A stretch of DNA of 64,000 nucleotides, from NCBI RefSeq assembly GCF_006517235.1, contig NZ_CP041188.1, positions 1,364,001 through 1,428,000 on the forward strand. Reading direction: 5' to 3'. The stretch is from Pseudarthrobacter sp. NIBRBAC000502772. Its GTDB lineage: Bacteria > Actinomycetota > Actinomycetes > Actinomycetales > Micrococcaceae. The position numbers were made by a program, and so were the translations under genes. Below the pieces are notes generated by a model. That model was not told where the DNA came from and ran no database searches. It saw nothing but the letters and a program-made list of their open reading frames with translations. Below are positions 1 through 64,000 of the stretch, one piece after another (the first letter of the stretch is position 1; the number at the start of each line of letters is the position of its first letter).

Positions 1-26
1 GCGTAGACGCCATTTCGGCCGCGGAC

Positions 27-314
27 TCAGCTGAAGCGCTGCGTGTTGCCCTGCTCGGCCTGGGCGTAGGTGGACGCTGCTGATGCCAGGGCCATGTTGA
101 TGGATGCCAGCGATGCCTCCACCTTGCCCTGGGTGAGTGTCCACTCGGTCACCAGGGCCTGGAAGTTGTTGGCAGCCGAGCCCCGCCAGGTGGACTGCAG
201 TTCGTCCAGGCCGCGCTTCATGGCCTGGACGTCTGAGCTGATCCGGTCCACGGTTGCTTTGACGTTGGCCGACTTCAGCTGAAGGAGTTCGGTGTCGACG
301 GAAATGATGCTCAT
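27..314 (-). CDS. WXG100-family (ESAT-6-like) protein
   Basis: A 95-residue, helix-rich, cysteine-free protein with the WxG turn (W43-R44-G45) between two predicted helices. That is the size and layout of type VII secretion substrates of the ESAT-6/CFP-10 family, which dimerise as helical hairpins. The ATG at 314 was chosen over the longer frame because GAGAGG lies about 10 nt upstream, and the family usually starts about 40 residues before the WxG turn. It lies 109 bp after the histidine kinase gene on the same strand. A TAGGCT hexamer (384-389, minus) could be its own -10 box. Partner and secretion genes are not in view and may lie left of the window. The family call is firm; the secretion role is inferred. 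Confidence 0.85.
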   Translation of the reverse strand: MSIISVDTELLQLKSANVKATVDRISSDVQAMKRGLDELQSTWRGSAANNFQALVTEWTLTQGKVEASLASINMALASAASTYAQAEQGNTQRFS

Positions 315-423
315 GGCTTGTTGCCTCTCGAAGTAGTGGGACAGCATGTGCTGCCCGCCCGGCTGCTCCGGGCCACTACTGCGAGCCTACGGACGGGCAC
401 TGCCCGCACGCCACGCTCCATGG

Positions 424-1971
424 CTATATGTGGATAACCTTGCCATCTCCGCGGCCTCCGTCCAGGGGATCGCCATCCTGCGTGGCCGCTGCGCCCGGGT
501 GGGCTTCCCCCAGGTGGTCATCGCCGGCGTGAGCCTCATCGGTGGCGTCGTCCCGGACGGGCAGGCTGACCACCAGCGTGGCCCCGCCGCCGTCGGTCTT
601 TTCCACCCTGACGGACCCGCCGTGCGATCCCACGATGGCCGCGACAATCGCGAGCCCCAGGCCGCTGCCGCCGGTCTCGCGCGTCCGGGACGTGTCCGCG
701 CGGTAGAAACGCTCGAACACCTTGGACGCGTCCTCTTCGGAGATGCCAGGGCCGTGGTCACGGACCTCGATCACGGCGAGCGGCTGCCCGCCGTCGGAGG
801 TCCGGACCCCGACGGCTAGTTCGATCGGGCTGCCGTCCGGCGTGTAGCGCAGGGCGTTCCCCATGAGGTTCCCCACCACCTGCCGCAGTTTTGCTTCGTC
901 ACCGAGCACCGGCGCGGGGGCGGCCGGATCGTCACCAAGGCCGGTCAGGGAGATGGGGCGCGAGCGGTCGCTTGCTTGCGTGTCCACCACCGCATCGTGG
1001 GCAATCAGCTGCAGGTCCACGGGCTTTTGCTGGAGCGGGCGCTGTTCGTCCAGGCGCGCCAGCAGGAGGAGGTCCTCCACCATAGAGCCCATCCGTTTGG
1101 CTTCGCTTTCGATCCGCCCCATGGCCGTGGCCACGTCCTCGTCGGTGGCTAGCGCGCCATGGCGGTAGAGCTCGGAGAAACCCCTGATGGTCACGAGCGG
1201 GGTACGCAGCTCGTGGGAGGCGTCGGCCGCGAACCGGCGCATTCTGCCTTCAGAGGCTGTCCGGGCGGCGAAGGCCGTCTCGATATGCGCCAGCATGGCG
1301 TTCAGCGAGCTGCCGAGCCGCCCCACTTCAGTGCCGGGATTTTCGACATCCACACGCCTGGAAAGGTCGCCCGCGGCGATGGCGGCTGCGGTCTTTTCCA
1401 CCTTGGCCAGCGGACGGAATGACCGGGATACGGTCCAGCTGGCGATCAGGGAGGCCAGCAGCAGGGTGAGCAGGCCGACGCCGGTGACCACCAGGGTGGC
1501 GTGCTTGAGGACATCGTCCACGCTTTGCAGCGGCAAGCCGATGACAACAACGGCGGGTTGGCCGATATAGAGCACGGTCACCGCGACCACCCGCCAGTTC
1601 TGGCCGTCCGTGCCGCGCACCTGGTAAGGACGCGCGCCCTTGTCCTGGGCGTCCTGGACGGAGACGGTTGCGATGTCCGGGCGCTCATCCGGATCGCCGC
1701 CCAACAGCTGGGGGCTCTCACCAGGGGTGTAAAGGATCAGCGAGTAGTCAGTGGGGACCATCGGGTTGGGTGCCTGCAGCTGGGTGAACGAGCGCTGCTT
1801 GCTGGCGAGGTCGACGGCGGCGTACAGCTTGTCATCCACCTGCCCCTGGAGGTAGCTGTGCAGCAGCGTGAGGGTGCCGGCGCCGGTTGAGGTCAGCGCA
1901 ACAATCAGCAGTGCCATGATCATGGCCACCAGCTGGGACCTCAACGAGGCCGATTTCCACCGCTGCAGCAA
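424..1971 (-). CDS. Sensor histidine kinase (HAMP, HisKA, HATPase)
   Basis: A 515-residue membrane sensor kinase. A first membrane segment (about residues 13-37), an extracytoplasmic sensor region (about 40-155) and a second membrane segment (about 158-179) are followed by a HAMP linker (about 180-235). The dimerisation domain carries the phospho-accepting His253 in ASHELRTP. The C-terminal ATPase has an N box (NALRY), a DHGPGIS motif, an F box (FERFYR) and GSGLGLAI. A disordered acidic tail follows the catalytic domain. It starts 2 nt after the response regulator stop, so the two are co-transcribed and probably translationally coupled. The stimulus cannot be read from the sensor region. It resembles the MtrB/PrrB/TrcS-type OmpR-family kinases of actinobacteria. 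Confidence 0.93.
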   Translation of the reverse strand: MLQRWKSASLRSQLVAMIMALLIVALTSTGAGTLTLLHSYLQGQVDDKLYAAVDLASKQRSFTQLQAPNPMVPTDYSLILYTPGESPQLLGGDPDERPDIATVSVQDAQDKGARPYQVRGTDGQNWRVVAVTVLYIGQPAVVVIGLPLQSVDDVLKHATLVVTGVGLLTLLLASLIASWTVSRSFRPLAKVEKTAAAIAAGDLSRRVDVENPGTEVGRLGSSLNAMLAHIETAFAARTASEGRMRRFAADASHELRTPLVTIRGFSELYRHGALATDEDVATAMGRIESEAKRMGSMVEDLLLLARLDEQRPLQQKPVDLQLIAHDAVVDTQASDRSRPISLTGLGDDPAAPAPVLGDEAKLRQVVGNLMGNALRYTPDGSPIELAVGVRTSDGGQPLAVIEVRDHGPGISEEDASKVFERFYRADTSRTRETGGSGLGLAIVAAIVGSHGGSVRVEKTDGGGATLVVSLPVRDDATDEAHAGDDHLGEAHPGAAATQDGDPLDGGRGDGKVIHI

Positions 1972-1973
1972 GG

Positions 1974-2684
1974 TCAGCGCTTCTCTGCCGTCCGGAGCAC
2001 GTAGCCGACTCCGCGTTTGGTCTGGATCAGTGCCGGTGCGTCCGGATCAATGTCCACCTTGCGCCGGAGGTAGGAGATGTAGGACTCCACGATCGAGGCG
2101 TCGCCGTTGAAGTTGTACTCCCAGACGTGGTCCAGGATCTGGGATTTCGACAGCACCCGGTTGGGGTTCAGCATGAGGTACCGGAGGAGCTTGAATTCCG
2201 TGGGGGACAGTTCGATCACGGTGCCGCCGCGGCGCACTTCGTGGGCGTCGTCGTCGAGCTCCAGGTCGTCCACCCGGATCACGGCGTCGTCGTCGAGCAG
2301 GGGCTGCGTGCGGCGAAGGACGGCACGGATGCGGGCCACTACCTCGTCCAGGCTGAACGGCTTGGTGACGTAGTCATCCCCGCCTACTGTGAGGCCGGTG
2401 ACCTTGTCCTCCGTGTCGTCCTTCGCCGTGAGGAAAAGGACCGGAAAGTGCTTACCCGAGGCCCGCAGCTTGCGGGTGACGGTGAAGCCATCCATGTCCG
2501 GCAGCATCACGTCCAGCACCGCCAGATCGGGCGCGTGGAGCTCGGCGGCGGCCAGCGCGTCACGGCCGTTGGCGGCAGAGACCACCTCGAAGCCTGCGAA
2601 GCGGAGCGAGGTGGACAGCAGCTCGCGGATGTTGGGTTCGTCATCAACAACTAGCAGCTTGGCTTCTGGGCCGGTCTTCTTCAT
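1974..2684 (-). CDS. OmpR/PhoB-family response regulator
   Basis: A 236-residue DNA-binding regulator paired with the kinase immediately downstream. The receiver domain (about 1-120) has the acidic pair in VVDDEPN, the phosphorylated Asp58 in LDVMLPD and the conserved Lys in FLTAKDD. A winged-helix OmpR domain follows (about 140-235), with ELSPTEFKLLRYL and a C-terminal KRGVGYVLR hairpin. The start at 2684 gives MKKTGPEAKLLVVDDE and sits behind two GGGAGC runs. A longer frame from 2741 has no better ribosome site and would add 19 residues unlike the family. A near-palindrome lies just upstream (2700-2721). Target genes cannot be inferred. Confidence 0.93.
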   Translation of the reverse strand: MKKTGPEAKLLVVDDEPNIRELLSTSLRFAGFEVVSAANGRDALAAAELHAPDLAVLDVMLPDMDGFTVTRKLRASGKHFPVLFLTAKDDTEDKVTGLTVGGDDYVTKPFSLDEVVARIRAVLRRTQPLLDDDAVIRVDDLELDDDAHEVRRGGTVIELSPTEFKLLRYLMLNPNRVLSKSQILDHVWEYNFNGDASIVESYISYLRRKVDIDPDAPALIQTKRGVGYVLRTAEKR

Positions 2685-2699
2685 GCTCCCATCATGCTC

Positions 2700-2721
2700 C
2701 CAGAAACTGTGAGTTTTCTGG
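2700..2721. promoter_or_regulatory. Near-palindrome upstream of the response regulator
   Basis: CCAGAAAACT and AGTTTCTGG arms (minus-strand reading), with one indel between them, end 15 nt before the response regulator start. It may be an autoregulatory site or a 5' UTR hairpin. No activity can be shown from sequence alone. Confidence 0.3.
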
Positions 2722-2798
2722 ATGGATGGTGGGTGTTCCATGGGGAGCCCGCCGTGGCATGGCCATCCCCATCGCCGGACAGGAACACCGGGTGACCG

Positions 2799-4442
2799 TT
2801 AGACGGCGCCGACATCCTTGGCGTCCATGATCCGGTAGGCATAGCCCTGCTCTGCCAGGAAGCGCTGTCGCTTGGCCGCGAAATCCTGGTCCAGGGTGTC
2901 CCGGGCCACCAGCGAGTAGAAGCGGGCCGCCCGGCCGTCCTTCTTGGGGCGGAGCAACCGGCCCAGCCGCTGGGCTTCCTCCTGCCTCGACCCAAAGGAA
3001 CCGGAGACCTGGATGGCCACCGAGGCCTCGGGCAGGTCGATGGAGAAGTTGGCCACCTTGGAAACCACCAGCGTGTTCACGTCGCCGGCCCGGAATGCAT
3101 CGAAGAGCTTCTGCCGTTCCTTGACGGACGTATCGCCCTTGATGACGGGAGCCTGCAGGCGCTCGCCGATCTCGTCCAGCTGGTCAATGTATTGCCCGAT
3201 CACCAGCAGCTGCTCGCCCTGGTGCCGGGCCACCAGCTGTTCCACGATCAGGGTCTTGGACTCGGACGTGGCGCACAGCCGGTACTTGTCCGCGTCCTCG
3301 GCCATGGCATAGGCCACGCGTTCGTCCCGGGGCAGGTCTATGCGGACCTCCACACAGTCCGCGGGGGCGATGTAGCCCTGGGCTTCGATGTCCTTCCAGG
3401 GCGCGTCGTACCGTTTGGGCCCAATGAGGCTGAAGACCTCGCCTTCGCGGCCGTCCTCGCGGACCAGGGTGGCGGTGAGGCCCAGCCGGCGGCGGGCCTG
3501 CAGGTCCGCGGTCATCCGGAAGATCGGCGCCGGCAGGAGGTGCACTTCGTCATAGATGATCAGGCCCCAGTCGTGGCCGTCCACCAGCTCCAGGTGCGGG
3601 TACAGGCCGCCGCGTTTGGTGGTGAGGACCTGGTACGTGGCGATGGTGACCGGGCGGACCTCTTTGACCGCGCCCGAGTACTCGCCGATTTCGTCCTCCG
3701 TCAGGGACGTCCGCTTGAGCAGCTCGTCCTTCCACTGCCGGGCCGCCACCGTGTTGGTGACCAGGATGAGGGTTGTGGTGGAGCTCGTGGCCATGGCCGC
3801 GGCACCCACCAGCGTCTTCCCGGCCCCGCAGGGCAGCACCACCACGCCGCTGCCGCCGGCCCAGAAATTCTCGGTGGCGAGCTGCTGGTACGGGCGGAGC
3901 TTCCAGCCGTTCTCGTTCAGGGCGATCAGGTGGGGTGTGCCGTCCACGTAGCCGGCCAGATCCTCCGCCGGCCACCCGATTTTCAGGAGCAGCTGCTTGA
4001 GCTGGCCGCGCTGTGAGGAGTGGACCACAATGGTTTCGCCGTCGATCCGCGGCCCCAGCAGGGGCTGGATCTTTTTGGCCCGGATGACCTCCTCCAACAC
4101 CGGGTAGTCGTCCGTGCGCATCACCAGGCCGTGCTGCGGGTCCTTCTCCAGCCGCAGCCGCCCGTACCGGGACATGGTCTCTTCGACGTCGATCAGCAGC
4201 GAATGCGGCACGGGGAACCGCGAGTATTTGAGCAGCGTGTCCAGGACCTTCTCGGCGTCCAGGCCGGCGGCGCGTGCGTTCCACAGGCCCAGGGGCGTCA
4301 GCCGGTAGCTGTGCATGTGCTCCGGGGCCCGTTCCAGTTCGGCGAAGGGGGCGATGGCGTGGCGCGCTTCGGTGGCCAGTTCGTGGTCCACCTCGAGCAG
4401 GATGGTTTTATCACTTTGGACGATCAGCGGGCCGTCGTTCAC
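2799..4442 (-). CDS. ercc3: DNA repair helicase XPB (ERCC3-type)
   Basis: A 547-residue superfamily 2 helicase of the bacterial XPB family (M. tuberculosis Rv0861c type), a 3'-5' DNA helicase. An N-terminal damage-recognition-like region (about 1-180) precedes the helicase core, which has Walker A PCGAGKT (204-210), the DEVH box (298-301), motif III GLTAT (321-325), and QEEAQRLGRLLRPK for motif VI. The GTG at 4442 was chosen: AAGGA lies upstream, the protein then starts with NDGPLIVQSDKT as in relatives, and the start falls 13 nt after the upstream gene's stop. The upstream neighbour is its usual partner, so both form one operon. Its physiological role in bacteria is poorly defined. Confidence 0.93.
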   Translation of the reverse strand: MNDGPLIVQSDKTILLEVDHELATEARHAIAPFAELERAPEHMHSYRLTPLGLWNARAAGLDAEKVLDTLLKYSRFPVPHSLLIDVEETMSRYGRLRLEKDPQHGLVMRTDDYPVLEEVIRAKKIQPLLGPRIDGETIVVHSSQRGQLKQLLLKIGWPAEDLAGYVDGTPHLIALNENGWKLRPYQQLATENFWAGGSGVVVLPCGAGKTLVGAAAMATSSTTTLILVTNTVAARQWKDELLKRTSLTEDEIGEYSGAVKEVRPVTIATYQVLTTKRGGLYPHLELVDGHDWGLIIYDEVHLLPAPIFRMTADLQARRRLGLTATLVREDGREGEVFSLIGPKRYDAPWKDIEAQGYIAPADCVEVRIDLPRDERVAYAMAEDADKYRLCATSESKTLIVEQLVARHQGEQLLVIGQYIDQLDEIGERLQAPVIKGDTSVKERQKLFDAFRAGDVNTLVVSKVANFSIDLPEASVAIQVSGSFGSRQEEAQRLGRLLRPKKDGRAARFYSLVARDTLDQDFAAKRQRFLAEQGYAYRIMDAKDVGAV

Positions 4443-4455
4443 GCGGGGGAGTCCT

Positions 4456-6945
4456 TCACTGGCGCAGTTCTTCCGCGGCCTCAATGTCGATAATGCGGTG
4501 GATGGAGAGGACGCGCTCGGTTTCCTTGGCAGGATCAAAGACCCTGACGCGTCCGCCGTTTACAGAAAGGGGAACAACTGTCTCCATGCAGGAATTCCCC
4601 TGGCTGTCCACCACGTTCATGCTCACGCGCTGCTTGAGCCGGATAGCCCGTTGCAGCGTCTCCAGCCCAAGCTGGGTCGCAGCTTCGCCGGAACCAGCCA
4701 CGGGGCCTGCGTGGTTTCCGGAGGCTTCAGCCCGCCTGTTCCGCAGGACGGCCAGCTGCGCGGCGACGTCGTCCTCTGCGGGTGCGGTCCGCGGCGCCGT
4801 GTAGACGGGGCGGGCGCTGCCGTGAACATTGTTGGTGCGGCGGAGCCGGACCACTCCGGGCTCGGCCTGGTCCACCGACGGCGAGAGGCCCAGTCCGCGC
4901 AGGACCTGGGCTGTCTCCCGCGGCGGAGCGGTGGAGATCAGGACCGTCGGCGCAATGCGGGCCAGCCCCAGGCCGGCCGCTTTGGACTCCGCCGCCAGCT
5001 CCAGCACCGTTGCCTCATCATCGCTTTGGATAAAGCTGGCGGCCATTCCCACCCGGAGCCGGCCGTGCCGGGACGCGGTGTCCTCCACCAGGTATTCCAA
5101 GGGCTGGGGCACGGCCGTGGCCGAATGCTCACGCAGGAACTCCAGCAGGCTCGAGGCGTCATGCCCGGCGTCCAGCGCCCGCCGGACCGAGTTGGCGGAG
5201 AACCGGTAGATAGTGGCGGGCCCGTGCCCCTCGGCGTCGGCCATCACCAGTAGTTTTTCGGCCAGCTCCGGAGCCAGGTAGCCCGGGGCAACTGCGGTCA
5301 GGTCCGCCTGAAGCAGGACGTGGTTCAGTGCCGCAGGCAGATGCTCGCCCAGGATGCCCAAGGCTTCGTCGGGGTTGTCTTCGGCAATGGCGCTGCCCAG
5401 CTGGCTCAACGCACCGGAGCCGATCAGTCCGAGCAGCTCCGCTTCCGCGAGCACACCCCTGATCAGGGAACTGAACCGCCGGGCCATCCGCGGCTGCGTC
5501 CATTCAGCCCGCTGGAGGACGGCCGCAGCATCCAGGACCGGTGCCGTGCCGTCCGCAGCGGCAGCCTCCTGGGTGAGTTCCTCCAGGATTTCCAGGATCC
5601 TCTTCCTGACCACGGGGGCGTCCGGCCTCTGCGCCTCTGCCGAAAGGGCATTAACGGTGTTCCCGGCCAGGGCGCGGTGTGCGGCGGGAACGCCGCTGGG
5701 GCCGTTGGCGGGCTGACCCACCAGTGAAGGCACACGCTCGCTCGCGAGCCAGGCATTGACCAGCCACAGCCACTGCTCCTGGCGGGGGAGGGCCAGCCAC
5801 TCCAGCTGCGGGGGCTGCACCCACGAGGACGAGTCCACATCGAGGCGCAACAGGCCAGCGAGGGCGCTGAGCTCCAGCAGCAGGCCCGCCCGGTGCTGGT
5901 CGATGCGAAGAGTCTCGGCAAGCCGCTTCATTTCCCGGACACCTACGCCGCCGCTGCGCAGCGTGGCCAGCGGCTGTTCGCGGACGGCGTGGAGGAGGTC
6001 ACCCACCAGCCGCAGGGTTTCGGCGATGGCGCCCAGCGCAGCGTTCCGGCGAAGCGCAGCGGTGGTGCTGCCCAGCTCCGGAACCGGCGGGGACAGGGAG
6101 AAGTCATTGATGATGGCCCCGCCGCGCAGTGACAGGCCCACGCTGTGCGGCAGTTCCACGTGTGCGGCGTCCAGGGGGACCAGCAGGCCCCGGGCCAGGA
6201 GCCAGTCAACGGGCCCGACGTCGGCGCCCTGGTTCGAGACCGACGCTTTCCGTTGCGCCTGGGGGACGGCACCCATGGCCCAGTTGCGGAATTTGGCGAG
6301 CAGCGCCGTCGTGCGTTCCGGGGCTCCGGCCAAAGCCTCGCCGAGTGCCTCGGGCGAGGATGTCCAATGCTGCAGCGCGAGGGCGGCCTCCATGGGGGTG
6401 GTGGCGTTCTGGATGGAGACGCCGCTGCGGCGCAGCTCGGCAACGAGCTGGACTGCCCGCTGGGCAAACGCGGGCTGGAGCCTTACCAGCTCGGTGTAGC
6501 TGCGCCCCAGCCCCGCGGGATAGATTCCCACCACGTCCTTGAGGCTTCCCACCGGCAGGTAGTAGCGCTGGCGGTGGCCCGAAACCGCCGTTCCATGGGG
6601 CGGCTCGGCCCGGTGCACCAAAGCCAGTTCCTGGAGCGAGGCCAGGATGCGTTCCAGCGCCGCCACCGTGGACCCTGCAATGAGTTTCCGGATGCCCGCC
6701 GCCGAGGCGCTGTGTTCGGTGTCCGTGTTGGTACACAGATGCAGCGTTTCCAGCACCTGCATCTGTGGCCGGTTAAGCCGCTCGAGCGCACGCTGGACGC
6801 TGACCCGCGCACTTGCACGCGCGGCCAGGGCGGCAAAGTCAGGAACGGCGGGGGACATAAGGTCCGGCCGCGCTGCAAAGAGCGCCCGCAACGAGTCATC
6901 GCTGCGTGCTTCCAGTTCTTTGCTGAGCGCGCGAATAAGGGACAT
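4456..6945 (-). CDS. Helicase-associated protein, partner of XPB (Rv0862c-like)
   Basis: An 829-residue protein encoded directly upstream of the XPB helicase, as Rv0862c is in M. tuberculosis. The N-terminal half is leucine- and alanine-rich with repeated helical segments, like winged-helix/HEAT-type folds. Around residues 540-630 lies a segment like the helicase C-terminal-like domain family PF13625 (LLQADLTAVAPG...YRFSANSVRRALDAG). No Walker A motif or DExx box is visible, so it is probably not an ATPase itself. Family position suggests it works with or regulates the XPB helicase. The ATG at 6945 follows a short gap after the small membrane protein gene. The molecular function is unknown. 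Confidence 0.82.
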   Translation of the reverse strand: MSLIRALSKELEARSDDSLRALFAARPDLMSPAVPDFAALAARASARVSVQRALERLNRPQMQVLETLHLCTNTDTEHSASAAGIRKLIAGSTVAALERILASLQELALVHRAEPPHGTAVSGHRQRYYLPVGSLKDVVGIYPAGLGRSYTELVRLQPAFAQRAVQLVAELRRSGVSIQNATTPMEAALALQHWTSSPEALGEALAGAPERTTALLAKFRNWAMGAVPQAQRKASVSNQGADVGPVDWLLARGLLVPLDAAHVELPHSVGLSLRGGAIINDFSLSPPVPELGSTTAALRRNAALGAIAETLRLVGDLLHAVREQPLATLRSGGVGVREMKRLAETLRIDQHRAGLLLELSALAGLLRLDVDSSSWVQPPQLEWLALPRQEQWLWLVNAWLASERVPSLVGQPANGPSGVPAAHRALAGNTVNALSAEAQRPDAPVVRKRILEILEELTQEAAAADGTAPVLDAAAVLQRAEWTQPRMARRFSSLIRGVLAEAELLGLIGSGALSQLGSAIAEDNPDEALGILGEHLPAALNHVLLQADLTAVAPGYLAPELAEKLLVMADAEGHGPATIYRFSANSVRRALDAGHDASSLLEFLREHSATAVPQPLEYLVEDTASRHGRLRVGMAASFIQSDDEATVLELAAESKAAGLGLARIAPTVLISTAPPRETAQVLRGLGLSPSVDQAEPGVVRLRRTNNVHGSARPVYTAPRTAPAEDDVAAQLAVLRNRRAEASGNHAGPVAGSGEAATQLGLETLQRAIRLKQRVSMNVVDSQGNSCMETVVPLSVNGGRVRVFDPAKETERVLSIHRIIDIEAAEELRQ

Positions 6946-6955
6946 CAGTCCAACG

Positions 6956-7189
6956 TTACCGCCCGCCGGACTTTCCTGCCCGGCGCCGGCCCGCCACGCT
7001 GTCCAGCACCAGGAAAAGCATCAGCAGGAACGCCACAGGCAAGCCGTACAGGGCAGTGGCAGTGACCCAGGCCGGAGCAGCGGAGCCTGCGAAGGCCAGT
7101 GCCATGACGGCTCCCACCGCCACGAGGGAAAGCATGGCAACAACCGCTGCGCAGATCATCAGTGGGCGCCGGTATCGCGAGGGTGTCAT
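6956..7189 (-). CDS. Small two-helix membrane protein
   Basis: A 77-residue protein with two clear membrane segments (about residues 10-32 and 43-65) and a basic C-terminus (GRRRAGKSGGR). No family was recognised. The ATG at 7189 has no ribosome site, but a TAGCGT hexamer (7197-7202, minus) lies 7 nt upstream, the arrangement of a leaderless actinobacterial transcript. A longer GTG-started frame is possible but would put a cysteine-rich stretch with no membrane character in front. It ends 10 nt before the helicase-associated gene and may head that three-gene operon. Confidence 0.6.
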   Translation of the reverse strand: MTPSRYRRPLMICAAVVAMLSLVAVGAVMALAFAGSAAPAWVTATALYGLPVAFLLMLFLVLDSVAGRRRAGKSGGR

Positions 7190-7196
7190 GCAGGCA

Positions 7197-7202
7197 ACGC
7201 TA
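7197..7202 (-). promoter_or_regulatory. Candidate -10 box of a leaderless promoter
   Basis: TAGCGT on the minus strand fits the TAnnnT pattern, and its 3' end is 7 nt from the ATG at 7189. No ribosome-binding site lies between them. Inferred from spacing only. Confidence 0.45.
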
Positions 7203-7435
7203 ACAGCCGGTCGGCCGGTGGTGGCGCCACAGGCGGCCGTGAGCGGCGGGCACACAGCCGCAGGCAGGCGGCAGGACGAAGGGTGCGTGAAAGCAGGATT
7301 CCGGCCCCCGGCAGGATAACCTTGAAGAACAGACCAACACGGTCCGTCGCTGTCATACCCTGAACCCGCACATCAGTGCGGATGCGGTGACTGCCGGCCG
7401 TGTCAGAAGACGTCAGAACGAAGAAGGTTGATTAC

Positions 7436-7819
7436 GTGCCTACCGGCAAGGTCAAGTGGTATGACAAGGAAAAAGGTTTCGGATTCCTCGCAGGCGAGGA
7501 CGGCCAGGAAGTCTTCCTGCCCAAATCAGCGCTGCCCGAAGGCATCACGGAACTGAAGGCCGGCACCCGGGTTGAGTTCGGCGTTGCCGACGGCCGCAAG
7601 GGTGCACAGGCCCTGGGCCTGCGCGTCCTGGACAAGACGCCGTCCATCGCCAAGGCCAAGCGGCCCAGCGCCCGGGACCTCGCGCCCCTGGTCCAGGACC
7701 TCGTCAGCGTGCTGGACAACCTCTCCGGAACCCTGTCCGCGGGCAAGTACCCGGAAGGCAACAAGGGCAAAGCCATCGCGGCTGCCCTGCGTAAGGTTGC
7801 CGACGAGCTGGACGTTTAG
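7436..7819 (+). CDS. Cold-shock domain protein with C-terminal extension
   Basis: A 127-residue protein. Residues 1-66 are a cold-shock domain with RNP1-like KGFGF (13-17) and VFLPKSAL in place of the usual VFVHxSAI, so the RNP2 histidine is replaced by proline. Residues 68-127 form an extension (SARDLAPLVQDLVSVLDNL...) absent from the classic ~67-residue cold-shock proteins but common in one actinobacterial lineage. It probably binds single-stranded RNA or DNA. The GTG at 7436 has GAAGAAGG 8 nt upstream. The longer ATG-started frame at 7400 lacks a ribosome site. It precedes the DUF3027 gene by 9 nt, so the two are probably one transcript. Confidence 0.9.
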   Translation: MPTGKVKWYDKEKGFGFLAGEDGQEVFLPKSALPEGITELKAGTRVEFGVADGRKGAQALGLRVLDKTPSIAKAKRPSARDLAPLVQDLVSVLDNLSGTLSAGKYPEGNKGKAIAAALRKVADELDV

Positions 7820-7828
7820 GTCTTGGCC

Positions 7829-8374
7829 ATGAACGCGGACGCTGAACAGCCGGACACCACAACAGCGGAGAAAATAGGCGCAAAAGCCGAGGCCAAGCGC
7901 CGCGCAGGCGTGCCCGTGTGGCGCACCGGAAAGCCGGATGCCTTCCTCGCCGCTGCCGTTGGCGAGGCGCGAACCGCCATCGAAGGGATCGCGGCGGCGT
8001 CGGACATCGGTGCGCACTTGGCTGCCAAAAGTGAGGGCGACCGCCTGGTCACCCACCTCTTCGAATCAAGGATGGCCGGCTACCACGGCTGGCAGTGGTA
8101 CGCGGTCCTGACCAGGAACTCCCGCTCCAAGGTGGTCACGGTCAGCGAGCTTGGCCTCCTGCCGTCGGAGGACTCCATCCTCTCCCCGGAGTGGGTGCCG
8201 TGGGCCGAGCGCGTCCGCCCCGAGGACGCACAGGCCGCAGAGGAAGACGAGCCGCGCGCAGCTGTTGCTTCGGCTGCGGAGCCGGACACTTCGCACGCCG
8301 AGGCTGACACTCCCGGGTCCGAGGACCGGGACGAAGAATCCGAAGACGACGACCCCGCCGGCGAGGCTGACTAA
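7829..8374 (+). CDS. DUF3027-family protein
   Basis: A 181-residue protein of the actinobacterial DUF3027 family (recognised from HLFESRMAGYHGWQWYAVL and LLPSEDSILSPEWVPWAERV). The conserved part is residues 1-135. The rest is an acidic tail rich in Glu, Asp and Ala. Function is unknown. The location behind a cold-shock gene is usual for the family in actinobacteria. The ATG at 7829 has AGG at a suitable distance; a TTG two codons earlier is an alternative. The next gene, an exporter, starts 45 nt later. Confidence 0.8.
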   Translation: MNADAEQPDTTTAEKIGAKAEAKRRAGVPVWRTGKPDAFLAAAVGEARTAIEGIAAASDIGAHLAAKSEGDRLVTHLFESRMAGYHGWQWYAVLTRNSRSKVVTVSELGLLPSEDSILSPEWVPWAERVRPEDAQAAEEDEPRAAVASAAEPDTSHAEADTPGSEDRDEESEDDDPAGEAD

Positions 8375-8419
8375 GCAGTTGCCAATGCGCAGGGTTGAGA
8401 ACCAAGAAGGCCGGCACTG

Positions 8420-9754
8420 ATGTCCACCTTCAAATCCCTGCACATCCTCAACTACCGGATCTGGTTCCTCGGCGCACTGGTTTCCAACATCGGAACCTGG
8501 ATGCAGCGGACGGCCCAGGACTGGCTGGTGTTTGACCACCTCACCGATCACGACGCCGGGGCCATGGGGATCACCATGGCGCTGCAGCTGGGGCCGCAGC
8601 TCTTCCTGGCGCCGGTTGCCGGCCTCGTGGCGGACCGGTACAGCCGCCGGCAGCTGCTCATCATCACCCAGTCAATGATGGCCCTTCTGAGCACCGGCCT
8701 GGGCATCCTCGTGGTGGTCGGCGCCGGCCAGCTGTGGCACGTCTACGGCTTCGCCCTGCTGCTGGGCATGGTCTCCGCCCTCGACGCCCCGGTACGGCAG
8801 ACCTTTGTTTCTGAACTGGTGCGGGACGACTACCTGCCCAACGCCGTGGCCCTGAACAGCGCCTCCTTCAATGTCGCCCGGATGATCGGGCCCGCCGTGG
8901 CCGGCGTCCTCACCGTAGCGGTAGGTCCCGGCTGGGTGTTCCTGATCAACACCTTCACGTTCCTGGCCATGCTCCTGAGCCTGTGGAAGATTCCGACGGC
9001 GTCACTGCGCCAGCTTCCCCGGGCGGCTCCGGGCAAGGGCCGCATCCGGGAGGGGCTGCGCTATGTGCGGTTCCGGCCCGACATTGTGGTGGTCCTGGTG
9101 GCCGTGTTCATCGTGGGAACACTCGGCCTTAACTTCGTTCTGTTCATCGCCGCGATGGTGGGCACGGAATTCGGGCTGGACGCCAGCGCCTTTGGGCTCA
9201 TGAATTCCATCATGGCCATCGGTTCCGTGGCGGGCGCGCTGCTCTCCGCCGGCCGCGGCAAACCCCGTTTGCGGATGATCTTCGGCGCGGCGGCTGCCTT
9301 TGGGGTGACCTCGGGACTGGCCGCGCTTGCCCCGGACTACTTCTGGTTCGGCGTGGCGCTGGTGCCCGTGGGCCTGTTCGCAATCACCATGATGACCAGT
9401 GCCAACGGCTACGTCCAGACCACCACCGATCCCGTCATGCGGGGCAGGGTCATGGCCCTGTACATGGCCATCTTTATGGGCGGCACACCCATCGGCGCGC
9501 CGTTGGTGGGATGGGTGGCCAACGTCGCCGGCCCCCGGTGGTCACTTTCCGTTGCGGCCGCCTCCGGGATCATCGCCGCCGTGATCGGAATGATATGGAT
9601 CATCCGCGCCCAGCGGCTCCGGCTCACCTTCAACCGGCGCGCCCGTGGCCTGCGCTACTTCGGCGTCGTCTCCCACCTGGGCGTCCAACAACCGGGGGAC
9701 AACGTCAACGGCGCCGCCCCGGACGAAAACCCGGACGACGCCGTCGGACGCTGA
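8420..9754 (+). CDS. MFS exporter (EntS/DHA3-like)
   Basis: A 444-residue major facilitator protein with about 12 membrane segments. The N-terminus NYRIWFLGALVSNIGTWMQ, followed by DWLVF, and the loop ADRYSRRQLLI are typical of the EntS/MFS_3 group of exporters, which move siderophores or drugs out of the cell. The substrate cannot be assigned. An AGAAGG ribosome site precedes the ATG. The gene is the third of the cold-shock/DUF3027 transcript unit and faces serC, with a long palindrome at the junction (9777-9829). The C-terminal 50 residues are hydrophilic. Confidence 0.88.
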   Translation: MSTFKSLHILNYRIWFLGALVSNIGTWMQRTAQDWLVFDHLTDHDAGAMGITMALQLGPQLFLAPVAGLVADRYSRRQLLIITQSMMALLSTGLGILVVVGAGQLWHVYGFALLLGMVSALDAPVRQTFVSELVRDDYLPNAVALNSASFNVARMIGPAVAGVLTVAVGPGWVFLINTFTFLAMLLSLWKIPTASLRQLPRAAPGKGRIREGLRYVRFRPDIVVVLVAVFIVGTLGLNFVLFIAAMVGTEFGLDASAFGLMNSIMAIGSVAGALLSAGRGKPRLRMIFGAAAAFGVTSGLAALAPDYFWFGVALVPVGLFAITMMTSANGYVQTTTDPVMRGRVMALYMAIFMGGTPIGAPLVGWVANVAGPRWSLSVAAASGIIAAVIGMIWIIRAQRLRLTFNRRARGLRYFGVVSHLGVQQPGDNVNGAAPDENPDDAVGR

Positions 9755-9776
9755 CAAGTGGCCTCACCACAAGACA

Positions 9777-9829
9777 GCGCGAACGGACACTTGGGCCCCG
9801 GTTCCTGGGCCCCAAGTGTCCGTTCGCGC
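9777..9829. terminator. Long palindrome between convergent genes (probable bidirectional terminator)
   Basis: Arms 9777-9795 and 9811-9829 are perfect 19-bp reverse complements (GCGCGAACGGACACTTGGG), with a further CCC/GGG pair inside the loop. There is no clear T-run. It lies between the stop codons of the exporter (+) and serC (-). Confidence 0.65.
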
Positions 9830-9836
9830 GGGTACG

Positions 9837-11135
<1,299 letters not shown>

Positions 11136-11244
11136 TTATCCAGACAAATTCAAAATAGGCTAAGCTTTTTAGCGGACCTCGCCGCTGAGCGGGACGCGAT
11201 ACGGTGGGACAACGCAAGGTACTGCGCTCGAGGAGCTGAGCTGG

Positions 11245-11940
11245 ATGACGGATCTGATCGATACTACGGAGATGTATCTTCGGACCATTTTGGAGCTTGA
11301 AGAAGAGAACATCGTTGCTCTTCGCGCACGCATCGCCGAACGGCTGCGGCATTCCGGACCCACGGTGTCCCAAACCATCGGCCGGATGGAACGCGACGGA
11401 CTGGTCGTGGTCTCCGGAGACCGCCACCTGGAGCTCACGGAAGCCGGGCGGAAACGCGCTACGGAAGTGATGCGCAAGCACAGGCTCGCGGAACGGCTCC
11501 TGGCGGATGTGATTGGCCTGGACTGGGCCTATGTCCACGATGAAGCGTGCCGCTGGGAGCATGTGATGAGCGAACGTGTAGAGCAGCGCATCTACGAATT
11601 GCTCAACCACCCCACCGAGTCTCCGTACGGCAACCCCATCCCCGGGCTGGCCGCCCTGGGCGGGCCGGCGCCCGCGCTCCCAGACGCCGGTGTGATTAAT
11701 CTCCTGGATGCGATGCAGGGCTACGGGCCAGCGTCGAACGTGACAGTCAGCCGGCTGGCTGAGCCCATCCAGGTGGAACCTGAGCTGCTGGTCCAGTTGG
11801 ATGAAGGCGGGATCAGGCCCGGTGCCACGGTGTCCCTGGAGCGCGTAGGGGAGTACATTTCGGTGCGCGTTCCGGGAATCGAAGGGGCGCTCGAGCTGCC
11901 CCCGGAAGTGGCATCCCACGTCTTCGTTTCCGTCAGCTGA
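11245..11940 (+). CDS. Metal-dependent repressor of the DtxR/IdeR family
   Basis: A 231-residue regulator, the usual IdeR length. An N-terminal helix-turn-helix (about 24-50, GPTVSQTIGRMERDGLV) is followed by the metal-binding dimerisation domain (about 75-140, with HRLAERLL, DEACRWEHVMSE and HP-TESPYGNPIPG) and an SH3-like C-terminal domain (about 155-228). Family members bind Fe2+ or Mn2+ and repress uptake genes when metal is plentiful. The motif set favours the iron-type DtxR/IdeR over MntR, but the metal is not proven. GAGGAG lies upstream of the ATG. A TAGGCT hexamer near 11156 could be the -10 box. Confidence 0.9.
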   Translation: MTDLIDTTEMYLRTILELEEENIVALRARIAERLRHSGPTVSQTIGRMERDGLVVVSGDRHLELTEAGRKRATEVMRKHRLAERLLADVIGLDWAYVHDEACRWEHVMSERVEQRIYELLNHPTESPYGNPIPGLAALGGPAPALPDAGVINLLDAMQGYGPASNVTVSRLAEPIQVEPELLVQLDEGGIRPGATVSLERVGEYISVRVPGIEGALELPPEVASHVFVSVS

Positions 11941-12001
11941 CGGGAAGGCGGTCCGCCGTGTGGGGCCGTTCCATAGCGCAGCGACGCAAGGTTCCGCAAA
12001 G

Positions 12002-12040
12002 GTAACGGAATTGTTACTGTCCAAGTTAATCACCTATAGT
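12002..12040 (+). promoter_or_regulatory. Promoter with GTnAC direct repeat, before riboswitch 1
   Basis: Half-sites GTAACG (12002-12007) and GTTACT (12013-12018) are 11 bp apart, one helical turn. The second occupies the -35 position, and 16 bp later comes TATAGT (12035-12040), a good -10 box. The predicted transcription start is near 12047, just before the riboswitch. OmpR-family regulators such as MtrA bind direct repeats of this type; which regulator acts here is inferred. Confidence 0.6.
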
Positions 12041-12083
12041 TGAAACTCAGCGTCGATACAAAAGCGTTACCTGATCCGGAGCC

Positions 12084-12303
12084 GAGCTCTGCCAGCGGAT
12101 CAGGTGCATCAGTCACCAACTGGCAGAGGCGGGGGAACCACAACCGGCAGTCGTAAGACTGCCTTGGGGTTAAGTCCGTCAGCAGCAAGCCTCTTCCAGC
12201 GAAGGATCCTCACGGGATATCTCTGCGCCAAAGTGCTTGTCACGGCGGACCGGGTCTTTGAACTCTCTGACCCGAATCCGACAGCTAACTTCGCAGGCTA
12301 CCC
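12084..12303 (+). ncRNA. c-di-AMP riboswitch (ydaO/yuaA class), copy 1
   Basis: The 377-bp gap before the M23 peptidase gene contains the conserved blocks of the ydaO-type riboswitch in order: GGCGGGGGAACC (12128-12139), TTGGGGTTAAGTCC (about 12164-12177) and CCGAATCCGACAGCTAAC followed by CGCAGGC (12272-12298). It ends about 10 nt before the ribosome-binding site. In actinobacteria this class precedes wall hydrolase and resuscitation factor genes and turns expression down when c-di-AMP is high. Edges are approximate. Confidence 0.9.
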
Positions 12304-12317
12304 AGAGAGGAACATTC

Positions 12318-13142
12318 TTGACCACGCAATACTCCAGGGGCCGCCGTCGCGCGGTGGGTCCCGCCTCGGCGCCCAGAGTGGCCGAGGATTTCAGCGCGGA
12401 GAGGCCCCGCGACCCACAGCGGGAAGCCCGCCGCCGCCGGGGACCCTTCCGGCAGATGACGGATTTCGCCGCCGCCAGTGGCCTCGGCCAGAAGGCCGGC
12501 ATCGCCTTGGCAGCAACAGGCCTTGCTCTCACTGTGACGGTTCCTGTGACCGGCCCCGTGATGGCCACTCCGGCACCCGGCCAGGCTGCATTAGCCGTTT
12601 CCGCTGCTCCGCAGCCCGAAGTGACCGCCGAAGCCGCCGCCCAAATTGATTTCAGCCGCTCGTCCGTGGTGACCCAGGGTGATCCCGACGGCAAGCTGAA
12701 GCAGCTGTTGAGCGCCCAGTCCGCGGGATCCATTACCCGCGCCGCCTCTGCCGGAAGCCTTGGCTCGCCGCTGGCCCAGCTGGTTACGGCCTCACCCTTC
12801 GGGTTCCGGGTCAGTCCCATCACCGGCGGCTCCGGCGACTTCCACCGCGGCCAGGACTACGTGGCACAGTGCGGAACCTCCGTCATGGCCGCTGCCAGCG
12901 GCACCGTGACCTTCGTTGGCTGGCACCAGTACGGCGGTGGCAACCGCGTGGTGGTGGATCACGGCAATGGCCTTGAAACCACCTACAACCACCTCTCCTC
13001 CGCCAGCGTCAAGGTAGGCCAGACGGTCAGCCGCGGCGACGTGGTTGCCCTCAGCGGCACCACGGGCGCGTCTACGGGCTGCCACCTCCACTTCGAGGTT
13101 CAGATCAATGGCGAAGTCGTCGACCCCACCGGCTGGCTCTGA
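12318..13142 (+). CDS. Secreted M23 metallopeptidase (LytM-type wall hydrolase)
   Basis: A 274-residue exported protein. A long basic, Arg-rich N-terminus leads to a hydrophobic signal segment (about 56-80, AGIALAATGLALTVTVPV). A low-complexity linker follows, then a zinc peptidase domain (about 155-274). Zinc ligands are visible as H176 and D180 (FHRGQDY) and H258 (HLHF, catalytic H256). M23 enzymes cleave peptide cross-links in peptidoglycan. The TTG at 12318 was chosen because AGAGAGGAAC lies 6-7 nt upstream; no ATG fits. Expression is probably set by the riboswitch and direct-repeat promoter upstream. Confidence 0.9.
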   Translation: MTTQYSRGRRRAVGPASAPRVAEDFSAERPRDPQREARRRRGPFRQMTDFAAASGLGQKAGIALAATGLALTVTVPVTGPVMATPAPGQAALAVSAAPQPEVTAEAAAQIDFSRSSVVTQGDPDGKLKQLLSAQSAGSITRAASAGSLGSPLAQLVTASPFGFRVSPITGGSGDFHRGQDYVAQCGTSVMAAASGTVTFVGWHQYGGGNRVVVDHGNGLETTYNHLSSASVKVGQTVSRGDVVALSGTTGASTGCHLHFEVQINGEVVDPTGWL

Positions 13143-13181
13143 CCCAAATGATGGCCAACTCTCGAATCGTAGCAACATGCC

Positions 13182-13221
13182 GTGACCTGAATGTGACATT
13201 GGCTCGGAACTCCTGTAACGT
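13182..13221 (+). promoter_or_regulatory. Promoter with GTnAC direct repeat, before riboswitch 2
   Basis: GTGACC (13182-13187) and GTGACA (13193-13198) are 11 bp apart. The second acts as the -35 box, and TAACGT (13216-13221) follows after 17 bp as the -10 box. This copies the layout before riboswitch 1. A GTCAACTT/AAGTTGAC hairpin (about 13231-13251) lies between this promoter and the riboswitch. Confidence 0.6.
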
Positions 13222-13269
13222 CTAAAGCGCGTCAACTTTTCCGAAGTTGACGTTCTTGAGTGGATTGCC

Positions 13270-13443
13270 TAGCTCTGCCACCGCTCAAGGTCCGTTCGCA
13301 TGACATCGTCTGGCAGGGGCGGGGGAACCAATTTTGGTCTTCGATTCTGAAGGCCTTGGGGTTAAGTCGCAAAGCTTCCACTGTGAAGCAGCGCGGCCGG
13401 GTGACTCCCATCCGAATCCGACAGCTCACCTCGCAGGCATTGG
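13270..13443 (+). ncRNA. c-di-AMP riboswitch (ydaO/yuaA class), copy 2
   Basis: The 315-bp gap before the first NlpC/P60 gene repeats the conserved blocks of copy 1: AGCTCTGCCA (13271-13280), GGCGGGGGAACC (about 13318-13329), TTGGGGTTAAGTC (about 13355-13368) and CCGAATCCGACAGCTCAC then CGCAGGC (13412-13438). The linker stems differ in sequence from copy 1, as expected of a maintained structure rather than a recent duplication. Confidence 0.9.
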
Positions 13444-13457
13444 GAGAGGCTACCTTC

Positions 13458-14198
13458 GTGTCTTCACGCCATACTTCTGCGCGTCACCGCGCACAACCGG
13501 TTCGCACTAACCCCTTGGGCTCCGTGTCCAAGGCCGTCAGTGCCAATGCCGGGACCGTAGGTCGCCAGGCTGCTGTTATCGCAGCTGCATCAGGTCTGAT
13601 CCTGAGCATGGGGCTTCCGGCCAACGCCGCGGATTCCACCGCCGGCGTTTCCGCCTCTACCGAGTCCGGTTCTGCGCAGACGGCACTTGCCGTCACTGCC
13701 GCGCCCACGGCTACCGTTTCCTTCGAACGCCCCGTCATCAAGACGACGCCGGCGCCGAAGGTTGAGAGGGTCCGCGCGCAGTCCACGGCTTCCGAAACCG
13801 GGGCTCAGGGTGCTGCCGCAACCGAGGCCGCGGCCTCCAAGCTCGCTGACACTGTCTCCTCTGCTGCTGCTTCGGGTCTGGCAGCACTTGCCTACACCGG
13901 TATCGGTCACCCCTACCTCTGGGGCGGCACCACTCCCAACGGCTGGGACTGCTCCGGCTTCACGCAGTGGGTCTACGCCCAGGCCGGCATCAGCATTCCC
14001 CGCACCAATGCCTGGACGGCCATGCGGCCCACCGCCACACCGGCTCCCGGTGACCTGGTCATGCAGAATGGCGGCGCCCACGTTGGCATTTACGTCGGCA
14101 ACGGCATGATGATCAGCGCACTGAACCCGTCACAGGGCACGCTGCTCCACTCCGTGGCATCCACGGGCGGCGGATCCTTCTTCACGCTGGCCCCGTAG
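13458..14198 (+). CDS. Secreted NlpC/P60 peptidoglycan hydrolase
   Basis: A 246-residue exported protein with a long N-region, a signal segment (GRQAAVIAAASGLILSMG, about 35-52), an Ala/Ser/Thr-rich linker and a C-terminal NlpC/P60 domain (about 140-246). The catalytic cysteine is C165 in GWDCSGF and the histidine is H208 in GGAHVGIYVG; LWGGTTPNGWDCSG is typical of gamma-D-glutamyl-diaminopimelate endopeptidases. The GTG at 13458 follows GGGAGAGG. It sits directly behind the second c-di-AMP riboswitch and shares its export region with the next gene, so the two are paralogues. Confidence 0.9.
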   Translation: MSSRHTSARHRAQPVRTNPLGSVSKAVSANAGTVGRQAAVIAAASGLILSMGLPANAADSTAGVSASTESGSAQTALAVTAAPTATVSFERPVIKTTPAPKVERVRAQSTASETGAQGAAATEAAASKLADTVSSAAASGLAALAYTGIGHPYLWGGTTPNGWDCSGFTQWVYAQAGISIPRTNAWTAMRPTATPAPGDLVMQNGGAHVGIYVGNGMMISALNPSQGTLLHSVASTGGGSFFTLAP

Positions 14199-14369
14199 TT
14201 CCTGCAATCCGGCAGTTCCTGAAGCCCTGTGCTGCCGGAACCGATTCTTCGCTGGAAACTTTTCGCTAAATCCCCGTTCGGGATGTGCCGGCGTACCCCC
14301 AAGATGCCGGCGCCTCCAACGCCCTTGGACTGCCTACGCGGTCCTGAGGAAAACGAAAGAGAGAAATTA

Positions 14370-15116
14370 ATGACTACACGTGCAACTGTTGCACGGCACC
14401 GCGCCGAGGTCACCAAGACCAACTCGCTGGCTGTCATTGCCAAGGCCGTCGGCGACAACGCCGGCGGCATGGGCCGCCAGGCTGCGGTTATCGCTGCTGC
14501 TTCCGGCCTTGTCCTGACCAGTGGTATCGCCGCGAACGCGGCAGACACCGGAGTCCAGCACGAAGGTGCTTCCGCTTCGAACCTTGAGGCTGAGGTTTCC
14601 GCTCCGGCCATCATTTCCGCTGCTTCCACCATTGCCATTTCCTACGAGAAGCCGGCCGTGACCACCACGCCCGCTCCGGTTGAGGCTCCCGAGCCGGTTG
14701 TCGAAGCTCCGGCTCCGGCCAAGGCCGCGGCAACCATCACGGTAGCGTCGGCCACTCCGGCTGCTCCCTCGGCTCCGGTCGCCGCCAGCGGCAAGGGTGC
14801 TGCCATCCTGTCCGCTGCTTACGCACAGCTCGGCGTCAGCCAGGACTGCACCATGCTGGTGACCAACGCCCTGGCCGCCGTGGGCATCAACTACCACGGC
14901 TGGCCCGCCGGCTACCTGTCCCTGGGTAAGACCGTGAGCGCCGCCGAGGCCCAGCCCGGCGATCTGATCTACTACGCCGACGGCGGCGCGGGCATGGCCC
15001 ACATCGCCGTATACGCCGGCAACGGTCAGGCAGTCCACGGCGGTTACAACGGCAACCAGACCGTTGTATTCAGCGCCAATGTTGGCTCAGGACCGGTCTT
15101 CATCCGCGTGTCCTAG
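14370..15116 (+). CDS. Secreted NlpC/P60-like protein, divergent active site
   Basis: A 248-residue paralogue of the preceding gene. The first 55 residues are nearly the same (GRQAAVIAAASGL). A Pro/Ala-rich linker (about 90-135) follows, then an NlpC/P60-like domain (about 140-248). C160 sits in SQDCTML rather than the usual DCSG, and H211 is in MAHIAVY, so the Cys-His pair remains but the surroundings differ. The ATG at 14370 follows GAGAGAAA. The 171-bp gap before it has a CCGGCAG/CTGCCGG hairpin (about 14210-14242, probable terminator of the previous gene) but none of the riboswitch blocks. A strong terminator follows. Confidence 0.85.
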   Translation: MTTRATVARHRAEVTKTNSLAVIAKAVGDNAGGMGRQAAVIAAASGLVLTSGIAANAADTGVQHEGASASNLEAEVSAPAIISAASTIAISYEKPAVTTTPAPVEAPEPVVEAPAPAKAAATITVASATPAAPSAPVAASGKGAAILSAAYAQLGVSQDCTMLVTNALAAVGINYHGWPAGYLSLGKTVSAAEAQPGDLIYYADGGAGMAHIAVYAGNGQAVHGGYNGNQTVVFSANVGSGPVFIRVS

Positions 15117-15133
15117 CAGCAGCTTCAGTGTTC

Positions 15134-15165
15134 AAAGGACCCCCGCCTCACGGCGGGGGTCCTTT
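15134..15165 (+). terminator. Intrinsic terminator after the NlpC/P60 gene
   Basis: A perfect 14-bp stem (AAAGGACCCCCGCC) with a 4-nt loop begins 17 nt after the stop codon at 15116. It ends in CCTTTG rather than a long T-run, which is common in high-GC actinobacteria. Confidence 0.85.
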
Positions 15166-15352
15166 GCTGTCTCCGGCCTGTCGTACCGATCCGGACAGCC
15201 GCCCAGGCCCGACACGTGACCCCGGTTACTTCCGGGATTAGCTGATCCCGGGATTCTTTGTTTACTCTTGTGGTGTCGATCCATAGCCCGGATATGCCGG
15301 GGGCAGCCGGCCCTCGTGCCCCTGACGGGTGCGGCCACAAAGAGGTACGTGC

Positions 15353-15853
15353 ATGCGCACTCTCGTTCTGAATGCTGGATATGAACCGCTGGCGGTAGTC
15401 ACCTTCCGCCGGGCGCTGGTGCTTGTGCTCACGGGCAAGGCCAGTGTTATTGCCGAGGGCGATGACCCTGTGGTGGGGCCTCAGGAGATTTTGGGCCGCC
15501 CGTCCGTGATTCTCCTGAACCGCTACATCCGCCCCAGATACAACCAGGGCACCGCTGTCAGCCGCCGCGGCGTCCTGCGGCGGGACGGACACCGCTGCGC
15601 GTATTGCGGCAAAGGGGCCCACACCATCGACCATGTGCAGCCCAAGTCGCGTGGCGGCGCCGACTCCTGGGAGAACCTGGTGGCCGCGTGCCTCCGCTGC
15701 AATAACACCAAGGGCGATCACACCCCGGCTGAAATGGGCTGGAAGCTCAGGTTTGATCCGGAACCGCCGCATGGCACCATCTGGCAGATCAAGGAACTTG
15801 AGAAGCCCACGCCGGACTGGGATCCGTTCCTGCTGCCTGAGCGGGCTGCCTGA
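15353..15853 (+). CDS. HNH endonuclease (McrA-like)
   Basis: A 166-residue HNH nuclease. The N-terminal half (MRTLVLNAGYEPLAVVTF) is typical of a widespread housekeeping HNH family in actinobacteria. The nuclease core has a zinc-binding CAYC, then TIDHVQPKSRGGADSWENL and CLRCNNTKG, giving the two CxxC pairs and the H-N-H residues. Its substrate is unknown; the family is not usually part of a restriction cassette, and no methyltransferase is nearby. The ATG at 15353 follows GAGG at 8 nt. The 236-bp upstream gap contains the terminator of the previous gene and a GGGAT/ATCCC stem. Confidence 0.88.
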   Translation: MRTLVLNAGYEPLAVVTFRRALVLVLTGKASVIAEGDDPVVGPQEILGRPSVILLNRYIRPRYNQGTAVSRRGVLRRDGHRCAYCGKGAHTIDHVQPKSRGGADSWENLVAACLRCNNTKGDHTPAEMGWKLRFDPEPPHGTIWQIKELEKPTPDWDPFLLPERAA

Positions 15854-15933
15854 GCGGGCCGCCTTGTTCCGGGCTGCCTTGTTCCGGTCCGCGCGGTAGT
15901 TCCAGCCCGGCGCAGTATTCCAGCCTGCGCGGT

Positions 15934-15939
15934 TAAGCT
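15934..15939 (+). promoter_or_regulatory. Candidate -10 box of a leaderless promoter (mobA)
   Basis: TAAGCT ends 6 nt before the GTG at 15946. GGGAGG lies between them but is too close to the start to serve as a ribosome site, so a leaderless mRNA is more likely. Confidence 0.5.
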
Positions 15940-15945
15940 GGGAGG

Positions 15946-16653
15946 GTGGACGCTGACCCCCTCGACTTCGATGCCGTCATCCTCGCCGGCGGCCGTTCGT
16001 CGCGGCTCGGTGGCGTGCCCAAGCAGAGTCTGACGTACGACGGCGACTCCCTGCTGCGTCGCTCCGCCGCCGCTGCGAGGGGAGCCCGGGCCGCCGTCGT
16101 GGTTGGTCCGGACACCGGGGAGGTGCCGGCCGGCGAAATCCCTGGATTTCTCCGTTGCCGCGAAGAACCCCCCTTTAGCGGTCCCGCGGCCGCCATTGCG
16201 GCCGGGCTTGCGGCCCTGTCCGCGGCGGGTGGCAGCCGCCCCAGGCTGACGCTGGTGCTGGCCTGCGACATGCCCAACGTGGGGCAGGCGGTGGCGGCGC
16301 TGAAGGCTGCGTTGCGTGCGCGAGGACCCGCTGCCGGAGCGCCCGCGGGCTTGGCACCGGACGGCGTGGTGGCCGTCTCGGAGGAAGGCCGCCGTCAGCC
16401 GCTGGTCGGTTTTTATAGCACGGCCGCGCTACAACGTTCCGTGGCGGAACTGGAAAGCACAGGACGCTTAATCAACGGTTCGGTGAGGGCACTCCTTGCT
16501 AGTCTGGACGTGCAGCTTGTCGCCGTTCCGGCTGGCTCCACGGCAGACGTGGACACCTGGGACGATGCCGCCGCACTTGGAGTGGCCGGTCCGGATCCCC
16601 TAGCCGGGTTCCGGGGCAACACTGCCGCAGACGATTTGGGAGGCAGAGCGTGA
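15946..16653 (+). CDS. mobA: Molybdenum cofactor guanylyltransferase (MobA-like)
   Basis: A 235-residue nucleotidyltransferase. The N-terminal LAGGRSSRLGGVPK (13-26) is the nucleotide-binding signature, EPPFSGPAAAIAAGL matches the second conserved block, and ACDMP supplies the metal-binding Asp. MobA attaches GMP to molybdopterin to make the bis-MGD cofactor of formate dehydrogenase and nitrate reductase. The next genes (moeA, fdhD) belong to the same pathway, which supports MobA over other sugar nucleotidyltransferases. The GTG start is inferred to be leaderless. The stop overlaps the next start (GTGA). Confidence 0.85.
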   Translation: MDADPLDFDAVILAGGRSSRLGGVPKQSLTYDGDSLLRRSAAAARGARAAVVVGPDTGEVPAGEIPGFLRCREEPPFSGPAAAIAAGLAALSAAGGSRPRLTLVLACDMPNVGQAVAALKAALRARGPAAGAPAGLAPDGVVAVSEEGRRQPLVGFYSTAALQRSVAELESTGRLINGSVRALLASLDVQLVAVPAGSTADVDTWDDAAALGVAGPDPLAGFRGNTAADDLGGRA

Positions 16654-16943
16654 AAAGCCAGGAAGAGACGCTGGAAGAATGGTGCAGGTCCTTGCTCCAG
16701 GCGTATGAACTGGAGGACGTCCAGATCGACGTCAACACCATCCTGTCGCTGGCCGGCGTGGCAGCCCACTCAGTGGTCCGCCCCGCCGCCCCGCTCACCA
16801 CCTTTATTGCCGGTTTCGCCGCCGGCCTGGCTGCGGGAGCAGGGCAGGCCACCAACGCCGCCGCCATGACCGCTGCCATGGACCGTGCCCGCACCCTGGC
16901 TGCTGACTATGACGCCGAATCCGCCGGGACCCCCGTCGAATGA
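16650..16943 (+). CDS. DUF6457-type small protein in the molybdenum cofactor operon
   Basis: A 97-residue, mostly helical protein with TLEEWCRSLLQAYEL near the N-terminus and a glycine/alanine-rich middle helix (FIAGFAAGLAAGAG). The family, of unknown function, is found in actinobacteria beside mobA/moeA. It starts at a GTG whose last two bases begin the mobA stop (4-nt overlap), a sign of translational coupling. A role in molybdenum cofactor synthesis is inferred from position only. Confidence 0.75.
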   Translation: MKSQEETLEEWCRSLLQAYELEDVQIDVNTILSLAGVAAHSVVRPAAPLTTFIAGFAAGLAAGAGQATNAAAMTAAMDRARTLAADYDAESAGTPVE

Positions 16944-18345
16944 CTCCCGTTCAGTGACCGCCGCCCCCGGCGACGTATCCGAAAATCCCGGGCAGCAGAC
17001 AGCCCCGGCAAAGCACCTGGCCCACACCTGGGAAGAGGCGCGCAAGGCCGCTTTTGATATCGCCACGCCAATTCCGCCGGGCCGGGTTCCCCTGGGCCAA
17101 GCCCTGGGCAGGGTCCTGGCCGAAGACATCACCGCGTTGCACGACATGCCGCACTACGCGTCGTCTGCGATGGACGGATGGGCCGTCAACGGCAGCGGTC
17201 CGTGGATCGTGGCAGACGCAGGCATGCGGCTGGCACCCCACCAGGCCAGCCCCATCGTCACCGGCGGACTGATCCCCCCCGGCGCCAAAGCGGTCCTGCG
17301 CAGCGAAAGTGCCGTGCTTGGAACGGACGACGACGGCCTGCCGCTGTTGATGACCGGCGGCGCCGCCCGCCCCGGCGAGCCCGGGAACGGCCAGCACATC
17401 AGGAAGGCCGGCGAGGAAGCCGCCGCGGGAGAGGTGCTGGTCAAGGCCGGCGTAACACTGAACCCGGCCCATCTGGCGGTCGCGGCCCTGGCCGGGCACG
17501 ATGACCTTCTGGTCCAGGGCAAGCCGGTGGTTAAGCTCCTGCTGACCGGCTCCGAAGTTGTGGCCCACGGGCTGCCGGTCCCCGGACAGGTTCGGGACAC
17601 CTTCGGTCCGCAGCTCGCGGCCGTTGTGGAAATGCTCGGCGGTATTAACGGCGGCCAGGAGCGGATCGGCGATTCCTACGCTGAGTGGCTGGACGGCCTG
17701 GCCGACCTCCCGCCCGAGGTGCCGGACCCCTCCGCGCTGCCTGCCGACGTCGTGATCACCACCGGAGGTACTGGCGTCTCGGACACCGACCACCTCCGCC
17801 GGGCTGTGGCGGAACTGGGCGGGCGGCTGGTCATCGACGGCATCGCCATGCGCCCCGGCCATCCGGCTGTCCTGGCCGAACTCCCCGACGGTCGCTTTGT
17901 CCTGGGGCTCCCCGGAAACCCGCTGGCCGCCATGATGGCACTGTCCACGGTGGGCGAACCGCTGCTGGCGGCGCTGGGCCACGGCACCATGCCGCCGGTG
18001 CAGGAGGTCCCGTGCGGGACCACCATCGAGCCTGAGCCGGGCCGGACCAGGCTGATGCCCTTCCGGCTGCTGTACGGGATGGCTTCACCGGCCAAGCACA
18101 CGGGTCCCGGGATGATGCGCGGACTGGCGTCGGCGCACGGTGTGATGGTTGTTCCGCCGCATGGCGTGCAGCTGGGCGAACCAGTCCCGGCGTTCGCTTT
18201 GCCGTGGGGGCCGCCGGTGCCCGCGCCCGCGCAGCCGGGTACCAAGCCCAAGGGCCGGCCCGCCGCTAAGCCGGCAACCCGGGCAGCTGGCAAGGACGCT
18301 GCGAAGCCCGCCGGTCCGGTGGACTGGAGTGCCCTGCTGGGGTAG
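16909..18345 (+). CDS. moeA: Molybdopterin molybdenumtransferase MoeA
   Basis: A 478-residue protein that inserts molybdate into adenylated molybdopterin. It has SAMDGWAV in the N-terminal domain, ITTGGTGVSDTDHL in the MogA-like domain and LPGNPLA before the C-terminal barrel. About 60 residues after the barrel are Ala/Pro/Lys-rich and end in DWSALLG, an extension not seen in E. coli MoeA. The ATG at 16909 overlaps the previous gene by 35 nt; a GTG at 16954, 10 nt after the previous stop, is an equally reasonable start. Neither has a strong ribosome site. Confidence 0.9.
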   Translation: MTPNPPGPPSNDSRSVTAAPGDVSENPGQQTAPAKHLAHTWEEARKAAFDIATPIPPGRVPLGQALGRVLAEDITALHDMPHYASSAMDGWAVNGSGPWIVADAGMRLAPHQASPIVTGGLIPPGAKAVLRSESAVLGTDDDGLPLLMTGGAARPGEPGNGQHIRKAGEEAAAGEVLVKAGVTLNPAHLAVAALAGHDDLLVQGKPVVKLLLTGSEVVAHGLPVPGQVRDTFGPQLAAVVEMLGGINGGQERIGDSYAEWLDGLADLPPEVPDPSALPADVVITTGGTGVSDTDHLRRAVAELGGRLVIDGIAMRPGHPAVLAELPDGRFVLGLPGNPLAAMMALSTVGEPLLAALGHGTMPPVQEVPCGTTIEPEPGRTRLMPFRLLYGMASPAKHTGPGMMRGLASAHGVMVVPPHGVQLGEPVPAFALPWGPPVPAPAQPGTKPKGRPAAKPATRAAGKDAAKPAGPVDWSALLG

Positions 18346-18471
18346 GCGCCGTGCTGCGGAACCACGTACGCCACAGCCCGGCCAGTGGTGCAATGATGGA
18401 CTTATGAACAGCGCCAGCCGGCAGGTCCGGAACGTCCACGGGGCCCTTCAAGACAGTCTGGCGGTTCGCTG

Positions 18472-19383
18472 ATGGGGCGCGTGACGCAGCGCCGCAAGGT
18501 GCACAAGTATGTTTTGGATGGCTCGCCCAATGCCCTTGAGTTCCCGGTCCGCCACCGCGAGGACGTCCTCGCCGTCGAAGAGCCGCTGGAAATCCGGATC
18601 GGTGCACTGTCATTCTCGGTGACCATGCGGACGCCCGGGGACGACTTTGATCTGGTGGCCGGCTTCCTGGTGTCCGAGGGGATCATCTGGGCTCCGGAGC
18701 AGCTGGTGTCGTTGCGGTTCTGCGCCGGCGAGGACGAAGACGGCGTCCAGACGTTCAATGTGGTGGAAGCCCAGCTGCGGCCCGACGTCGAACTCCCTGC
18801 GAAGGGTCGGAACGTCTTCACGTCCAGCTCCTGCGGTATCTGCGGCACGGACTCGATCGAGGCAGTGCGCAAGTCCTCCCATTTCAGCCCGGCGGCGGAT
18901 CCATTGACCGTGCCCGCCCATGTGCTGGCATCCCTGCCCGGGCGGCTCCGCGAAGCGCAGGACGTTTTTGACGTCACCGGCGGAGTGCACGCCGCGGGCC
19001 TCTTCCGCATAACGGACGACGGCGGCGTGCAGCTTTTGTGCCTGCGCGAGGATGTGGGACGCCACAACGCCGTGGACAAGGTGGTGGGCTGGGCCCTGCG
19101 GGAGCGGTTGCTTCCGCTCGCAGGGCTGGTCCTGCAGGTCTCGGGCCGCGCATCGTTTGAACTCGTCCAGAAGGCAGCGTTGGCGGGCATTCCCGTGCTG
19201 GCGGCGGTGAGTGCGCCGTCGAGCCTTGCCGTGGAGCTGGCGGAGGCCAGCGGCATGACCCTGGCAGGATTCAGCCGGGGCACCAGCCTGAATATTTACG
19301 CTGGACAGGGCAGGATTACGCTGCCCGCCGCGCCGGTTCCGGGGGAGGGCGCGGCAGGGTTATGCGCGAACGCGCCGGGATAA
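18472..19383 (+). CDS. fdhD: Formate dehydrogenase accessory sulfurtransferase FdhD
   Basis: A 303-residue FdhD protein. FdhD passes sulfur from a cysteine desulfurase to the molybdenum cofactor and is required for formate dehydrogenase activity. The sulfur-relay cysteines are C121 and C124 in SSSCGICG. Other family signatures are RTPGDDFDLVAGFLVSEGI, VTGGVHAAGLF and REDVGRHNAVDKV. The ATG at 18472 overlaps the stop of a possible 22-codon ORF (18403-18472). No formate dehydrogenase structural gene is in the window, so it must lie elsewhere. Confidence 0.93.
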   Translation: MGRVTQRRKVHKYVLDGSPNALEFPVRHREDVLAVEEPLEIRIGALSFSVTMRTPGDDFDLVAGFLVSEGIIWAPEQLVSLRFCAGEDEDGVQTFNVVEAQLRPDVELPAKGRNVFTSSSCGICGTDSIEAVRKSSHFSPAADPLTVPAHVLASLPGRLREAQDVFDVTGGVHAAGLFRITDDGGVQLLCLREDVGRHNAVDKVVGWALRERLLPLAGLVLQVSGRASFELVQKAALAGIPVLAAVSAPSSLAVELAEASGMTLAGFSRGTSLNIYAGQGRITLPAAPVPGEGAAGLCANAPG

Positions 19384-19431
19384 AAACGGCGCCAGCACAC
19401 TTCGGCGAAGATTTCCGGTGACGCTTGGCTA

Positions 19432-19460
19432 TTGAGCTACCAGCCGGTAGATTTTATCCA
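19432..19460 (+). promoter_or_regulatory. Candidate promoter of the alpha-mannosidase gene
   Basis: TTGAGC (19432-19437), 17 bp, then TATCCA (19455-19460) fit -35 and -10 boxes moderately. A GGAC/GTCC pair flanking GCGTTTG follows just downstream and could bind a sugar-responsive regulator. Weak evidence. Confidence 0.35.
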
Positions 19461-19522
19461 TCGATTGGACGCGTTTGGTCCGGATTCGAGTACTCCAGTT
19501 CAAGCACCTAAGAGGGTTTACA

Positions 19523-22500
19523 TTGCATGACGACCGCCGGATCACCGAAGTCCGCCTGGACCGGTTTGTCCGCGAGCGGATCATTCCCGGCGTTTACGCC
19601 CGCACCGTTCCGCTGAACCTGAGCAGCTGGGATGCACCCGGCGAACCGGTGTCCGTGATGGATGCACTGCGGAATCGCTTCGAGCCGCAGGAACACGGTG
19701 CTGCCTGGGGCAAGCCGTGGGGGACCAAGTGGCTGCGCCTGCAGGGCGACGTCCCGGAGGCCTGGGGCACCGGCCCGGACACCGCCGTCGAAATCGTAGT
19801 GGACCTTGGCTTCATCAACGAAGCCCCCGGATTCCAGTGCGAGGGAATCGCCTGGCGCCCGGACGGCACCATCATCAAGGCTATTTCGCCCCGGAACCAG
19901 TACATTCCCCTGAAACTCCTGGGCAGCGGCATGTCCGTTGACTTCTACGTTGAAGCGGCCGCCAACCCGGACATGGCACAGGGCTGGACGTTCGCCGCCA
20001 CACCGTACGGGGATAAGGCAACAGCAGGCACGGCGCCGCAGTACCGGCTGGGCAGGATCGCCATCGCCGAACTCAACCAGACAGTCTGGGAACTCCAGCA
20101 GGACATCTGGACCCTCGCCGGGCTGATGCACGAACTCTCCCCGGAGCAGCCGCGGCGCCATGAGATCCTCCGTGCGCTGGAGCGCATGATGGACCAGATG
20201 GATCCCGACGACGTCCCGGGCACCGCCGCAGCCGGGCGGGCAACCCTGGCTGAGGTCCTGTCCAGGCCCGCCTACGCTTCCGCCCATCAATTGGTGGCTA
20301 CGGGCCACGCCCACATCGACTCCGCCTGGCTCTGGCCGGTGCGTGAAACCATCCGCAAATGTGCCCGGACGTTCTCCAACGTGGTGGCGCTGATGGATGA
20401 GGATCCGGGCTTTGTGTTCTCTTGCTCCTCAGCCCAGCAGCTCGCCTGGATGAAGGAGTCCTACCCCGAGCTTTTCAGCCGGATCCGGGAGAAGGTCAAG
20501 GCCGGGCAGTTCGTTCCGGTGGGCGGCATGTGGGTCGAGTCGGACACCAACATGCCCGGCGGTGAGGCCATGGCCCGGCAGTTCATTGAGGGCAAGAACT
20601 TCTTCCTCGACGAGTTCGGCGTCGAATGCCGCGAAGCATGGCTCCCGGATACCTTCGGCTACTCGGCGGCCTTGCCGCAGATCGTCAAGGCGGCCGGCAG
20701 CCGCTGGTTCCTCACGCAGAAGATCTCGTGGAACCAGGTCAACCGCATGCCGCACCACACCTTCAACTGGGAAGGCATCGACGGAACCCGGCTGTTCACG
20801 CACTTCCCGCCCGTTGACACCTACAACGCCGAGCTCAGCGGACGCGAACTGGCGCACGCCGAGCGGAACTTCCGCGACCACGGGCGCGGCAACACCTCGC
20901 TCGTCCCGTTCGGCTACGGCGACGGCGGCGGCGGGCCTACGCGGGAAATGCTGGCTGCTGCCAGCCGCACCGCCAACCTCGAAGGCTCGCCCAAGGTCCG
21001 CGTGGGTTCCGCCGAGAGTTTCTTTACCCAGGCGGAGGAAGAGTATTCCTCCCTGCCTGTCTGGGTGGGGGAGATGTACCTGGAACTCCACCGCGGCACG
21101 TACACCAGCCAGGCCCAGACCAAACGCGGCAACCGGCGCAGCGAACACCTGCTCCGCGAGGCCGAGCTCTGGTGCACCACCGCTGCTGTCCGCGGCGCCG
21201 GCTCCTTCGAGTACCCGGCGGCGGAGCTGAAGCGGCTCTGGCGGCTGGTGCTCCTGCAGCAGTTCCACGACATCCTGCCCGGCAGCTCCATCGCCTGGGT
21301 CCACCAGGACGCGGAACGTAATTACGCCGCGATCAGTGCCAGCCTCGAAAACCTTATAGCGCAGGCAGCGGCCGCGCTCCTCGGCGAGGGATCGCGGACC
21401 TTCCTGCTCAACGCCGCACCGCACGCGCGCAACGGCGTTCCGGCCTTGGCTGCCGCAGAGCGTTCGCCGACCGACCAGCCGGTCCAGGCGACCGCTCTGG
21501 ATGGCGGCTACGTGCTGGACAACGGCATCATCCGGGCGGTACTGGATGCCGATGGCCTGCTGGCCTCCCTCACCGACTACGTCACGGGACGCGAAGCAAT
21601 CGCTCCCGGAGAGCGCGGCAACCTGCTGGAACTGCACCGGGACACGCCCAACGAGTGGGACGCGTGGGACATCGATGAGTTCTACCGGCGCAACGTCACC
21701 GCCCTCACGGCGGCGCAGGGCATCCGGCTGGAGCAGACCGGAACCAGTGCTGTTGTTGTGGTGGACCGGGTTGCCGGCTCGTCACCGCTCACCCAGCGGA
21801 TCGCGCTGGATGCAGGCAGCTGCTCCCTCACTATTACCACAGCCGTTGAGTGGCAGGAGAGCGAGAAGCTGCTCAAGCTGGGCTTCCCGCTGGACGTCAG
21901 GGCGGACCGCTCCGCCTCGGAGACCCAGTTCGGCCATGTCTTCCGCCCCACCCATGTCAACACCTCGTGGGAGGCCGCCAAGTTCGAGATCTGCGCGCAC
22001 CGCTGGATCCACGTGGCCGAGCCCGGCTACGGCGTCGCGATTTCCAACGCGGCCACCTACGGGCACGATGTCACCAGGAGCGTACGGGATTCCGACGGCG
22101 GGACCACCACCTCGGTGCGCCTCTCCCTGTTGCGCGCACCGAAGTTCCCGGACCCGACCGCGGACCGCGGCCACCAGGAACTGACCGTGACCATCCGCCC
22201 CGGAGCCGGGATCGCCGACGCCGTGGAGGAGGGGTACCGCACCAACCTCGTACTCCGGCTGGTGAAGGGCACCCGCGGTGTGGAGCCGCTGTTCGCCGTG
22301 GACAACCCGGCCCTGGTTATCGAGGCGGTCAAGCTTGCCGAAGACGGGTCCGGCGATGTTGTGGTCCGCCTTTATGAGTCCCTGGGGCAGCGGTCCGCCG
22401 GCGTGATCACGGCCAACTTCCCGGTCACGGCCGTCCTGGCCACGGACCTGCTGGAGCGCGCCACCAACGCGCCGGGCGTCAACACTGCCGCAACGGAGCA

Positions 22501-22558
22501 GTCGGTGGAGCTTTCGCTGCGCCCGTTCCAGCTGGTCACCCTGAGGTTCGCGCGCTAA
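19523..22558 (+). CDS. Alpha-mannosidase, glycoside hydrolase family 38
   Basis: A 1011-residue GH38 enzyme, the family's usual size, predicted cytoplasmic (no signal peptide). The catalytic domain (about 255-520) has the zinc site HAHIDSAWLWP (H262, H264, D266) and the nucleophile D376 in WLPDTFGYSAALP; YGDGGGGP is also conserved. A helical domain and C-terminal beta domains follow. It probably trims alpha-mannosides from imported oligosaccharides. The TTG at 19523 is in frame behind AAGAGGG; the nearby ATG (19527) is out of frame. It stands alone with no transporter beside it. Confidence 0.93.
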   Translation: MHDDRRITEVRLDRFVRERIIPGVYARTVPLNLSSWDAPGEPVSVMDALRNRFEPQEHGAAWGKPWGTKWLRLQGDVPEAWGTGPDTAVEIVVDLGFINEAPGFQCEGIAWRPDGTIIKAISPRNQYIPLKLLGSGMSVDFYVEAAANPDMAQGWTFAATPYGDKATAGTAPQYRLGRIAIAELNQTVWELQQDIWTLAGLMHELSPEQPRRHEILRALERMMDQMDPDDVPGTAAAGRATLAEVLSRPAYASAHQLVATGHAHIDSAWLWPVRETIRKCARTFSNVVALMDEDPGFVFSCSSAQQLAWMKESYPELFSRIREKVKAGQFVPVGGMWVESDTNMPGGEAMARQFIEGKNFFLDEFGVECREAWLPDTFGYSAALPQIVKAAGSRWFLTQKISWNQVNRMPHHTFNWEGIDGTRLFTHFPPVDTYNAELSGRELAHAERNFRDHGRGNTSLVPFGYGDGGGGPTREMLAAASRTANLEGSPKVRVGSAESFFTQAEEEYSSLPVWVGEMYLELHRGTYTSQAQTKRGNRRSEHLLREAELWCTTAAVRGAGSFEYPAAELKRLWRLVLLQQFHDILPGSSIAWVHQDAERNYAAISASLENLIAQAAAALLGEGSRTFLLNAAPHARNGVPALAAAERSPTDQPVQATALDGGYVLDNGIIRAVLDADGLLASLTDYVTGREAIAPGERGNLLELHRDTPNEWDAWDIDEFYRRNVTALTAAQGIRLEQTGTSAVVVVDRVAGSSPLTQRIALDAGSCSLTITTAVEWQESEKLLKLGFPLDVRADRSASETQFGHVFRPTHVNTSWEAAKFEICAHRWIHVAEPGYGVAISNAATYGHDVTRSVRDSDGGTTTSVRLSLLRAPKFPDPTADRGHQELTVTIRPGAGIADAVEEGYRTNLVLRLVKGTRGVEPLFAVDNPALVIEAVKLAEDGSGDVVVRLYESLGQRSAGVITANFPVTAVLATDLLERATNAPGVNTAATEQSVELSLRPFQLVTLRFAR

Positions 22559-22563
22559 CACCC

Positions 22564-22623
22564 ATCGACTGCTCCGTAGGGGCCGTTTTGCAGGCTCAAA
22601 AGGGCCGTTACGGAGCACTCGAT
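22564..22623. terminator. Long imperfect palindrome after the alpha-mannosidase gene
   Basis: Arms 22564-22589 and 22598-22623 pair over 22 of 26 positions (ATCGA...GCTCCGTA...GGCC...TTTT), with an 8-nt loop. It starts 6 nt after the mannosidase stop. The rest of the 263-bp gap to the convergent gene contains only short GC-rich inverted repeats. Confidence 0.6.
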
Positions 22624-22808
22624 GATGGTTGGCGGGACCTGGCCGTTAAATGGCTGAGTGGGGGCGGTCCCCAACGGCCCGCCACCACTCATCCCCCCAA
22701 AGTATGCAAAGACTCAACGGGCCCGGCGTCCAGGAATCTATCCCCGTTCGCGAACACCGGCACCCAACTTCACACATTCATGATTGTGCCATGTCTAATG
22801 ATTTTGTG

Positions 22809-22828
22809 AAAGTAGGGAAGGCTACTTT
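22809..22828. terminator. Short hairpin overlapping the stop of the membrane protein gene
   Basis: AAAGTAG and CTACTTT arms with a 6-nt loop overlap the stop codon of the minus-strand gene ending at 22822. Modest strength. Confidence 0.4.
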
Positions 22829-23559
22829 GCAGTAGAAGTCCTTAGCCGAGGGCCTCCCCGCCCGTGCCGGAGCCTGGCCACCGCGATCAAAGCCAGGCCA
22901 ACGACAAAGCAAAGAATTGCCGTGTAGTTGATCAGGAACGTCGCTGGTCCCCAGCTGGGCGGATAGAAGGGGAAGAGCAGAGTCAGGGGGATGGCCACCG
23001 AGCCTACGCCCAGCAGGAAGGCGGCGATCCGAACCAGGGCGGGCAGCGTGCTGCGCACCGCGAGCACCATGGCCGGCAGCAGGACCAGTGAAACATAGGC
23101 CGGATAAGCGCGGCCGGCGGCCCCGTAGTACTGGACCAGTAGGGCATTCCCGTCATCCTCGCCTGTCATGGCAACCAATCCCGCGGACGAGCCGGCAGTG
23201 TCCATCATCAGGAACACCACAAGCACGGTCAGCGAGGTCAGCGCCAGCACAGCCATTCCGATCCGTCCGGTGAGCATCCGGTAGGCGTCGTCGGCCCCAA
23301 AGCCGCGGGTGATGCGGATGCCCACGAAGAAGATGGCGGCGAAAATGACATAGCGGAGCAGGAGGTTGGTCGCATTAACACCGCCGAGCGCCTGGTCAAT
23401 GGCGAGGTAGGGTGCTTCGATGCTGAGGAGAGTGGCCAGGGTCAACAGCGCAAAGATGTAAAAGAGTGTCCTGTTCCTCCCCCTCAGGGCACTGGGAACC
23501 CTCGCGACGGCCACCAAGCCGGAGACAGTCAGCGTGGACCACTGCAGGATTTCGATCAT
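22822..23559 (-). CDS. Multi-pass membrane protein of unknown function
   Basis: A 245-residue protein with about seven membrane segments (residues about 5-23, 30-50, 65-85, 100-120, 150-170, 178-198, 205-228) and a basic C-terminus (RLRHGRGGPRLR). I cannot assign a family firmly. Its pairing with an upstream regulator-like gene by a 4-nt ATGA overlap resembles actinobacterial pairs of a MAB_1171c-type membrane protein with a regulator. The two proteins are made from one message and probably act together. No catalytic motif is visible. Confidence 0.7.
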   Translation of the reverse strand: MIEILQWSTLTVSGLVAVARVPSALRGRNRTLFYIFALLTLATLLSIEAPYLAIDQALGGVNATNLLLRYVIFAAIFFVGIRITRGFGADDAYRMLTGRIGMAVLALTSLTVLVVFLMMDTAGSSAGLVAMTGEDDGNALLVQYYGAAGRAYPAYVSLVLLPAMVLAVRSTLPALVRIAAFLLGVGSVAIPLTLLFPFYPPSWGPATFLINYTAILCFVVGLALIAVARLRHGRGGPRLRTSTAK

Positions 23560-24302
23560 CCCAGGTTCTCCCAGATCTTTTCGGTTTTCTCGTGGTCGTG
23601 TTCCTGCCGGCGGAGGGCCCTGCCGAGAGTCTGCAGCCGGTCACCGGCCAGAGTGGTCAGCTCGCCGTCGGACAGGCTGTCCAAGGCGGCCTGCCGGGCT
23701 CCGGGAGGCCAGCCGGCCTCCGCCTCCGTGACCAGCCCGGTGGCCACCAGGCCGCTGGCCGGGGCGACGCCGGCGGCAAGGGAGGTGGCAACGGCCAGCT
23801 CGGGGGCCAGCCGGTTTGCGGTCAGTTGTGCCGAATAGTTCTGCGGAGCGATTCCAGTGGCGGCGGAGACCCGGTGCCGCAGCTCGCCGTCGTCGATTGC
23901 CTCCACCCAGTTCTTGACCGAGGTGGCGTGCGGTGCCGGCTCCAACGCCGGCGAACCGGCCAGCGCGGCGGCCGCCGGCACGCCGCCCGGGTCCGCGGCG
24001 GAACGGGCCAAAACTGCCCGCAGGAGGTCCGGAGTGGAGATCTGGCTGACCAGTTCGGACCTGCTGGGCGGGCGCGTGTCCGTGAGCTGGCTGTAGGCGT
24101 CGAACGCCGCCAGCGCCGAAACGGGATTGACGTTGTACGCCCGGCTGATGCTCACCACCGTAGTCTCTGCCACCTTGCCCCGGACAAGCTGCTGGGCAAG
24201 GGTGGTCCGCTTGATGCCGGAGACGCGGCAGATATCGGACGTGCTCGTGTTGGGGGCGATGCCGTGCAGCCAGCGCTGGAACGCTTTGGCAGGAATTGGC
24301 AT
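23556..24302 (-). CDS. HTH-containing protein coupled to a membrane protein
   Basis: A 248-residue soluble protein. Residues about 18-60 look like a lambda-repressor-type helix-turn-helix (TSDICRVSGIKRTTLAQQLV, then VVSISRAYNVNP), and this region may bind DNA. The rest is alanine-rich and helical with no recognised domain, although residues 118-150 (SVKNWVEAIDDGELRHRVSAATG) look like a degenerate second copy of the N-terminal pattern. The stop overlaps the start of the membrane protein gene. It is divergent from the ABC-F gene, 252 bp away. A regulatory role is inferred. Confidence 0.6.
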   Translation of the reverse strand: MPIPAKAFQRWLHGIAPNTSTSDICRVSGIKRTTLAQQLVRGKVAETTVVSISRAYNVNPVSALAAFDAYSQLTDTRPPSRSELVSQISTPDLLRAVLARSAADPGGVPAAAALAGSPALEPAPHATSVKNWVEAIDDGELRHRVSAATGIAPQNYSAQLTANRLAPELAVATSLAAGVAPASGLVATGLVTEAEAGWPPGARQAALDSLSDGELTTLAGDRLQTLGRALRRQEHDHEKTEKIWENLG

Positions 24303-24363
24303 ATCGGCTCTCTGCTGAACGGATGATTGCCTTTTGATTTTAGCCTGACCTTTCGGAGGCAGT

Positions 24364-24392
24364 TTGGTGCGGCGTGCTGAGTCGACTATGCT
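24364..24392 (+). promoter_or_regulatory. Promoter of the ABC-F gene
   Basis: TTGGTG (24364-24369), exactly 17 bp, then TATGCT (24387-24392) is one of the best sigma-70-type promoters in the window. The predicted start is near 24399, leaving a leader of about 155 nt before the ABC-F start codon. Confidence 0.65.
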
Positions 24393-24400
24393 TGATGGTC

Positions 24401-24445
24401 GAGCCCGTTGGTCCGTACACCCCCCAAGTCCGGACCAGCGGGCTC
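24401..24445 (+). promoter_or_regulatory. Leader hairpin before the ABC-F gene (possible attenuator)
   Basis: Arms 24401-24415 and 24431-24445 form an unbroken 15-bp stem (one U-G pair) around a 15-nt loop, followed by TTTAG. A 20-codon ORF (24388-24450) spans the whole hairpin and stops right after it. ABC-F resistance genes are often controlled by ribosome-mediated attenuation in such leaders. If transcription starts near 24399, the ORF's ATG is lost and the hairpin would be at the 5' end of the message. Confidence 0.5.
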
Positions 24446-24554
24446 TTTAGTGCCCCGGCACTTTTCGGGGCGGCACATTGCGGATTCACCGCAGTTTCGG
24501 GCCGATTCAGGCGGGCTCCTCCGGCCGGGCGGCGGCGAGAGGATGGACCAACCT

Positions 24555-26228
24555 ATGACTGCAACCCTTGTTGCCAAAGACCTTTCCGGCGGCCACGACC
24601 ACCGGACGCTGTTCGCCAAACTTTCCCTCACGGTGGCCCCCGGCGACGTGGTGGGTGTGGTGGGCGCCAACGGCGCCGGCAAGTCCACCCTGCTGCGCCT
24701 GCTGGCCGGCGTGGACCAGCCCCAGGGCGGCAGCGTCAGCCTCGCCCCCGCCGACGCCTTTGTGGGCTGGCTGCCCCAGGAACACGAGCGCGTCGCCGGC
24801 GAGACCGTGGCCGGCTACATCGCCCGCCGGACCGGCTGCGCCCAGGCCACTGTGGAGATGGAGTCCACCGCGGAGGCCTTGGGCTCCGGCGCACCGGGAG
24901 CCGATGATGCCTACTCGCTGGCCTTTGACCGCTGGATGGCGTCAGGCGCGGCAGACCTCGACGAACGCATCCCGCCCGTCCTTGCCGACCTCGGCCTGGA
25001 CACCGGCGCGGACGCCCCCATGACCGGGCTCTCCGGCGGCCAGGCGGCCCGCGTGGCCCTCGCCGCGCTCCTGCTCAGCCGGTTCGACGTTGTGCTGCTC
25101 GACGAGCCCACCAACGACCTTGACCTGGCCGGCCTGGCCAAACTGGAAGCTTTTGTCCAGGGCCTGCGGGGCGGTGTGGTGCTCGTGTCCCATGACCGCG
25201 AGTTCCTGGCCCGCTGCGTGACCACCATCGTGGAACTGGATCTGGCGCAGAATTCCGTGGCGGTCTACGACGGCGGCTATGAGGCCTTCCTGGAGGAGCG
25301 CGCCGTGGCGCGGCGCCACGCGAGGGAAAAGTTCGAGGAATTCGCGTCCACCAAGGCAGACCTGGTCTCCCGTGCCCGGACGCAGCGCGAGTGGAGCTCC
25401 CAGGGCGTGCGGAACGCCATGAAGAAAAGCCCGGACAATGACAAGATCCGCCGGGCCGCCAGCACCGAGTCATCGGAAAAGCAGGCCCAGAAGGTCCGGC
25501 AGATGGAATCCCGGATTGCCCGGCTGGACGAAGTGGAGGAGCCGCGGAAGGAGTGGCAGCTGCAGTTCACCATTGGCCAGGCGCCCCGCTCCAGTGCGGT
25601 GGTGGCCACCTTGCGTGACGCCGTCGTGAAGCAGGGAAGCTTCACGCTGGGCCCGGTGAACCTGCAGCTCAACGCGGGGGAGCGGATCGGCATCACCGGC
25701 CCCAACGGAGCCGGCAAGTCGACGCTGCTGCGCCTGCTCCTGGGCGTGCAGGCGCCCGACGCCGGCAACGCCGCCATGGGTGCCTCGGTGGCCATCGGCG
25801 AAATTGACCAGGCCCGCGGACTGCTGGCCGGCCACCTCAACCTTGCCGACGCCGTCGAAGCCGTGCTCACGGACCTGACAGCGGCGGAGGTCCGCACCCT
25901 GCTGGCCAAGTTCGGGCTGAAGGCGGACCACACCACCCGCCCTGTGGATTCCCTGTCGCCGGGCGAACGCACCCGCGCCGCACTGGCGCTGCTGCAGGCG
26001 CGAGGGGTGAACCTGCTGGTCCTGGACGAACCCACCAACCACCTGGACCTGCCCGCCATCGAGCAGCTGGAAGAGGCGCTGGGAAGTTATGAGGGCGCTT
26101 TGCTGTTAGTAACCCATGACCGGAGGCTGCTCGAGAACGTGCAGCTGGATGTCCGGTGGAATGTAGACAACGGAATGGTAACTGAACTGATGGCAGACGA
26201 TTCCTCACAGGCGGGGCACCAGCGATGA
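24555..26228 (+). CDS. ABC-F family ATPase (ribosome-associated)
   Basis: A 557-residue protein with two ABC domains and no membrane segments. Walker A motifs are GANGAGKST (about 37-45) and GPNGAGKST (about 381-389). Signatures are LSGGQAARVAL and LSPGERTRAAL, and Walker B boxes DEPTNDLD and DEPTNHLD. The linker between domains (about 250-345) is basic and helical. ABC-F proteins bind the ribosomal E site to rescue stalled or antibiotic-bound ribosomes. Whether this one gives resistance or is a housekeeping type is open. The ATG at 24555 was preferred to one at 24543, which abuts its ribosome site. It overlaps the ABC exporter gene by 4 nt. Confidence 0.9.
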   Translation: MTATLVAKDLSGGHDHRTLFAKLSLTVAPGDVVGVVGANGAGKSTLLRLLAGVDQPQGGSVSLAPADAFVGWLPQEHERVAGETVAGYIARRTGCAQATVEMESTAEALGSGAPGADDAYSLAFDRWMASGAADLDERIPPVLADLGLDTGADAPMTGLSGGQAARVALAALLLSRFDVVLLDEPTNDLDLAGLAKLEAFVQGLRGGVVLVSHDREFLARCVTTIVELDLAQNSVAVYDGGYEAFLEERAVARRHAREKFEEFASTKADLVSRARTQREWSSQGVRNAMKKSPDNDKIRRAASTESSEKQAQKVRQMESRIARLDEVEEPRKEWQLQFTIGQAPRSSAVVATLRDAVVKQGSFTLGPVNLQLNAGERIGITGPNGAGKSTLLRLLLGVQAPDAGNAAMGASVAIGEIDQARGLLAGHLNLADAVEAVLTDLTAAEVRTLLAKFGLKADHTTRPVDSLSPGERTRAALALLQARGVNLLVLDEPTNHLDLPAIEQLEEALGSYEGALLLVTHDRRLLENVQLDVRWNVDNGMVTELMADDSSQAGHQR

Positions 26229-28138
26229 GCATGGACGGCGTCGCCTGGCACTCCCTGTACAACATCTCCCGGGCCAAGAACGGCTCCCGGCCCTTCTCCA
26301 AGGCCACCCTGAAACGGGTCCTGGGCTTCGCCCGCCCGCACCGGACAAAGCTGATCGCGTTTGTGGCGCTGTCCATTGTGATGGCGTTCCTGGCCGTGGC
26401 CACGCCCGTGCTGGCCGGCCAGGTGGTTGATGCCATCGTGGCCAAGGCGGGTACGGACGAGGTGATCCGGCTGGCGCTGCTGATCGCCGTGGTGGCCGTT
26501 GCCGAAGCCGGCCTGGGGCTCGTGAGCCGCTGGCTGTCCTCCACCATCGGCGAAGGCGTGATCGTGGACCTGCGCACCAGGGTCTTTGACCATGTGCAGA
26601 AGATGCCCATCGCGTTTTTCACCCGGACCCGCACCGGCGCCCTGGTCAGCCGCCTGAATAACGACGTCATCGGCGCGCAGTCCGCCTTCGCCGGCACCCT
26701 GTCCGGTGTGGTCAGCAACGTGGTGGCACTGATCCTGACGCTGATCGTAATGCTCGGGACTTCCTGGCAGGTCACCGTGCTCGCCATGATCCTGCTGCCG
26801 ATCTTCCTGATCCCTGCCCGCCGGATGGGCTCCAAGCTCGCGGACCTGCGGCGTGAGGCGGCAAACCACAACGCGGCCATGGGCACCCAGATGACCGAGC
26901 GCTTCTCCGCTCCGGGCGCCACGCTGGTGAAGCTTTTCGGCCGGCCGGACGAGGAATCCCGCGAGTTCGCGGTCCGCGCCGGCCGGGTCCGGGACATCGG
27001 TGTCCGCACGGCCATGCTGCAGTTCACCTTCGTCACCGCGCTGACGCTGGTGTCCGCACTCGCCCTGGCCCTGGTCTACGGCCTGGGCGGCTGGCTGGCC
27101 ATCGGCGGTCAGCTCGCCGCGGGCGACGTTGTGGTGCTGGCCCTGCTGCTGACCCGCCTGTACGCCCCGCTCACCGCCCTGTCCAACGCCCGGGTGGAAA
27201 TCATGAGCGCGCTGGTCAGCTTCGAGCGGGTTTTCGAGATCCTGGACCTCAAGCCCCTGATCCAGCAGAAGCCCGACGCCGTGGCCATCCCGCCGGGAAA
27301 CGTTTCGGTGGAGTTTGACGACGTCCGCTTCGCCTACCCCTCGGCGGACAAGGTCTCGCTGGCCTCGCTCGAGGAAGTGTCCACGCTGGACACCCGCGGC
27401 GGCGAAGAGGTGCTGCATGGCATCAGTTTCCGGGTGGAACCCGGGCAGACCGTCGCCCTGGTGGGTTCCTCCGGTGCCGGAAAGTCCACCATCGCGCAGC
27501 TGCTTTCCCGGCTGTACGACGTCGATTCCGGCGCCGTGCGGCTCGGCGGCACTCTGCCCGGCTCGGGGCTGGACGTCCGGGACGCCACCTTCGATTCCCT
27601 GCGGGACACGCTGGGGATGGTCACCCAGGACGGACACCTCTTCCACGAATCCATTGCCTCCAACCTCCGGCTTGCCCGGCCGGACGCCACGGAAGAGGAC
27701 ATGTGGGATGCCATCCGGCAGGCCCGCCTGGAAACCATGATCCGGTCCCTGCCAGACGGCCTGGACACTGTGGTGGGGGAGCGCGGTTACCGGCTCTCCG
27801 GCGGTGAACGCCAGCGCCTCACCATCGCCCGGCTGCTGATTTCCCAGCCCCGGGTGGTCATCCTCGACGAGGCCACCGCCGCACTCGACTCCACCAACGA
27901 AGCCGCCGTGCAGGCGGCCCTGGGCGCCGCGCTCGAGGGGCGCACCGCCGTCGTGATTGCCCACCGGCTGTCCACCATCCGTGCCGCCGACGTCATCCTG
28001 GTGGTCGAGGACGGGCGGATCGTGGAACGCGGGAACCATACCGATCTGCTCGCGGCCGAGGGCCGGTACGCCGAGCTGTACCAGACGCAGTTCGCCGAGG
28101 CCACGGCCGTGGCAGCGGAAGCCATTCCGGAGTACTAG
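26225..28138 (+). CDS. ABC exporter, fused permease and ATPase
   Basis: A 637-residue half-transporter: six membrane segments (about residues 38-330), then an ATPase domain (about 360-630) with GSSGAGKST, LSGGERQRL and VVILDEATAALD, plus an IAHRLSTIR switch. A homodimer would form a type IV exporter for drugs, lipids or peptides. The ATPase has an inserted loop (SADKVSLASLEEVS) before the Walker A strand. It overlaps the ABC-F gene by ATGA, so both are translated together; pairing of ribosome protection with efflux suggests an antibiotic-related role, but this is inference. Confidence 0.9.
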   Translation: MSMDGVAWHSLYNISRAKNGSRPFSKATLKRVLGFARPHRTKLIAFVALSIVMAFLAVATPVLAGQVVDAIVAKAGTDEVIRLALLIAVVAVAEAGLGLVSRWLSSTIGEGVIVDLRTRVFDHVQKMPIAFFTRTRTGALVSRLNNDVIGAQSAFAGTLSGVVSNVVALILTLIVMLGTSWQVTVLAMILLPIFLIPARRMGSKLADLRREAANHNAAMGTQMTERFSAPGATLVKLFGRPDEESREFAVRAGRVRDIGVRTAMLQFTFVTALTLVSALALALVYGLGGWLAIGGQLAAGDVVVLALLLTRLYAPLTALSNARVEIMSALVSFERVFEILDLKPLIQQKPDAVAIPPGNVSVEFDDVRFAYPSADKVSLASLEEVSTLDTRGGEEVLHGISFRVEPGQTVALVGSSGAGKSTIAQLLSRLYDVDSGAVRLGGTLPGSGLDVRDATFDSLRDTLGMVTQDGHLFHESIASNLRLARPDATEEDMWDAIRQARLETMIRSLPDGLDTVVGERGYRLSGGERQRLTIARLLISQPRVVILDEATAALDSTNEAAVQAALGAALEGRTAVVIAHRLSTIRAADVILVVEDGRIVERGNHTDLLAAEGRYAELYQTQFAEATAVAAEAIPEY

Positions 28139-28147
28139 CCCCACTCC

Positions 28148-28567
28148 TTAGCGGCGCAGGGTGGCCAGTTCGGGCAGGATGTGGTCCGTCAGGAGCGGGG
28201 CCAGGTCCGCTGGCAGCGGCGCGCCCCGGTCCAGCGCCGCCAGGTCCAGCCAGCGGATCTCGGCGATCTCAGCCGAGGGGTGCGCGGTCCAGGTTCCGGG
28301 CGCGGTAAACACCGTGGCTTCGATGTCCGTGGCGGCCTCGTTGGCGGCGTCGGCGATCCAGACGCCCATCAGCTCCAGGTCGCGCGGATCCACCACGATC
28401 CCCACTTCCTCCTGAAGTTCCCGCGCAGCGGCGTGGACGGCGGTTTCGCCGGCTTCGGGCTTGCCGCCGGGGTGCATAAACATGCTGGTGCCGCGCTTGC
28501 GGACGGTCAGGAGCCGGCCCGCGTCATCGAAGACACAGACGGCGGAGACAACAATGCGGGATTTCAC
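28148..28567 (-). CDS. Nudix hydrolase
   Basis: A 139-residue Nudix protein with a complete Nudix box at residues 35-57 (G35, E41, R49-E50-L51, E53-E54, G56). Members hydrolyse nucleoside diphosphates linked to other groups, and many are sanitising enzymes; the substrate is not known. The GTG at 28567 is preceded, on the minus strand, by TAGGCT 7 nt upstream and no ribosome site, so the transcript is probably leaderless. It converges with the ABC exporter, 9 bp between stops. The next gene upstream (DUF6314) ends 19 bp away. Confidence 0.88.
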   Translation of the reverse strand: MKSRIVVSAVCVFDDAGRLLTVRKRGTSMFMHPGGKPEAGETAVHAAARELQEEVGIVVDPRDLELMGVWIADAANEAATDIEATVFTAPGTWTAHPSAEIAEIRWLDLAALDRGAPLPADLAPLLTDHILPELATLRR

Positions 28568-28586
28568 GGTTCCGAGCCTAGCGTGT

Positions 28587-29105
28587 TCAGTCGTGCCGCT
28601 TCAGACCTGGCGCTTCAGACTCGCCGACTCCGACCTGCCGCTTCAGGGCGGACTTCAGCAGCAGGTCCTTGCGCGGGCCGGTCACATCCCACGTGTAACT
28701 GAATGTGTCCGGGCCTTCGTAGTTGTAGGCCACGCGGTACGTATCGGGATCGCACCAGTGCCGGTCCAGGTTCGCCTCCGGCGTGAAACTCATCCGGTGG
28801 AAGGGCCGCCCGTCGGCAAAAAATACGTCCAGGGCGTCGGGCCGGTCGGCGGGTTTCAGGACGTATTCACGCGAGGCGGGGCCGGTAAAGGTGGGCCAGC
28901 GCATGGTGCCTTCTTCACGGAAGGCCAGGCCGCCGTCGTCCGCGGGGGAAAAATGTACGACGCCGGCAAAGGTTCCGTAGGTGCCCGTGGACCGGTCCAG
29001 CAGCTGCCGTTCAACGGCCCAGCTTCCCTGAATGGAGAAGTTCCCGGCCGGCGAGGGGCCGATCAGGTAGGCGCGGAGGTCGAACTCCGGTGAAGGAAGA
29101 TTCAA
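28587..29105 (-). CDS. DUF6314-family protein
   Basis: A 172-residue protein of the DUF6314 family, recognised from SIQGSWAVERQLLDR, LDVFFADGRPFH, the metal-like HWCDPDTYRVAY and GPRKDLLLKS. The pattern suggests a small beta-barrel, like lipocalin-type folds. Function is unknown. The frame opens at a TTG (29105) only 1 nt from the discriminator base of tRNA-Arg, and no later start restores a normal N-terminus, so this start is kept with moderate confidence. The C-terminal 15 residues are outside the family pattern. Confidence 0.75.
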   Translation of the reverse strand: MNLPSPEFDLRAYLIGPSPAGNFSIQGSWAVERQLLDRSTGTYGTFAGVVHFSPADDGGLAFREEGTMRWPTFTGPASREYVLKPADRPDALDVFFADGRPFHRMSFTPEANLDRHWCDPDTYRVAYNYEGPDTFSYTWDVTGPRKDLLLKSALKRQVGVGESEAPGLKRHD

Positions 29106-29106
29106 G

Positions 29107-29179
29107 TGCCCTCGATTGGAATCGAACCAACGACACCGGCTTTAGGAGAGCCGTGCTCTATCCACTGAGCTACGAGGGC
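29107..29179 (-). tRNA. tRNA-Arg (anticodon CCT)
   Basis: A 73-nt cloverleaf on the minus strand: acceptor GCCCTCG pairs with CGAGGGC, a TAGCTCAGTGGATAGAGC D arm, an anticodon arm with loop CTCCTAA (anticodon CCT, reads AGG), and a GGTTCGATTCC T arm. The discriminator is A and no CCA is encoded. It is immediately followed by the DUF6314 frame. Confidence 0.97.
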
Positions 29180-29250
29180 GCGTGTCCGCTGGTCCGGCAG
29201 GGCCGGTCCGTCCGGACACGGATACAAGCATACAAGGTGGGAGGCCGTAC

Positions 29251-29256
29251 TACGCT
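29251..29256 (+). promoter_or_regulatory. Candidate -10 box of a leaderless promoter (DUF998 gene)
   Basis: TACGCT fits TAnnnT and ends 6 nt before the ATG at 29263; there is no purine-rich ribosome site between. Confidence 0.5.
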
Positions 29257-29262
29257 CTTGGC

Positions 29263-30027
29263 ATGAGATCAGCCCCGACGTCCGCCCCCGCCGTGGCCTA
29301 CCTCCCGGACACCGCCTCGACCCGCCAGTACATCGGCGCCTGGTCCGTCCTGAGTGTCCTGCAGTATTTTGTGGCGGAAGCGGCCGTGATCGGCGCCTGG
29401 GGCGGGCCGCAGCCCTACGACCGCCGGACCGGATACATCAGCGACCTCGGCGCGCTTCACTGCGGGATCTACGACGGACGGGATGTGTGTTCGCCGCTGC
29501 ATTGGCTGATGAACGCCTCCTTTGTGGTCCAGGGGCTGGGCATGCTGCTCGGTGCGCTGCTGCTGGGTTCCGGGCTGCTGTGTGTCGCCGCCCGGGCAGG
29601 GGCCCGGGTCCAGCCTGCGCGCCAGAAGCCTTGGCTGGCCGCGGTCTGCGTCCGGATCCTGACCGGCGCCGCCGGTGCGGGGACCATGATCGTGGGCCTG
29701 GTGCCGGAGGATGTCGGCTCCGGCTGGCACTTCGCTGGCGCGGTGGTGTATTTCCTTGCCGGCGCGGCGGCCCTCGTGGTGCTGGGCATCCTGTGGCTGC
29801 GGCAGACGCCCCTGGGGTGGTTTGTCCTGGTGTGCGGGCTGGTGTCGCTCGCCGCGCTGGCGACCGGCGGTCTCACGGGGATGGACGTCCCGGAGCCGGG
29901 GACGCTTGAAAGGCTGATGGGCTACCCCGTCACTGTGGGTGTTGCTGCCTCAGGTCTGGTGATCGCACAGCGGGTCCACCGGCACCGGAAGGAAGTACGA
30001 TCGGCCGTGTCTGCAGATGGCCGCTGA
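29263..30027 (+). CDS. DUF998-type membrane protein
   Basis: A 254-residue membrane protein with about six membrane segments and GYISDLGALHCGIYDGRDVCSP after the first, a pattern of the DUF998 family. Two cysteines in that loop could form a disulfide outside the membrane. Function is unknown. The ATG at 29263 has no ribosome site, but TACGCT (29251-29256) ends 6 nt upstream, so a leaderless message is likely. It is divergent from the tRNA-Arg gene and convergent with the lipoprotein gene. Confidence 0.75.
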   Translation: MRSAPTSAPAVAYLPDTASTRQYIGAWSVLSVLQYFVAEAAVIGAWGGPQPYDRRTGYISDLGALHCGIYDGRDVCSPLHWLMNASFVVQGLGMLLGALLLGSGLLCVAARAGARVQPARQKPWLAAVCVRILTGAAGAGTMIVGLVPEDVGSGWHFAGAVVYFLAGAAALVVLGILWLRQTPLGWFVLVCGLVSLAALATGGLTGMDVPEPGTLERLMGYPVTVGVAASGLVIAQRVHRHRKEVRSAVSADGR

Positions 30028-30042
30028 CGTCCCGCCGGTTGT

Positions 30043-30453
30043 CTAATTGACGAAGAATTCGCGGAAGTTGCGCAGCGATTTCCCCCCGGAGTAGCCGAGC
30101 GCGTCGGCCCCGGCGGACACGGCGTCGTCCGGTGAGAAGATGCTGATGGCGAAGGAGCCTGACTCAAGGTCTTCGGTTTTCTCCAGCATCGGCGGGAGGG
30201 CCTCGCCGAGCACCTCCGCGAGGGCGGCCTCGTCATTGCTGGTCCCCACCAACTTCACGTTGATGAAGTTTCCGGACGTGTTTATGTTGACGTTGACCTG
30301 GGCCGATTCAACTCCAGGAACCGACATCGCGGCGTCCTGCATATCCTTTTTCAGGCGGTCAGCCGGCGACGCGCCTGACACGACGCAGGCTGAGAGGCCA
30401 AGGACGGCCATCGCCAAGGTGAGCGCTCCGGCAACGGTTTTGAGTCGGTGCAT
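30043..30453 (-). CDS. Small lipoprotein in a WXG/EspG-like module
   Basis: A 136-residue exported lipoprotein: a basic start, a hydrophobic segment and a lipobox LSAC with C23 as the lipidated residue. The mature part has NVNINTSGNFINVKLVG, which suggests a small alternating alpha/beta domain. No family was recognised. It follows the hydrolase gene by 2 nt on the same strand, so the two are one operon. It may be an immunity or anchoring partner of the secreted hydrolase; this is inference. Confidence 0.7.
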   Translation of the reverse strand: MHRLKTVAGALTLAMAVLGLSACVVSGASPADRLKKDMQDAAMSVPGVESAQVNVNINTSGNFINVKLVGTSNDEAALAEVLGEALPPMLEKTEDLESGSFAISIFSPDDAVSAGADALGYSGGKSLRNFREFFVN

Positions 30454-30455
30454 TG

Positions 30456-31928
30456 TTACTGCTTTCGGGAGATGTTAGACACTGTCGAGGTGACTTGGCT
30501 AGCGTCCGAGGTCAGGAACCTTTGGGTTGATTGCTGTTGACTGTACTGGGCAATCGGTCCTCCGGCCTCCTGCTGGCTGACTGAATCCACGTAACGGTTG
30601 GCGTGGTGATACTCGATCCCGGCAAACCCCGGGTCGACGTCAGGGTTGGGCATGGTGACGATCGTGGCGCCGTTGTCCTGGCTGGCGGAGATGGTGCCGT
30701 CCGGCCACGCGGTCGCGTCTCCCAGGTCCACCTGCGGAACGGGGTCGCCATCGTGCTGCAGTGCAAGGACATCGATGGACGGCGGGATGGGCGTGGAATC
30801 CACGGGTGAACCGAACGTGACCACATTGGTGACATTGAAGCGGTCTGTGAAACCGCTGTCCGAAGCCAGGGCCGCGGCGATCATTCCACCTTGGGAGTGC
30901 CCGGAGAGCATCACCGGTGCGCCTTCGGGAATGCCTGCCTGTTCCATGGCCAGCCGAACGGCCTCCGCGGCGGTGGACAGGTTGCCGCCGGCCAGCTCAA
31001 GGTTGCCCGTCAGGTCCGTCGGATTTGCGGCTCCGTCCGGCTCCCACCGGGTGGTGCCTGGAATGCTGATGATATACGCGGGCGGCTGGCCTGGCTTCTC
31101 GACTGTGGTGATCCGGACGCCTGTATCGGGCGTACCGGGCATGCCGGGGTCGCTGTAGGCCGCGTCTGTGGTGGACAGGATGGCGCTGATGGTGGACGGG
31201 ACCGGCGTCTGCGTCCGTCCGTTGTCGTCTGTGTCCTCCGGGTTACCCACTCCGACGGGAAGGGGATCCCCTGCGACCGGCCGGCCGTCGTCGAACAGAT
31301 GCGGGTTGGAAAAGCCCAGCGTGAAAGTGGCCTGTTTGAGGTTCTCGAAGGAAGCTGCCAGCAATACGCTGTTGGAGACAAGCTCTGTGATGGATGGCGG
31401 TTCGCCCGACGTCAGCCATCGCCAGCCCATCTCCGCGACGTTGCCGGCTTGGCTGAAGACATTTCCCTGCGCATCCAGGATGTTCCTGATGGGAAGCGGA
31501 GCGATGTCCTGGACGGAGTGCCACGTGTTGCTGACTGTGTCCCCGACAGCATCCGTAACTTCTCCGGCGGTGTCCCACAGGTCCTCTGCGGCGTCGGCTC
31601 CGGACTCAATCAGCTGGTCAAAGATTGAGGGGCCGCCGGTAGCTTGGGGTGCCGCGCTTGCCTCCAAGCGGCGGCTGGCTGCCACTTGTTCCTCAACATT
31701 CTGTTTGACGGCGTTGGAAGCGGCCGCGAGCGCATGGGCAGTCCCGAGCAGCTGCCGCCGGTAGCCAACCCACTCCTCCGTGAACCGCTTCCCGTCGTCT
31801 CCTTTCCATGGCGCGCCTGTAATCAGCGGAGTCAGGCTGCCGCTCAGGGCCAGCAGCCGGTCACTGGTGCGGGCAAACTCTTCGCTGAGGCGCCGCCCGC
31901 TCTCCACGTCCATTCCGTACAGGGCCAT
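30456..31928 (-). CDS. WXG-like N-terminal domain fused to an alpha/beta hydrolase
   Basis: A 490-residue protein. Residues 1-110 are helical and contain a W-x-G-like turn (PWKGDDGKRF), as in type VII secretion substrates. A linker (about 110-230) leads to an alpha/beta hydrolase domain (about 250-460) with the nucleophile elbow GHSQGG (S345), ISIPGTTRWEPD before it, DGDPVPQVD as a likely acid region and HHANRYV for the histidine. It could be a secreted lipase or esterase effector. The ATG at 31928 was chosen; a GTG at 31934 would overlap the previous stop by 4 nt and is also plausible. Confidence 0.75.
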   Translation of the reverse strand: MALYGMDVESGRRLSEEFARTSDRLLALSGSLTPLITGAPWKGDDGKRFTEEWVGYRRQLLGTAHALAAASNAVKQNVEEQVAASRRLEASAAPQATGGPSIFDQLIESGADAAEDLWDTAGEVTDAVGDTVSNTWHSVQDIAPLPIRNILDAQGNVFSQAGNVAEMGWRWLTSGEPPSITELVSNSVLLAASFENLKQATFTLGFSNPHLFDDGRPVAGDPLPVGVGNPEDTDDNGRTQTPVPSTISAILSTTDAAYSDPGMPGTPDTGVRITTVEKPGQPPAYIISIPGTTRWEPDGAANPTDLTGNLELAGGNLSTAAEAVRLAMEQAGIPEGAPVMLSGHSQGGMIAAALASDSGFTDRFNVTNVVTFGSPVDSTPIPPSIDVLALQHDGDPVPQVDLGDATAWPDGTISASQDNGATIVTMPNPDVDPGFAGIEYHHANRYVDSVSQQEAGGPIAQYSQQQSTQRFLTSDASQVTSTVSNISRKQ

Positions 31929-31930
31929 GG

Positions 31931-32677
31931 TCACGCCGCCTTTTCCGCAGCGCTGGCGAGGTACTCGCGGGCTCCGAGCACACGCCACGCAACCTCGCGG
32001 CTGAGGTCAGCAATGGAATAGCTACGCTCCGCCAGCGCCCAGGCGTCTCTACTGACATGGCCCGGGTGATGTCCCTGGTCCGCAACGGGCACGGCCGCGG
32101 ACACCTCAAGATGGAACGTATGGGTGGCGCCAGGACCGGTTTCCCCGACGACGGCATCCGGTGCTGCCTGCCGTTCCGCGGCTGCGGGCAAATGGCGCCG
32201 GATGGCAGCCCAGGCATCTTCCTCGCGGAAGAAGGAAATTTCGACCGCGTTGCGGACTTCCGTCACGGCCACACCGTCCACACTGTGCCGGATCCTGCGG
32301 TAATAGGTGATTCCAACGCCCCGCCCGCCGGTGAGTCCAAGCTCGGTGTGGACGGAGAGGTCCTGTGACTGGACCACCGCCGCGGCCTTCACGGGAGCAG
32401 ACGCCGCAATCCACACTGCGAGCACCCACTGCCGGGTGATGGCGCCCTGCCCGTCGACAATTCCTGCCCGGCGCAGCTCGGCTTCCATGGCCTGGGGGTC
32501 TTCAGCCTCCAGTTGGCGGCTGGCCTCGGCCTGGGCCGACTCCCGGTACGCAGAAACGGCCGCCTCGGCTTCCGGTTCACCCGCCAGAACTTCCGCGGCC
32601 TTGTGGACCGTCAACGCCCAGGCCAGTCCGCTGATCTCAACGATATTGAGAGCAGGATCCGTCCGTGATTCCCCCAT
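31931..32677 (-). CDS. EspG-like protein (possible type VII chaperone)
   Basis: A 248-residue soluble protein with an N-terminal helix-strand region, the stretch WVLAVWIAASAPVKAAAVVQ, strands such as LSVHTELGLTGG and VRNAVEISFF, and a helical end. Order and length recall EspG chaperones, which hold type VII substrates in the cytosol; no single motif proves it. A GGGGGA ribosome site precedes the ATG. Its stop is adjacent to the start of the WXG-hydrolase gene, as expected for a chaperone and its client. The identification is tentative. Confidence 0.55.
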   Translation of the reverse strand: MGESRTDPALNIVEISGLAWALTVHKAAEVLAGEPEAEAAVSAYRESAQAEASRQLEAEDPQAMEAELRRAGIVDGQGAITRQWVLAVWIAASAPVKAAAVVQSQDLSVHTELGLTGGRGVGITYYRRIRHSVDGVAVTEVRNAVEISFFREEDAWAAIRRHLPAAAERQAAPDAVVGETGPGATHTFHLEVSAAVPVADQGHHPGHVSRDAWALAERSYSIADLSREVAWRVLGAREYLASAAEKAA

Positions 32678-32789
32678 GGATTCCCCCGATGTTTAAGATC
32701 CCCGGCATCAAATGCCGGCACTGGACACACTATCGGGGTGTCCGGCAGGAAGGGTATGGGGAGAACTCTCCGGAGGTACGGGCGGGAGC

Positions 32790-33413
32790 CTACTGTTGGC
32801 GCGGCCGTTTGCGCAGGAACACAGCCGTAGCCCCGGCCAGCAGGCTGACGACGAACAGCACCCACCCGGCAACGGTGAGCCCGGACGCCAGGGCGACCTG
32901 GCCGGCGTCGGCCGTTTCCGATCCCAGCGCGGCGTCGATGGCGACATTGCCCCACAGCCGGACCACCACAAACAGCAGCGGGAGGGCCCAGAGTGACCAG
33001 CGGAGGGCCTTCTTGGCGACGTTGGTCCCGATCAGGAGCAGCCAGGTGAAGCCGAAAATGAGCGGGAACAGGGTGCCGGCTGTCTTGTGGACGTAGTTGA
33101 GCTGGCCGCGGGCGTCGTTGTCCATGGCGGCGTTCAGTTGGCCGACGTAGCCGGCGTCAAAACCTCCCAGGAGCGAGTCGGGCATGGCCAGGCCGCCGGA
33201 GAGCTGGGTGAGCTGCTGGAGCGTGAGCAGGTGGACATACCAGAACAGGAACAGGCTCACTGTCACGCCCGCGATGAGGATCAGGTTGGTGTTGCTCTGG
33301 GCCTTCTGCGGCGAACGTTTGGTGGAGGGGTTGATGACCGGAGGGAGGCTGTGCTGCGGAACAGCCGCCTTCGAGCCGTGCTTCTTGATCCGCTGCGCTG
33401 GGGTTTTGGCCAT
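32790..33413 (-). CDS. Membrane protein of unknown function
   Basis: A 207-residue protein with a basic cytosolic N-terminus (about 1-40), then four membrane segments (about 43-65, 115-135, 141-160, 177-198) and an Arg/Lys-rich end. No family was recognised. The ATG at 33413 has no ribosome site. GATAAT lies 6 nt upstream on the minus strand, fitting a leaderless start. It is divergent from the inositol-monophosphatase-like gene; only 32 bp separate the two start codons. Confidence 0.7.
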   Translation of the reverse strand: MAKTPAQRIKKHGSKAAVPQHSLPPVINPSTKRSPQKAQSNTNLILIAGVTVSLFLFWYVHLLTLQQLTQLSGGLAMPDSLLGGFDAGYVGQLNAAMDNDARGQLNYVHKTAGTLFPLIFGFTWLLLIGTNVAKKALRWSLWALPLLFVVVRLWGNVAIDAALGSETADAGQVALASGLTVAGWVLFVVSLLAGATAVFLRKRPRQQ

Positions 33414-33419
33414 GGCACC

Positions 33420-33439
33420 ATTATCCCGCCACCTAAACT
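33420..33439. promoter_or_regulatory. Divergent overlapping leaderless promoters
   Basis: GATAAT on the minus strand (33420-33425) and TAAACT on the plus strand (33434-33439) each end exactly 6 nt before an ATG (33413 minus, 33446 plus). Each -35 region would have to lie across the other promoter or inside the opposite gene. Confidence 0.55.
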
Positions 33440-33445
33440 GGGTCC

Positions 33446-34291
33446 ATGACCACTGGCCGGCACAGCGCCCTTGAACTTGACCCCGCCCTGGACGACTATC
33501 AGCTGGCATCCGCGCTGGTGCGCGAAGCCGGGCAACTGGCGCTCCTGATGCGCATGGCCGGGCTGCAGTCCCAGCAGAAAACCTCCATCTCCGACGTGGT
33601 GACCGCCGCGGACCACGCTGCGGAAGCCTACGTGCTGGGGCAGTTGCAGCGCTGCCGGCCGGAGGACGGCATCCTGGGGGAGGAGGGCACCTCTGTGGCC
33701 GGCACCAGCGGCCGTACCTGGGTGATCGACCCCGTGGACGGCACCTACAACTTCCTGCACGGATCCACGTACTGGTGTTCGGCCCTCGCGCTGAAGGACT
33801 CGTCCGATGTGCTGCTCGGCGCGATTTTCCAGCCGGAGGAGGACAAGCTCTGGCTCGGCGGCACGGCCCACGCAGCCACGCTGAACGGCGAGGTACTGAC
33901 TGCCTACCGGGACACGAACGCTGTCCAGGACGGCGGGGCGCGCAACGCAACCGCGCTCGCCGAACTCGGCGCAGCCACCTACATCCACCCCACCTGGCTC
34001 ATGGATCCGCTCTGCGCCATGCCCTGGCACGCTGCGGCCACCTCCGCCGCGGCGCTGCGGATGTTCGGCTCCGGGTCCTGCGACCTGGGCCGGGTGGCCG
34101 ATGGCCAGCTGGGATGCTGGTTCCAGCACAGCTGCCCGGAATGGGACTGGCTGCCGGGCAAGGCGATCGTCCGCGCCGCCGGCGGCGCCACGGACACGGT
34201 CCGGATCAACGGCCTGGACTGGTTTATGGCGGGAGGCACGACGGCGGTCCGGGAGTTGCGTGCGGCCCTCGAGTCGGGCTCGGTGGCCTGA
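33446..34291 (+). CDS. Inositol monophosphatase-family phosphatase
   Basis: A 281-residue FIG-superfamily phosphatase. Metal-binding motifs are GEEG (residues about 73-76), WVIDPVDGTYNF (about 91-102) and WDWLPGKAIVRAAGG near the end. Members dephosphorylate inositol phosphate, histidinol phosphate or similar. Which substrate applies cannot be told: the actinobacterial HisN subgroup is also of this size. No his or inositol genes adjoin it (the iol operon is 12 kb away). The ATG is inferred to be leaderless. Confidence 0.87.
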   Translation: MTTGRHSALELDPALDDYQLASALVREAGQLALLMRMAGLQSQQKTSISDVVTAADHAAEAYVLGQLQRCRPEDGILGEEGTSVAGTSGRTWVIDPVDGTYNFLHGSTYWCSALALKDSSDVLLGAIFQPEEDKLWLGGTAHAATLNGEVLTAYRDTNAVQDGGARNATALAELGAATYIHPTWLMDPLCAMPWHAAATSAAALRMFGSGSCDLGRVADGQLGCWFQHSCPEWDWLPGKAIVRAAGGATDTVRINGLDWFMAGGTTAVRELRAALESGSVA

Positions 34292-34335
34292 GCCCGGGCC
34301 ACCTTTTGCACGCTTCCCGGGTGGGGAGCACGGTG

Positions 34336-34344
34336 TTATCCACA
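34336..34344 (+). other. Perfect DnaA-box consensus upstream of pcrA
   Basis: TTATCCACA lies 46 nt before the helicase start codon, between the phosphatase stop and the TAGACT -10 candidate (34374-34379). A second copy, inverted, is at 429-437. A single 9-mer can occur by chance. Confidence 0.3.
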
Positions 34345-34389
34345 GGCTGGACCTGACTGTCAGCCCCACCGCCTAGACTTGTAGGCACC

Positions 34390-36957
34390 ATGGATATGTT
34401 GTTTGACCCGTACTCTGACGGACCGTTCAAGGCCGCCGCGCCAGCCTCCGCCCGCACCAAGTCGCGCCCGGAAGGCCTTGCCGCGGCCGCCGAGTTCGGT
34501 GGCGGCGGGCCGGGCGGCGGCTCCGAACACGCAGCAGAACAGGGCGCCCAGCGCACGGGCGGCTGGGCCAACCAGCAGCCCTCTCATGACGGCAACGGCG
34601 AGCCGGCCCACCACCGGCCGAATGCCGAGGAACTCCTGGAGGGGCTTAACCCGCAGCAGGAGGAGGCCGTCAAGCACGCCGGCGGCGCCCTGCTCATTGT
34701 GGCCGGCGCCGGCTCGGGAAAGACCCGCGTCCTCAGTAACCGGATCGCGTACCTCATTGCCACGCACCGCGCGCATCACGGTGAGATCCTGGCCATCACG
34801 TTCACCAACAAGGCCGCCGCCGAGATGCGGGAGCGCATAGCGGCGCTGGTGGGTGGACGGGCCAAGATCATGTGGATCTCCACGTTCCACTCTTCCTGCG
34901 TGCGGATCCTGCGCCAGGAGGCCGCGAACGTCGGCCGGAAGTCGAACTTCTCCATCTACGACTCCGCGGACTCGCTGCGGCTGGTCATCCAGGTCTCCAA
35001 GAGCCTGGACCTGGATCCCAAGAAGTTCGCGCCCAAGGCCATCCAGCACAAGATCTCCGCGCTCAAGAACGAACTCATCGACGCCGATTCCTACGCGTCC
35101 TCCGCGAATTACAACGATCCCTTCGAGTCCGCCGTGGCTGACGTCTTCAAGGGCTACACCCAGCGGCTGCGCCAGGCCAACGCCATGGACTTCGATGACC
35201 TCATCGCCGAGACCGTCTACATGTTCCGAGCCTTCCCCGCGCTCGCCGATTCCTACCGGCGGCGGTTCCGGCACGTCCTCGTGGACGAGTACCAGGACAC
35301 CAACCATGCCCAGTACGCCCTGGTCCGCGAGATAGTGGGGGAGGGCCCTGGTGCGTCCGAGCTCACCGTCGTGGGCGACTCCGACCAGTCCATCTACGCC
35401 TTCCGCGGCGCCGACATCCGCAACATCGTGGAGTTCGAAAAGGACTATCCGGACGCCCGCACCATCAAACTGGAGCAGAACTACCGCTCCACGCAGAACA
35501 TCCTCAGCGCGGCCAACTCCGTGATCTCACGCAACCCCAACCGCCCGGACAAGCGGCTGTGGACCGCCGAGGGCGAGGGCCACAAGATCATCGGCTATGT
35601 GGGCGAGAACGAGCACGCCGAGGCCCAGTTCATTGCCAAGGAGATTGACCGGCTCCAGGACGAGGACAACCTCCGCCCCGGTGATGTTGCCATTTTCTAC
35701 CGCACCAACGCGCAGTCCCGTTCCATTGAGGATGTGCTGGTCCGGGTGGGCCTGCCGTACAAGGTGGTGGGCGGCACGCGCTTCTACGACCGCAAGGAAA
35801 TCAAGGACGCCCTCGCGTACCTCCGCGTTCTGGTGAACCCGGACGACGACGTCAACCTGCGCCGGGTGCTCAACGAACCCAAGCGCGGCATTGGTGACCG
35901 CGCCGAAGGTGCCGTGGCCGCACTGGCCGAGCGCGAACGGATGTCGTTCATGGCCGCCGCCCGGCGGGCTGAAGAGGCTCCCGGCATGGCCACCCGTTCC
36001 GTCAACGCCGTCCTCGGGTTTGTGAAACTACTGGACGACCTCGCAGAGGTTGCCTCCGGTTCAGGCGCCGCCGCCGCGCTGGAGGCCGTCCTGGAACAGA
36101 CCGGCTACCTCGCCGGGCTGCGTTCCAGCACTGATCCACAGGACGAGTCCCGCGTGGAGAACCTGGCGGAACTCGTCGCCGTCGTGCGTGAATACGAACA
36201 GGAGAACCCGGAAGGTTCCCTGGGTGCGTTCCTGGAACAGGTGTCGCTGGTCGCTGATGCGGACCAGATCCCGGACGCCCCCGGTGCGGACATCGACGCC
36301 GCCGTGGCCGAAGCTAAACGCCTGGGCGTGGTCACGCTGATGACCCTCCACACCGCCAAGGGGCTCGAATTCCCGGTGGTGTTCCTGACGGGCATGGAAC
36401 ACGGGCTGTTCCCGCACCAGCGCTCGGCCACGGACCCCAAGGAACTCGCCGAGGAACGCCGGCTTGCCTACGTGGGCCTGACCCGCGCGCGCAAGCGCCT
36501 CTACGTCACCCGGTCCGAAGTCCGCAGCATGTGGGGCCAAAGCCAGTACAACCCGGCCAGCCAGTTCCTCGAGGAAATTCCCGCAGAGCTGCTGGAGTGG
36601 AAACGCGAAGGCACCAGCCGGCAGCCCGGCGGGTGGGGGAGCAGCAGCGCGTCGATCGGGTCCAGCCGTTACGGCGGATCCTTCTGGGGCGCCGGCACGT
36701 CCCGCGGCGCGGCCGCCGATTCCTCGGCGGGCTTCAACGCGGACGTTCCCGCAGCGATCGCCAAGAACCGGGTCCAGCCGCAGAAGGAGATTGTGGCCGT
36801 CAGTGTGGGCGACAAGGTCAACCACACCAGCTTCGGCAACGGCACGGTGCTGGCGCTGGAAGGCGCGGGGGACAAAACAGTGGCCAAGGTGAAGTTCAGC
36901 GTCGGCGAGAAGCGACTGCTGCTCCGCTACGCGCCACTCACGAAGCTCGACGCCTGA
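34390..36957 (+). CDS. pcrA: ATP-dependent DNA helicase PcrA/UvrD
   Basis: An 855-residue superfamily 1A helicase, 3'-5', for repair and conflict resolution during replication. An N-terminal disordered region (1-75) precedes LNPQQEEAVKHAGGALLIVAG as Q motif, Walker A GAGSGKT (about 106-112), FTNKAAAEM, DEYQDTN, GDSDQSIYAFRGA, QNYRST and TLHTAKGLEF, then VGLTRARKRLY. The C-terminus (KVNHTSFGNGTVLALEG...) is the Tudor-like PcrA domain that contacts RNA polymerase. TAGACT 10 nt upstream may be its -10 box. It stands alone. Confidence 0.95.
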   Translation: MDMLFDPYSDGPFKAAAPASARTKSRPEGLAAAAEFGGGGPGGGSEHAAEQGAQRTGGWANQQPSHDGNGEPAHHRPNAEELLEGLNPQQEEAVKHAGGALLIVAGAGSGKTRVLSNRIAYLIATHRAHHGEILAITFTNKAAAEMRERIAALVGGRAKIMWISTFHSSCVRILRQEAANVGRKSNFSIYDSADSLRLVIQVSKSLDLDPKKFAPKAIQHKISALKNELIDADSYASSANYNDPFESAVADVFKGYTQRLRQANAMDFDDLIAETVYMFRAFPALADSYRRRFRHVLVDEYQDTNHAQYALVREIVGEGPGASELTVVGDSDQSIYAFRGADIRNIVEFEKDYPDARTIKLEQNYRSTQNILSAANSVISRNPNRPDKRLWTAEGEGHKIIGYVGENEHAEAQFIAKEIDRLQDEDNLRPGDVAIFYRTNAQSRSIEDVLVRVGLPYKVVGGTRFYDRKEIKDALAYLRVLVNPDDDVNLRRVLNEPKRGIGDRAEGAVAALAERERMSFMAAARRAEEAPGMATRSVNAVLGFVKLLDDLAEVASGSGAAAALEAVLEQTGYLAGLRSSTDPQDESRVENLAELVAVVREYEQENPEGSLGAFLEQVSLVADADQIPDAPGADIDAAVAEAKRLGVVTLMTLHTAKGLEFPVVFLTGMEHGLFPHQRSATDPKELAEERRLAYVGLTRARKRLYVTRSEVRSMWGQSQYNPASQFLEEIPAELLEWKREGTSRQPGGWGSSSASIGSSRYGGSFWGAGTSRGAAADSSAGFNADVPAAIAKNRVQPQKEIVAVSVGDKVNHTSFGNGTVLALEGAGDKTVAKVKFSVGEKRLLLRYAPLTKLDA

Positions 36958-37105
36958 CCACGCCTGCCCTTGTCCGGGCACCGCGGCTGGCTTACAGTTC
37001 AGGAACGCGCGGTACCCGGGAAACAGCCGGTAGCCGGGGAACCGGTGCAGCGCAGGCCACTTGAGCACAGCAGAACTTGAGCACAGCAGATTCGGGGGCA
37101 CCACT

Positions 37106-38428
37106 GTGAAGATCCTGTTCGCCAGCCAGGCCATTGACGGCCATTTCAACCCCATGACGGGCGTGGCAATGCGGCTCAAGGACCGCGGCCACGAGGTGGC
37201 CTGGTACACGGGTCCCGTCTATGCGGACAGGCTCGCCGGCATGGGAATCCAGCACTTCCCCTTCCGCAGGGCCATCGAGCACCGCGCGGACAACCTCAAT
37301 GAGCTCTATCCGGAGCGGGCCAGGCTCAAGGGCCCACGGGCCATCGGCTTCGACGGCGAGAAGATTTTCGCCAGCAACGTCAGCCACTTCTTCGAGGACA
37401 TCCGCAAGGTCGCGCAGCAGAATCCCTTCGACGTTCTTGTGGCGGACAGTTCCATGTTCATTCACCGGCTCGTCTCCCACTTGATGGGCAAGCCGGTGGT
37501 GAATTTTGTTGCGATCCCCAACATGGAAAGCGACCCGCAGGTCCCGCCGCTTTTCTTCGGGTTCCGGCCGCCCCGCAATCCCGCGGAGAAGGCGGTCCAA
37601 GGCCTGGCGGGCCTGCTGTCCGACAAGGTCATCCTTCGGCCTGCCAGTCAGAGCTACCGCCGGCAGCATGCCGCCTACGGCCAGCCTGTTCCGCGGGAAG
37701 GCCGGCTGACGGACGAACCCTATCGGTGCTCGGACGCCATTATCCAGACCGGCACGGAATCCCTCGATTTCCCGCGGCGCCGGGTCAATGCCAAAGTGCA
37801 CTACGTCGGGGCGCTCCTGCCATACCGGTCGCCTGGCCAGGCGCCCGGCGGTTCCGGTGAGGCCGCATCCGGTTCCGGTGGGGACGGCGGCTTTCCCCGG
37901 TCCTATCCCGCAACGCTCGTTGTCACCCAGGGAACAGTGGACAACCTTGATCAGGACAAACTCATCGTTCCGTCGCTTGAGGCGGTCAAGGACATGGATG
38001 CGTTGGTCATCGTGGCAACCGGCGGGCACGGCACCGAAGCGTTGAAAGCCCGGTACACGCAGCCCAACGTGGTGGTCCGGGACTACGTGGACTTCGCGGA
38101 GGTCTTTGACTTCACGGATGTCTTCATCACCAACGGCGGATTCGGCGGTGTGCAGCTGAGCCTGTCCAAGGGGGTTCCCTTGGTGGTTTCGGGCATCAAC
38201 GAGGGCAAAAGTGATGTTAACGCCCGGGTGGAACATGCCGGCGTCGGCATTAACCTCAGGACGGAGTCACCCAAGCCCGCGGACATAGCCGGTGCAGTTC
38301 GAAAGGTCCTGGCGGATCCTGGCTGGAAATCCCGCGCCCGGACCATGCGGGAGCAGTTCGACCGTGAGGATCCCGCCGAAGCTGCTGCCGCCGTCGTAGA
38401 GGCCGCCGGGACGCGCCCGACGGCCTGA
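37106..38428 (+). CDS. GT1-family glycosyltransferase (MGT/UGT-like)
   Basis: A 440-residue glycosyltransferase with two Rossmann-like halves. The N-terminus ILFASQAIDGHFNPMTGVAM is the acceptor half, with SQAIDGHFNP in place of the usual GHxxP. The donor half has NGGFGGVQLSLSKGVPLV instead of HGGxxS; the usual His is Asn, so sugar-donor binding may differ. Relatives modify macrolides, carotenoids or lipids. The start is a GTG behind GGGGG; a TTG at 37061 would include a 15-bp repeat. No polyketide or carotenoid genes are near, so the substrate is unknown. Confidence 0.82.
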   Translation: MKILFASQAIDGHFNPMTGVAMRLKDRGHEVAWYTGPVYADRLAGMGIQHFPFRRAIEHRADNLNELYPERARLKGPRAIGFDGEKIFASNVSHFFEDIRKVAQQNPFDVLVADSSMFIHRLVSHLMGKPVVNFVAIPNMESDPQVPPLFFGFRPPRNPAEKAVQGLAGLLSDKVILRPASQSYRRQHAAYGQPVPREGRLTDEPYRCSDAIIQTGTESLDFPRRRVNAKVHYVGALLPYRSPGQAPGGSGEAASGSGGDGGFPRSYPATLVVTQGTVDNLDQDKLIVPSLEAVKDMDALVIVATGGHGTEALKARYTQPNVVVRDYVDFAEVFDFTDVFITNGGFGGVQLSLSKGVPLVVSGINEGKSDVNARVEHAGVGINLRTESPKPADIAGAVRKVLADPGWKSRARTMREQFDREDPAEAAAAVVEAAGTRPTA

Positions 38429-38455
38429 GACCGCTGCCGGGGCATAATGGAGGCC

Positions 38456-39154
38456 ATGCGACGGACTGTATTGGGGATCCTGGCCGCCTTCTTCCTGCTG
38501 GCAGGCACTGCCTGCAGCATCACCACCGAGGACCCGGGCTATGTGGCTCCGCCGCCGCTGCCGGCCATGGAACAACTGGAACAGGCAGCGCTGGCCGACC
38601 CCGCCGCGTTCAGGGCCAGCGGGGACGTCCTGTCCTTCATCACGGAGGACCGGAACATTGTGTGTTCCCTGACGTCGGCCCGTGGGGAACACCTTGACCT
38701 CCCGTATGAGTCGAACAGCTTCAGTGATGCGGCCAACAACAAGCTCGCCACTGTCCCGGTGGCGCATTGCGAGCTTGCCGGATACCCCAAGCCTGCCGCG
38801 GGCGACATCAAGGACGACTGCGCCGGCACCGGCCTGGGCTATCTGGGCGGAGCGGCGCTGCTCAGCCCGGACAGGGCAACGTATGGGGAGTGCCGTTCCG
38901 GCGTCACACAAATGGAGGCAGCCTACGGACCCAAGGGAAACAAGAGCGGCCCGCTGACGGAACTGCGGGTCCTCGCCGAGGGCCAGAACCTGGAACGGAA
39001 CGGGCTGCGCTGTTCGGCCCATAACGGCGGCGTGGCGTGCGGAAACGTCTCGGCCGGCGTCGGATTCTTTGTGGCCCGGGACCGCTACGAAGTTATTTCC
39101 AAGGACGCGGCAACAGCCTCCCCGGCACCCGCGGAGGCCTCAAAAACCCCGTAA
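38456..39154 (+). CDS. Secreted/lipid-anchored DUF6636-like protein
   Basis: A 232-residue protein with a signal segment (GILAAFFLLAGTAC; C20 may be lipidated, though GTAC is a weak lipobox). The mature part has SFITEDRNIVCSL, GECRSG and LRCSAHNGGVACGN; this layout, four or more cysteines in a beta fold, matches DUF6636. A Ser/Ala/Pro tail follows. Function is unknown. CATAAT (38443-38448) ends 7 nt before the ATG at 38456, so it may be leaderless; GGAGG also lies just ahead, but only 2 nt from the ATG. An ATG at 38447 is inside the -10 box and less likely. Confidence 0.72.
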   Translation: MRRTVLGILAAFFLLAGTACSITTEDPGYVAPPPLPAMEQLEQAALADPAAFRASGDVLSFITEDRNIVCSLTSARGEHLDLPYESNSFSDAANNKLATVPVAHCELAGYPKPAAGDIKDDCAGTGLGYLGGAALLSPDRATYGECRSGVTQMEAAYGPKGNKSGPLTELRVLAEGQNLERNGLRCSAHNGGVACGNVSAGVGFFVARDRYEVISKDAATASPAPAEASKTP

Positions 39155-39376
39155 TCTAGGCGTTTTTCTACGCTCCATAGAATAGTGTCGTTACTCACAT
39201 AAGCGGTAGTGTGGAACGGGCCGGTCCTCTGAGAGGGCTAGAGTTCCGAATGGAGCATTGCGCTGTGGGGCCCGTTTCCGGACTGGTCGCAGGTGCAGGC
39301 AATCCGCAGCCCGGTCATCGTCTTCGGCGGTGCCCGACTGTACAGAAACTACTTCGACGTAGAAGGACACTAAACC

Positions 39377-40546
39377 GTGGACCTGTTTGAATACCAGGCG
39401 CGCGATATGTTCGAGGCGCACGGTGTACCCGTGCTTGCCGGCATCGTGGCGTACACCCCAGAAGAAGCAAAGGCAGCTGCCGAGAAAATCGGCGGCGTAA
39501 CTGTCGTTAAGGCCCAGGTTAAGGCCGGTGGCCGCGGTAAGGCTGGCGGCGTCAAGGTTGCCAAGACCGCCGATGAGGCGTTTGAGCACTCCACCAACAT
39601 CCTGGGCATGGACATCAAGGGCCACACCGTTAACAAGGTGATGATTGCCCAGGGTGCCGACATTGCCGAGGAGTACTACTTCTCCGTGCTGCTGGACCGG
39701 GCCAACCGCAACTACCTGGCCATGTGCTCGGTAGAAGGTGGCATGGAAATCGAACAGCTCGCCGTCGAACGCCCTGAGGCGCTCGCCAAGATCGCCATCG
39801 ACCCCGCTGTGGGCATCGACCAGGCCAAGGCCGACGAAATCGTCGCAGCTGCAGGCTTCGATGAGGAACTGCGCGGCAAAGTCGCCGCCGTGATCCTCAA
39901 GCTCTGGGACGTCTTCAAGAAGGAAGACGCCACCCTCGTTGAGGTGAACCCGCTGGTCAAGACCGGCGCCGGCGACATCGTGGCACTGGACGGCAAGGTC
40001 TCCCTCGACGAGAACGCCGGCTTCCGCCACGCCAAGCACGCCCTCCTCGAAGACAAGGACGCTGCAGATCCGCTTGAGGCCAAGGCCAAGGCGCAGGACC
40101 TGAACTACGTCAAGCTGGACGGCTCCGTGGGCATCATCGGCAACGGTGCAGGCCTGGTCATGTCCACCCTGGACGTTGTCGCCTACGCCGGTGAAAACCA
40201 CGGCAACGTCAAGCCCGCCAACTTCCTGGACATCGGTGGTGGAGCTTCCGCCGAGGTCATGGCCGCCGGCCTCGACGTCATCCTGGGCGACCCGCAGGTC
40301 AAGTCCGTATTCGTGAACGTCTTCGGTGGCATCACCGCGTGTGACGCCGTCGCCAAGGGCATCGTTGGTGCGCTGGCCGAGCTGGGCCACTCCGCGAACA
40401 AGCCGCTGGTAGTCCGCCTCGACGGCAACAACGTTGAGGAAGGCCGCCGCATCCTGGCCGAGGCCAACCACCCGCTGGTTACCCTGGCCGCCACCATGGA
40501 CGAGGGCGCCGACAAGGCCGCCGAGCTCGCCAACGCAGCTAAGTAA
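39377..40546 (+). CDS. sucC: Succinyl-CoA synthetase beta subunit
   Basis: A 389-residue ATP-grasp subunit, the usual size. It has the opening [19 protein letters not shown], the [17 protein letters not shown] nucleotide site, [22 protein letters not shown] and [10 protein letters not shown]. With SucD it makes ATP or GTP from succinyl-CoA in the TCA cycle. The GTG at 39377 follows AGAAGGA. A 222-bp gap upstream contains several short inverted repeats and a TAGTGT direct repeat, with no certain promoter. sucD follows after 11 nt. Confidence 0.96.
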
Positions 40547-40557
40547 AGGGACGCACC

Positions 40558-41460
40558 ATGTCTATCTATCTGAACAAGGACTCCAAGGTCATCGTCCAGG
40601 GCATCACCGGCGGCGAAGGCACCAAGCACACCGCCCTGATGCTGAAGGCCGGCACCAACATTGTTGGTGGCGTCAACGCCCGTAAGGCCGGCACCACGGT
40701 CCTGCACGGCGACACCGAGATCAACGTTTTTGGCACCGTCAAGGAAGCCATTGCCGAAACCGGCGCCGACGTCTCCATCGTCTTTGTCCCGCCGGCATTC
40801 ACCAAGAACGCCGTGGTTGAAGCCATCGAGGCAGGCATCGGCCTGGTCGTTGTCATCACCGAAGGCGTGCCCGTCCAGGACTCCGCCGAGTTCTGGGCAC
40901 TGGCCCAGTCCACGGTTGACGCCGACGGCAAGCAGGTCACCCGCATCATCGGGCCGAACTGCCCCGGCATCATCACCCCCGGCGAAGCGCTGGTTGGCAT
41001 CACGCCGAACAACATCACGGGCAAGGGCCCCATCGGCCTGGTTTCCAAGTCCGGAACCCTGACCTACCAGATGATGTACGAACTGCGCGACCTGGGCTTC
41101 TCCACCGCCATCGGCATCGGCGGCGACCCCGTCATCGGTACCACGCACATCGACGCCCTGGCCGCGTTCGAGGCTGACCCGGAGACCAAGGCGATCGTGA
41201 TGATCGGCGAAATCGGTGGCGACGCCGAAGAACGTGCTGCCGACTACATCAAGGCACACGTCACCAAGCCGGTTGTTGGCTACGTTGCCGGCTTCACCGC
41301 TCCCGAAGGCAAGACCATGGGCCACGCCGGCGCCATCGTCTCCGGTTCCGCCGGAACCGCCCAGGCCAAGAAGGAAGCCCTCGAGGCTGCCGGCGTGAAG
41401 GTCGGCAAGACGCCGTCCGAGACCGCCAAGCTGCTGCGCGAAGTCTACGCAGCGCTCTAG
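40558..41460 (+). CDS. sucD: Succinyl-CoA synthetase alpha subunit
   Basis: A 300-residue CoA-binding subunit with the phospho-histidine H256 in [10 protein letters not shown]. It opens with [20 protein letters not shown], has [10 protein letters not shown], the ligase fold [12 protein letters not shown] and [10 protein letters not shown]. It forms the alpha-beta complex with SucC. An 11-nt spacing from sucC indicates an operon. Two long palindromes lie between its stop and the convergent MarR gene. Confidence 0.96.
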
Positions 41461-41473
41461 TAGGTCAGTAAGT

Positions 41474-41538
41474 ACAACGCGGGGTCACTCCCTGCCCGTT
41501 CCAGAGGTTGGATCGGGCACGGAGTGACCCCGCGTTGT
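41474..41538. terminator. Long palindrome after sucD
   Basis: Arms 41474-41498 and 41514-41538 pair over 24 of 25 positions around a 15-nt loop, ending in TTGTTTGTTT. It starts 13 nt after the sucD stop and looks like the operon's terminator. Confidence 0.75.
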
Positions 41539-41560
41539 TTGTTTAAGCGCGTTTTTGGTT

Positions 41561-41617
41561 AAGTACGACGGCGGACGGTCACCTTCTCCTGGAAGGTGAC
41601 CGTCCGCCGTCGTACTT
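41561..41617. repeat. Palindromic element A, copy 1 (25-bp perfect arms)
   Basis: Arms 41561-41585 and 41593-41617 are perfect reverse complements around the loop CTCCTGG. It ends just before the MarR stop. A second copy with matching changes in both arms is at 44417-44475. Confidence 0.85.
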
Positions 41618-41620
41618 GAA

Positions 41621-42070
41621 CTAGGCGTTCGCGTGGAGCCGGGGGAGTGCGTCCACCAGCGCGGCCAGCTCGGGAATCGCCTGGGCCTCGGCCAGGGCGC
41701 GCTCCAGCGTGGCGTCATGGACGGGCCGGGTTTCCTCCAGCAGGGCGATGCCGCTGGGCGTGAGCTCGGTGTAGATCCCGCGGCGGTCGTCCGCGCAGAG
41801 GATCCGGGTCAGCAGGGCCCGGTCCTCAAGCCGGTTGACCAGCCGGGTGGTGGCGCTGGCGCTGAGCGCGGTGGCTCGGGCGAGCTGCTGCATGCGCATG
41901 TGCCAGCCGTCCTGGCGGCTGAGCGCATCCAGCACGGTGTACTCCACCACTGACAGCTTTGATTCGGCCTGCAGGGAGCGTTCCAGCTCGCCCTCGATCA
42001 GGCCGTGCAGCGCCGCGAGCGTGCGCCAGCCCTGTGCCCGGACCTCCACGGCGTCGTCCTTGATGCCCAT
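41621..42070 (-). CDS. MarR-family transcriptional regulator
   Basis: A 149-residue winged-helix regulator: RVEAQGW- and LAALHGLIEGELER-like dimer helices, then LSVVEYTVLDALSRQ, a recognition region (QQLARATALSASATTRLVNR) and the wing (RILCADDRRGIYTELT). MarR proteins respond to small phenolic or electrophilic ligands. It is divergent from the MFS gene, and the shared 169-bp gap has inverted repeats suited to a MarR dimer, so it probably represses that transporter and the following reductase. Clear ribosome site (GAGGAAAG) on the minus strand. Confidence 0.9.
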   Translation of the reverse strand: MGIKDDAVEVRAQGWRTLAALHGLIEGELERSLQAESKLSVVEYTVLDALSRQDGWHMRMQQLARATALSASATTRLVNRLEDRALLTRILCADDRRGIYTELTPSGIALLEETRPVHDATLERALAEAQAIPELAALVDALPRLHANA

Positions 42071-42132
42071 CTGTCTTTCCTCTCGCGGGTGCTCCGGCCG
42101 CCTGGCGGCGAAAGGCGGAGCACAATCGATAA

Positions 42133-42188
42133 TAGTTGCTTGCGCGGCGTATCTGCTTGTGCAACAATAAATAACGCGTCTGCAACTA
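42133..42188. promoter_or_regulatory. Candidate MarR operator region
   Basis: An inverted repeat TTGT-GCA-ACAA (42157-42167) lies inside a wider pair TAGTTGC (42133-42139) and GCAACTA (42182-42188), in the gap between the divergent MarR and MFS genes. Suggestive of cooperative sites. Confidence 0.45.
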
Positions 42189-42239
42189 CTAGCTTACGCG
42201 TCCTATCTCATTCCGTACAGTTTTCAAAGGAGCATCCCC

Positions 42240-43460
42240 ATGCCCATTGGCCTGATAGCCCTCGCCCTCGGCGGGTTCGGCATCGGACTCACCGAGTTCG
42301 TGATCATGGGCCTGCTGCCCGAGGTTGCCGCCGACTTCCAGGTCAGCGAGGCCACGGCAGGCTGGCTGATCTCCGGATATGCCCTGGCCGTGGTGGTCGG
42401 CGCATTGGTGCTGACCGCGGCGGTGACCGGCTTCGAACGCAAGCCCGTCCTCGCTGTTCTGCTGGTGCTGTTCATCGCCGGCAACCTGGTCTCCGCCATC
42501 GCTCCCGATTACGGAATGATGATGATCGGCCGGGTCATCGCCGCCCTGGCGCACGGTGCGTTCTTCGGGATCGGAGCCGTGGTGGCCGCTGACATGGTTG
42601 CCCCCACCAAAAAGGCCGGCGCCATCGCCATCATGTTCACCGGGCTCACCGCAGCCAACGTCCTGGGCGTGCCGTTCGGCACCATGCTGGGACAGGCCGC
42701 GGGCTGGCGCTCTACGTTCTGGGCCATCACCGTCATCGGGGTCATCGCCCTGGCGGGAATCCTGGCGCTCGTTCCGAAGACCGGCCATGGCGACACCACG
42801 CCCGGAACCCTGCGCGGCGAACTGCGCGCCTTCCGCTCCGGGCAGGTGTGGCTCTCCATCCTGGTCACCATCCTCGGCTACGGCGGGATGTTCGGCGCCT
42901 TCACCTACATCGCCTTCACGCTCACCGAGGTCTCCGGCTTCGCGGCCTCCACCGTTCCGTGGCTGCTGATCGTCTTCGGCGTAGGCCTCTTTATCGGCAA
43001 CACCATCGGCGGCAAGGCTGCGGACCGCAATGTGGACCGCACGCTCGTGGTGGTGCTCTCCGTGCTGGTGGTGGTGCTCGTCGGTTTTGCCCTGACCGCC
43101 GGCAACCAGGTGCTCACCGTTGCGTCCATCGTCCTGATGGGCGGCTTCGGATTCGCCACCGTGCCGGGACTGCAGATGCGCGTGATGAAGTACGCCTCCA
43201 GCGCCCCCACCCTCGCGTCCGGCGCCAACATCGGTGCCTTCAACGTGGGCAACGCCCTCGGCGCCTGGCTCGGGGGAGTGACCATCACCGCGGGACTCGG
43301 CTACACCTCGCCCATCTGGGCCGGCGCCGGCATCACCCTGCTGGGGCTCGTGGTGATGATCATCGCCGCCGCCGGAGCCAAGCGGGCCGTCCGGCAGGCC
43401 TCCGCCAACGCCGGTCCCGGCGGACGTGTGGCCGCCGAACCTGTAGCCGTCCTCCACTGA
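42240..43460 (+). CDS. MFS transporter (AraJ/DHA1-like)
   Basis: A 406-residue, 12-segment transporter of the drug:H+ antiporter-1 type. It begins IALALGGFGIGLTEFVIMGL, with GRVIAALAHGAFFGIGA and AANVLGVPFGTMLGQ as family signatures, like AraJ/YdhP-type efflux proteins. Substrate unknown. A GGAG ribosome site lies upstream. It is followed after 40 nt by an aldo-keto reductase, and the MarR gene is divergent, so the three form an apparent stress or aldehyde-response unit. Confidence 0.9.
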   Translation: MPIGLIALALGGFGIGLTEFVIMGLLPEVAADFQVSEATAGWLISGYALAVVVGALVLTAAVTGFERKPVLAVLLVLFIAGNLVSAIAPDYGMMMIGRVIAALAHGAFFGIGAVVAADMVAPTKKAGAIAIMFTGLTAANVLGVPFGTMLGQAAGWRSTFWAITVIGVIALAGILALVPKTGHGDTTPGTLRGELRAFRSGQVWLSILVTILGYGGMFGAFTYIAFTLTEVSGFAASTVPWLLIVFGVGLFIGNTIGGKAADRNVDRTLVVVLSVLVVVLVGFALTAGNQVLTVASIVLMGGFGFATVPGLQMRVMKYASSAPTLASGANIGAFNVGNALGAWLGGVTITAGLGYTSPIWAGAGITLLGLVVMIIAAAGAKRAVRQASANAGPGGRVAAEPVAVLH

Positions 43461-43500
43461 GCCTTCAAACCCCGATCCTCAACCTGCAACAGGAGAACCC

Positions 43501-44346
43501 ATGACTTCCACCCCCATCACCACGTCCATCCCGGAGATCACCCTCAACAACGGCGTGCGGATGCCGCAGCTGGGGTTCGGCGTCTTCCAGGTGTCCGACG
43601 ACGACACCACCGCCGCGGTCAGCCACGCCCTCGCAGCCGGCTACCGGAGCATCGACACCGCCGCCATTTACGGCAATGAGGCGGGTACCGGACGTGCCAT
43701 GGCCGAGTCCGGCATCGACCGCGAAGAGCTGTTCATTACGTCCAAACTGTGGGTGGCCGACCTCGGCTACGACGCCACGCTGGCCGCGTTCGAGGCCAGC
43801 CTGGACAAGCTGGGACTGGACTACCTGGACCTCTACCTCATCCACTGGCCGGCGCCGGCAACCAACCTGTACCTCGAGTCCTGGCGGGCGCTGGAGCACC
43901 TGCTGGCCAGCGGCAAGGCACGGGCCATCGGCGTCTCCAACTTCCTCCCCGAGCACCTGCAGAAGGTCATTGACCTGGGCGGCACGGTCCCGGCCATTAA
44001 CCAGATTGAGCTCCACCCGGCCCTGCAACAGCGGGACATTGCAGACTTCAATGCCGCACACGGGATCGCCACGGAGGCCTGGAGCCCGCTCGCGCAGGGT
44101 GCCGTGCTGGCAGATCCGGCCGTTGTGGACATCGCGGCACGGCATGATGTGAGCCCGGCGCAGGCCATTCTTCGCTGGCACCTGCAGCAGGGCCGGATCA
44201 TCATCCCCAAGTCCGTCACCCCGCAACGGATCCGGGAAAACCTGGACGTCTTCGGCTTCGACCTGACGGCCGACGAACTCACTGTCATCGACGGCCTGGA
44301 GCGGGACGGCCGCACCGGTCCGCACCCGGCGGAGTTCAACGGCTAG
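43501..44346 (+). CDS. Aldo/keto reductase
   Basis: A 281-residue NADPH-dependent reductase of the AKR5-like group. The catalytic tetrad is visible: D52 and Y57 (SIDTAAIYGNE), K82 (ITSKLW) and H115 (YLIHWPAPA). KSVTPQRIRENLDVF is the cofactor-phosphate region. These enzymes reduce aldehydes, ketones or 2,5-diketo-gluconate; the substrate is not known. A CAACAGGAG ribosome site is present. It ends before a set of intergenic repeats. Confidence 0.92.
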   Translation: MTSTPITTSIPEITLNNGVRMPQLGFGVFQVSDDDTTAAVSHALAAGYRSIDTAAIYGNEAGTGRAMAESGIDREELFITSKLWVADLGYDATLAAFEASLDKLGLDYLDLYLIHWPAPATNLYLESWRALEHLLASGKARAIGVSNFLPEHLQKVIDLGGTVPAINQIELHPALQQRDIADFNAAHGIATEAWSPLAQGAVLADPAVVDIAARHDVSPAQAILRWHLQQGRIIIPKSVTPQRIRENLDVFGFDLTADELTVIDGLERDGRTGPHPAEFNG

Positions 44347-44360
44347 GAAAAGCCCACCCT

Positions 44361-44418
44361 CGGGTCTCGACGGGCTCGACCACCGGAGCAGCGACGGGTC
44401 TCGACGGGCTTGACCACG
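44361..44418 (+). repeat. Tandem GGTCTCGACGGGCTYGACCAC repeat
   Basis: GGGTCTCGACGGGCT-GACCAC occurs at about 44362-44382 and 44396-44416, 34 bp apart, one base different. Motifs of this type are common between genes in Arthrobacter and relatives. They run directly into palindromic element A copy 2. Confidence 0.6.
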
Positions 44419-44475
44419 AGTACGACGGCGGCCGGTTACCTTCTCCAGGAAGGTAACCGGCCGCCGTCGTACTCG
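44417..44475. repeat. Palindromic element A, copy 2 (26-bp perfect arms)
   Basis: Arms 44417-44442 and 44450-44475 are perfect reverse complements around the loop CTCCAGG. Compared with 41561-41617, base changes in the left arm are matched in the right arm, so the stem is conserved. Confidence 0.85.
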
Positions 44476-44488
44476 TTTAAGGGCTGTT

Positions 44489-44971
44489 CTAGACCTTGGC
44501 GCCGCTGAGCAGTTCGTCGAGCCGCTCGTAGCCCTCGGTCATGCCGCCTTCCATGCCGGACTGCGCCATGCCGTCGCGGGCCTCCTGGGTGGGATAGACG
44601 GAGTGGCCCCGGACGCGGGACCGGCCGTTGCCGAGGTCCTCGAAGGTCAGGAACTCGATGCTGACCACGTCGGGGTAGCCGCCGAATTCGAAGGTCTGGA
44701 TGGCAAATTCGTTCTCGCGGACGGTGTGATAAACGCCGCTGAATTCGTAGGCGACGCCGTCGGGCCCGGTGTGCAGGTAGCTGTAGCTGCCGCCGGTGCG
44801 GAAATCGAAGTGGTTGATTTCCATCTTCATGCCACGCGGGCCGAGCCACTGGACGATGAGGTCCGGGTCCTTGTGAGCGCGGAAGACGTCCGCCACCGGG
44901 AAGTCGAACTCCCGCTCGAAGTCGATGAAGGGGAGTCCTTCAGGAATAGTGAGGTTCAGCGGATTGCTCAT
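44489..44971 (-). CDS. SRPBCC/AHSA1-family protein
   Basis: A 160-residue START-like protein: FEREFDFPVADVFRAHKDPDLIVQWLGP, then MEINHFDFRTGGSY, and TFEDLGNGRSRV near the end, the pattern of the AHSA1 (Aha1 C-terminal-like) family. Such proteins bind small hydrophobic ligands. It overlaps the ArsR-type gene upstream by 4 nt. AHSA1-ArsR pairs are very common, and the regulator typically controls both. Confidence 0.88.
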   Translation of the reverse strand: MSNPLNLTIPEGLPFIDFEREFDFPVADVFRAHKDPDLIVQWLGPRGMKMEINHFDFRTGGSYSYLHTGPDGVAYEFSGVYHTVRENEFAIQTFEFGGYPDVVSIEFLTFEDLGNGRSRVRGHSVYPTQEARDGMAQSGMEGGMTEGYERLDELLSGAKV

Positions 44972-45327
44972 GATGATTCCTTTGGGTGGTTGCCGCTGTT
45001 CGCGGCATTGGATCTGAGCACGGCGTCAAGGCTGCGGAACTGCTCTTCGCGGACCAGCCGGTACTGGTCGATCCACGCTGTGAGAGCCTCCAACCGTGCG
45101 GGATTCAGGTGGACGGGCCGGCGCTGGGCTTCCCTGCTGCGGGTGACGAGCCCTGCCTGCTCGAGGACCTGGATGTGCTTCGAGACCGCCTGTTTGGTGA
45201 TCGCGAAGGGTTCCGCCAATTCGTTGACTGTGGCCTGCCCGCGGCTGAGCCGGGCGATGATCCGCCGCCGCACGGGGTCGGCCAGGGCCATAAAGGCCGA
45301 GTCCAGGGTGCTGTCGTCGGGGTTCAT
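44968..45327 (-). CDS. ArsR-family regulator
   Basis: A 119-residue winged-helix repressor: FMALADPVRRRIIARLSRG, then NELAEPFAITKQAVSKHIQVLEQA as the recognition helix and GLVTRSREAQRRPVHL as the wing. No metal-binding cysteines are present, so it is not an arsenic sensor but one of the AHSA1-linked type. A tandem 16-bp repeat (45347-45378) in its upstream region is the likely operator. Confidence 0.9.
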   Translation of the reverse strand: MNPDDSTLDSAFMALADPVRRRIIARLSRGQATVNELAEPFAITKQAVSKHIQVLEQAGLVTRSREAQRRPVHLNPARLEALTAWIDQYRLVREEQFRSLDAVLRSNAANSGNHPKESS

Positions 45328-45346
45328 CGTGCTGCAGGCCTTTCTC

Positions 45347-45378
45347 GATCAATTAATCAACTGATTCATTGATCAACT
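45347..45378 (-). promoter_or_regulatory. Tandem 16-bp repeat, likely ArsR operator
   Basis: AGTTGATCAATGAATC and AGTTGATTAATTGATC (minus strand) adjoin each other and share 13 of 16 bases. They lie 20 nt upstream of the ArsR start codon in an unusually AT-rich stretch. Confidence 0.5.
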
Positions 45379-45439
45379 ATCTGGTTGTTTAACCATACCC
45401 CCGGCCCCGCCTGGGCGGAAGGGGTGTAGGGGATTTTCC

Positions 45440-45478
45440 TTGCGGACCATCTCGAAAGTTTGTTAGTATGTCAGGACA
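45440..45478 (+). promoter_or_regulatory. Promoter with IolR-like operator (tautomerase)
   Basis: TTGCGG (45440-45445), 18 bp, then TAGTAT (45464-45469) act as -35 and -10 boxes. TGTCAGGACA (45469-45478) starts at the last base of the -10 box, so a bound protein would block transcription. The extended 14-mer ATGTCAGGACAAAC is shared with sites at 45946 and 60610. Confidence 0.6.
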
Positions 45479-45498
45479 AACTTCAGGGAGATGGAAAA

Positions 45499-45903
45499 AT
45501 GCCGCTGGTACGAATCGATGTTAATCACGGGCGCACCGCTGAACAGTTGCAGCGCCTGAGCAGAGGCATCCACGATGCCATTCTCGCGGAGTATGCCATC
45601 CCGGAGCGCGACTACTTCCACGTTCTCACGGAGCATCCGCAGGGCCAGATTGTCGCCCAGGATGCTGGACTCGGCTTCGAGCGCACCCCCGATGTGGTGA
45701 TGATCCAGATCTTTACCCAAAGCGGCCGGAGCCAGGCGGCCAAGCAATCGCTGTTTGCGGCGATCGCCGACCGGCTGGCGGAACTTGATGTTGCCGGCGA
45801 GGACGTGTTTATCGGATACGTAGAGAATGCCCCCGGCGACTGGTCCTTCGGCTTCGGGCGGGCGCAGTATGTCACGGGCGAGCTGGCGGTCCCCCGGAAG
45901 TAA
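45499..45903 (+). CDS. Tautomerase-superfamily protein
   Basis: A 134-residue protein starting MPLVRIDV; after Met removal, Pro1 would be the catalytic base of tautomerases. HDAILAEYAIPERDYFHVL and GEDVFIGYVENAPGDWSFG match the two-domain-like family related to 4-oxalocrotonate tautomerase and YrdN. The role is unknown, but it has the same operator motif as the inositol operon, which suggests a link to inositol metabolism. AGGGAG precedes the ATG at 45499. Confidence 0.85.
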   Translation: MPLVRIDVNHGRTAEQLQRLSRGIHDAILAEYAIPERDYFHVLTEHPQGQIVAQDAGLGFERTPDVVMIQIFTQSGRSQAAKQSLFAAIADRLAELDVAGEDVFIGYVENAPGDWSFGFGRAQYVTGELAVPRK

Positions 45904-45946
45904 TCCCGAGGGTGTCAATTCGGCACCTTTATGCAGGTTGTAAATA

Positions 45947-45972
45947 TGTCAGTACAAACCTTTGACAGGACA
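45947..45972 (+). promoter_or_regulatory. IolR-like operator pair at the iolC promoter
   Basis: TGTCAGTACA (45947-45956, within the shared 14-mer) is followed after 6 bp by TGACAGGACA (45963-45972), which overlaps a TTGACA -35 box (45962-45967). The distance from the first site to TTGACA is 5 bp, as before the ABC transporter gene. No convincing -10 box follows. Confidence 0.55.
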
Positions 45973-46090
45973 ATGATTCTAGGGCAAGGTAGTGGTTGTG
46001 GCCCCGCTCACGGGGGCCCGGCCAGGAACCCGAGCCCTAGCTCTTGCTGTACAGGGTATGGAGCTCAAACCAGAAAGGTCCGCGATTACC

Positions 46091-47125
46091 GTGACCCACG
46101 AACTGCTCACGATCGGGCGCATCAGTGTCGATATCTACCCGAACGACATCGGGGTGGATCTGGAGGACGTCACGTCCTTCGGAAAGTACCTCGGAGGTTC
46201 CCCTTCCAATGTGGCCGTGGCCGCGGCGCGGCATGGCCGCAATGCAGGCGTGATCACGCGCACCGGCGACGACGCCTTCGGGAAATACCTCCACCGTGAA
46301 CTGCGCAAGTTCAACGTGGACGATACGTTCGTGACGCCGGTGAAGGAATGGCCCACCGCGGTGACGTTCTGCGCCATCATGCCGCCGGATGATTTTCCGC
46401 TCTACTTCTACGGGCGTTTCCCCACGGCGCCTGACCTGCAGATCAAGGCCGCGGAGCTGGACCTGGACGCCATCCGTGAAGCCGGGATCTTCTGGTCGAC
46501 GGTGACCGGTCTGTGCCAGGAGCCCAGCCGCGGAGCCCACCTGGCCGCCCATGCCGCCCGTCCCCGGACCGGTCTCAAGGAAGGCCAGTACACCATCCTG
46601 GACCTGGACTACCGGCCCATGTTCTGGGCCTCCGAAGAGGATGCCCGGACCGAGGTTGCCAAGATCCTGCCGCACGTCACGGTTGCCATCGGCAATGACA
46701 AGGAATGTGCCGTCGCCGTGGGCGAAGGAACCCCTGACGAGCAGGCCGACCGGCTGCTGGCCGCCGGCGTCGAGATCGCCGTCGTCAAGCTTGGGCCGGA
46801 GGGCGTGATGGCTAAGACCCGCACCGAACGCGTTGTCTCCGCGCCGGTCCCGGTGGAAACCCTCAACGGCCTCGGTGCCGGCGACTCGTTCGGTGGGGCC
46901 TTCTGCCACGGACTGCTGTCCGGCTGGCCGCTGGCCCAGGTCCTGGACTACGCCAACGCCGCCGGCGCCATTGTGGCCTCCCGCCTGTCCTGCGCCGACG
47001 CCATGCCGACGCCGGAGGAAGTCACCTCGCTGCTGGCCGAACGCGGCCGCCTGGTACCTGCCCTGGCCGGTGCCGCCGCCTCACGCCCATCCCACACCAC
47101 AGTTTCCGAAGGAGCAGCGTCTTGA
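46091..47125 (+). CDS. iolC: 5-dehydro-2-deoxygluconokinase
   Basis: A 344-residue PfkB-type sugar kinase. Signatures are LLTIGRISVDIYP at the start, GGSPSNVAVAAARHG and the ATP-site LNGLGAGDSFGGAFCHG with the catalytic Asp. IolC phosphorylates 5-dehydro-2-deoxygluconate in myo-inositol breakdown. The GTG at 46091 was chosen because iolC homologues start THELLTIGRI. The operon runs on into the Cgl0159-type gene with a 4-nt overlap. Transcription is probably controlled by the paired operator at 45947-45972. Confidence 0.93.
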   Translation: MTHELLTIGRISVDIYPNDIGVDLEDVTSFGKYLGGSPSNVAVAAARHGRNAGVITRTGDDAFGKYLHRELRKFNVDDTFVTPVKEWPTAVTFCAIMPPDDFPLYFYGRFPTAPDLQIKAAELDLDAIREAGIFWSTVTGLCQEPSRGAHLAAHAARPRTGLKEGQYTILDLDYRPMFWASEEDARTEVAKILPHVTVAIGNDKECAVAVGEGTPDEQADRLLAAGVEIAVVKLGPEGVMAKTRTERVVSAPVPVETLNGLGAGDSFGGAFCHGLLSGWPLAQVLDYANAAGAIVASRLSCADAMPTPEEVTSLLAERGRLVPALAGAAASRPSHTTVSEGAAS

Positions 47126-48045
47126 GCGCCAACGACGATCCCCGCCGCTACCAGCACCTGAGCGCCCTCCGGCTCGAAGACCCCGACGCCGTTGCCCGCG
47201 CGGCAGCCACGCGCCGGCGCCATCCGGGGCTGAAGTACGGTGTGCAGAACTTCATCGTTGCCGCCGACCACCCCGCCCGCGGAGCCCTCTCCGTGGGAAA
47301 CGATCCGGTGGCCATGGCGGACCGCCGCGATTTGCTGGACCGCCTGCAGATCGCCCTGGCGAATCCCGCCGTCGACGGTGTCCTCGCGTCCCCGGACATC
47401 ATGGACGACCTGCTCCTGCTGGGGGCGCTCGAAGGCAAGCTGGTCTTCGGCTCGATGAACCGCGGTGGCCTGGCCGGGCTCGTCAACGAAATCGATGACC
47501 GTTTCACCGGCCACACGGCTGCAGCCCTGGAAGCCCTGGGGGCCGACGGCGGCAAGATGCTGACCCGTATCTGCCTCGGCGACCCGGACACCGTCTCCGC
47601 CCTGGAAGCCACGGCGCGGGCCGTCGACTCCCTCGCCGCACGCAAGCTGATCGCCATGGTGGAACCGTTCCTCTCGATCTGGCAGAACGGCAAGGTCCGC
47701 AACGACCTCAGCCCGGACGGGGTCATCAAGTCCATCGCGATCGCCCAGGGCCTGGGCTCCACGAGCGCCTACACCTGGATGAAGCTGCCCGTGGTGGCCG
47801 AGATGGAACGCGTCATGGCGGCCACCACGCTGCCCACCGTGCTCCTCGGCGGGGACCCGGAAGGCACCCAGGACGAGGTCTTCGCCAGCTGGCAGGCCGC
47901 CCTGGCCCTGCCCGGCGTCCAGGGCCTCACCGTGGGCCGGACGCTGCTGTACCCGGCCGACGGCGATGTGGCCGGCGCCGTCGCCACCGCCGCCTCGCTG
48001 CTCAAGACGCCCGTGCTGCAGTCATCAGCGAAAGTATCGGAGTAG
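47122..48045 (+). CDS. Cgl0159-family (beta/alpha)8 protein, probable DKGP aldolase
   Basis: A 307-residue barrel protein of the Cgl0159 family, common in actinobacterial iol operons. LKYGVQNFIVAADHPARGAL and KLIAMVEPFLS with LPTVLLGGDPEG suggest a class I-type aldolase fold related to DeoC/LacD. After IolC comes cleavage of 2-deoxy-5-keto-gluconate 6-phosphate; no iolJ is present in the window, so this is a candidate for that step. The TTG start (47122) overlaps the iolC stop by 4 nt and follows CGAAGGAG. The enzymatic activity is inferred. Confidence 0.82.
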   Translation: MSANDDPRRYQHLSALRLEDPDAVARAAATRRRHPGLKYGVQNFIVAADHPARGALSVGNDPVAMADRRDLLDRLQIALANPAVDGVLASPDIMDDLLLLGALEGKLVFGSMNRGGLAGLVNEIDDRFTGHTAAALEALGADGGKMLTRICLGDPDTVSALEATARAVDSLAARKLIAMVEPFLSIWQNGKVRNDLSPDGVIKSIAIAQGLGSTSAYTWMKLPVVAEMERVMAATTLPTVLLGGDPEGTQDEVFASWQAALALPGVQGLTVGRTLLYPADGDVAGAVATAASLLKTPVLQSSAKVSE

Positions 48046-48053
48046 TCATCCCA

Positions 48054-50009
48054 ATGAGCACAGGAACAGCAGCACGCAGAATGACAGTCGCCCAGGCCGT
48101 CGTCGAGTACCTTTCCAAGCAGTACACGGTGGACCGCATCGGCACTGAGGACTACCGGGAGCGGCTGATTCCGGGGACGTTCGGCATCTTCGGCCACGGC
48201 AACGTCGCCGGCGTCGGCCAGGCGTTGAAGCAGTACCAGGCCGCGGACCCGTCCATCATGCCGTACTACCAGGGCCGGAACGAGCAGGCCCAGGTGCACC
48301 AGGCCGTGGGCTACGCCCGGCACACCCGCCGCCGCCAGACGTTTGCCATCAGCACCTCAATCGGTCCGGGATCCTCGAACCTGCTCACCGGCGCCGCGCT
48401 GGCCACCACCAACCGCCTGCCCGTGCTGCTGCTGCCCAGCGACACCTTCGCCACCCGCGCCGCGGACCCGGTCCTGCAGCAGCTCGAGCAGCCCTACGCC
48501 TACGACATCACCGTCAACGACGCTTTCCGGCCGCTGTCCAAGTTCTTCGACCGGGTCTCCCGCCCGGAGCAGCTGTTCTCGGCGTTCCACCACGGCCTGC
48601 GGGTCCTGACGGATCCGGCCGAGACCGGTGCCGTCACCATCTCGCTGCCGCAGGATGTCCAGGCTGAAGCCTTCGACGTGCCTGCGGAGTTCCTGGCCGA
48701 ACGGGAATGGCGCATCCGCCGTCCCGAGGCCGACGACGAGGACATCCGCCGCGCCGCCGAGGCCATCCGTGCCGCGAAGCGCCCGCTGATCATCGCCGGC
48801 GGTGGCGTCCTGTACGCCTACGCCAACGAGGAACTCGCTGCATTTGCTGAGTTGACGGGCATCCCGGTGGGCAACACCCAGGCCGGCGTCGGCGTCCTGC
48901 CGTGGGACCACAAGTTCTCGCTCGGGGCCATCGGCTCCACCGGCACGACGGCGGCGAACGCCATCGCTGCCGAGGCGGACCTGATCATCGGTATCGGTAC
49001 GCGCTATGAGGACTTCACCACCGCCTCGCGGACCGCGTTCCAGAACCCGGACGTCAAGTTCATCAACATCAACGTCGCCGCCATCGACGCGTACAAGCAT
49101 GGCACGTCGCTGCCGATCGTGGCGGACGCCCGCAAGGCACTGGTCAAGCTGAACCAGGCCCTGGGCGGCTACCGTATCGGAGCGGACCTCGAAGCGACGA
49201 TCGCCGCGGAGAAGAAGCGCTGGGACGCCACGGTGGACGAAGCCTTCGATACCCGCTTTACGCCGCTGCCGGCCCAGAACGAGATCATCGGCGCCACGTC
49301 CCGGGCCATGGACGCGGCTGACGTCGTTATCTGCGCGGCTGGTTCCCTGCCCGGTGACCTGCACAAGATGTGGCGCGTCCGGGACCCGTTCGGCTACCAC
49401 GTGGAATACGCGTACTCCTGCATGGGCTACGAAATCCCGGGCGGACTCGGTGTTAAGCGCGCCGCGCTCGCAGAAGCCGCGCGCGGTGGCGAGCAGCGCG
49501 ACGTTGTGGTCATGGTGGGGGACGGCTCCTACCTGATGATGCACACCGAACTGGTCACCGCCGTCGCCGAACGCATCAAGCTGATCGTGGTCCTGATCCA
49601 GAACCACGGTTACGCCTCCATCGGCTCGCTGTCCGAGTCCCTGGGTTCGCAGCGTTTCGGTACCCAGTACCGGGCGCTGAATGAGGAACAGCACAGCTTC
49701 GACGAGGGCGAAACCCTCCCGGTGGACCTGGCCCTGAACGCGGAAAGCCTCGGCGTGAAGGTGATCCGGATCGAACCGGGGGAGAAGGTCATCGCCGAAC
49801 TTGAGCAGGCCATCCGGGACGCCAAGGCTGCTCCTGAACGCGGCGGGCCCATCCTGATCCACGTTGAATCCGACCCCCTGCTGGATGCTCCAAGCTCCGA
49901 GTCATGGTGGGACGTTCCCGTCTCCCAGGTCTCGGACCTCGACTCCACGCAGCAGGCCTTCAAGACCTACACCGACCACAAGAACCGCCAGCGCAAACTG
50001 CTCGGCTGA
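48054..50009 (+). CDS. iolD: 3D-trihydroxycyclohexane-1,2-dione acylhydrolase
   Basis: A 651-residue TPP-dependent enzyme that opens the inositol-derived ring. The N-terminal domain has RNEQAQVHQAVGYAR (with the catalytic Glu) and TSIGPGSSNLLTGA; the middle domain RPLIIAGGGVLYAYANEEL; the C-terminal TPP site GDGSYLMMHTELVTAV followed by IQNHGYASIGSLSESLG. The size matches IolD. It begins 9 bp after the Cgl0159-type gene, so an iolB gene is not between them as in several other operons. Confidence 0.95.
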   Translation: MSTGTAARRMTVAQAVVEYLSKQYTVDRIGTEDYRERLIPGTFGIFGHGNVAGVGQALKQYQAADPSIMPYYQGRNEQAQVHQAVGYARHTRRRQTFAISTSIGPGSSNLLTGAALATTNRLPVLLLPSDTFATRAADPVLQQLEQPYAYDITVNDAFRPLSKFFDRVSRPEQLFSAFHHGLRVLTDPAETGAVTISLPQDVQAEAFDVPAEFLAEREWRIRRPEADDEDIRRAAEAIRAAKRPLIIAGGGVLYAYANEELAAFAELTGIPVGNTQAGVGVLPWDHKFSLGAIGSTGTTAANAIAAEADLIIGIGTRYEDFTTASRTAFQNPDVKFININVAAIDAYKHGTSLPIVADARKALVKLNQALGGYRIGADLEATIAAEKKRWDATVDEAFDTRFTPLPAQNEIIGATSRAMDAADVVICAAGSLPGDLHKMWRVRDPFGYHVEYAYSCMGYEIPGGLGVKRAALAEAARGGEQRDVVVMVGDGSYLMMHTELVTAVAERIKLIVVLIQNHGYASIGSLSESLGSQRFGTQYRALNEEQHSFDEGETLPVDLALNAESLGVKVIRIEPGEKVIAELEQAIRDAKAAPERGGPILIHVESDPLLDAPSSESWWDVPVSQVSDLDSTQQAFKTYTDHKNRQRKLLG

Positions 50010-50053
50010 TTTCCCAGACACACAGCCCCCACAGACCAAGGAAGTCCAACACC

Positions 50054-51565
50054 ATGTCAACGACGACCGTCACCACCACCATCAACCACTTCATCAACGG
50101 GGCCGAAACCGCCGGCGTTGGTACGCGTACGCAGCCCGTCTACAACCCCGCCACCGGTGCCGTCTCCGCGGAGCTGCGGCTGGCCAACCGGGCGGACCTG
50201 GACGCCACAGTCGCAGCCGCCCGCGCCGCCGCCGACACCTGGGGCGACATCTCCCTGGCCAAGCGCACGAATGTGCTGTTCAAGTTCCGTGAACTCGTCG
50301 CCGCCCACGTGGACGAGCTCGCCGAACTGATCACTGCCGAGCACGGCAAGGTCCTCTCGGACGCCAAGGGCGAGATCGGCCGTGGCCTCGAGGTCATCGA
50401 GTTCGCCTGCGGCATCCCCACCCTCCTCAAGGGCGACTACTCGGACCAGGTCTCCACCGGCATCGACGTCTTCTCCTTCCGCGAGCCGCTCGGCGTGGTC
50501 GCCGGGATCACCCCGTTCAACTTCCCCGTGATGGTGCCGCTGTGGATGGCCCCGATGGCCATCGCCGCCGGCAATACGTTCATCCTCAAGCCCTCCGAGC
50601 GTGACCCGTCCGCCTCGATGCTGCTGGCCAAGCTGTGGAAGCAGGCCGGCCTGCCCGACGGCGTGTTCCAGGTCCTGCACGGCGACAAGGAAACCGTGGA
50701 GGGGCTCCTGACCCACCCGGACGTGGACGGCATCTCGTTCGTTGGCTCCACGCCGATCGCCCAGTACGTCCACGAGACCGCCACCAAGCACGGCAAGCGC
50801 GTCCAGGCCCTGGGCGGGGCCAAGAACCACGCGATCATCATGCCCGACGCCGACCTGGACAACGCAGCAGACCACCTCGCCGCCGCCGCCTTCGGCTCCG
50901 CGGGTGAACGCTGCATGGCCATCTCCGTGGCCGTCGCCGTGGGTGACGCCGCGGACCTGCTGGTCAAGAAGGTCGAGGAGCGCGCCCTGGCCGTGAAGGT
51001 CAACAACGGCACAGCGCCCGACGCCGAAATGGGCCCCGTGATCACGCCCGCCTCCAAGGAACGCATCGTAAAGATCGTCACCGAGGCGGAAGCCGCCGGT
51101 GCCGCGATGGTGGTGGACGGCCGCGACCTGGTGGTCCCCGGCCACGAGGAAGGGTTCTGGGTAGGCCCCACGGTCATCGACCACGTCAAGACCGAAATGA
51201 CCGCCTACACCGAGGAAATCTTCGGACCGGTCCTCGTAGTGGTCCGCGTCCAGGACCTGGACGCAGGCATCGCCCTGATCAACGCCAACCCCTACGGCAA
51301 CGGCACCGCCATCTTCACCTCCTCCGGCGCGAACGCCCGCAAGTTCCAGCGCTCCGTGACCGTAGGCATGATCGGCATCAACGTGCCGCTGCCCGTCCCG
51401 GTGGCCTACCACTCCTTCGGCGGCTGGAAGGCATCGCTGTTCGGCGACAAGCACATCTACGGCCCGGAAGGCGTCTCCTTCTACACCCGTGGCAAAGTAG
51501 TCACGTCCCGCTGGCCCGAGCCCACCCACGCCTCGGGTGCCTCCTACAACTTCCCCTCCAACTAA
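50054..51565 (+). CDS. mmsA: CoA-acylating methylmalonate-semialdehyde dehydrogenase
   Basis: A 503-residue aldehyde dehydrogenase (IolA/MmsA). The catalytic cysteine is C287 in AGERCMAIS, within FVGSTPIAQYV and KNHAIIMPDADLD contexts typical of the CoA-acylating, not the hydrolytic, subgroup. It oxidises malonate semialdehyde to acetyl-CoA in inositol breakdown; valine degradation is also possible. An AAGGAAG ribosome site precedes the ATG at 50054. It sits between iolD and iolE. Confidence 0.94.
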   Translation: MSTTTVTTTINHFINGAETAGVGTRTQPVYNPATGAVSAELRLANRADLDATVAAARAAADTWGDISLAKRTNVLFKFRELVAAHVDELAELITAEHGKVLSDAKGEIGRGLEVIEFACGIPTLLKGDYSDQVSTGIDVFSFREPLGVVAGITPFNFPVMVPLWMAPMAIAAGNTFILKPSERDPSASMLLAKLWKQAGLPDGVFQVLHGDKETVEGLLTHPDVDGISFVGSTPIAQYVHETATKHGKRVQALGGAKNHAIIMPDADLDNAADHLAAAAFGSAGERCMAISVAVAVGDAADLLVKKVEERALAVKVNNGTAPDAEMGPVITPASKERIVKIVTEAEAAGAAMVVDGRDLVVPGHEEGFWVGPTVIDHVKTEMTAYTEEIFGPVLVVVRVQDLDAGIALINANPYGNGTAIFTSSGANARKFQRSVTVGMIGINVPLPVPVAYHSFGGWKASLFGDKHIYGPEGVSFYTRGKVVTSRWPEPTHASGASYNFPSN

Positions 51566-51575
51566 GGAAGCGTCA

Positions 51576-52487
51576 ATGACTGAGAACAAATTGAGCATCG
51601 GCACGGCGCCGGACTCCTGGGGCGTGTGGTTCGCCGATGACCCCCAGCAGACTCCTTGGGAGCGCTTCCTCGACGAAGTGGCCGAATCCGGATACAAATG
51701 GATCGAACTGGGTCCGTACGGCTACCTGCCGAACGATCCCACGCGGCTGGCCGAGGAGCTCAAGGCCCGCGATCTGAAGGTCACCGCAGGGACGGTCTTC
51801 ACGGCATTCCACCGCGGCGCCAAGCAATACGACGAAGCCTGGGAGCCGGCCCGCAAGGTGGCCGAACTGACGGCAGCCATGGGCGGCGAGCACATTGTGG
51901 TCATTCCGGCCATGTGGCGCGATGACGTCACCGGTGAGGCGGTGGAAAGCGGCGAGCTTTCACAGGAACAGTGGGCGGACCTCTTCGCCGGCCACAACCG
52001 CATGGGCAAGGTCCTGCTGGAGGACTTCGGCCTGAAGCAGCAGTTCCACTCGCACGCCGATTCGCACGTTGGTGCGCAGCAGGACATCGAGACACTGCTG
52101 GCCGCGACGGACCCCGAATACCTGAATCTGTGCCTGGACACCGGCCACGCCGAGTACTGCGGAGCGTCCAGCCTGGAGCTCATCAAGAACTATCCGGACC
52201 GCATCGGCTACCTGCACCTGAAGCAGATCAACCCGGACGTCCTGAAAAAGGTCAACGAAGAAAACATGACCTGGGCAGCAGCCAACCTCGCCGGCGTTAT
52301 GACCGAGCCCCCCAACGGCCTCCCCGACCTGCGCGCCGTCATCGAGGCAGTGGAAGGCCTGAACCGGCCGATCTTTGGCATCGTGGAACAGGACATGTAC
52401 CCCGTGGATTTCGACGTGCCGATGCCCATCGCCAAGCGAACCCGCAACTACCTGCTCTCCTGCGGCTCCCGCACCACAGTCAGCTAG
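51576..52487 (+). CDS. IolE-like sugar isomerase/dehydratase
   Basis: A 303-residue TIM-barrel protein of the AP endonuclease 2/sugar isomerase superfamily. Starts with LSIGTAPDSWGVWFADDP; has HSHADSHVG, CLDTGHAEYCG and YLHLKQINPDV as metal-site regions. In this operon it is the best candidate for myo-inosose-2 dehydratase (IolE); inosose isomerase (IolI) has the same fold and cannot be excluded. It follows mmsA by 10 nt with an AAGGAAG ribosome site. Confidence 0.82.
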   Translation: MTENKLSIGTAPDSWGVWFADDPQQTPWERFLDEVAESGYKWIELGPYGYLPNDPTRLAEELKARDLKVTAGTVFTAFHRGAKQYDEAWEPARKVAELTAAMGGEHIVVIPAMWRDDVTGEAVESGELSQEQWADLFAGHNRMGKVLLEDFGLKQQFHSHADSHVGAQQDIETLLAATDPEYLNLCLDTGHAEYCGASSLELIKNYPDRIGYLHLKQINPDVLKKVNEENMTWAAANLAGVMTEPPNGLPDLRAVIEAVEGLNRPIFGIVEQDMYPVDFDVPMPIAKRTRNYLLSCGSRTTVS

Positions 52488-52546
52488 AAGCATCACCGTC
52501 AGCTAGCACCACGTACAGCTGGCCCCCGATACCTAAGGACAGAACA

Positions 52547-53560
52547 ATGACTGACATTCTCCGCGTTGCCGTCATCGGCGCAGGCCGCATGGGTGCGGAC
52601 CACATCAAGCGTCTCAGCACCCGCATCCACGGCGCCGAAGTGGCCGCCGTCGTCGACGTTGACCTCTCCCGTGCGCAGGCCGCCATCGAAGGCATCGACG
52701 GTGCCGTGGCGCTTGCCAGCGCCGACGAGGCGCTCAACAACGGCGACGTCAACGCCGTGCTGATTGCCACGCCGGGCTTCCTCCACGAGGAAATCCTGTA
52801 CAAGGCGCTCGAAAAGGGCTTCCCGATCCTCTGCGAAAAGCCGCTCACCCCGGACGCCGAAAGTGCCTGGAAAGTTGTCCAGGCCGAAACGGCCCTGGGA
52901 CACAAACGCATCCAGGTGGGCTTCATGCGCCGCTTCGACGCCGAATACGCGGCGTTGGGCTCCGTAATCCGCGACGGCGAACTGGGCGAGCTGCTGATGC
53001 TCCACCACCAGCACCGGAACCCCACCACGCCCGCCGGCTTCACGAACGAGATGCTGATCAACGACTCCGTGGTCCACGAGTTCGACGCCATCCGCTTCTT
53101 CACCGGCGAGGAAATCACGTCCGTGCAGGTCCGGCTGGGCAAAGCCACCCGCAACGCCCCGAACGGCCAGCACGACCCGCAGCACGTCCTGCTCGAAACC
53201 GAGTCCGGTGTCCTGGCCGACGTCGAGATCTACGTCAACGCCAAGTTCGGCTACGAAGTGGCCACCCAAGCCTCGTTCGAGGACGGCATCGTGAACATCG
53301 GCGGCGACAGCGGCCCGTACATCCGTACATCCGGCCGCTGGGGCGGTGCAGTCACGCCCGGCTTCGAGGAGCGCTTCGGCGCCGCATACGACGTCGAGGT
53401 CCAGGCCTGGGTGGACGCCGCCCGCCGTGGCGAAATCGGTGGCCCCACCGCCTGGGACGGCTACGCCACCGCAGCGTGCTGCGAGGCCGGCGTCGAAGCC
53501 CAGAAGTCGGGAGAAAAGGTCAAGGTCCAGCTGAATGCCAAGCCGGACCTCTACACCTAA
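52547..53560 (+). CDS. iolG: Inositol 2-dehydrogenase (Gfo/Idh/MocA)
   Basis: A 337-residue NAD(P)-binding dehydrogenase. The Rossmann fold has VIGAGRMGADHI (9-20); the catalytic lysine is K98 in ILCEKPL. GFMRRFDAEYA and INDSVVHEFDAIRF with H in the active site match inositol dehydrogenases. It oxidises myo-inositol to scyllo-inosose, the first step. A 45-codon fragment at the window's right edge encodes a close relative. Confidence 0.93.
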   Translation: MTDILRVAVIGAGRMGADHIKRLSTRIHGAEVAAVVDVDLSRAQAAIEGIDGAVALASADEALNNGDVNAVLIATPGFLHEEILYKALEKGFPILCEKPLTPDAESAWKVVQAETALGHKRIQVGFMRRFDAEYAALGSVIRDGELGELLMLHHQHRNPTTPAGFTNEMLINDSVVHEFDAIRFFTGEEITSVQVRLGKATRNAPNGQHDPQHVLLETESGVLADVEIYVNAKFGYEVATQASFEDGIVNIGGDSGPYIRTSGRWGGAVTPGFEERFGAAYDVEVQAWVDAARRGEIGGPTAWDGYATAACCEAGVEAQKSGEKVKVQLNAKPDLYT

Positions 53561-53610
53561 GCCCCGCCCGCACTCAGTTAGATCACTGACTCATTCACAA
53601 AGGAGTGACC

Positions 53611-54483
53611 ATGAAAATCGCCCTGGACCCCACCCCGTTCCACCACAGCCACAGCCTGCTGGAATTTCCGCGCGTGGCCGCCGATCTCGGTTACAAGTAC
53701 CTGCAGCTGACTCCGCATGCGGACATGATCCCGTTCTACAACCACCCCAAAGCCGATGATGAGCTTGTGGCCCAGATGAACAAGGCCTGCAAGGATGCCG
53801 GCGTCGAAATCGCATCGGTGCTTCCCGTGCTGCGCTGGTCCGGTCCGGATGAGGATGCCCGCGAAGCAGCGGTCCGCTACTGGAAGCGTGCCATCCAGAT
53901 TGCCGTGGACCTGGGCGTCAGCACCATGAACACCGAATTCAGCGGCCGCCCCGAAAAAGCCGAAGAATCCGAGCGCGCCTTCTACCGCTCCATGGAAGAG
54001 CTGCTGCCCATCATCGAGCGTGAAGGCCTGGATGTCCTGATCGACCCGCACCCGGACGACTTCGTCGAAGACGGCCTCGCCGCCATCCGCGTCATCCGCG
54101 GCATCAACTCGCCGAACATCGGCATGGTCTACGTGGCCTCGCACTCGTTCCACATGGGCAACAAGCCGCTGGAGATCATGCGGGCCGCCGGGGACAAGCT
54201 CCGCCTGGTCCACGTCTCGGACACCATGGACCACCACGCCTCGCACGGCCTGCGCTACATCACCAACCCGCCCGGAAACGCCGTGCGGGTGCACCAGCAC
54301 CTGAAGATCGGCGACGGCGACGTCAACTGGGACGAGTTCTTCGGCGGGCTCAAGGAAATCGGCTTCCTGGACAAGGACAACACCGTGATGGTGTCCAGTG
54401 TCTTCGCCGAAGACGACAACGCCGAGGACGTGTCCCGCTACCAGCTGGAGACGATGCGCCACTACGTCGACAAGGCCAAGTAG
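53611..54483 (+). CDS. Sugar isomerase/epimerase, IolH-like
   Basis: A 290-residue TIM-barrel isomerase. [19 protein letters not shown] at the start and [31 protein letters not shown] as metal regions resemble IolH proteins, whose exact reaction is uncertain. AAAGGAG lies 6 nt upstream of the ATG at 53611. Its stop overlaps the start of the MFS gene (TAGTG). Confidence 0.85.
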
Positions 54484-55985
54484 TGGTGGGGAAGACGGAC
54501 CAAAGCAACGGAACCATGACGAATCCCGGCACAGTCCAGTCCGACGCGCCCGGCAGCACCAAGCCGAACAACCCGGCCACGCCGGCCAACCCCACCAACC
54601 CCACCAAACCGGCCAACCCGAAGAAGTTCATGCGGAAGGTGGCGCTCTTCTCCACGTTCGGCGGACTCCTGTTCGGCTACGACACCGGCGTCATCAACGG
54701 CGCCTTGCCGTTTATGCAGCGGGACCTCGGACTGACGCCGCTCACCGAAGGGCTGGTCACGTCCACGCTCCTGTTCGGCGCTGCCTTCGGCGCCATCAGC
54801 GCAGGCCGGCTCTCGGACCGCTTCGGCCGGCGCAAGACCATCATGGGACTGGCCCTGATCTTCGTTGTGGCCACCATCGCCTGCACCCTCTCACCAAGCA
54901 CGGAACTGCTCATCGCGGCGCGCACCCTGCTGGGCCTGGCCGTGGGCGGCGCCTCCGTGATTGTCCCCGTATACCTCGCCGAAATGTCCCCGGCGGCCCA
55001 ACGCGGCCGCATCGTCACCCAAAACGAGCTGATGATCGTCACCGGCCAGTTCCTCGCCTTCACCTTCAATGCGGTGCTCGGCAACGCCTTCCCCGAGGAA
55101 ACGCACGTGTGGCGCTGGATGCTGGTCATCGCCACGCTCCCGGCAGTCATCCTGTGGTTCGGGATGCTGGTCCTGCCGGAGAGCCCCCGCTGGCTGGCGT
55201 CGGCCGGCCGTTTCGGGGCCGTCCTTGAGGTGCTGCGGTCCACCCGTGCCGCCGGCGACGTCTCGGAGGAGTTCGATGAGGTACGGCAGGCAGCCCGCGA
55301 GGACTACCAGGCCAGGATGGGCACGTTCAAGGACCTCACCGTTCCGTGGATCCGCAGGATCTTCGTGGTGGGCCTGGGCATGGCCATCATCAACCAGATC
55401 AGCGGCGTCAACGCCATCATGTACTACGGGACGTCCATCCTGTCCTCGTCCGGGTTCGGCGACCAGGGCGCCCTGATCGCCAACGTCCTCAACGGCGTCA
55501 CGTCCGTGGCGGCTGTGATCGTCGGCATGTATCTGATGACGCGGGTGCCCCGCAAGCCCATGCTGATCGTGGGACTGTGCGGGACAGCCACTTCCCTGAC
55601 GGCCATCGCGCTCGTCTCCATGCTCCTGCCGGAGAGCACGTTGCGCGGCTACCTTGTGCTGCTGTTCATGGTGACGTTCCTGGCGTCCATGCAGGGCTGC
55701 ATCGGCACCGTCACGTGGCTGACCATGTCCGAGATCTTCCCCATGCACGTCCGCGGCATCGCGATGGGCATCTGCGTCTTTGTGCTGTGGATGATCAACT
55801 TCCTGATCGGGTTCTTCTTCCCGCAGATGGTCTCCTGGATCGGGGTTTCGGCGACGTTCTTCATCTTCGTGGCACTGCAGCTGGGTGCCATTGTCTGGGT
55901 CAAGCGCGTCGTTCCGGAGACAAAGGACAAATCCCTGGAGGAGCTCGAGCACCTGTTCAAGCAGCGCTCAGGCGTGTCCGTCTAA
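54483..55985 (+). CDS. Sugar-porter MFS transporter, probable inositol permease
   Basis: A 500-residue sugar-porter protein (about 12 membrane segments, residues 52-480). [35 protein letters not shown] and [12 protein letters not shown] are the sugar-porter signatures. At the end of the iol operon it is likely an IolT-type myo-inositol:H+ symporter. The N-terminal 48 residues are a Pro/Asn/Thr-rich repeat ([11 protein letters not shown]) not typical of IolT. The GTG at 54483 overlaps the previous stop; an ATG at 54516 is possible. Confidence 0.9.
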
Positions 55986-56012
55986 GGGACGCAAAAACCA
56001 AGGTGACACGAG

Positions 56013-56043
56013 AACGCCCGACGCCGGCCCGGCGTCGGGCGTT
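56013..56043. terminator. Terminator of the iol operon
   Basis: A perfect 13-bp stem (AACGCCCGACGCC) with a GGCCC loop, ending in GTTTCTG, 28 nt after the transporter stop and in the gap to a convergent gene. It works on both strands. Confidence 0.8.
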
Positions 56044-56067
56044 TCTGCGTCCCCTTTTGGGGGACTT

Positions 56068-57090
56068 CTAGAGTGCGATCACCGCTCTCTCCAGCGAACT
56101 GCGGCGGGCCGCATCCAGCACCTCCAGCGTCCGGATTCCTTCCGCCGCCGGTACGGGTTCAGGGCCGTCGCCGCGGACCGCGCGGGCGAACTCGGTATAG
56201 AAGCCGGCATAGTTCCCCTGCGCCGAGGCAATGGCCTCGCGGCCGTACTTCGTGGACAGGGTGCCCCAGTTTTCGGCCGCGTCGATGCCCCACGTTGCCG
56301 GGTCCTCTACCGGACGGCGGCCCGACATCAGGGCGTCGGCCTGAACGTCGGCGCCGGAGGCGATGTAGCTGCCCCTGCTGCCGTAGGCCCGCAGCTCCCG
56401 GGTGGTGGAATGGTTGAGTTTGCTGGCGGACACCGTGGAGACGGTTCCCGACGCATGGGTCATGGTGACAACAAAGCCGCAGTCCGTCCGTTCGCCGAAA
56501 CGGTCCGTCCAGTCCAGTGTCGCGTGCACGTGGCTCGCCGGTCCCAGCAGCCACAGCATCTGGTCAACCAGGTGGCTGCCCAGGTCCCGCAGGAGGCCGC
56601 CACTGGCACCAAGTTCAAGGCTGTCGGCGTTGTCCTGGTCCATGGTCGAATGCACCCGCCACATCTCACCCAGTTCCCCTGAGGCCAGCACGTTGGCGAG
56701 CGTGAGGATATCCGCGTCGCGGCGCCGGTTGTGGTAGACGTTCAGGACAACGCCAGCCCGCGTGGCGGCCTCGGCGAGTTCCCGCGCAGCCTCCGCCGTG
56801 GGGGCAAAGGGCTTGTCGGCCACAACGTGCACGCCCGCTGCGATGGCTTCGATAACCAGGTCACGGCGGGTGTGCGGCGGCGTGGTGATGGTCACCGCGT
56901 CCACGCCGGCGTCGAGCAGACCGGCAAGACTCCCATAAACAGGCAGCCCCGGGAAGTCCGCTTCTGCCTGAGCCCTTTTCGCTTCCGAACGGGCCACAAT
57001 GCCCACCAGTTCGACTCCCTCGGCCGCCTCGATGAACGGGGCATGGAAGTACCTGCCGCCTGCTCCGTATCCCACAATGCCAATACGCAT
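56068..57090 (-). CDS. Gfo/Idh/MocA-family oxidoreductase
   Basis: A 340-residue dehydrogenase. GIVGYGAGGRYFHAPFI is the nucleotide-binding start; K93 in ADKPF is catalytic; GGLLRDLGSHLVDQ holds the active-site His. Specificity is unknown, but the YGAGGRYFHAP start is typical of a subgroup distinct from IolG. AAGGAAG precedes the ATG. A hairpin (57128-57167) separates it from the isomerase gene upstream, so expression may be uneven. Confidence 0.88.
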   Translation of the reverse strand: MRIGIVGYGAGGRYFHAPFIEAAEGVELVGIVARSEAKRAQAEADFPGLPVYGSLAGLLDAGVDAVTITTPPHTRRDLVIEAIAAGVHVVADKPFAPTAEAARELAEAATRAGVVLNVYHNRRRDADILTLANVLASGELGEMWRVHSTMDQDNADSLELGASGGLLRDLGSHLVDQMLWLLGPASHVHATLDWTDRFGERTDCGFVVTMTHASGTVSTVSASKLNHSTTRELRAYGSRGSYIASGADVQADALMSGRRPVEDPATWGIDAAENWGTLSTKYGREAIASAQGNYAGFYTEFARAVRGDGPEPVPAAEGIRTLEVLDAARRSSLERAVIAL

Positions 57091-57127
57091 GTTTCGCTTC
57101 CTTCTGTCTTAGGGCCGGCCTCGGGGG

Positions 57128-57167
57128 ACAGCAAGGGGGCGACGCATGTGCGCCGCCCCCTTGCTGT
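57128..57167. terminator. Hairpin between the isomerase and dehydrogenase genes
   Basis: A perfect 14-bp stem (ACAGCAAGGGGGCG) around a 12-nt loop, 35 bp after the minus-strand isomerase stop. No T-run. It may terminate or attenuate transcription into the downstream dehydrogenase gene. Confidence 0.6.
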
Positions 57168-57202
57168 CTGTCACAGGCCTTTGCTGACTGGTTGGCTGAC
57201 TA

Positions 57203-58222
57203 CTAGGCCGTCAGGTTCAGCGAAGACCTGAGCGCAGCGTCAGCATCCCGCAGCACCTTGGCCGCCACCTGGAGGCCCTCGATCCGGCCCAAGGACGTGT
57301 CCTCGTGCTCGATGTTGACCAGCATCTCCGGGTCTACTTCGTGCAGGGCGCGGAGAAACTCCGTCCAGTAGGCGGTGTTATGCCCGCGGCCCAGGGCCAC
57401 AAAGTCCCAGGCAGAGTTCTTGGGCCACTCGTTGGCCCACTCGTCGCCGCCGAGGTTGGTGCGGTTTTCCTCCGGCGCGAGCCGGCGGAAGCTGTTGTCC
57501 AGCACGCCGTAGAGCGCAGCGTTTTCGGTGTTGACGCGGACGTCTTTCGCCGCTGCCTGGAAGACGAGCGGCCCGAGTTCGCGCACCACGGCGACCGGAT
57601 CCATCTGCTGCCAGAACAGGTGGGAGGCATCCAGTTCGACGCCGACATGCGTTGCCTTGGTCAGCTCGATCAGCTTGCGGACGTCGGCAGTGTTGAAGAC
57701 GAGGTTCTGCGGGTGCAGTTCGAGGGCCACCTTGACGTCGTGGTCAGCCGCCAGGCGGTCGGTTTCCTTCCAGAATTCCGCAGCCACGCCCCACTGGTAG
57801 TCCAAGACGTCCAGTGCTGCGGAGTTCCAGGCGTTGACCACCCAGTTGACGGTGGTGGCTCCGGGCTCTCCGCCCGGCAGGCCGGACATGGTGACCACCC
57901 GGTCCTGGCCGAGGCGGCTGGCCAGCCGGATGGAGCGGCGGATGTCCTCGGCGTGCTTCTCGCCGATCTCACGGTTGGGGTGCAGCGGGTTGCCGTTGCA
58001 GTTAAGGCCCGCGATGGAAACCCCGGTGCCCTCGAAGATCGCCAGGTAGTCATCGCGGGCGGCGTCGCTTTCCAGGATCTGGTCCATGGTGGGGACGTGC
58101 ACCGCGGGGAGGAACCCGCCGGTGTTGATCTCGATGCCGGTGAGGCCGAGCTCGGCGATGACCTTCAGTGCTTCGGGAAGCGGCCGGTCGTGCAGGACCG
58201 CGTTGTAGACGCCGAGCCTCAT
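57203..58222 (-). CDS. Sugar phosphate isomerase/epimerase
   Basis: A 339-residue TIM-barrel isomerase. VYNAVLHDRPLPEALKVI at the start; ALELHPQNLVFN, GVELDASHLFWQ and MLVNIEHEDTSL are the metal-ligand regions. The family includes inosose, hydroxypyruvate and rare-sugar isomerases. Its start overlaps the stop of the next dehydrogenase gene by 4 nt, so both are made together. Likely works on the oxidised product of the neighbouring dehydrogenases. Confidence 0.88.
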   Translation of the reverse strand: MRLGVYNAVLHDRPLPEALKVIAELGLTGIEINTGGFLPAVHVPTMDQILESDAARDDYLAIFEGTGVSIAGLNCNGNPLHPNREIGEKHAEDIRRSIRLASRLGQDRVVTMSGLPGGEPGATTVNWVVNAWNSAALDVLDYQWGVAAEFWKETDRLAADHDVKVALELHPQNLVFNTADVRKLIELTKATHVGVELDASHLFWQQMDPVAVVRELGPLVFQAAAKDVRVNTENAALYGVLDNSFRRLAPEENRTNLGGDEWANEWPKNSAWDFVALGRGHNTAYWTEFLRALHEVDPEMLVNIEHEDTSLGRIEGLQVAAKVLRDADAALRSSLNLTA

Positions 58223-59406
58223 AGCGTGATCTTCTTTCCGTTGTTCAGGGCGGACTCGGTGACTGCGCCGAGCAGTTCCATGTTGCGCACGCCTTCGTCG
58301 AAGGTGGCGCAGCGGGGGAGGGACTCTTCCTCGCTGAGGCCGGCGACCTCTTCGAGGAACGCGCGAGCCTGGTAGCCGAACGCGTCGTTCTGGCCGAAGC
58401 CGACTTCGGGGGCGTCCATGGCCAGGCCGCCGGCGATGTAGGGGTGGCCCGGGCCGAGGATGACCTGGCGGTACCCGTTCTCGTTGCCGGAGCCGTCGTT
58501 GAGGAACAGCTGGATTTCGGCGGGGCGGCGCTGGTCAAACTTGGCGGCACCGTTCTCGCAGAACACCTCGAACTGGAGGCTGTTGGCGTGGCCGGCTGCA
58601 ACCCGCGAGACTTCAAAGCTGCCGGCGCCCGTGCCGAACTCGGCATTAAATGCTGCGTAGTCGTCGTTCTCGACGGCTTCGAAGGTATCGCTGACGGCAA
58701 CGTGGTCGTGGCCCATCACGGCCGCGAGCGGCAGGGGCCGCTTGTCGATCACGGTGCTGAGGCTGCCGCCCGTGACCGACTTGATGTCGCCGCAGAGGAA
58801 CTCGGAGATGTACGTCAGGTGGCTTCCCACATCGGCCAGCGCACCGGATCCGGGGCCGCCCTTGTAGCGCCAGCTCATGGGAGCGGCGGGGCTGAAGCCG
58901 TAGTCGGTCCAGTAGCGGCCGCTGAAGTGCAGGACGTTGCCGAGCACGCCGTTGCGGATCAGGTCCCGGATGTACGCGATGCCGGGGGTACGGCGGAAGG
59001 TGAAGCCAATGCGGGCGATCGTGCCGCCGGCCTCAGCCACGCGGGCTACCTCGGCCATGGCGCGTGCGTCTGCCAGGGAGTCGCTCAGCGGCTTCTCGCA
59101 CAAAACGTGCTTGCCGGCAGCGAGCAGGCCTTCCACGACTTCGCGGTGGAGCGAGTTGGCGATGACCACGCTGACGACGTCGATGTCATCGGCTTCGGCG
59201 ATTGCCTGCCAGGACGTGTCGTTGCGCTCGTATCCGAAACGGCGGGCGGCCAATGAACCGAATTCGGCGTTGACATCGCCGATCGAGACCAGGCGCACCG
59301 GGGGAAGTACCGGGCTGTAGAGGGCAGACGCGGTGCGGTATGCAGCAGCGTGGGCCTTGCCGGCCATGCCTGCACCGATGACGGCGACGCCTAGGCTTTC
59401 AGCCAT
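58219..59406 (-). CDS. Gfo/Idh/MocA-family oxidoreductase
   Basis: A 395-residue dehydrogenase, longer than IolG. VIGAGMAGKAHAAAY is the nucleotide-binding start; K105 in LCEKPL is catalytic; GALADVGSHLTYISEF has the active-site His region. AAAGGAG precedes the ATG. It is the first gene of the minus-strand operon and is divergent from a LacI regulator, with a palindromic operator in between, so LacI control of this operon is likely. Confidence 0.9.
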   Translation of the reverse strand: MAESLGVAVIGAGMAGKAHAAAYRTASALYSPVLPPVRLVSIGDVNAEFGSLAARRFGYERNDTSWQAIAEADDIDVVSVVIANSLHREVVEGLLAAGKHVLCEKPLSDSLADARAMAEVARVAEAGGTIARIGFTFRRTPGIAYIRDLIRNGVLGNVLHFSGRYWTDYGFSPAAPMSWRYKGGPGSGALADVGSHLTYISEFLCGDIKSVTGGSLSTVIDKRPLPLAAVMGHDHVAVSDTFEAVENDDYAAFNAEFGTGAGSFEVSRVAAGHANSLQFEVFCENGAAKFDQRRPAEIQLFLNDGSGNENGYRQVILGPGHPYIAGGLAMDAPEVGFGQNDAFGYQARAFLEEVAGLSEEESLPRCATFDEGVRNMELLGAVTESALNNGKKITL

Positions 59407-59454
59407 TGATTTCTCCTTTGAAATTCAGCCGTGGCGGGAAGCTCCAACGGCATT

Positions 59455-59468
59455 TTGTAGCGCTACAA
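59455..59468. promoter_or_regulatory. LacI-family operator (perfect 14-bp palindrome)
   Basis: TTGTAGCGCTACAA has the CG centre typical of LacI-family sites. It overlaps TACAAT (59464-59469), a likely -10 box on the plus strand, and TACAAA on the minus strand. It probably controls both the regulator and the dehydrogenase operon. Confidence 0.75.
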
Positions 59469-59504
59469 TTTAGTGCGTTGGAACTGAGCGTATCCATGTA
59501 TGTA

Positions 59505-59514
59505 TGTCCTGTCA
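59505..59514 (-). promoter_or_regulatory. IolR-like half-site before the LacI gene
   Basis: TGTCCTGTCA, the reverse complement of TGACAGGACA found at the iolC promoter (45963-45972), lies 46 nt before the LacI start. It may tie this regulator into the inositol regulon. Confidence 0.4.
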
Positions 59515-59559
59515 ATCACCTGCGGATATCCTCAAGGGCAGACACGAAAGGCACCCCGA

Positions 59560-60573
59560 ATGACGTTGCATAGCCCCAAGACCCGACGCCCGACGATCTA
59601 TGACGTGGCGAAGCAGGCGGGCGTCTCGCCGTCGTTGGTTTCACTCGTACTGCAGAATCCGGCACGGGTGAGCGACAAGCGCCGGGAAGCTGTCCAAGCG
59701 GCAATTTTGGACCTCGGGTACCGCCCCAGCCGTGCCGCCACCACGCTCGCCAGCAGCCGGACGAAGAGCATCGGGCTGGTGATCGACGACTACCGGAACC
59801 TGTGGTTCGTCGATCTGCTGCGGGGGATGGAATCTGCGCTGACCGAACATGGCTACCAGGTGATGCTGGCTGATTCCCGCCCCGGGGAGAACCGCATCCA
59901 GGAAGCTGCCGACGGTTTGCTTGCCATGCACGTTGACGGACTGGTGATAGCGGCAGAGCCAAGCGCGTCAATGCTGGCCGGGGCGGGGGTTCCGACGGTA
60001 GTGGCGGGGTGGCGCGCTGGCGTGCCGGCCGGCGCGGACCTGATCACCAACGACGACGACGGCGGCGGCGGTATGGCGGCCAGCCACCTTCTGGGGCTCG
60101 GCCACACGCGGATAGGCCACCTTTCCGGCTCCGGCGGTGCCGCAGCACACCGGCGCGCCGGCTTCCAAGCCCGGCTCCAGGAGTCCGGCGTCGAACCCCG
60201 GATTGCGGGGGAGCAGGGCGGCACGTCCGAGGAAGATGGCTACGCCTCGACGTGCTGGCTGCTGGACCACTTTCCGGACACCACCGCCATCTTCGCCGCC
60301 AACGACACCATGGCGTTGGGTGCCTTGGGCGCCATCAAGGCGCGCGGGCTTGCGGTCCCGGCGGACATCTCGGTGATCGGCTACGACAATTCAACCCTGG
60401 CCAAGTCGCGGTATCTGGAGCTGACCTCGGTGGACAACCGAAGTGACGTGGTGGGCGTGGATGTGGCAAAGGCGCTGCTGGCGCGCATTCACGACTCCTC
60501 GGTTGGCCCGCAACGCAGGCTGATCGAGCCCGCCCTGGTTGTCCGCGGAACCACGGCGCGACCGGCACTTTAG
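59560..60573 (+). CDS. LacI-family transcriptional regulator
   Basis: A 337-residue regulator. The helix-turn-helix (TIYDVAKQAGVSPSLVSLVL) and hinge (RAATTLAS) lead to a periplasmic-binding-type ligand domain (SIGLVIDDYRNLWFVDLL onward, with TAIFAANDTMALG and GYDNSTLAK). The ATG at 59560 follows GAAAGG. It lies between the divergent dehydrogenase operon and the ABC sugar transporter, so the ligand is probably the sugar or polyol handled by those genes. Whether it also acts on the iol genes is unknown. Confidence 0.92.
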   Translation: MTLHSPKTRRPTIYDVAKQAGVSPSLVSLVLQNPARVSDKRREAVQAAILDLGYRPSRAATTLASSRTKSIGLVIDDYRNLWFVDLLRGMESALTEHGYQVMLADSRPGENRIQEAADGLLAMHVDGLVIAAEPSASMLAGAGVPTVVAGWRAGVPAGADLITNDDDGGGGMAASHLLGLGHTRIGHLSGSGGAAAHRRAGFQARLQESGVEPRIAGEQGGTSEEDGYASTCWLLDHFPDTTAIFAANDTMALGALGAIKARGLAVPADISVIGYDNSTLAKSRYLELTSVDNRSDVVGVDVAKALLARIHDSSVGPQRRLIEPALVVRGTTARPAL

Positions 60574-60610
60574 GCGGCCACAGCAAGCTCCCCACGTCAA
60601 AACATCCTAA

Positions 60611-60654
60611 TGTCAGGACAAACTATTGACATTCGTGAGTTGAATCACCATGAT
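60611..60654 (+). promoter_or_regulatory. Promoter with IolR-like operator (ABC sugar transporter)
   Basis: TGTCAGGACA (60611-60620, within the shared 14-mer) is followed after 5 bp by TTGACA (60626-60631), 17 bp and CATGAT (60649-60654): a consensus -35 box and a good -10 box. The same 5-bp distance is seen at iolC. Confidence 0.65.
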
Positions 60655-60720
60655 CGAGGTAGACAGTGCTCCGGCGGTTGCAGAGTGGCAGCCCGGAACC
60701 TGAGATCAAAGGAGATTAAC

Positions 60721-61713
60721 GTGGCTAATTTTTCTTGGCGCAAGGCGGCTCTCGTTGCGGCAGTTGTGCCGATGATGGCGCTGAGCGCCTGCTCAAGCAC
60801 CGGCGGCAAGCCCGCCGATACCGGCAATGCCGGCGGCGGACAGGTCGCCACAACGGATCGGATCAAGATTGCCTTGATCGCCCATGCCCCCGCCGGTGAC
60901 ACATTCTGGGACACCGTCCGCAAAGGCGCCGAGGAGGCTGCGGCGAAGGACAACGTCGAGCTGCTGTACACCTCCGATCCCGAAGCCGGCAGGCAGGCCC
61001 AGCTGATCGAGCAGGCCGTGGATCAGAAGGTGGACGGCATCGCCGTGACCCTGGCCACGCCTGAGGCTTTGAAGGGTGCGCTGAAGAAGGCCGCTGATGC
61101 GGGCATTCCGATTGTCAGCTTCAACGCCGGCGAATCGGCCTCCGCGCAGCTCGGAGCGTTCACCCACTTCGGTTCCAACGAGCAGCTCGCTGGCCAGGCC
61201 GTAGGCACAAGGCTCGCAGAGGGTGGATACAAGCACCCGGTCTGTGTGATCCAGGCGCAGGGACACGTGGGCCTCGAAGCCCGCTGTGCCGGTGTGAAGG
61301 CCAAGGTGCCCGGGACGGAAATTTTGTACGTCAACGGCGCCGACATGACGTCCGTTGAATCAACGGCAACCGCCAAGCTGCAGGCCTCAAAAGACGCTGA
61401 CGTGATCATCGGCCTCGGTGCCCCGATCACGCTGACCCTCCTGAAGTCCGTTTCCACCGCCGGCAGCGCCGCCAAGGTTGCCAGCTTCGACCTGAACAAG
61501 GAACTGGCCCAAAAGGTCTCCGACGGCAGCGTGCTGTTCACCGTTGACCAGCAGCCGTGGCTGCAGGGCTACAGCGCCGTGGATGCGCTGTGGCAGAACA
61601 AGCGCGGCGGATTCAAGATCGGCGGCGGCCAGTCGGTCCTGACCGGCCCGGCAATCATCGACAAGTCCAACGCGGCCGAAGTCCTGAAGTTCGCCGAACA
61701 GGGTATCCGCTAA
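60721..61713 (+). CDS. Sugar ABC transporter substrate-binding lipoprotein
   Basis: A 330-residue lipoprotein of the ribose/inositol-binding type (CUT2 family). The lipobox is LSAC with C24 modified. ALIAHAPAGDTFWDTVRKGA opens the first lobe; VDGIAVTLATPEAL and GIPIVSFNAGES are ligand-loop regions. The GTG at 60721 follows AAAGGAG. Ligand unknown: by its shared operator with iolC it may bring in an inositol isomer or related polyol. Confidence 0.9.
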   Translation: MANFSWRKAALVAAVVPMMALSACSSTGGKPADTGNAGGGQVATTDRIKIALIAHAPAGDTFWDTVRKGAEEAAAKDNVELLYTSDPEAGRQAQLIEQAVDQKVDGIAVTLATPEALKGALKKAADAGIPIVSFNAGESASAQLGAFTHFGSNEQLAGQAVGTRLAEGGYKHPVCVIQAQGHVGLEARCAGVKAKVPGTEILYVNGADMTSVESTATAKLQASKDADVIIGLGAPITLTLLKSVSTAGSAAKVASFDLNKELAQKVSDGSVLFTVDQQPWLQGYSAVDALWQNKRGGFKIGGGQSVLTGPAIIDKSNAAEVLKFAEQGIR

Positions 61714-61766
61714 ACAGCCCGCTGGCCGGGCCGGCCAACGCCGGCCCGGCAGCAAGGAGAATCATC

Positions 61767-62816
61767 ATGACCATGACCCAGCCCAAGCTCAAATTACCGG
61801 CGATTGATGAACGCGTCGCCAAGCGCAGCCCGTTGCAGAAGCTCCTCAGCCGGCCCGAGGTCGGTGCCCTCGTGGGCGCAATCGTCCTTTTCGTCTTCTT
61901 CGCGTTTGTTTCCCCGACGTTTACCCAGCCCAACGCCCTGGCCACCATCCTGTACGGCAGCTCCACGATCGGGATCATGGCAGTGGGGGTGTCCCTGCTG
62001 ATGATCGGCGGGGAGTTCGACCTTTCCACCGGCGTCGCCGTGATCTCGTCGGCGCTGACAGCGTCGATGTTCAGCTGGTACTTCAGCACAAATGTCTGGG
62101 TCGGCGTTGTCCTGGCGCTGCTGGTCTCCTTGGCCATCGGCTTCATCAACGGCTGGATCCTGATGAAGACCAAGCTGCCCAGCTTCATCGTCACCCTGGC
62201 CACCTTCCTGATGCTGACCGGCCTGAACCTTGGCCTGACCCGCTTGATCGGCGGCTCCGTGTCATCGCCGTCCATTTCTGTCATGGACGGCTTCGACTCC
62301 GCCCGCGCAGTGTTTGCCTCCTCCGTCACCATCGGCGGCATCGACGTCAAAATCACGGTCTTCATCTGGATCGCCCTCGTCGCCGTGGCCACCTGGGTGC
62401 TCATGCGGACCCGTGTGGGCAACTGGATCTTCGCCGTCGGCGGGGACGAGAACGCTGCCCGCGCCGTAGGCGTCCCGGTCAAGGGCACCAAAATCGGACT
62501 CTTTATGGGAGTGGGTTTCTGCGGCTGGATCCTGGGCATGCACAACCTCTTCGCCTTCGATACCGTGCAGTCCGGTGAAGGCGTGGGCAATGAGTTCCTC
62601 TACATCATCGCCGCGGTCATCGGCGGCTGCCTCCTCACCGGCGGCTACGGCTCGGCCATCGGCGGCGCGATCGGCGCGTTCATCTTCGGCATGGCCAACA
62701 AGGGCATCGTCTACGCGCAGTGGAACCCGGACTGGTTCAAGTTCTTCCTGGGCCTGATGCTGCTGCTGGCCACGATCGTCAACCTCATCGTCAAACGCCG
62801 CGCGGAACTCAAGTAA
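61767..62816 (+). CDS. Sugar ABC transporter permease (CUT2)
   Basis: A 349-residue permease with about 8-10 membrane segments. [18 protein letters not shown] and [14 protein letters not shown] are the signatures of RbsC/FrcC-type permeases. AAGGAG precedes the ATG at 61767. It probably forms a homodimer with the single-domain ATPase encoded next. Confidence 0.92.
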
Positions 62817-62828
62817 GGGGCCGGAGAA

Positions 62829-63755
62829 ATGAATGCCAACGAAATCGACCAGCAAACGCTGCTCCAGAACGAAAAAGATCCCCTCACCCACACGCCCGTG
62901 CACCTGCTCTCCCTCGAGGGAGTAGGCAAGCATTACGGCAACATCATCGCCTTGTCCGACGTGACGATGGCCGTGGACAACGGCCGCGTCACCTGCGTGC
63001 TGGGCGACAACGGTGCCGGTAAGTCCACGCTGATCAAGATCATCGCCGGCCTGCACCAGCACGACGCCGGAGTCCTGAACATCATGGGCGAGGAACGGAA
63101 GTTCACCTCGCCCCGTGACGCGCTCGACGCCGGCATCGCCACGGTCTACCAGGACCTCGCGGTTGTCCCGCTGATGCCGATCTGGCGGAACTTCTTCCTC
63201 GGTTCCGAGCTGACCAGCGGCTTTGGCCCGTTCAAGAGCCTGGACGTCGAGAAGATGAAAGCCATCACGCTCAAGGAACTCGCCGAGATGGGCATCGACC
63301 TGCGCGATGTGGAGCAGCCCATCGGACAGCTCTCCGGCGGTGAACGCCAGTGTGTGGCGATCGCCCGGGCCGTGTACTTCGGCGCCAAGGTCCTGATCCT
63401 GGACGAGCCGACGGCGGCCCTCGGCGTCAAGCAGTCCGGCGTGGTGCTGCGCTACATCCTGCAGGCCCGCGACCGCGGCCTCGGGGTCATCTTCATCACC
63501 CACAACCCGCACCACGCCTTCCCCGTCGGGGACCGGTTCCTGCTGCTCAAGCGCGGCAAGTCGATCGGTTACTACGACAAGAAGGACATCTCCCTCGACG
63601 AGCTCACCGCCCAGATGGCCGGCGGCGCCGAACTCGCCGAACTGGCGCACGAGCTCGAACAGCTCGGCGGCCACAGCGAAGCCCTGAAGGAAGTCAAAGC
63701 CGAAGTGGCCGACGTCGCTGACGCCGTCCAGGCAGGCGCCCCAAGACACGCCTAG
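62829..63755 (+). CDS. Sugar ABC transporter ATPase (single ABC domain)
   Basis: A 308-residue ATPase with one ABC domain: Walker [10 protein letters not shown] (59-67), LSGGERQ signature and ILDEPTAAL. RbsA-type proteins have two fused domains (about 500 residues); this size is like FrcA, and the gene order binding protein-permease-ATPase is that of frcBCA. The C-terminal 50 residues are Glu/Ala-rich and helical, beyond the FrcA length. It follows the permease by 12 nt. Confidence 0.92.
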
Positions 63756-63770
63756 CCGCGCCGGCCCGAA

Positions 63771-63801
63771 GGGGCCCTCCGGCGGACTGCCGGCGGGCCC
63801 C
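63771..63801. terminator. GC-rich hairpin after the ABC transporter operon
   Basis: A 13-bp stem with one mismatch (GGGGCCC-CCGGC) and a 5-nt loop, 15 nt after the ATPase stop. No T-run. May terminate or attenuate before the next dehydrogenase gene. Confidence 0.5.
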
Positions 63802-63865
63802 AGCCTTGCCATGGGGCAGCCATCAAAACGACGTGCAGAATCACGATGGACAGGACAGGACCAAC

Positions 63866-64000
63866 ATGCCGATCCGGGTAGGCGTCATCGGCGCCGGAAT
63901 CATGGGCGCCGACCACATCAGGAACCTCTCCACCACTATCGGCGGCGCGGAAGTCACCTTTGTGGCAGACCTCGACGCCGGCCGTGCCGCGGCCGCTGCA
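63866..64000 (+). CDS. Gfo/Idh/MocA dehydrogenase, IolG-like (partial, cut by window end)
   Basis: The first 45 codons of a dehydrogenase, running off the right edge. VGVIGAGIMGADHIRNLST is nearly the same as the start of iolG at 52547 (VIGAGRMGADHIKRLST), so this is probably an iolG paralogue. It is the fourth gene after the ABC transporter promoter. GGACAGGACA (63848-63857) just upstream resembles the IolR-like half-site and is also near the ribosome site. Confidence 0.85.
   Translation, partial: MPIRVGVIGAGIMGADHIRNLSTTIGGAEVTFVADLDAGRAAAAA

Follow-up and report, generated by a model that had tools for sequence, protein, structure and literature searches.

A palindrome family with a fixed foot at convergent gene ends in Pseudarthrobacter: probable bidirectional, U-tract-poor transcription terminators

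Two perfect palindromes, here called B1 and B2, in a 64,000-nt stretch of the genome of Pseudarthrobacter sp. NIBRBAC000502772 (the window) are most likely bidirectional, U-tract-poor transcription terminators belonging to one old sequence family, family B. The location of the palindromes, their pairing, the covariation between their arms, their inheritance at the same gene pairs, and the spread of the family through the bacterial order were observed; from these observations we infer termination itself. The ending of transcripts without U-tracts in high-GC Actinobacteria is not well settled, and family B offers a specific candidate signal open to mutational study, as well as a way to mark where operons end in high-GC actinobacterial genomes.

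Anatomy and setting of B1 and B2

The arms of B1 and of B2 are 100% complementary, both loops are 5 nt long, and the two elements are 91% identical across 55 nt (Table 1). The first-pass annotation had described two perfect palindromes in convergent gaps with compensatory changes in both arms, and this description is borne out: the within-arm differences between B1 and B2 are matched pairs—A..T in one against C..G in the other following the foot, and GTCACC/GGTGAC versus GTTACC/GGTAAC—and the elements occupy the convergent gaps between sucD and the MarR gene (160 nt) and between the aldo/keto reductase (AKR) and AHSA1/SRPBCC genes (142 nt). Of the dimensions given there, the perfect arms stand, but the 7-nt loops do not, a closing pair having been missed, and B2, placed at 44417–44475, is one base longer at each end. 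RNA folding gave z-scores of −10.1 to −11.9 for the two elements on both strands, with 0 of 200 shuffles equally stable.

Table 1. Window positions of the two family B palindromes, the accompanying family A palindrome, and the surrounding genes.
Feature	Position	Strand	Remarks
sucD, succinyl-CoA ligase alpha subunit	40558..41460	+	left neighbour
Family A palindrome	41474..41538	.	CAACGCGGGGTCACT foot; shares the sucD/MarR gap with B1; commonly accompanies B downstream of sucD in congeners
B1 palindrome (family B)	41561..41617	.	26-bp arms; loop TCCTG; separated by 3 nt from the stop of the convergent MarR gene
MarR-family regulator	41621..42070	-	first cassette gene between B1 and B2
MFS transporter	42240..43460	+	cassette
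Aldo/keto reductase (AKR)	43501..44346	+	cassette
B2 palindrome (family B)	44416..44476	.	28-bp arms; loop TCCAG; between the AKR and SRPBCC genes
AHSA1/SRPBCC-domain gene	44489..44971	-	right neighbour

Other elements were noted in the window. A direct repeat, CGGGTCTCGACGGGCTCGACCAC, is present in two copies at 44361–44417, adjoining B2, and one strand carries two c-di-AMP riboswitches spaced by about 1.2 kb (12095–12314 and 13291–13453).

Family B in the host genome

In family B, the foot (ACGACGGCGG...CCGCCGTCGT) is paired and fixed in sequence; the upper stem is paired too but free in sequence. When the genome, a single contig of 4.80 Mb, was searched for the foot pair CGACGGCGG...CCGCCGTCG at a spacing of 8–38 nt, 48 matches were obtained, compared with 1 for the backward control, so that B1 and B2 are not the only members. 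Under a symmetric-pairing rule, 22 interiors qualified as paired, 3 of these being only 8 nt long; 19 of the 48 have at least 6 pairs, and a few others are partly paired. Because the foot word is common in genes, many of the remaining foot pairs look like coding background. Upper stems vary from close matches to GGTCACCTT through to entirely different sequences.

In 11 aligned genome copies, changes on both sides were found at 14 of 26 pairs, and the covariation score was 0.343, compared with 0.125 in shuffles, none of 500 of which scored as high. Pairing was kept in 92.2% of cells, whereas slid controls gave 31–60%; where copies differ, pairing is thus mostly preserved. On the preferred reading, the matched arm changes would come from selection that keeps the stem paired in both directions. 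Stem pairing alone, however, does not explain the fixed foot. Since the foot is kept while the top changes, the family constitutes a natural experiment in which parts read as sequence and parts read as structure can be separated.

The first-pass annotation had attributed the matched changes either to selection on pairing or to palindrome-preserving events. Selection fits; palindrome-preserving events are not needed, because one-sided changes occur in orthologues, for example in the B2 orthologues of two congeners (L230 and L231). Such one-sided changes fit selection acting on ordinary mutations, with no copying mechanism required, and palindrome-preserving copying is a possible contributor.

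Location relative to genes

Locations were determined in an 864-kb sample comprising the window and host-genome stretches, 20 picked for holding copies and 20 spread over the genome regardless of copies, with genes called by a custom codon-model script rather than a published caller. Among 120 strong hairpins of any sequence, 56 occupied convergent gaps, 45 tandem gaps, and 3 divergent gaps; another 12 fell inside genes, and 4 lay at the ends of stretches. Divergent gaps hold fewer hairpins despite contributing more intergenic bases than convergent gaps (36.2 versus 20.4 kb). Hairpins in tandem gaps lie closer to the upstream stop in 33 of 45 cases (medians 31 and 138 nt). In the unselected 464 kb—the window and the 20 spread stretches—24 hairpins were convergent, 19 tandem, and 1 divergent, with 6 in genes and 2 at ends; family B accounts for 6 of these 24 convergent hairpins, B1 and B2 included. 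With a looser finder, hairpins were present in 97 of 140 convergent gaps, 104 of 349 tandem gaps, 23 of 149 divergent gaps, and 85 of 988 in-gene windows.

Exact foot words show a similar arrangement. In sampled intergenic DNA, 65 of 85 were paired (46 in convergent gaps, 19 in tandem gaps, and none in divergent gaps), and 3 of the 20 unpaired words were in divergent gaps. Inside genes, a partner within 70 nt was found for 2 of 104.

Two further families of repeated gene-end palindromes, GCGCGAACGGACACTT (family C) and ATCGATTGCTCCGTA (family D), were seen in the window, at 9777–9829 and 22563–22624, and at other host-genome stretches (L046, L052, L061, and L110).

The gap following sucD across the genus

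Across the genus, SucD was detected in 99 of 101 genomes, and the gap following it was examined in 70 (30 loci and 40 longer stretches). The first 240 nt after sucD in these 70 loci contain 79 hairpins scoring at least 12 when no foot is required: 37 belong to family A, 37 to family B on both sides, 1 to family B on one side, 2 to family C, and 2 to none of these. Where A and B are both present, A comes before B. When the gene beyond the gap is convergent, family B was found in 27 of 36 cases; when it is co-directional, in 12 of 33 (p = 0.0016, without correction for phylogeny and with one gap lacking a gene call excluded). In 13 of the 30 sucD gaps that lack a B pair by pattern, one arm word persists; 2 of these are short foot-only hairpins. 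Where the next gene is co-directional, a single B arm was often seen left alone upstream of that gene.

In 39 distinct post-sucD B elements, interior pairs 9–14 are Watson-Crick in 85.5% of cases versus 52.3% after shuffling, and doubly changed cells number 56 versus 15.7. Foot identity in this set is built in by the search pattern; the foot-independent tests are the 79 hairpins described above and the top 8-mer CGACGGCG, which, with no foot required, was found in the arms of 10 hairpins among 108 located away from the sucD gap.

The family A palindrome, AACGCGGGGTCACT...AGTGACCCCGCGTT, occurs at nine genome sites besides that in the window. All 10 matches, including those with poor pairing in the middle, are exactly 61 nt long, although 43–73 nt was allowed.

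Inheritance and the cassettes between copies

Twenty elements from two congeners, picked because many of them resembled host copies (13 of 41 in G076 and 7 of at least 44 in G020), were compared with the host. In 12 of the 20—a figure that is not a rate, given this choice—the congener copy lies at the same gene pair as the host copy and has a similar upper stem; in the other 8, one flank was unmatched or matched a non-adjacent place in the sampled host stretches. Because congener copies share gene pairs, many loci appear to have kept their own terminator, with the foot common to all.

The presence of two close copies in the window is explained by the marR-MFS-AKR cassette, which separates sucD and its terminators from the SRPBCC gene. 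The SRPBCC gene is next after sucD, on the opposite strand and within less than 500 nt, at 26 of 70 congener loci, and a marR-MFS pair lies 9.4–12.4 kb downstream of sucD at 15 of the 40 longer loci. The complete arrangement, with B1 before and B2 after the cassette, was found in the host and in three congeners (L230, L231, and L237), L237 having a further 2 kb between the A palindrome and B1. In all four, the left arm keeps ACGG in B1 and CCGG in B2. In ten congener regions beyond marR-MFS, a short B-type hairpin follows the MFS gene in 6 and is absent from 4; of these 4, 2 have an AKR gene after the MFS gene, with no hairpin just after it.

In a second case, two B copies at genome positions 1060868 and 1065095 flank an ABC-transport cassette, so named by reading the sequences, whereas two congeners have a single B between the same outer genes. 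The resemblance between these copies (1060868–1065144) apparently continues for some 20 nt beyond the palindrome. The observations are consistent with each cassette carrying a terminator of its own; the palindrome may also be a site of recombination.

Distribution beyond the genus

Within the bacterial family, host included, a strict pattern occurs in 110 of 149 genomes and 27 of 32 genera, with up to 52 sites per genome, compared with 3 control matches. When the same pattern was run on the order outside this family, 44 of 138 genomes were seen to contain 155 sites, compared with 7 control sites, and the interior is paired at 53 of 75 sites examined (2.5 expected by shuffling). Twenty sites in other families of the order, picked from the 53 paired ones, comprise 14 convergent and 6 tandem sites, all 6 of the latter being nearer to the upstream stop. 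Outside the order, 4 of 144 genomes contain one site each.

With a longer pattern, 19 stretches were retrieved, their named source genomes including Arthrobacter, Pseudarthrobacter, Specibacter, and Haematomicrobium; 17 of the 19 interiors are paired. A narrower pattern, TACGACGGCGG, was found in 2 of 198 genomes order-wide, and since it had no match in the other genera drawn from the host's family, it is too narrow for spread to be judged. Records named Sporosarcina beigongshangi (L133 and L147) carry family B palindromes at 64% GC, and the name or the assembly looks wrong.

Proposed function and alternative explanations

Bidirectional termination fits the location of family B, its pairing on two strands, its inheritance, and its lower frequency before co-directional genes. 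Each transcribed strand would fold, shortly after the stop codon, into a hairpin of 26–28 bp that halts RNA polymerase and shields the 3′ end, and neither convergent gene would then run into its opposite. Of the traits of a canonical intrinsic terminator, the GC-rich hairpin soon after the stop codon is present and the U-rich tract after the stem is absent; a simple scan for U-tract terminators detects none of the palindromes, and T content beside convergent hairpins of any family is about 2.8 per 8 nt. Because a real U-run is missing, the 3′ arm of the fixed foot, ACGACGGCGG/CCGCCGTCGT, may stand in for part of the work of the U-tract. Pairing on both strands in convergent gaps, a trait of bidirectional U-lacking terminators, is found.

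Other observations stand against this reading. In tandem gaps, mismatches read in the sense direction show no preference for G-U (48, versus 41 A-C; p = 0.53), and in post-sucD elements, read in the sense of sucD, the counts are 44 and 30 (p = 0.13). For 19 tandem B elements, the sense side shows no significant excess of downstream T (p = 0.10). With G-U and A-C equal and no significant asymmetry in downstream T, the signature of a transcribed strand is missing, and the missing G-U preference counts against a simple RNA reading of the stem. The presence of B in 12 co-directional sucD gaps also counts against terminators, as do the 8 of 20 congener copies whose flank was unmatched or non-adjacent. 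The fixed foot and the absent sense-strand G-U preference keep a sequence-read or DNA-level role open.

Such a DNA-level element—a palindrome or foot bound by protein, a cruciform, or a site of cassette recombination, with any transcription stop being secondary—would account for the fixed foot, for mismatches without strand asymmetry, and for the two cases in which copies flank a cassette that congeners lack at that position. However, the elements lie 3′ of genes and are nearly absent from divergent gaps, which fits a role at transcript ends, and cassette flanking is explicable by cassettes carrying their own terminator, as in 6 of the 10 congener regions, with 4 lacking it; a DNA-level element is therefore considered quite unlikely. 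It is likewise unlikely that termination is Rho-dependent or occurs elsewhere, with the hairpin just blocking 3′ exonucleases to give a stable 3′ end. Very stable stems lacking a U-tract suit a barrier of this kind, and U-lacking structured ends may, according to the accessible part of one report, be either I-shaped terminators or trimmed Rho-dependent ends (PMC8269248). However, gaps as short as 160 and 142 nt leave little room for termination past the hairpin before the opposing gene, and a mere barrier needs no fixed foot.

The first-pass annotation had offered paired terminators, a REP- or MITE-like mobile palindrome, and a stable RNA. Of these, paired terminators are retained, copies lying 3′ of genes and mostly in convergent gaps in the host, in congeners, and at 20 sites in the order, and the other two are not supported. 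Family B elements are repeated, short, palindromic, and intergenic, with similar copies at several places, as mobile palindromes would be, but the REP-type transposase suggested as a check (PF01797, Y1_Tnp), the RAYT expected for GTAG REPs, was not found in the host genome by a search that was positive in 5 of 14 control genomes, 12 of the 20 chosen congener copies lie at shared gene pairs with similar upper stems, the other 8 being less cleanly placed, and most copies first examined have stems of 22–28 bp. No unpaired GTAG or CGTC tag at the end of a 5–13 bp stem was seen, CGTC being within the paired stem. A REP or MITE is thus highly improbable and was set aside on the transposase search, shared positions, and anatomy. 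A known structured RNA was also rejected: no Rfam 15 family reached its gathering score at B1 or B2, the best of the sub-threshold matches being mir-3122 (35.6 bits versus 92 needed), and no sigma-70-like promoter was found in 41300–44800. Pairs of short inverted words forming terminator-like hairpins have been reported for DNA uptake words in Neisseria and Pasteurellaceae, at least in the portion of that paper available (PMC1852404), but ACGACGGCGG occurs singly in genes 102 times in the 864-kb sample, versus 85 and 74 for the one-mismatch words TCGACGGCGG and CCGACGGCGG, and is not set apart by over-representation. An uptake word was set aside on these single-word counts and is almost certainly not the explanation.

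Within the preferred reading of family B as bidirectional terminators, a speculative and rather doubtful extension is that the foot is itself the stop signal, with RNA polymerase, perhaps together with NusG or NusA, recognising CCGCCGTCGT below a long hairpin instead of a U-tract, and one palindromic copy stopping transcription in both directions throughout the order of Arthrobacter. More boldly, cassettes ending in the same palindrome might recombine there, the terminators then doubling as docking sites for gene modules.

Comparison with known systems

No description of family B-type palindromes in Arthrobacter or Micrococcaceae was found among titles, starts of abstracts, and top-ranked results, with few subscription journals covered. 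RepRanger includes palindrome counts for one Arthrobacter genome, with no such family described in the part of the paper available (PMC12306157).

In the available sections of the relevant study, GTAG and CGTC REPs have an unpaired tag and stems of 5–13 bp, and CGTC REPs have no transposase (PMC3733652). Like them, family B consists of repeated, short, intergenic palindromes, and CGTC is present in its sequence; unlike in CGTC REPs as described there, the CGTC lies inside the stem, the stems are mostly longer, and the host has no Y1_Tnp. The DUS and USS terminators of Neisseria and Pasteurellaceae, in the accessible part of their description, share with family B a conserved short inverted word, hairpins, and enrichment in tail-to-tail gaps (PMC1852404). 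Uptake words number 1,471 to 1,965 per genome among the rows listed there, whereas single words of family B are not enriched over similar words.

Term-seq in Streptomyces clavuligerus has revealed U-lacking (I-shaped) and bidirectional terminators in GC-rich Actinobacteria (PMC8269248). The available part of that report describes neither a fixed foot nor a shared sequence family, and for family B termination is a proposed function. Both sets are long, stable gene-end hairpins with a weak U-tract or none, some of those in S. clavuligerus acting on both strands. Because family B is missed by a U-tract terminator scan, it would by analogy resemble the U-lacking structured ends of Streptomyces, as these are presented in the same part of the report.
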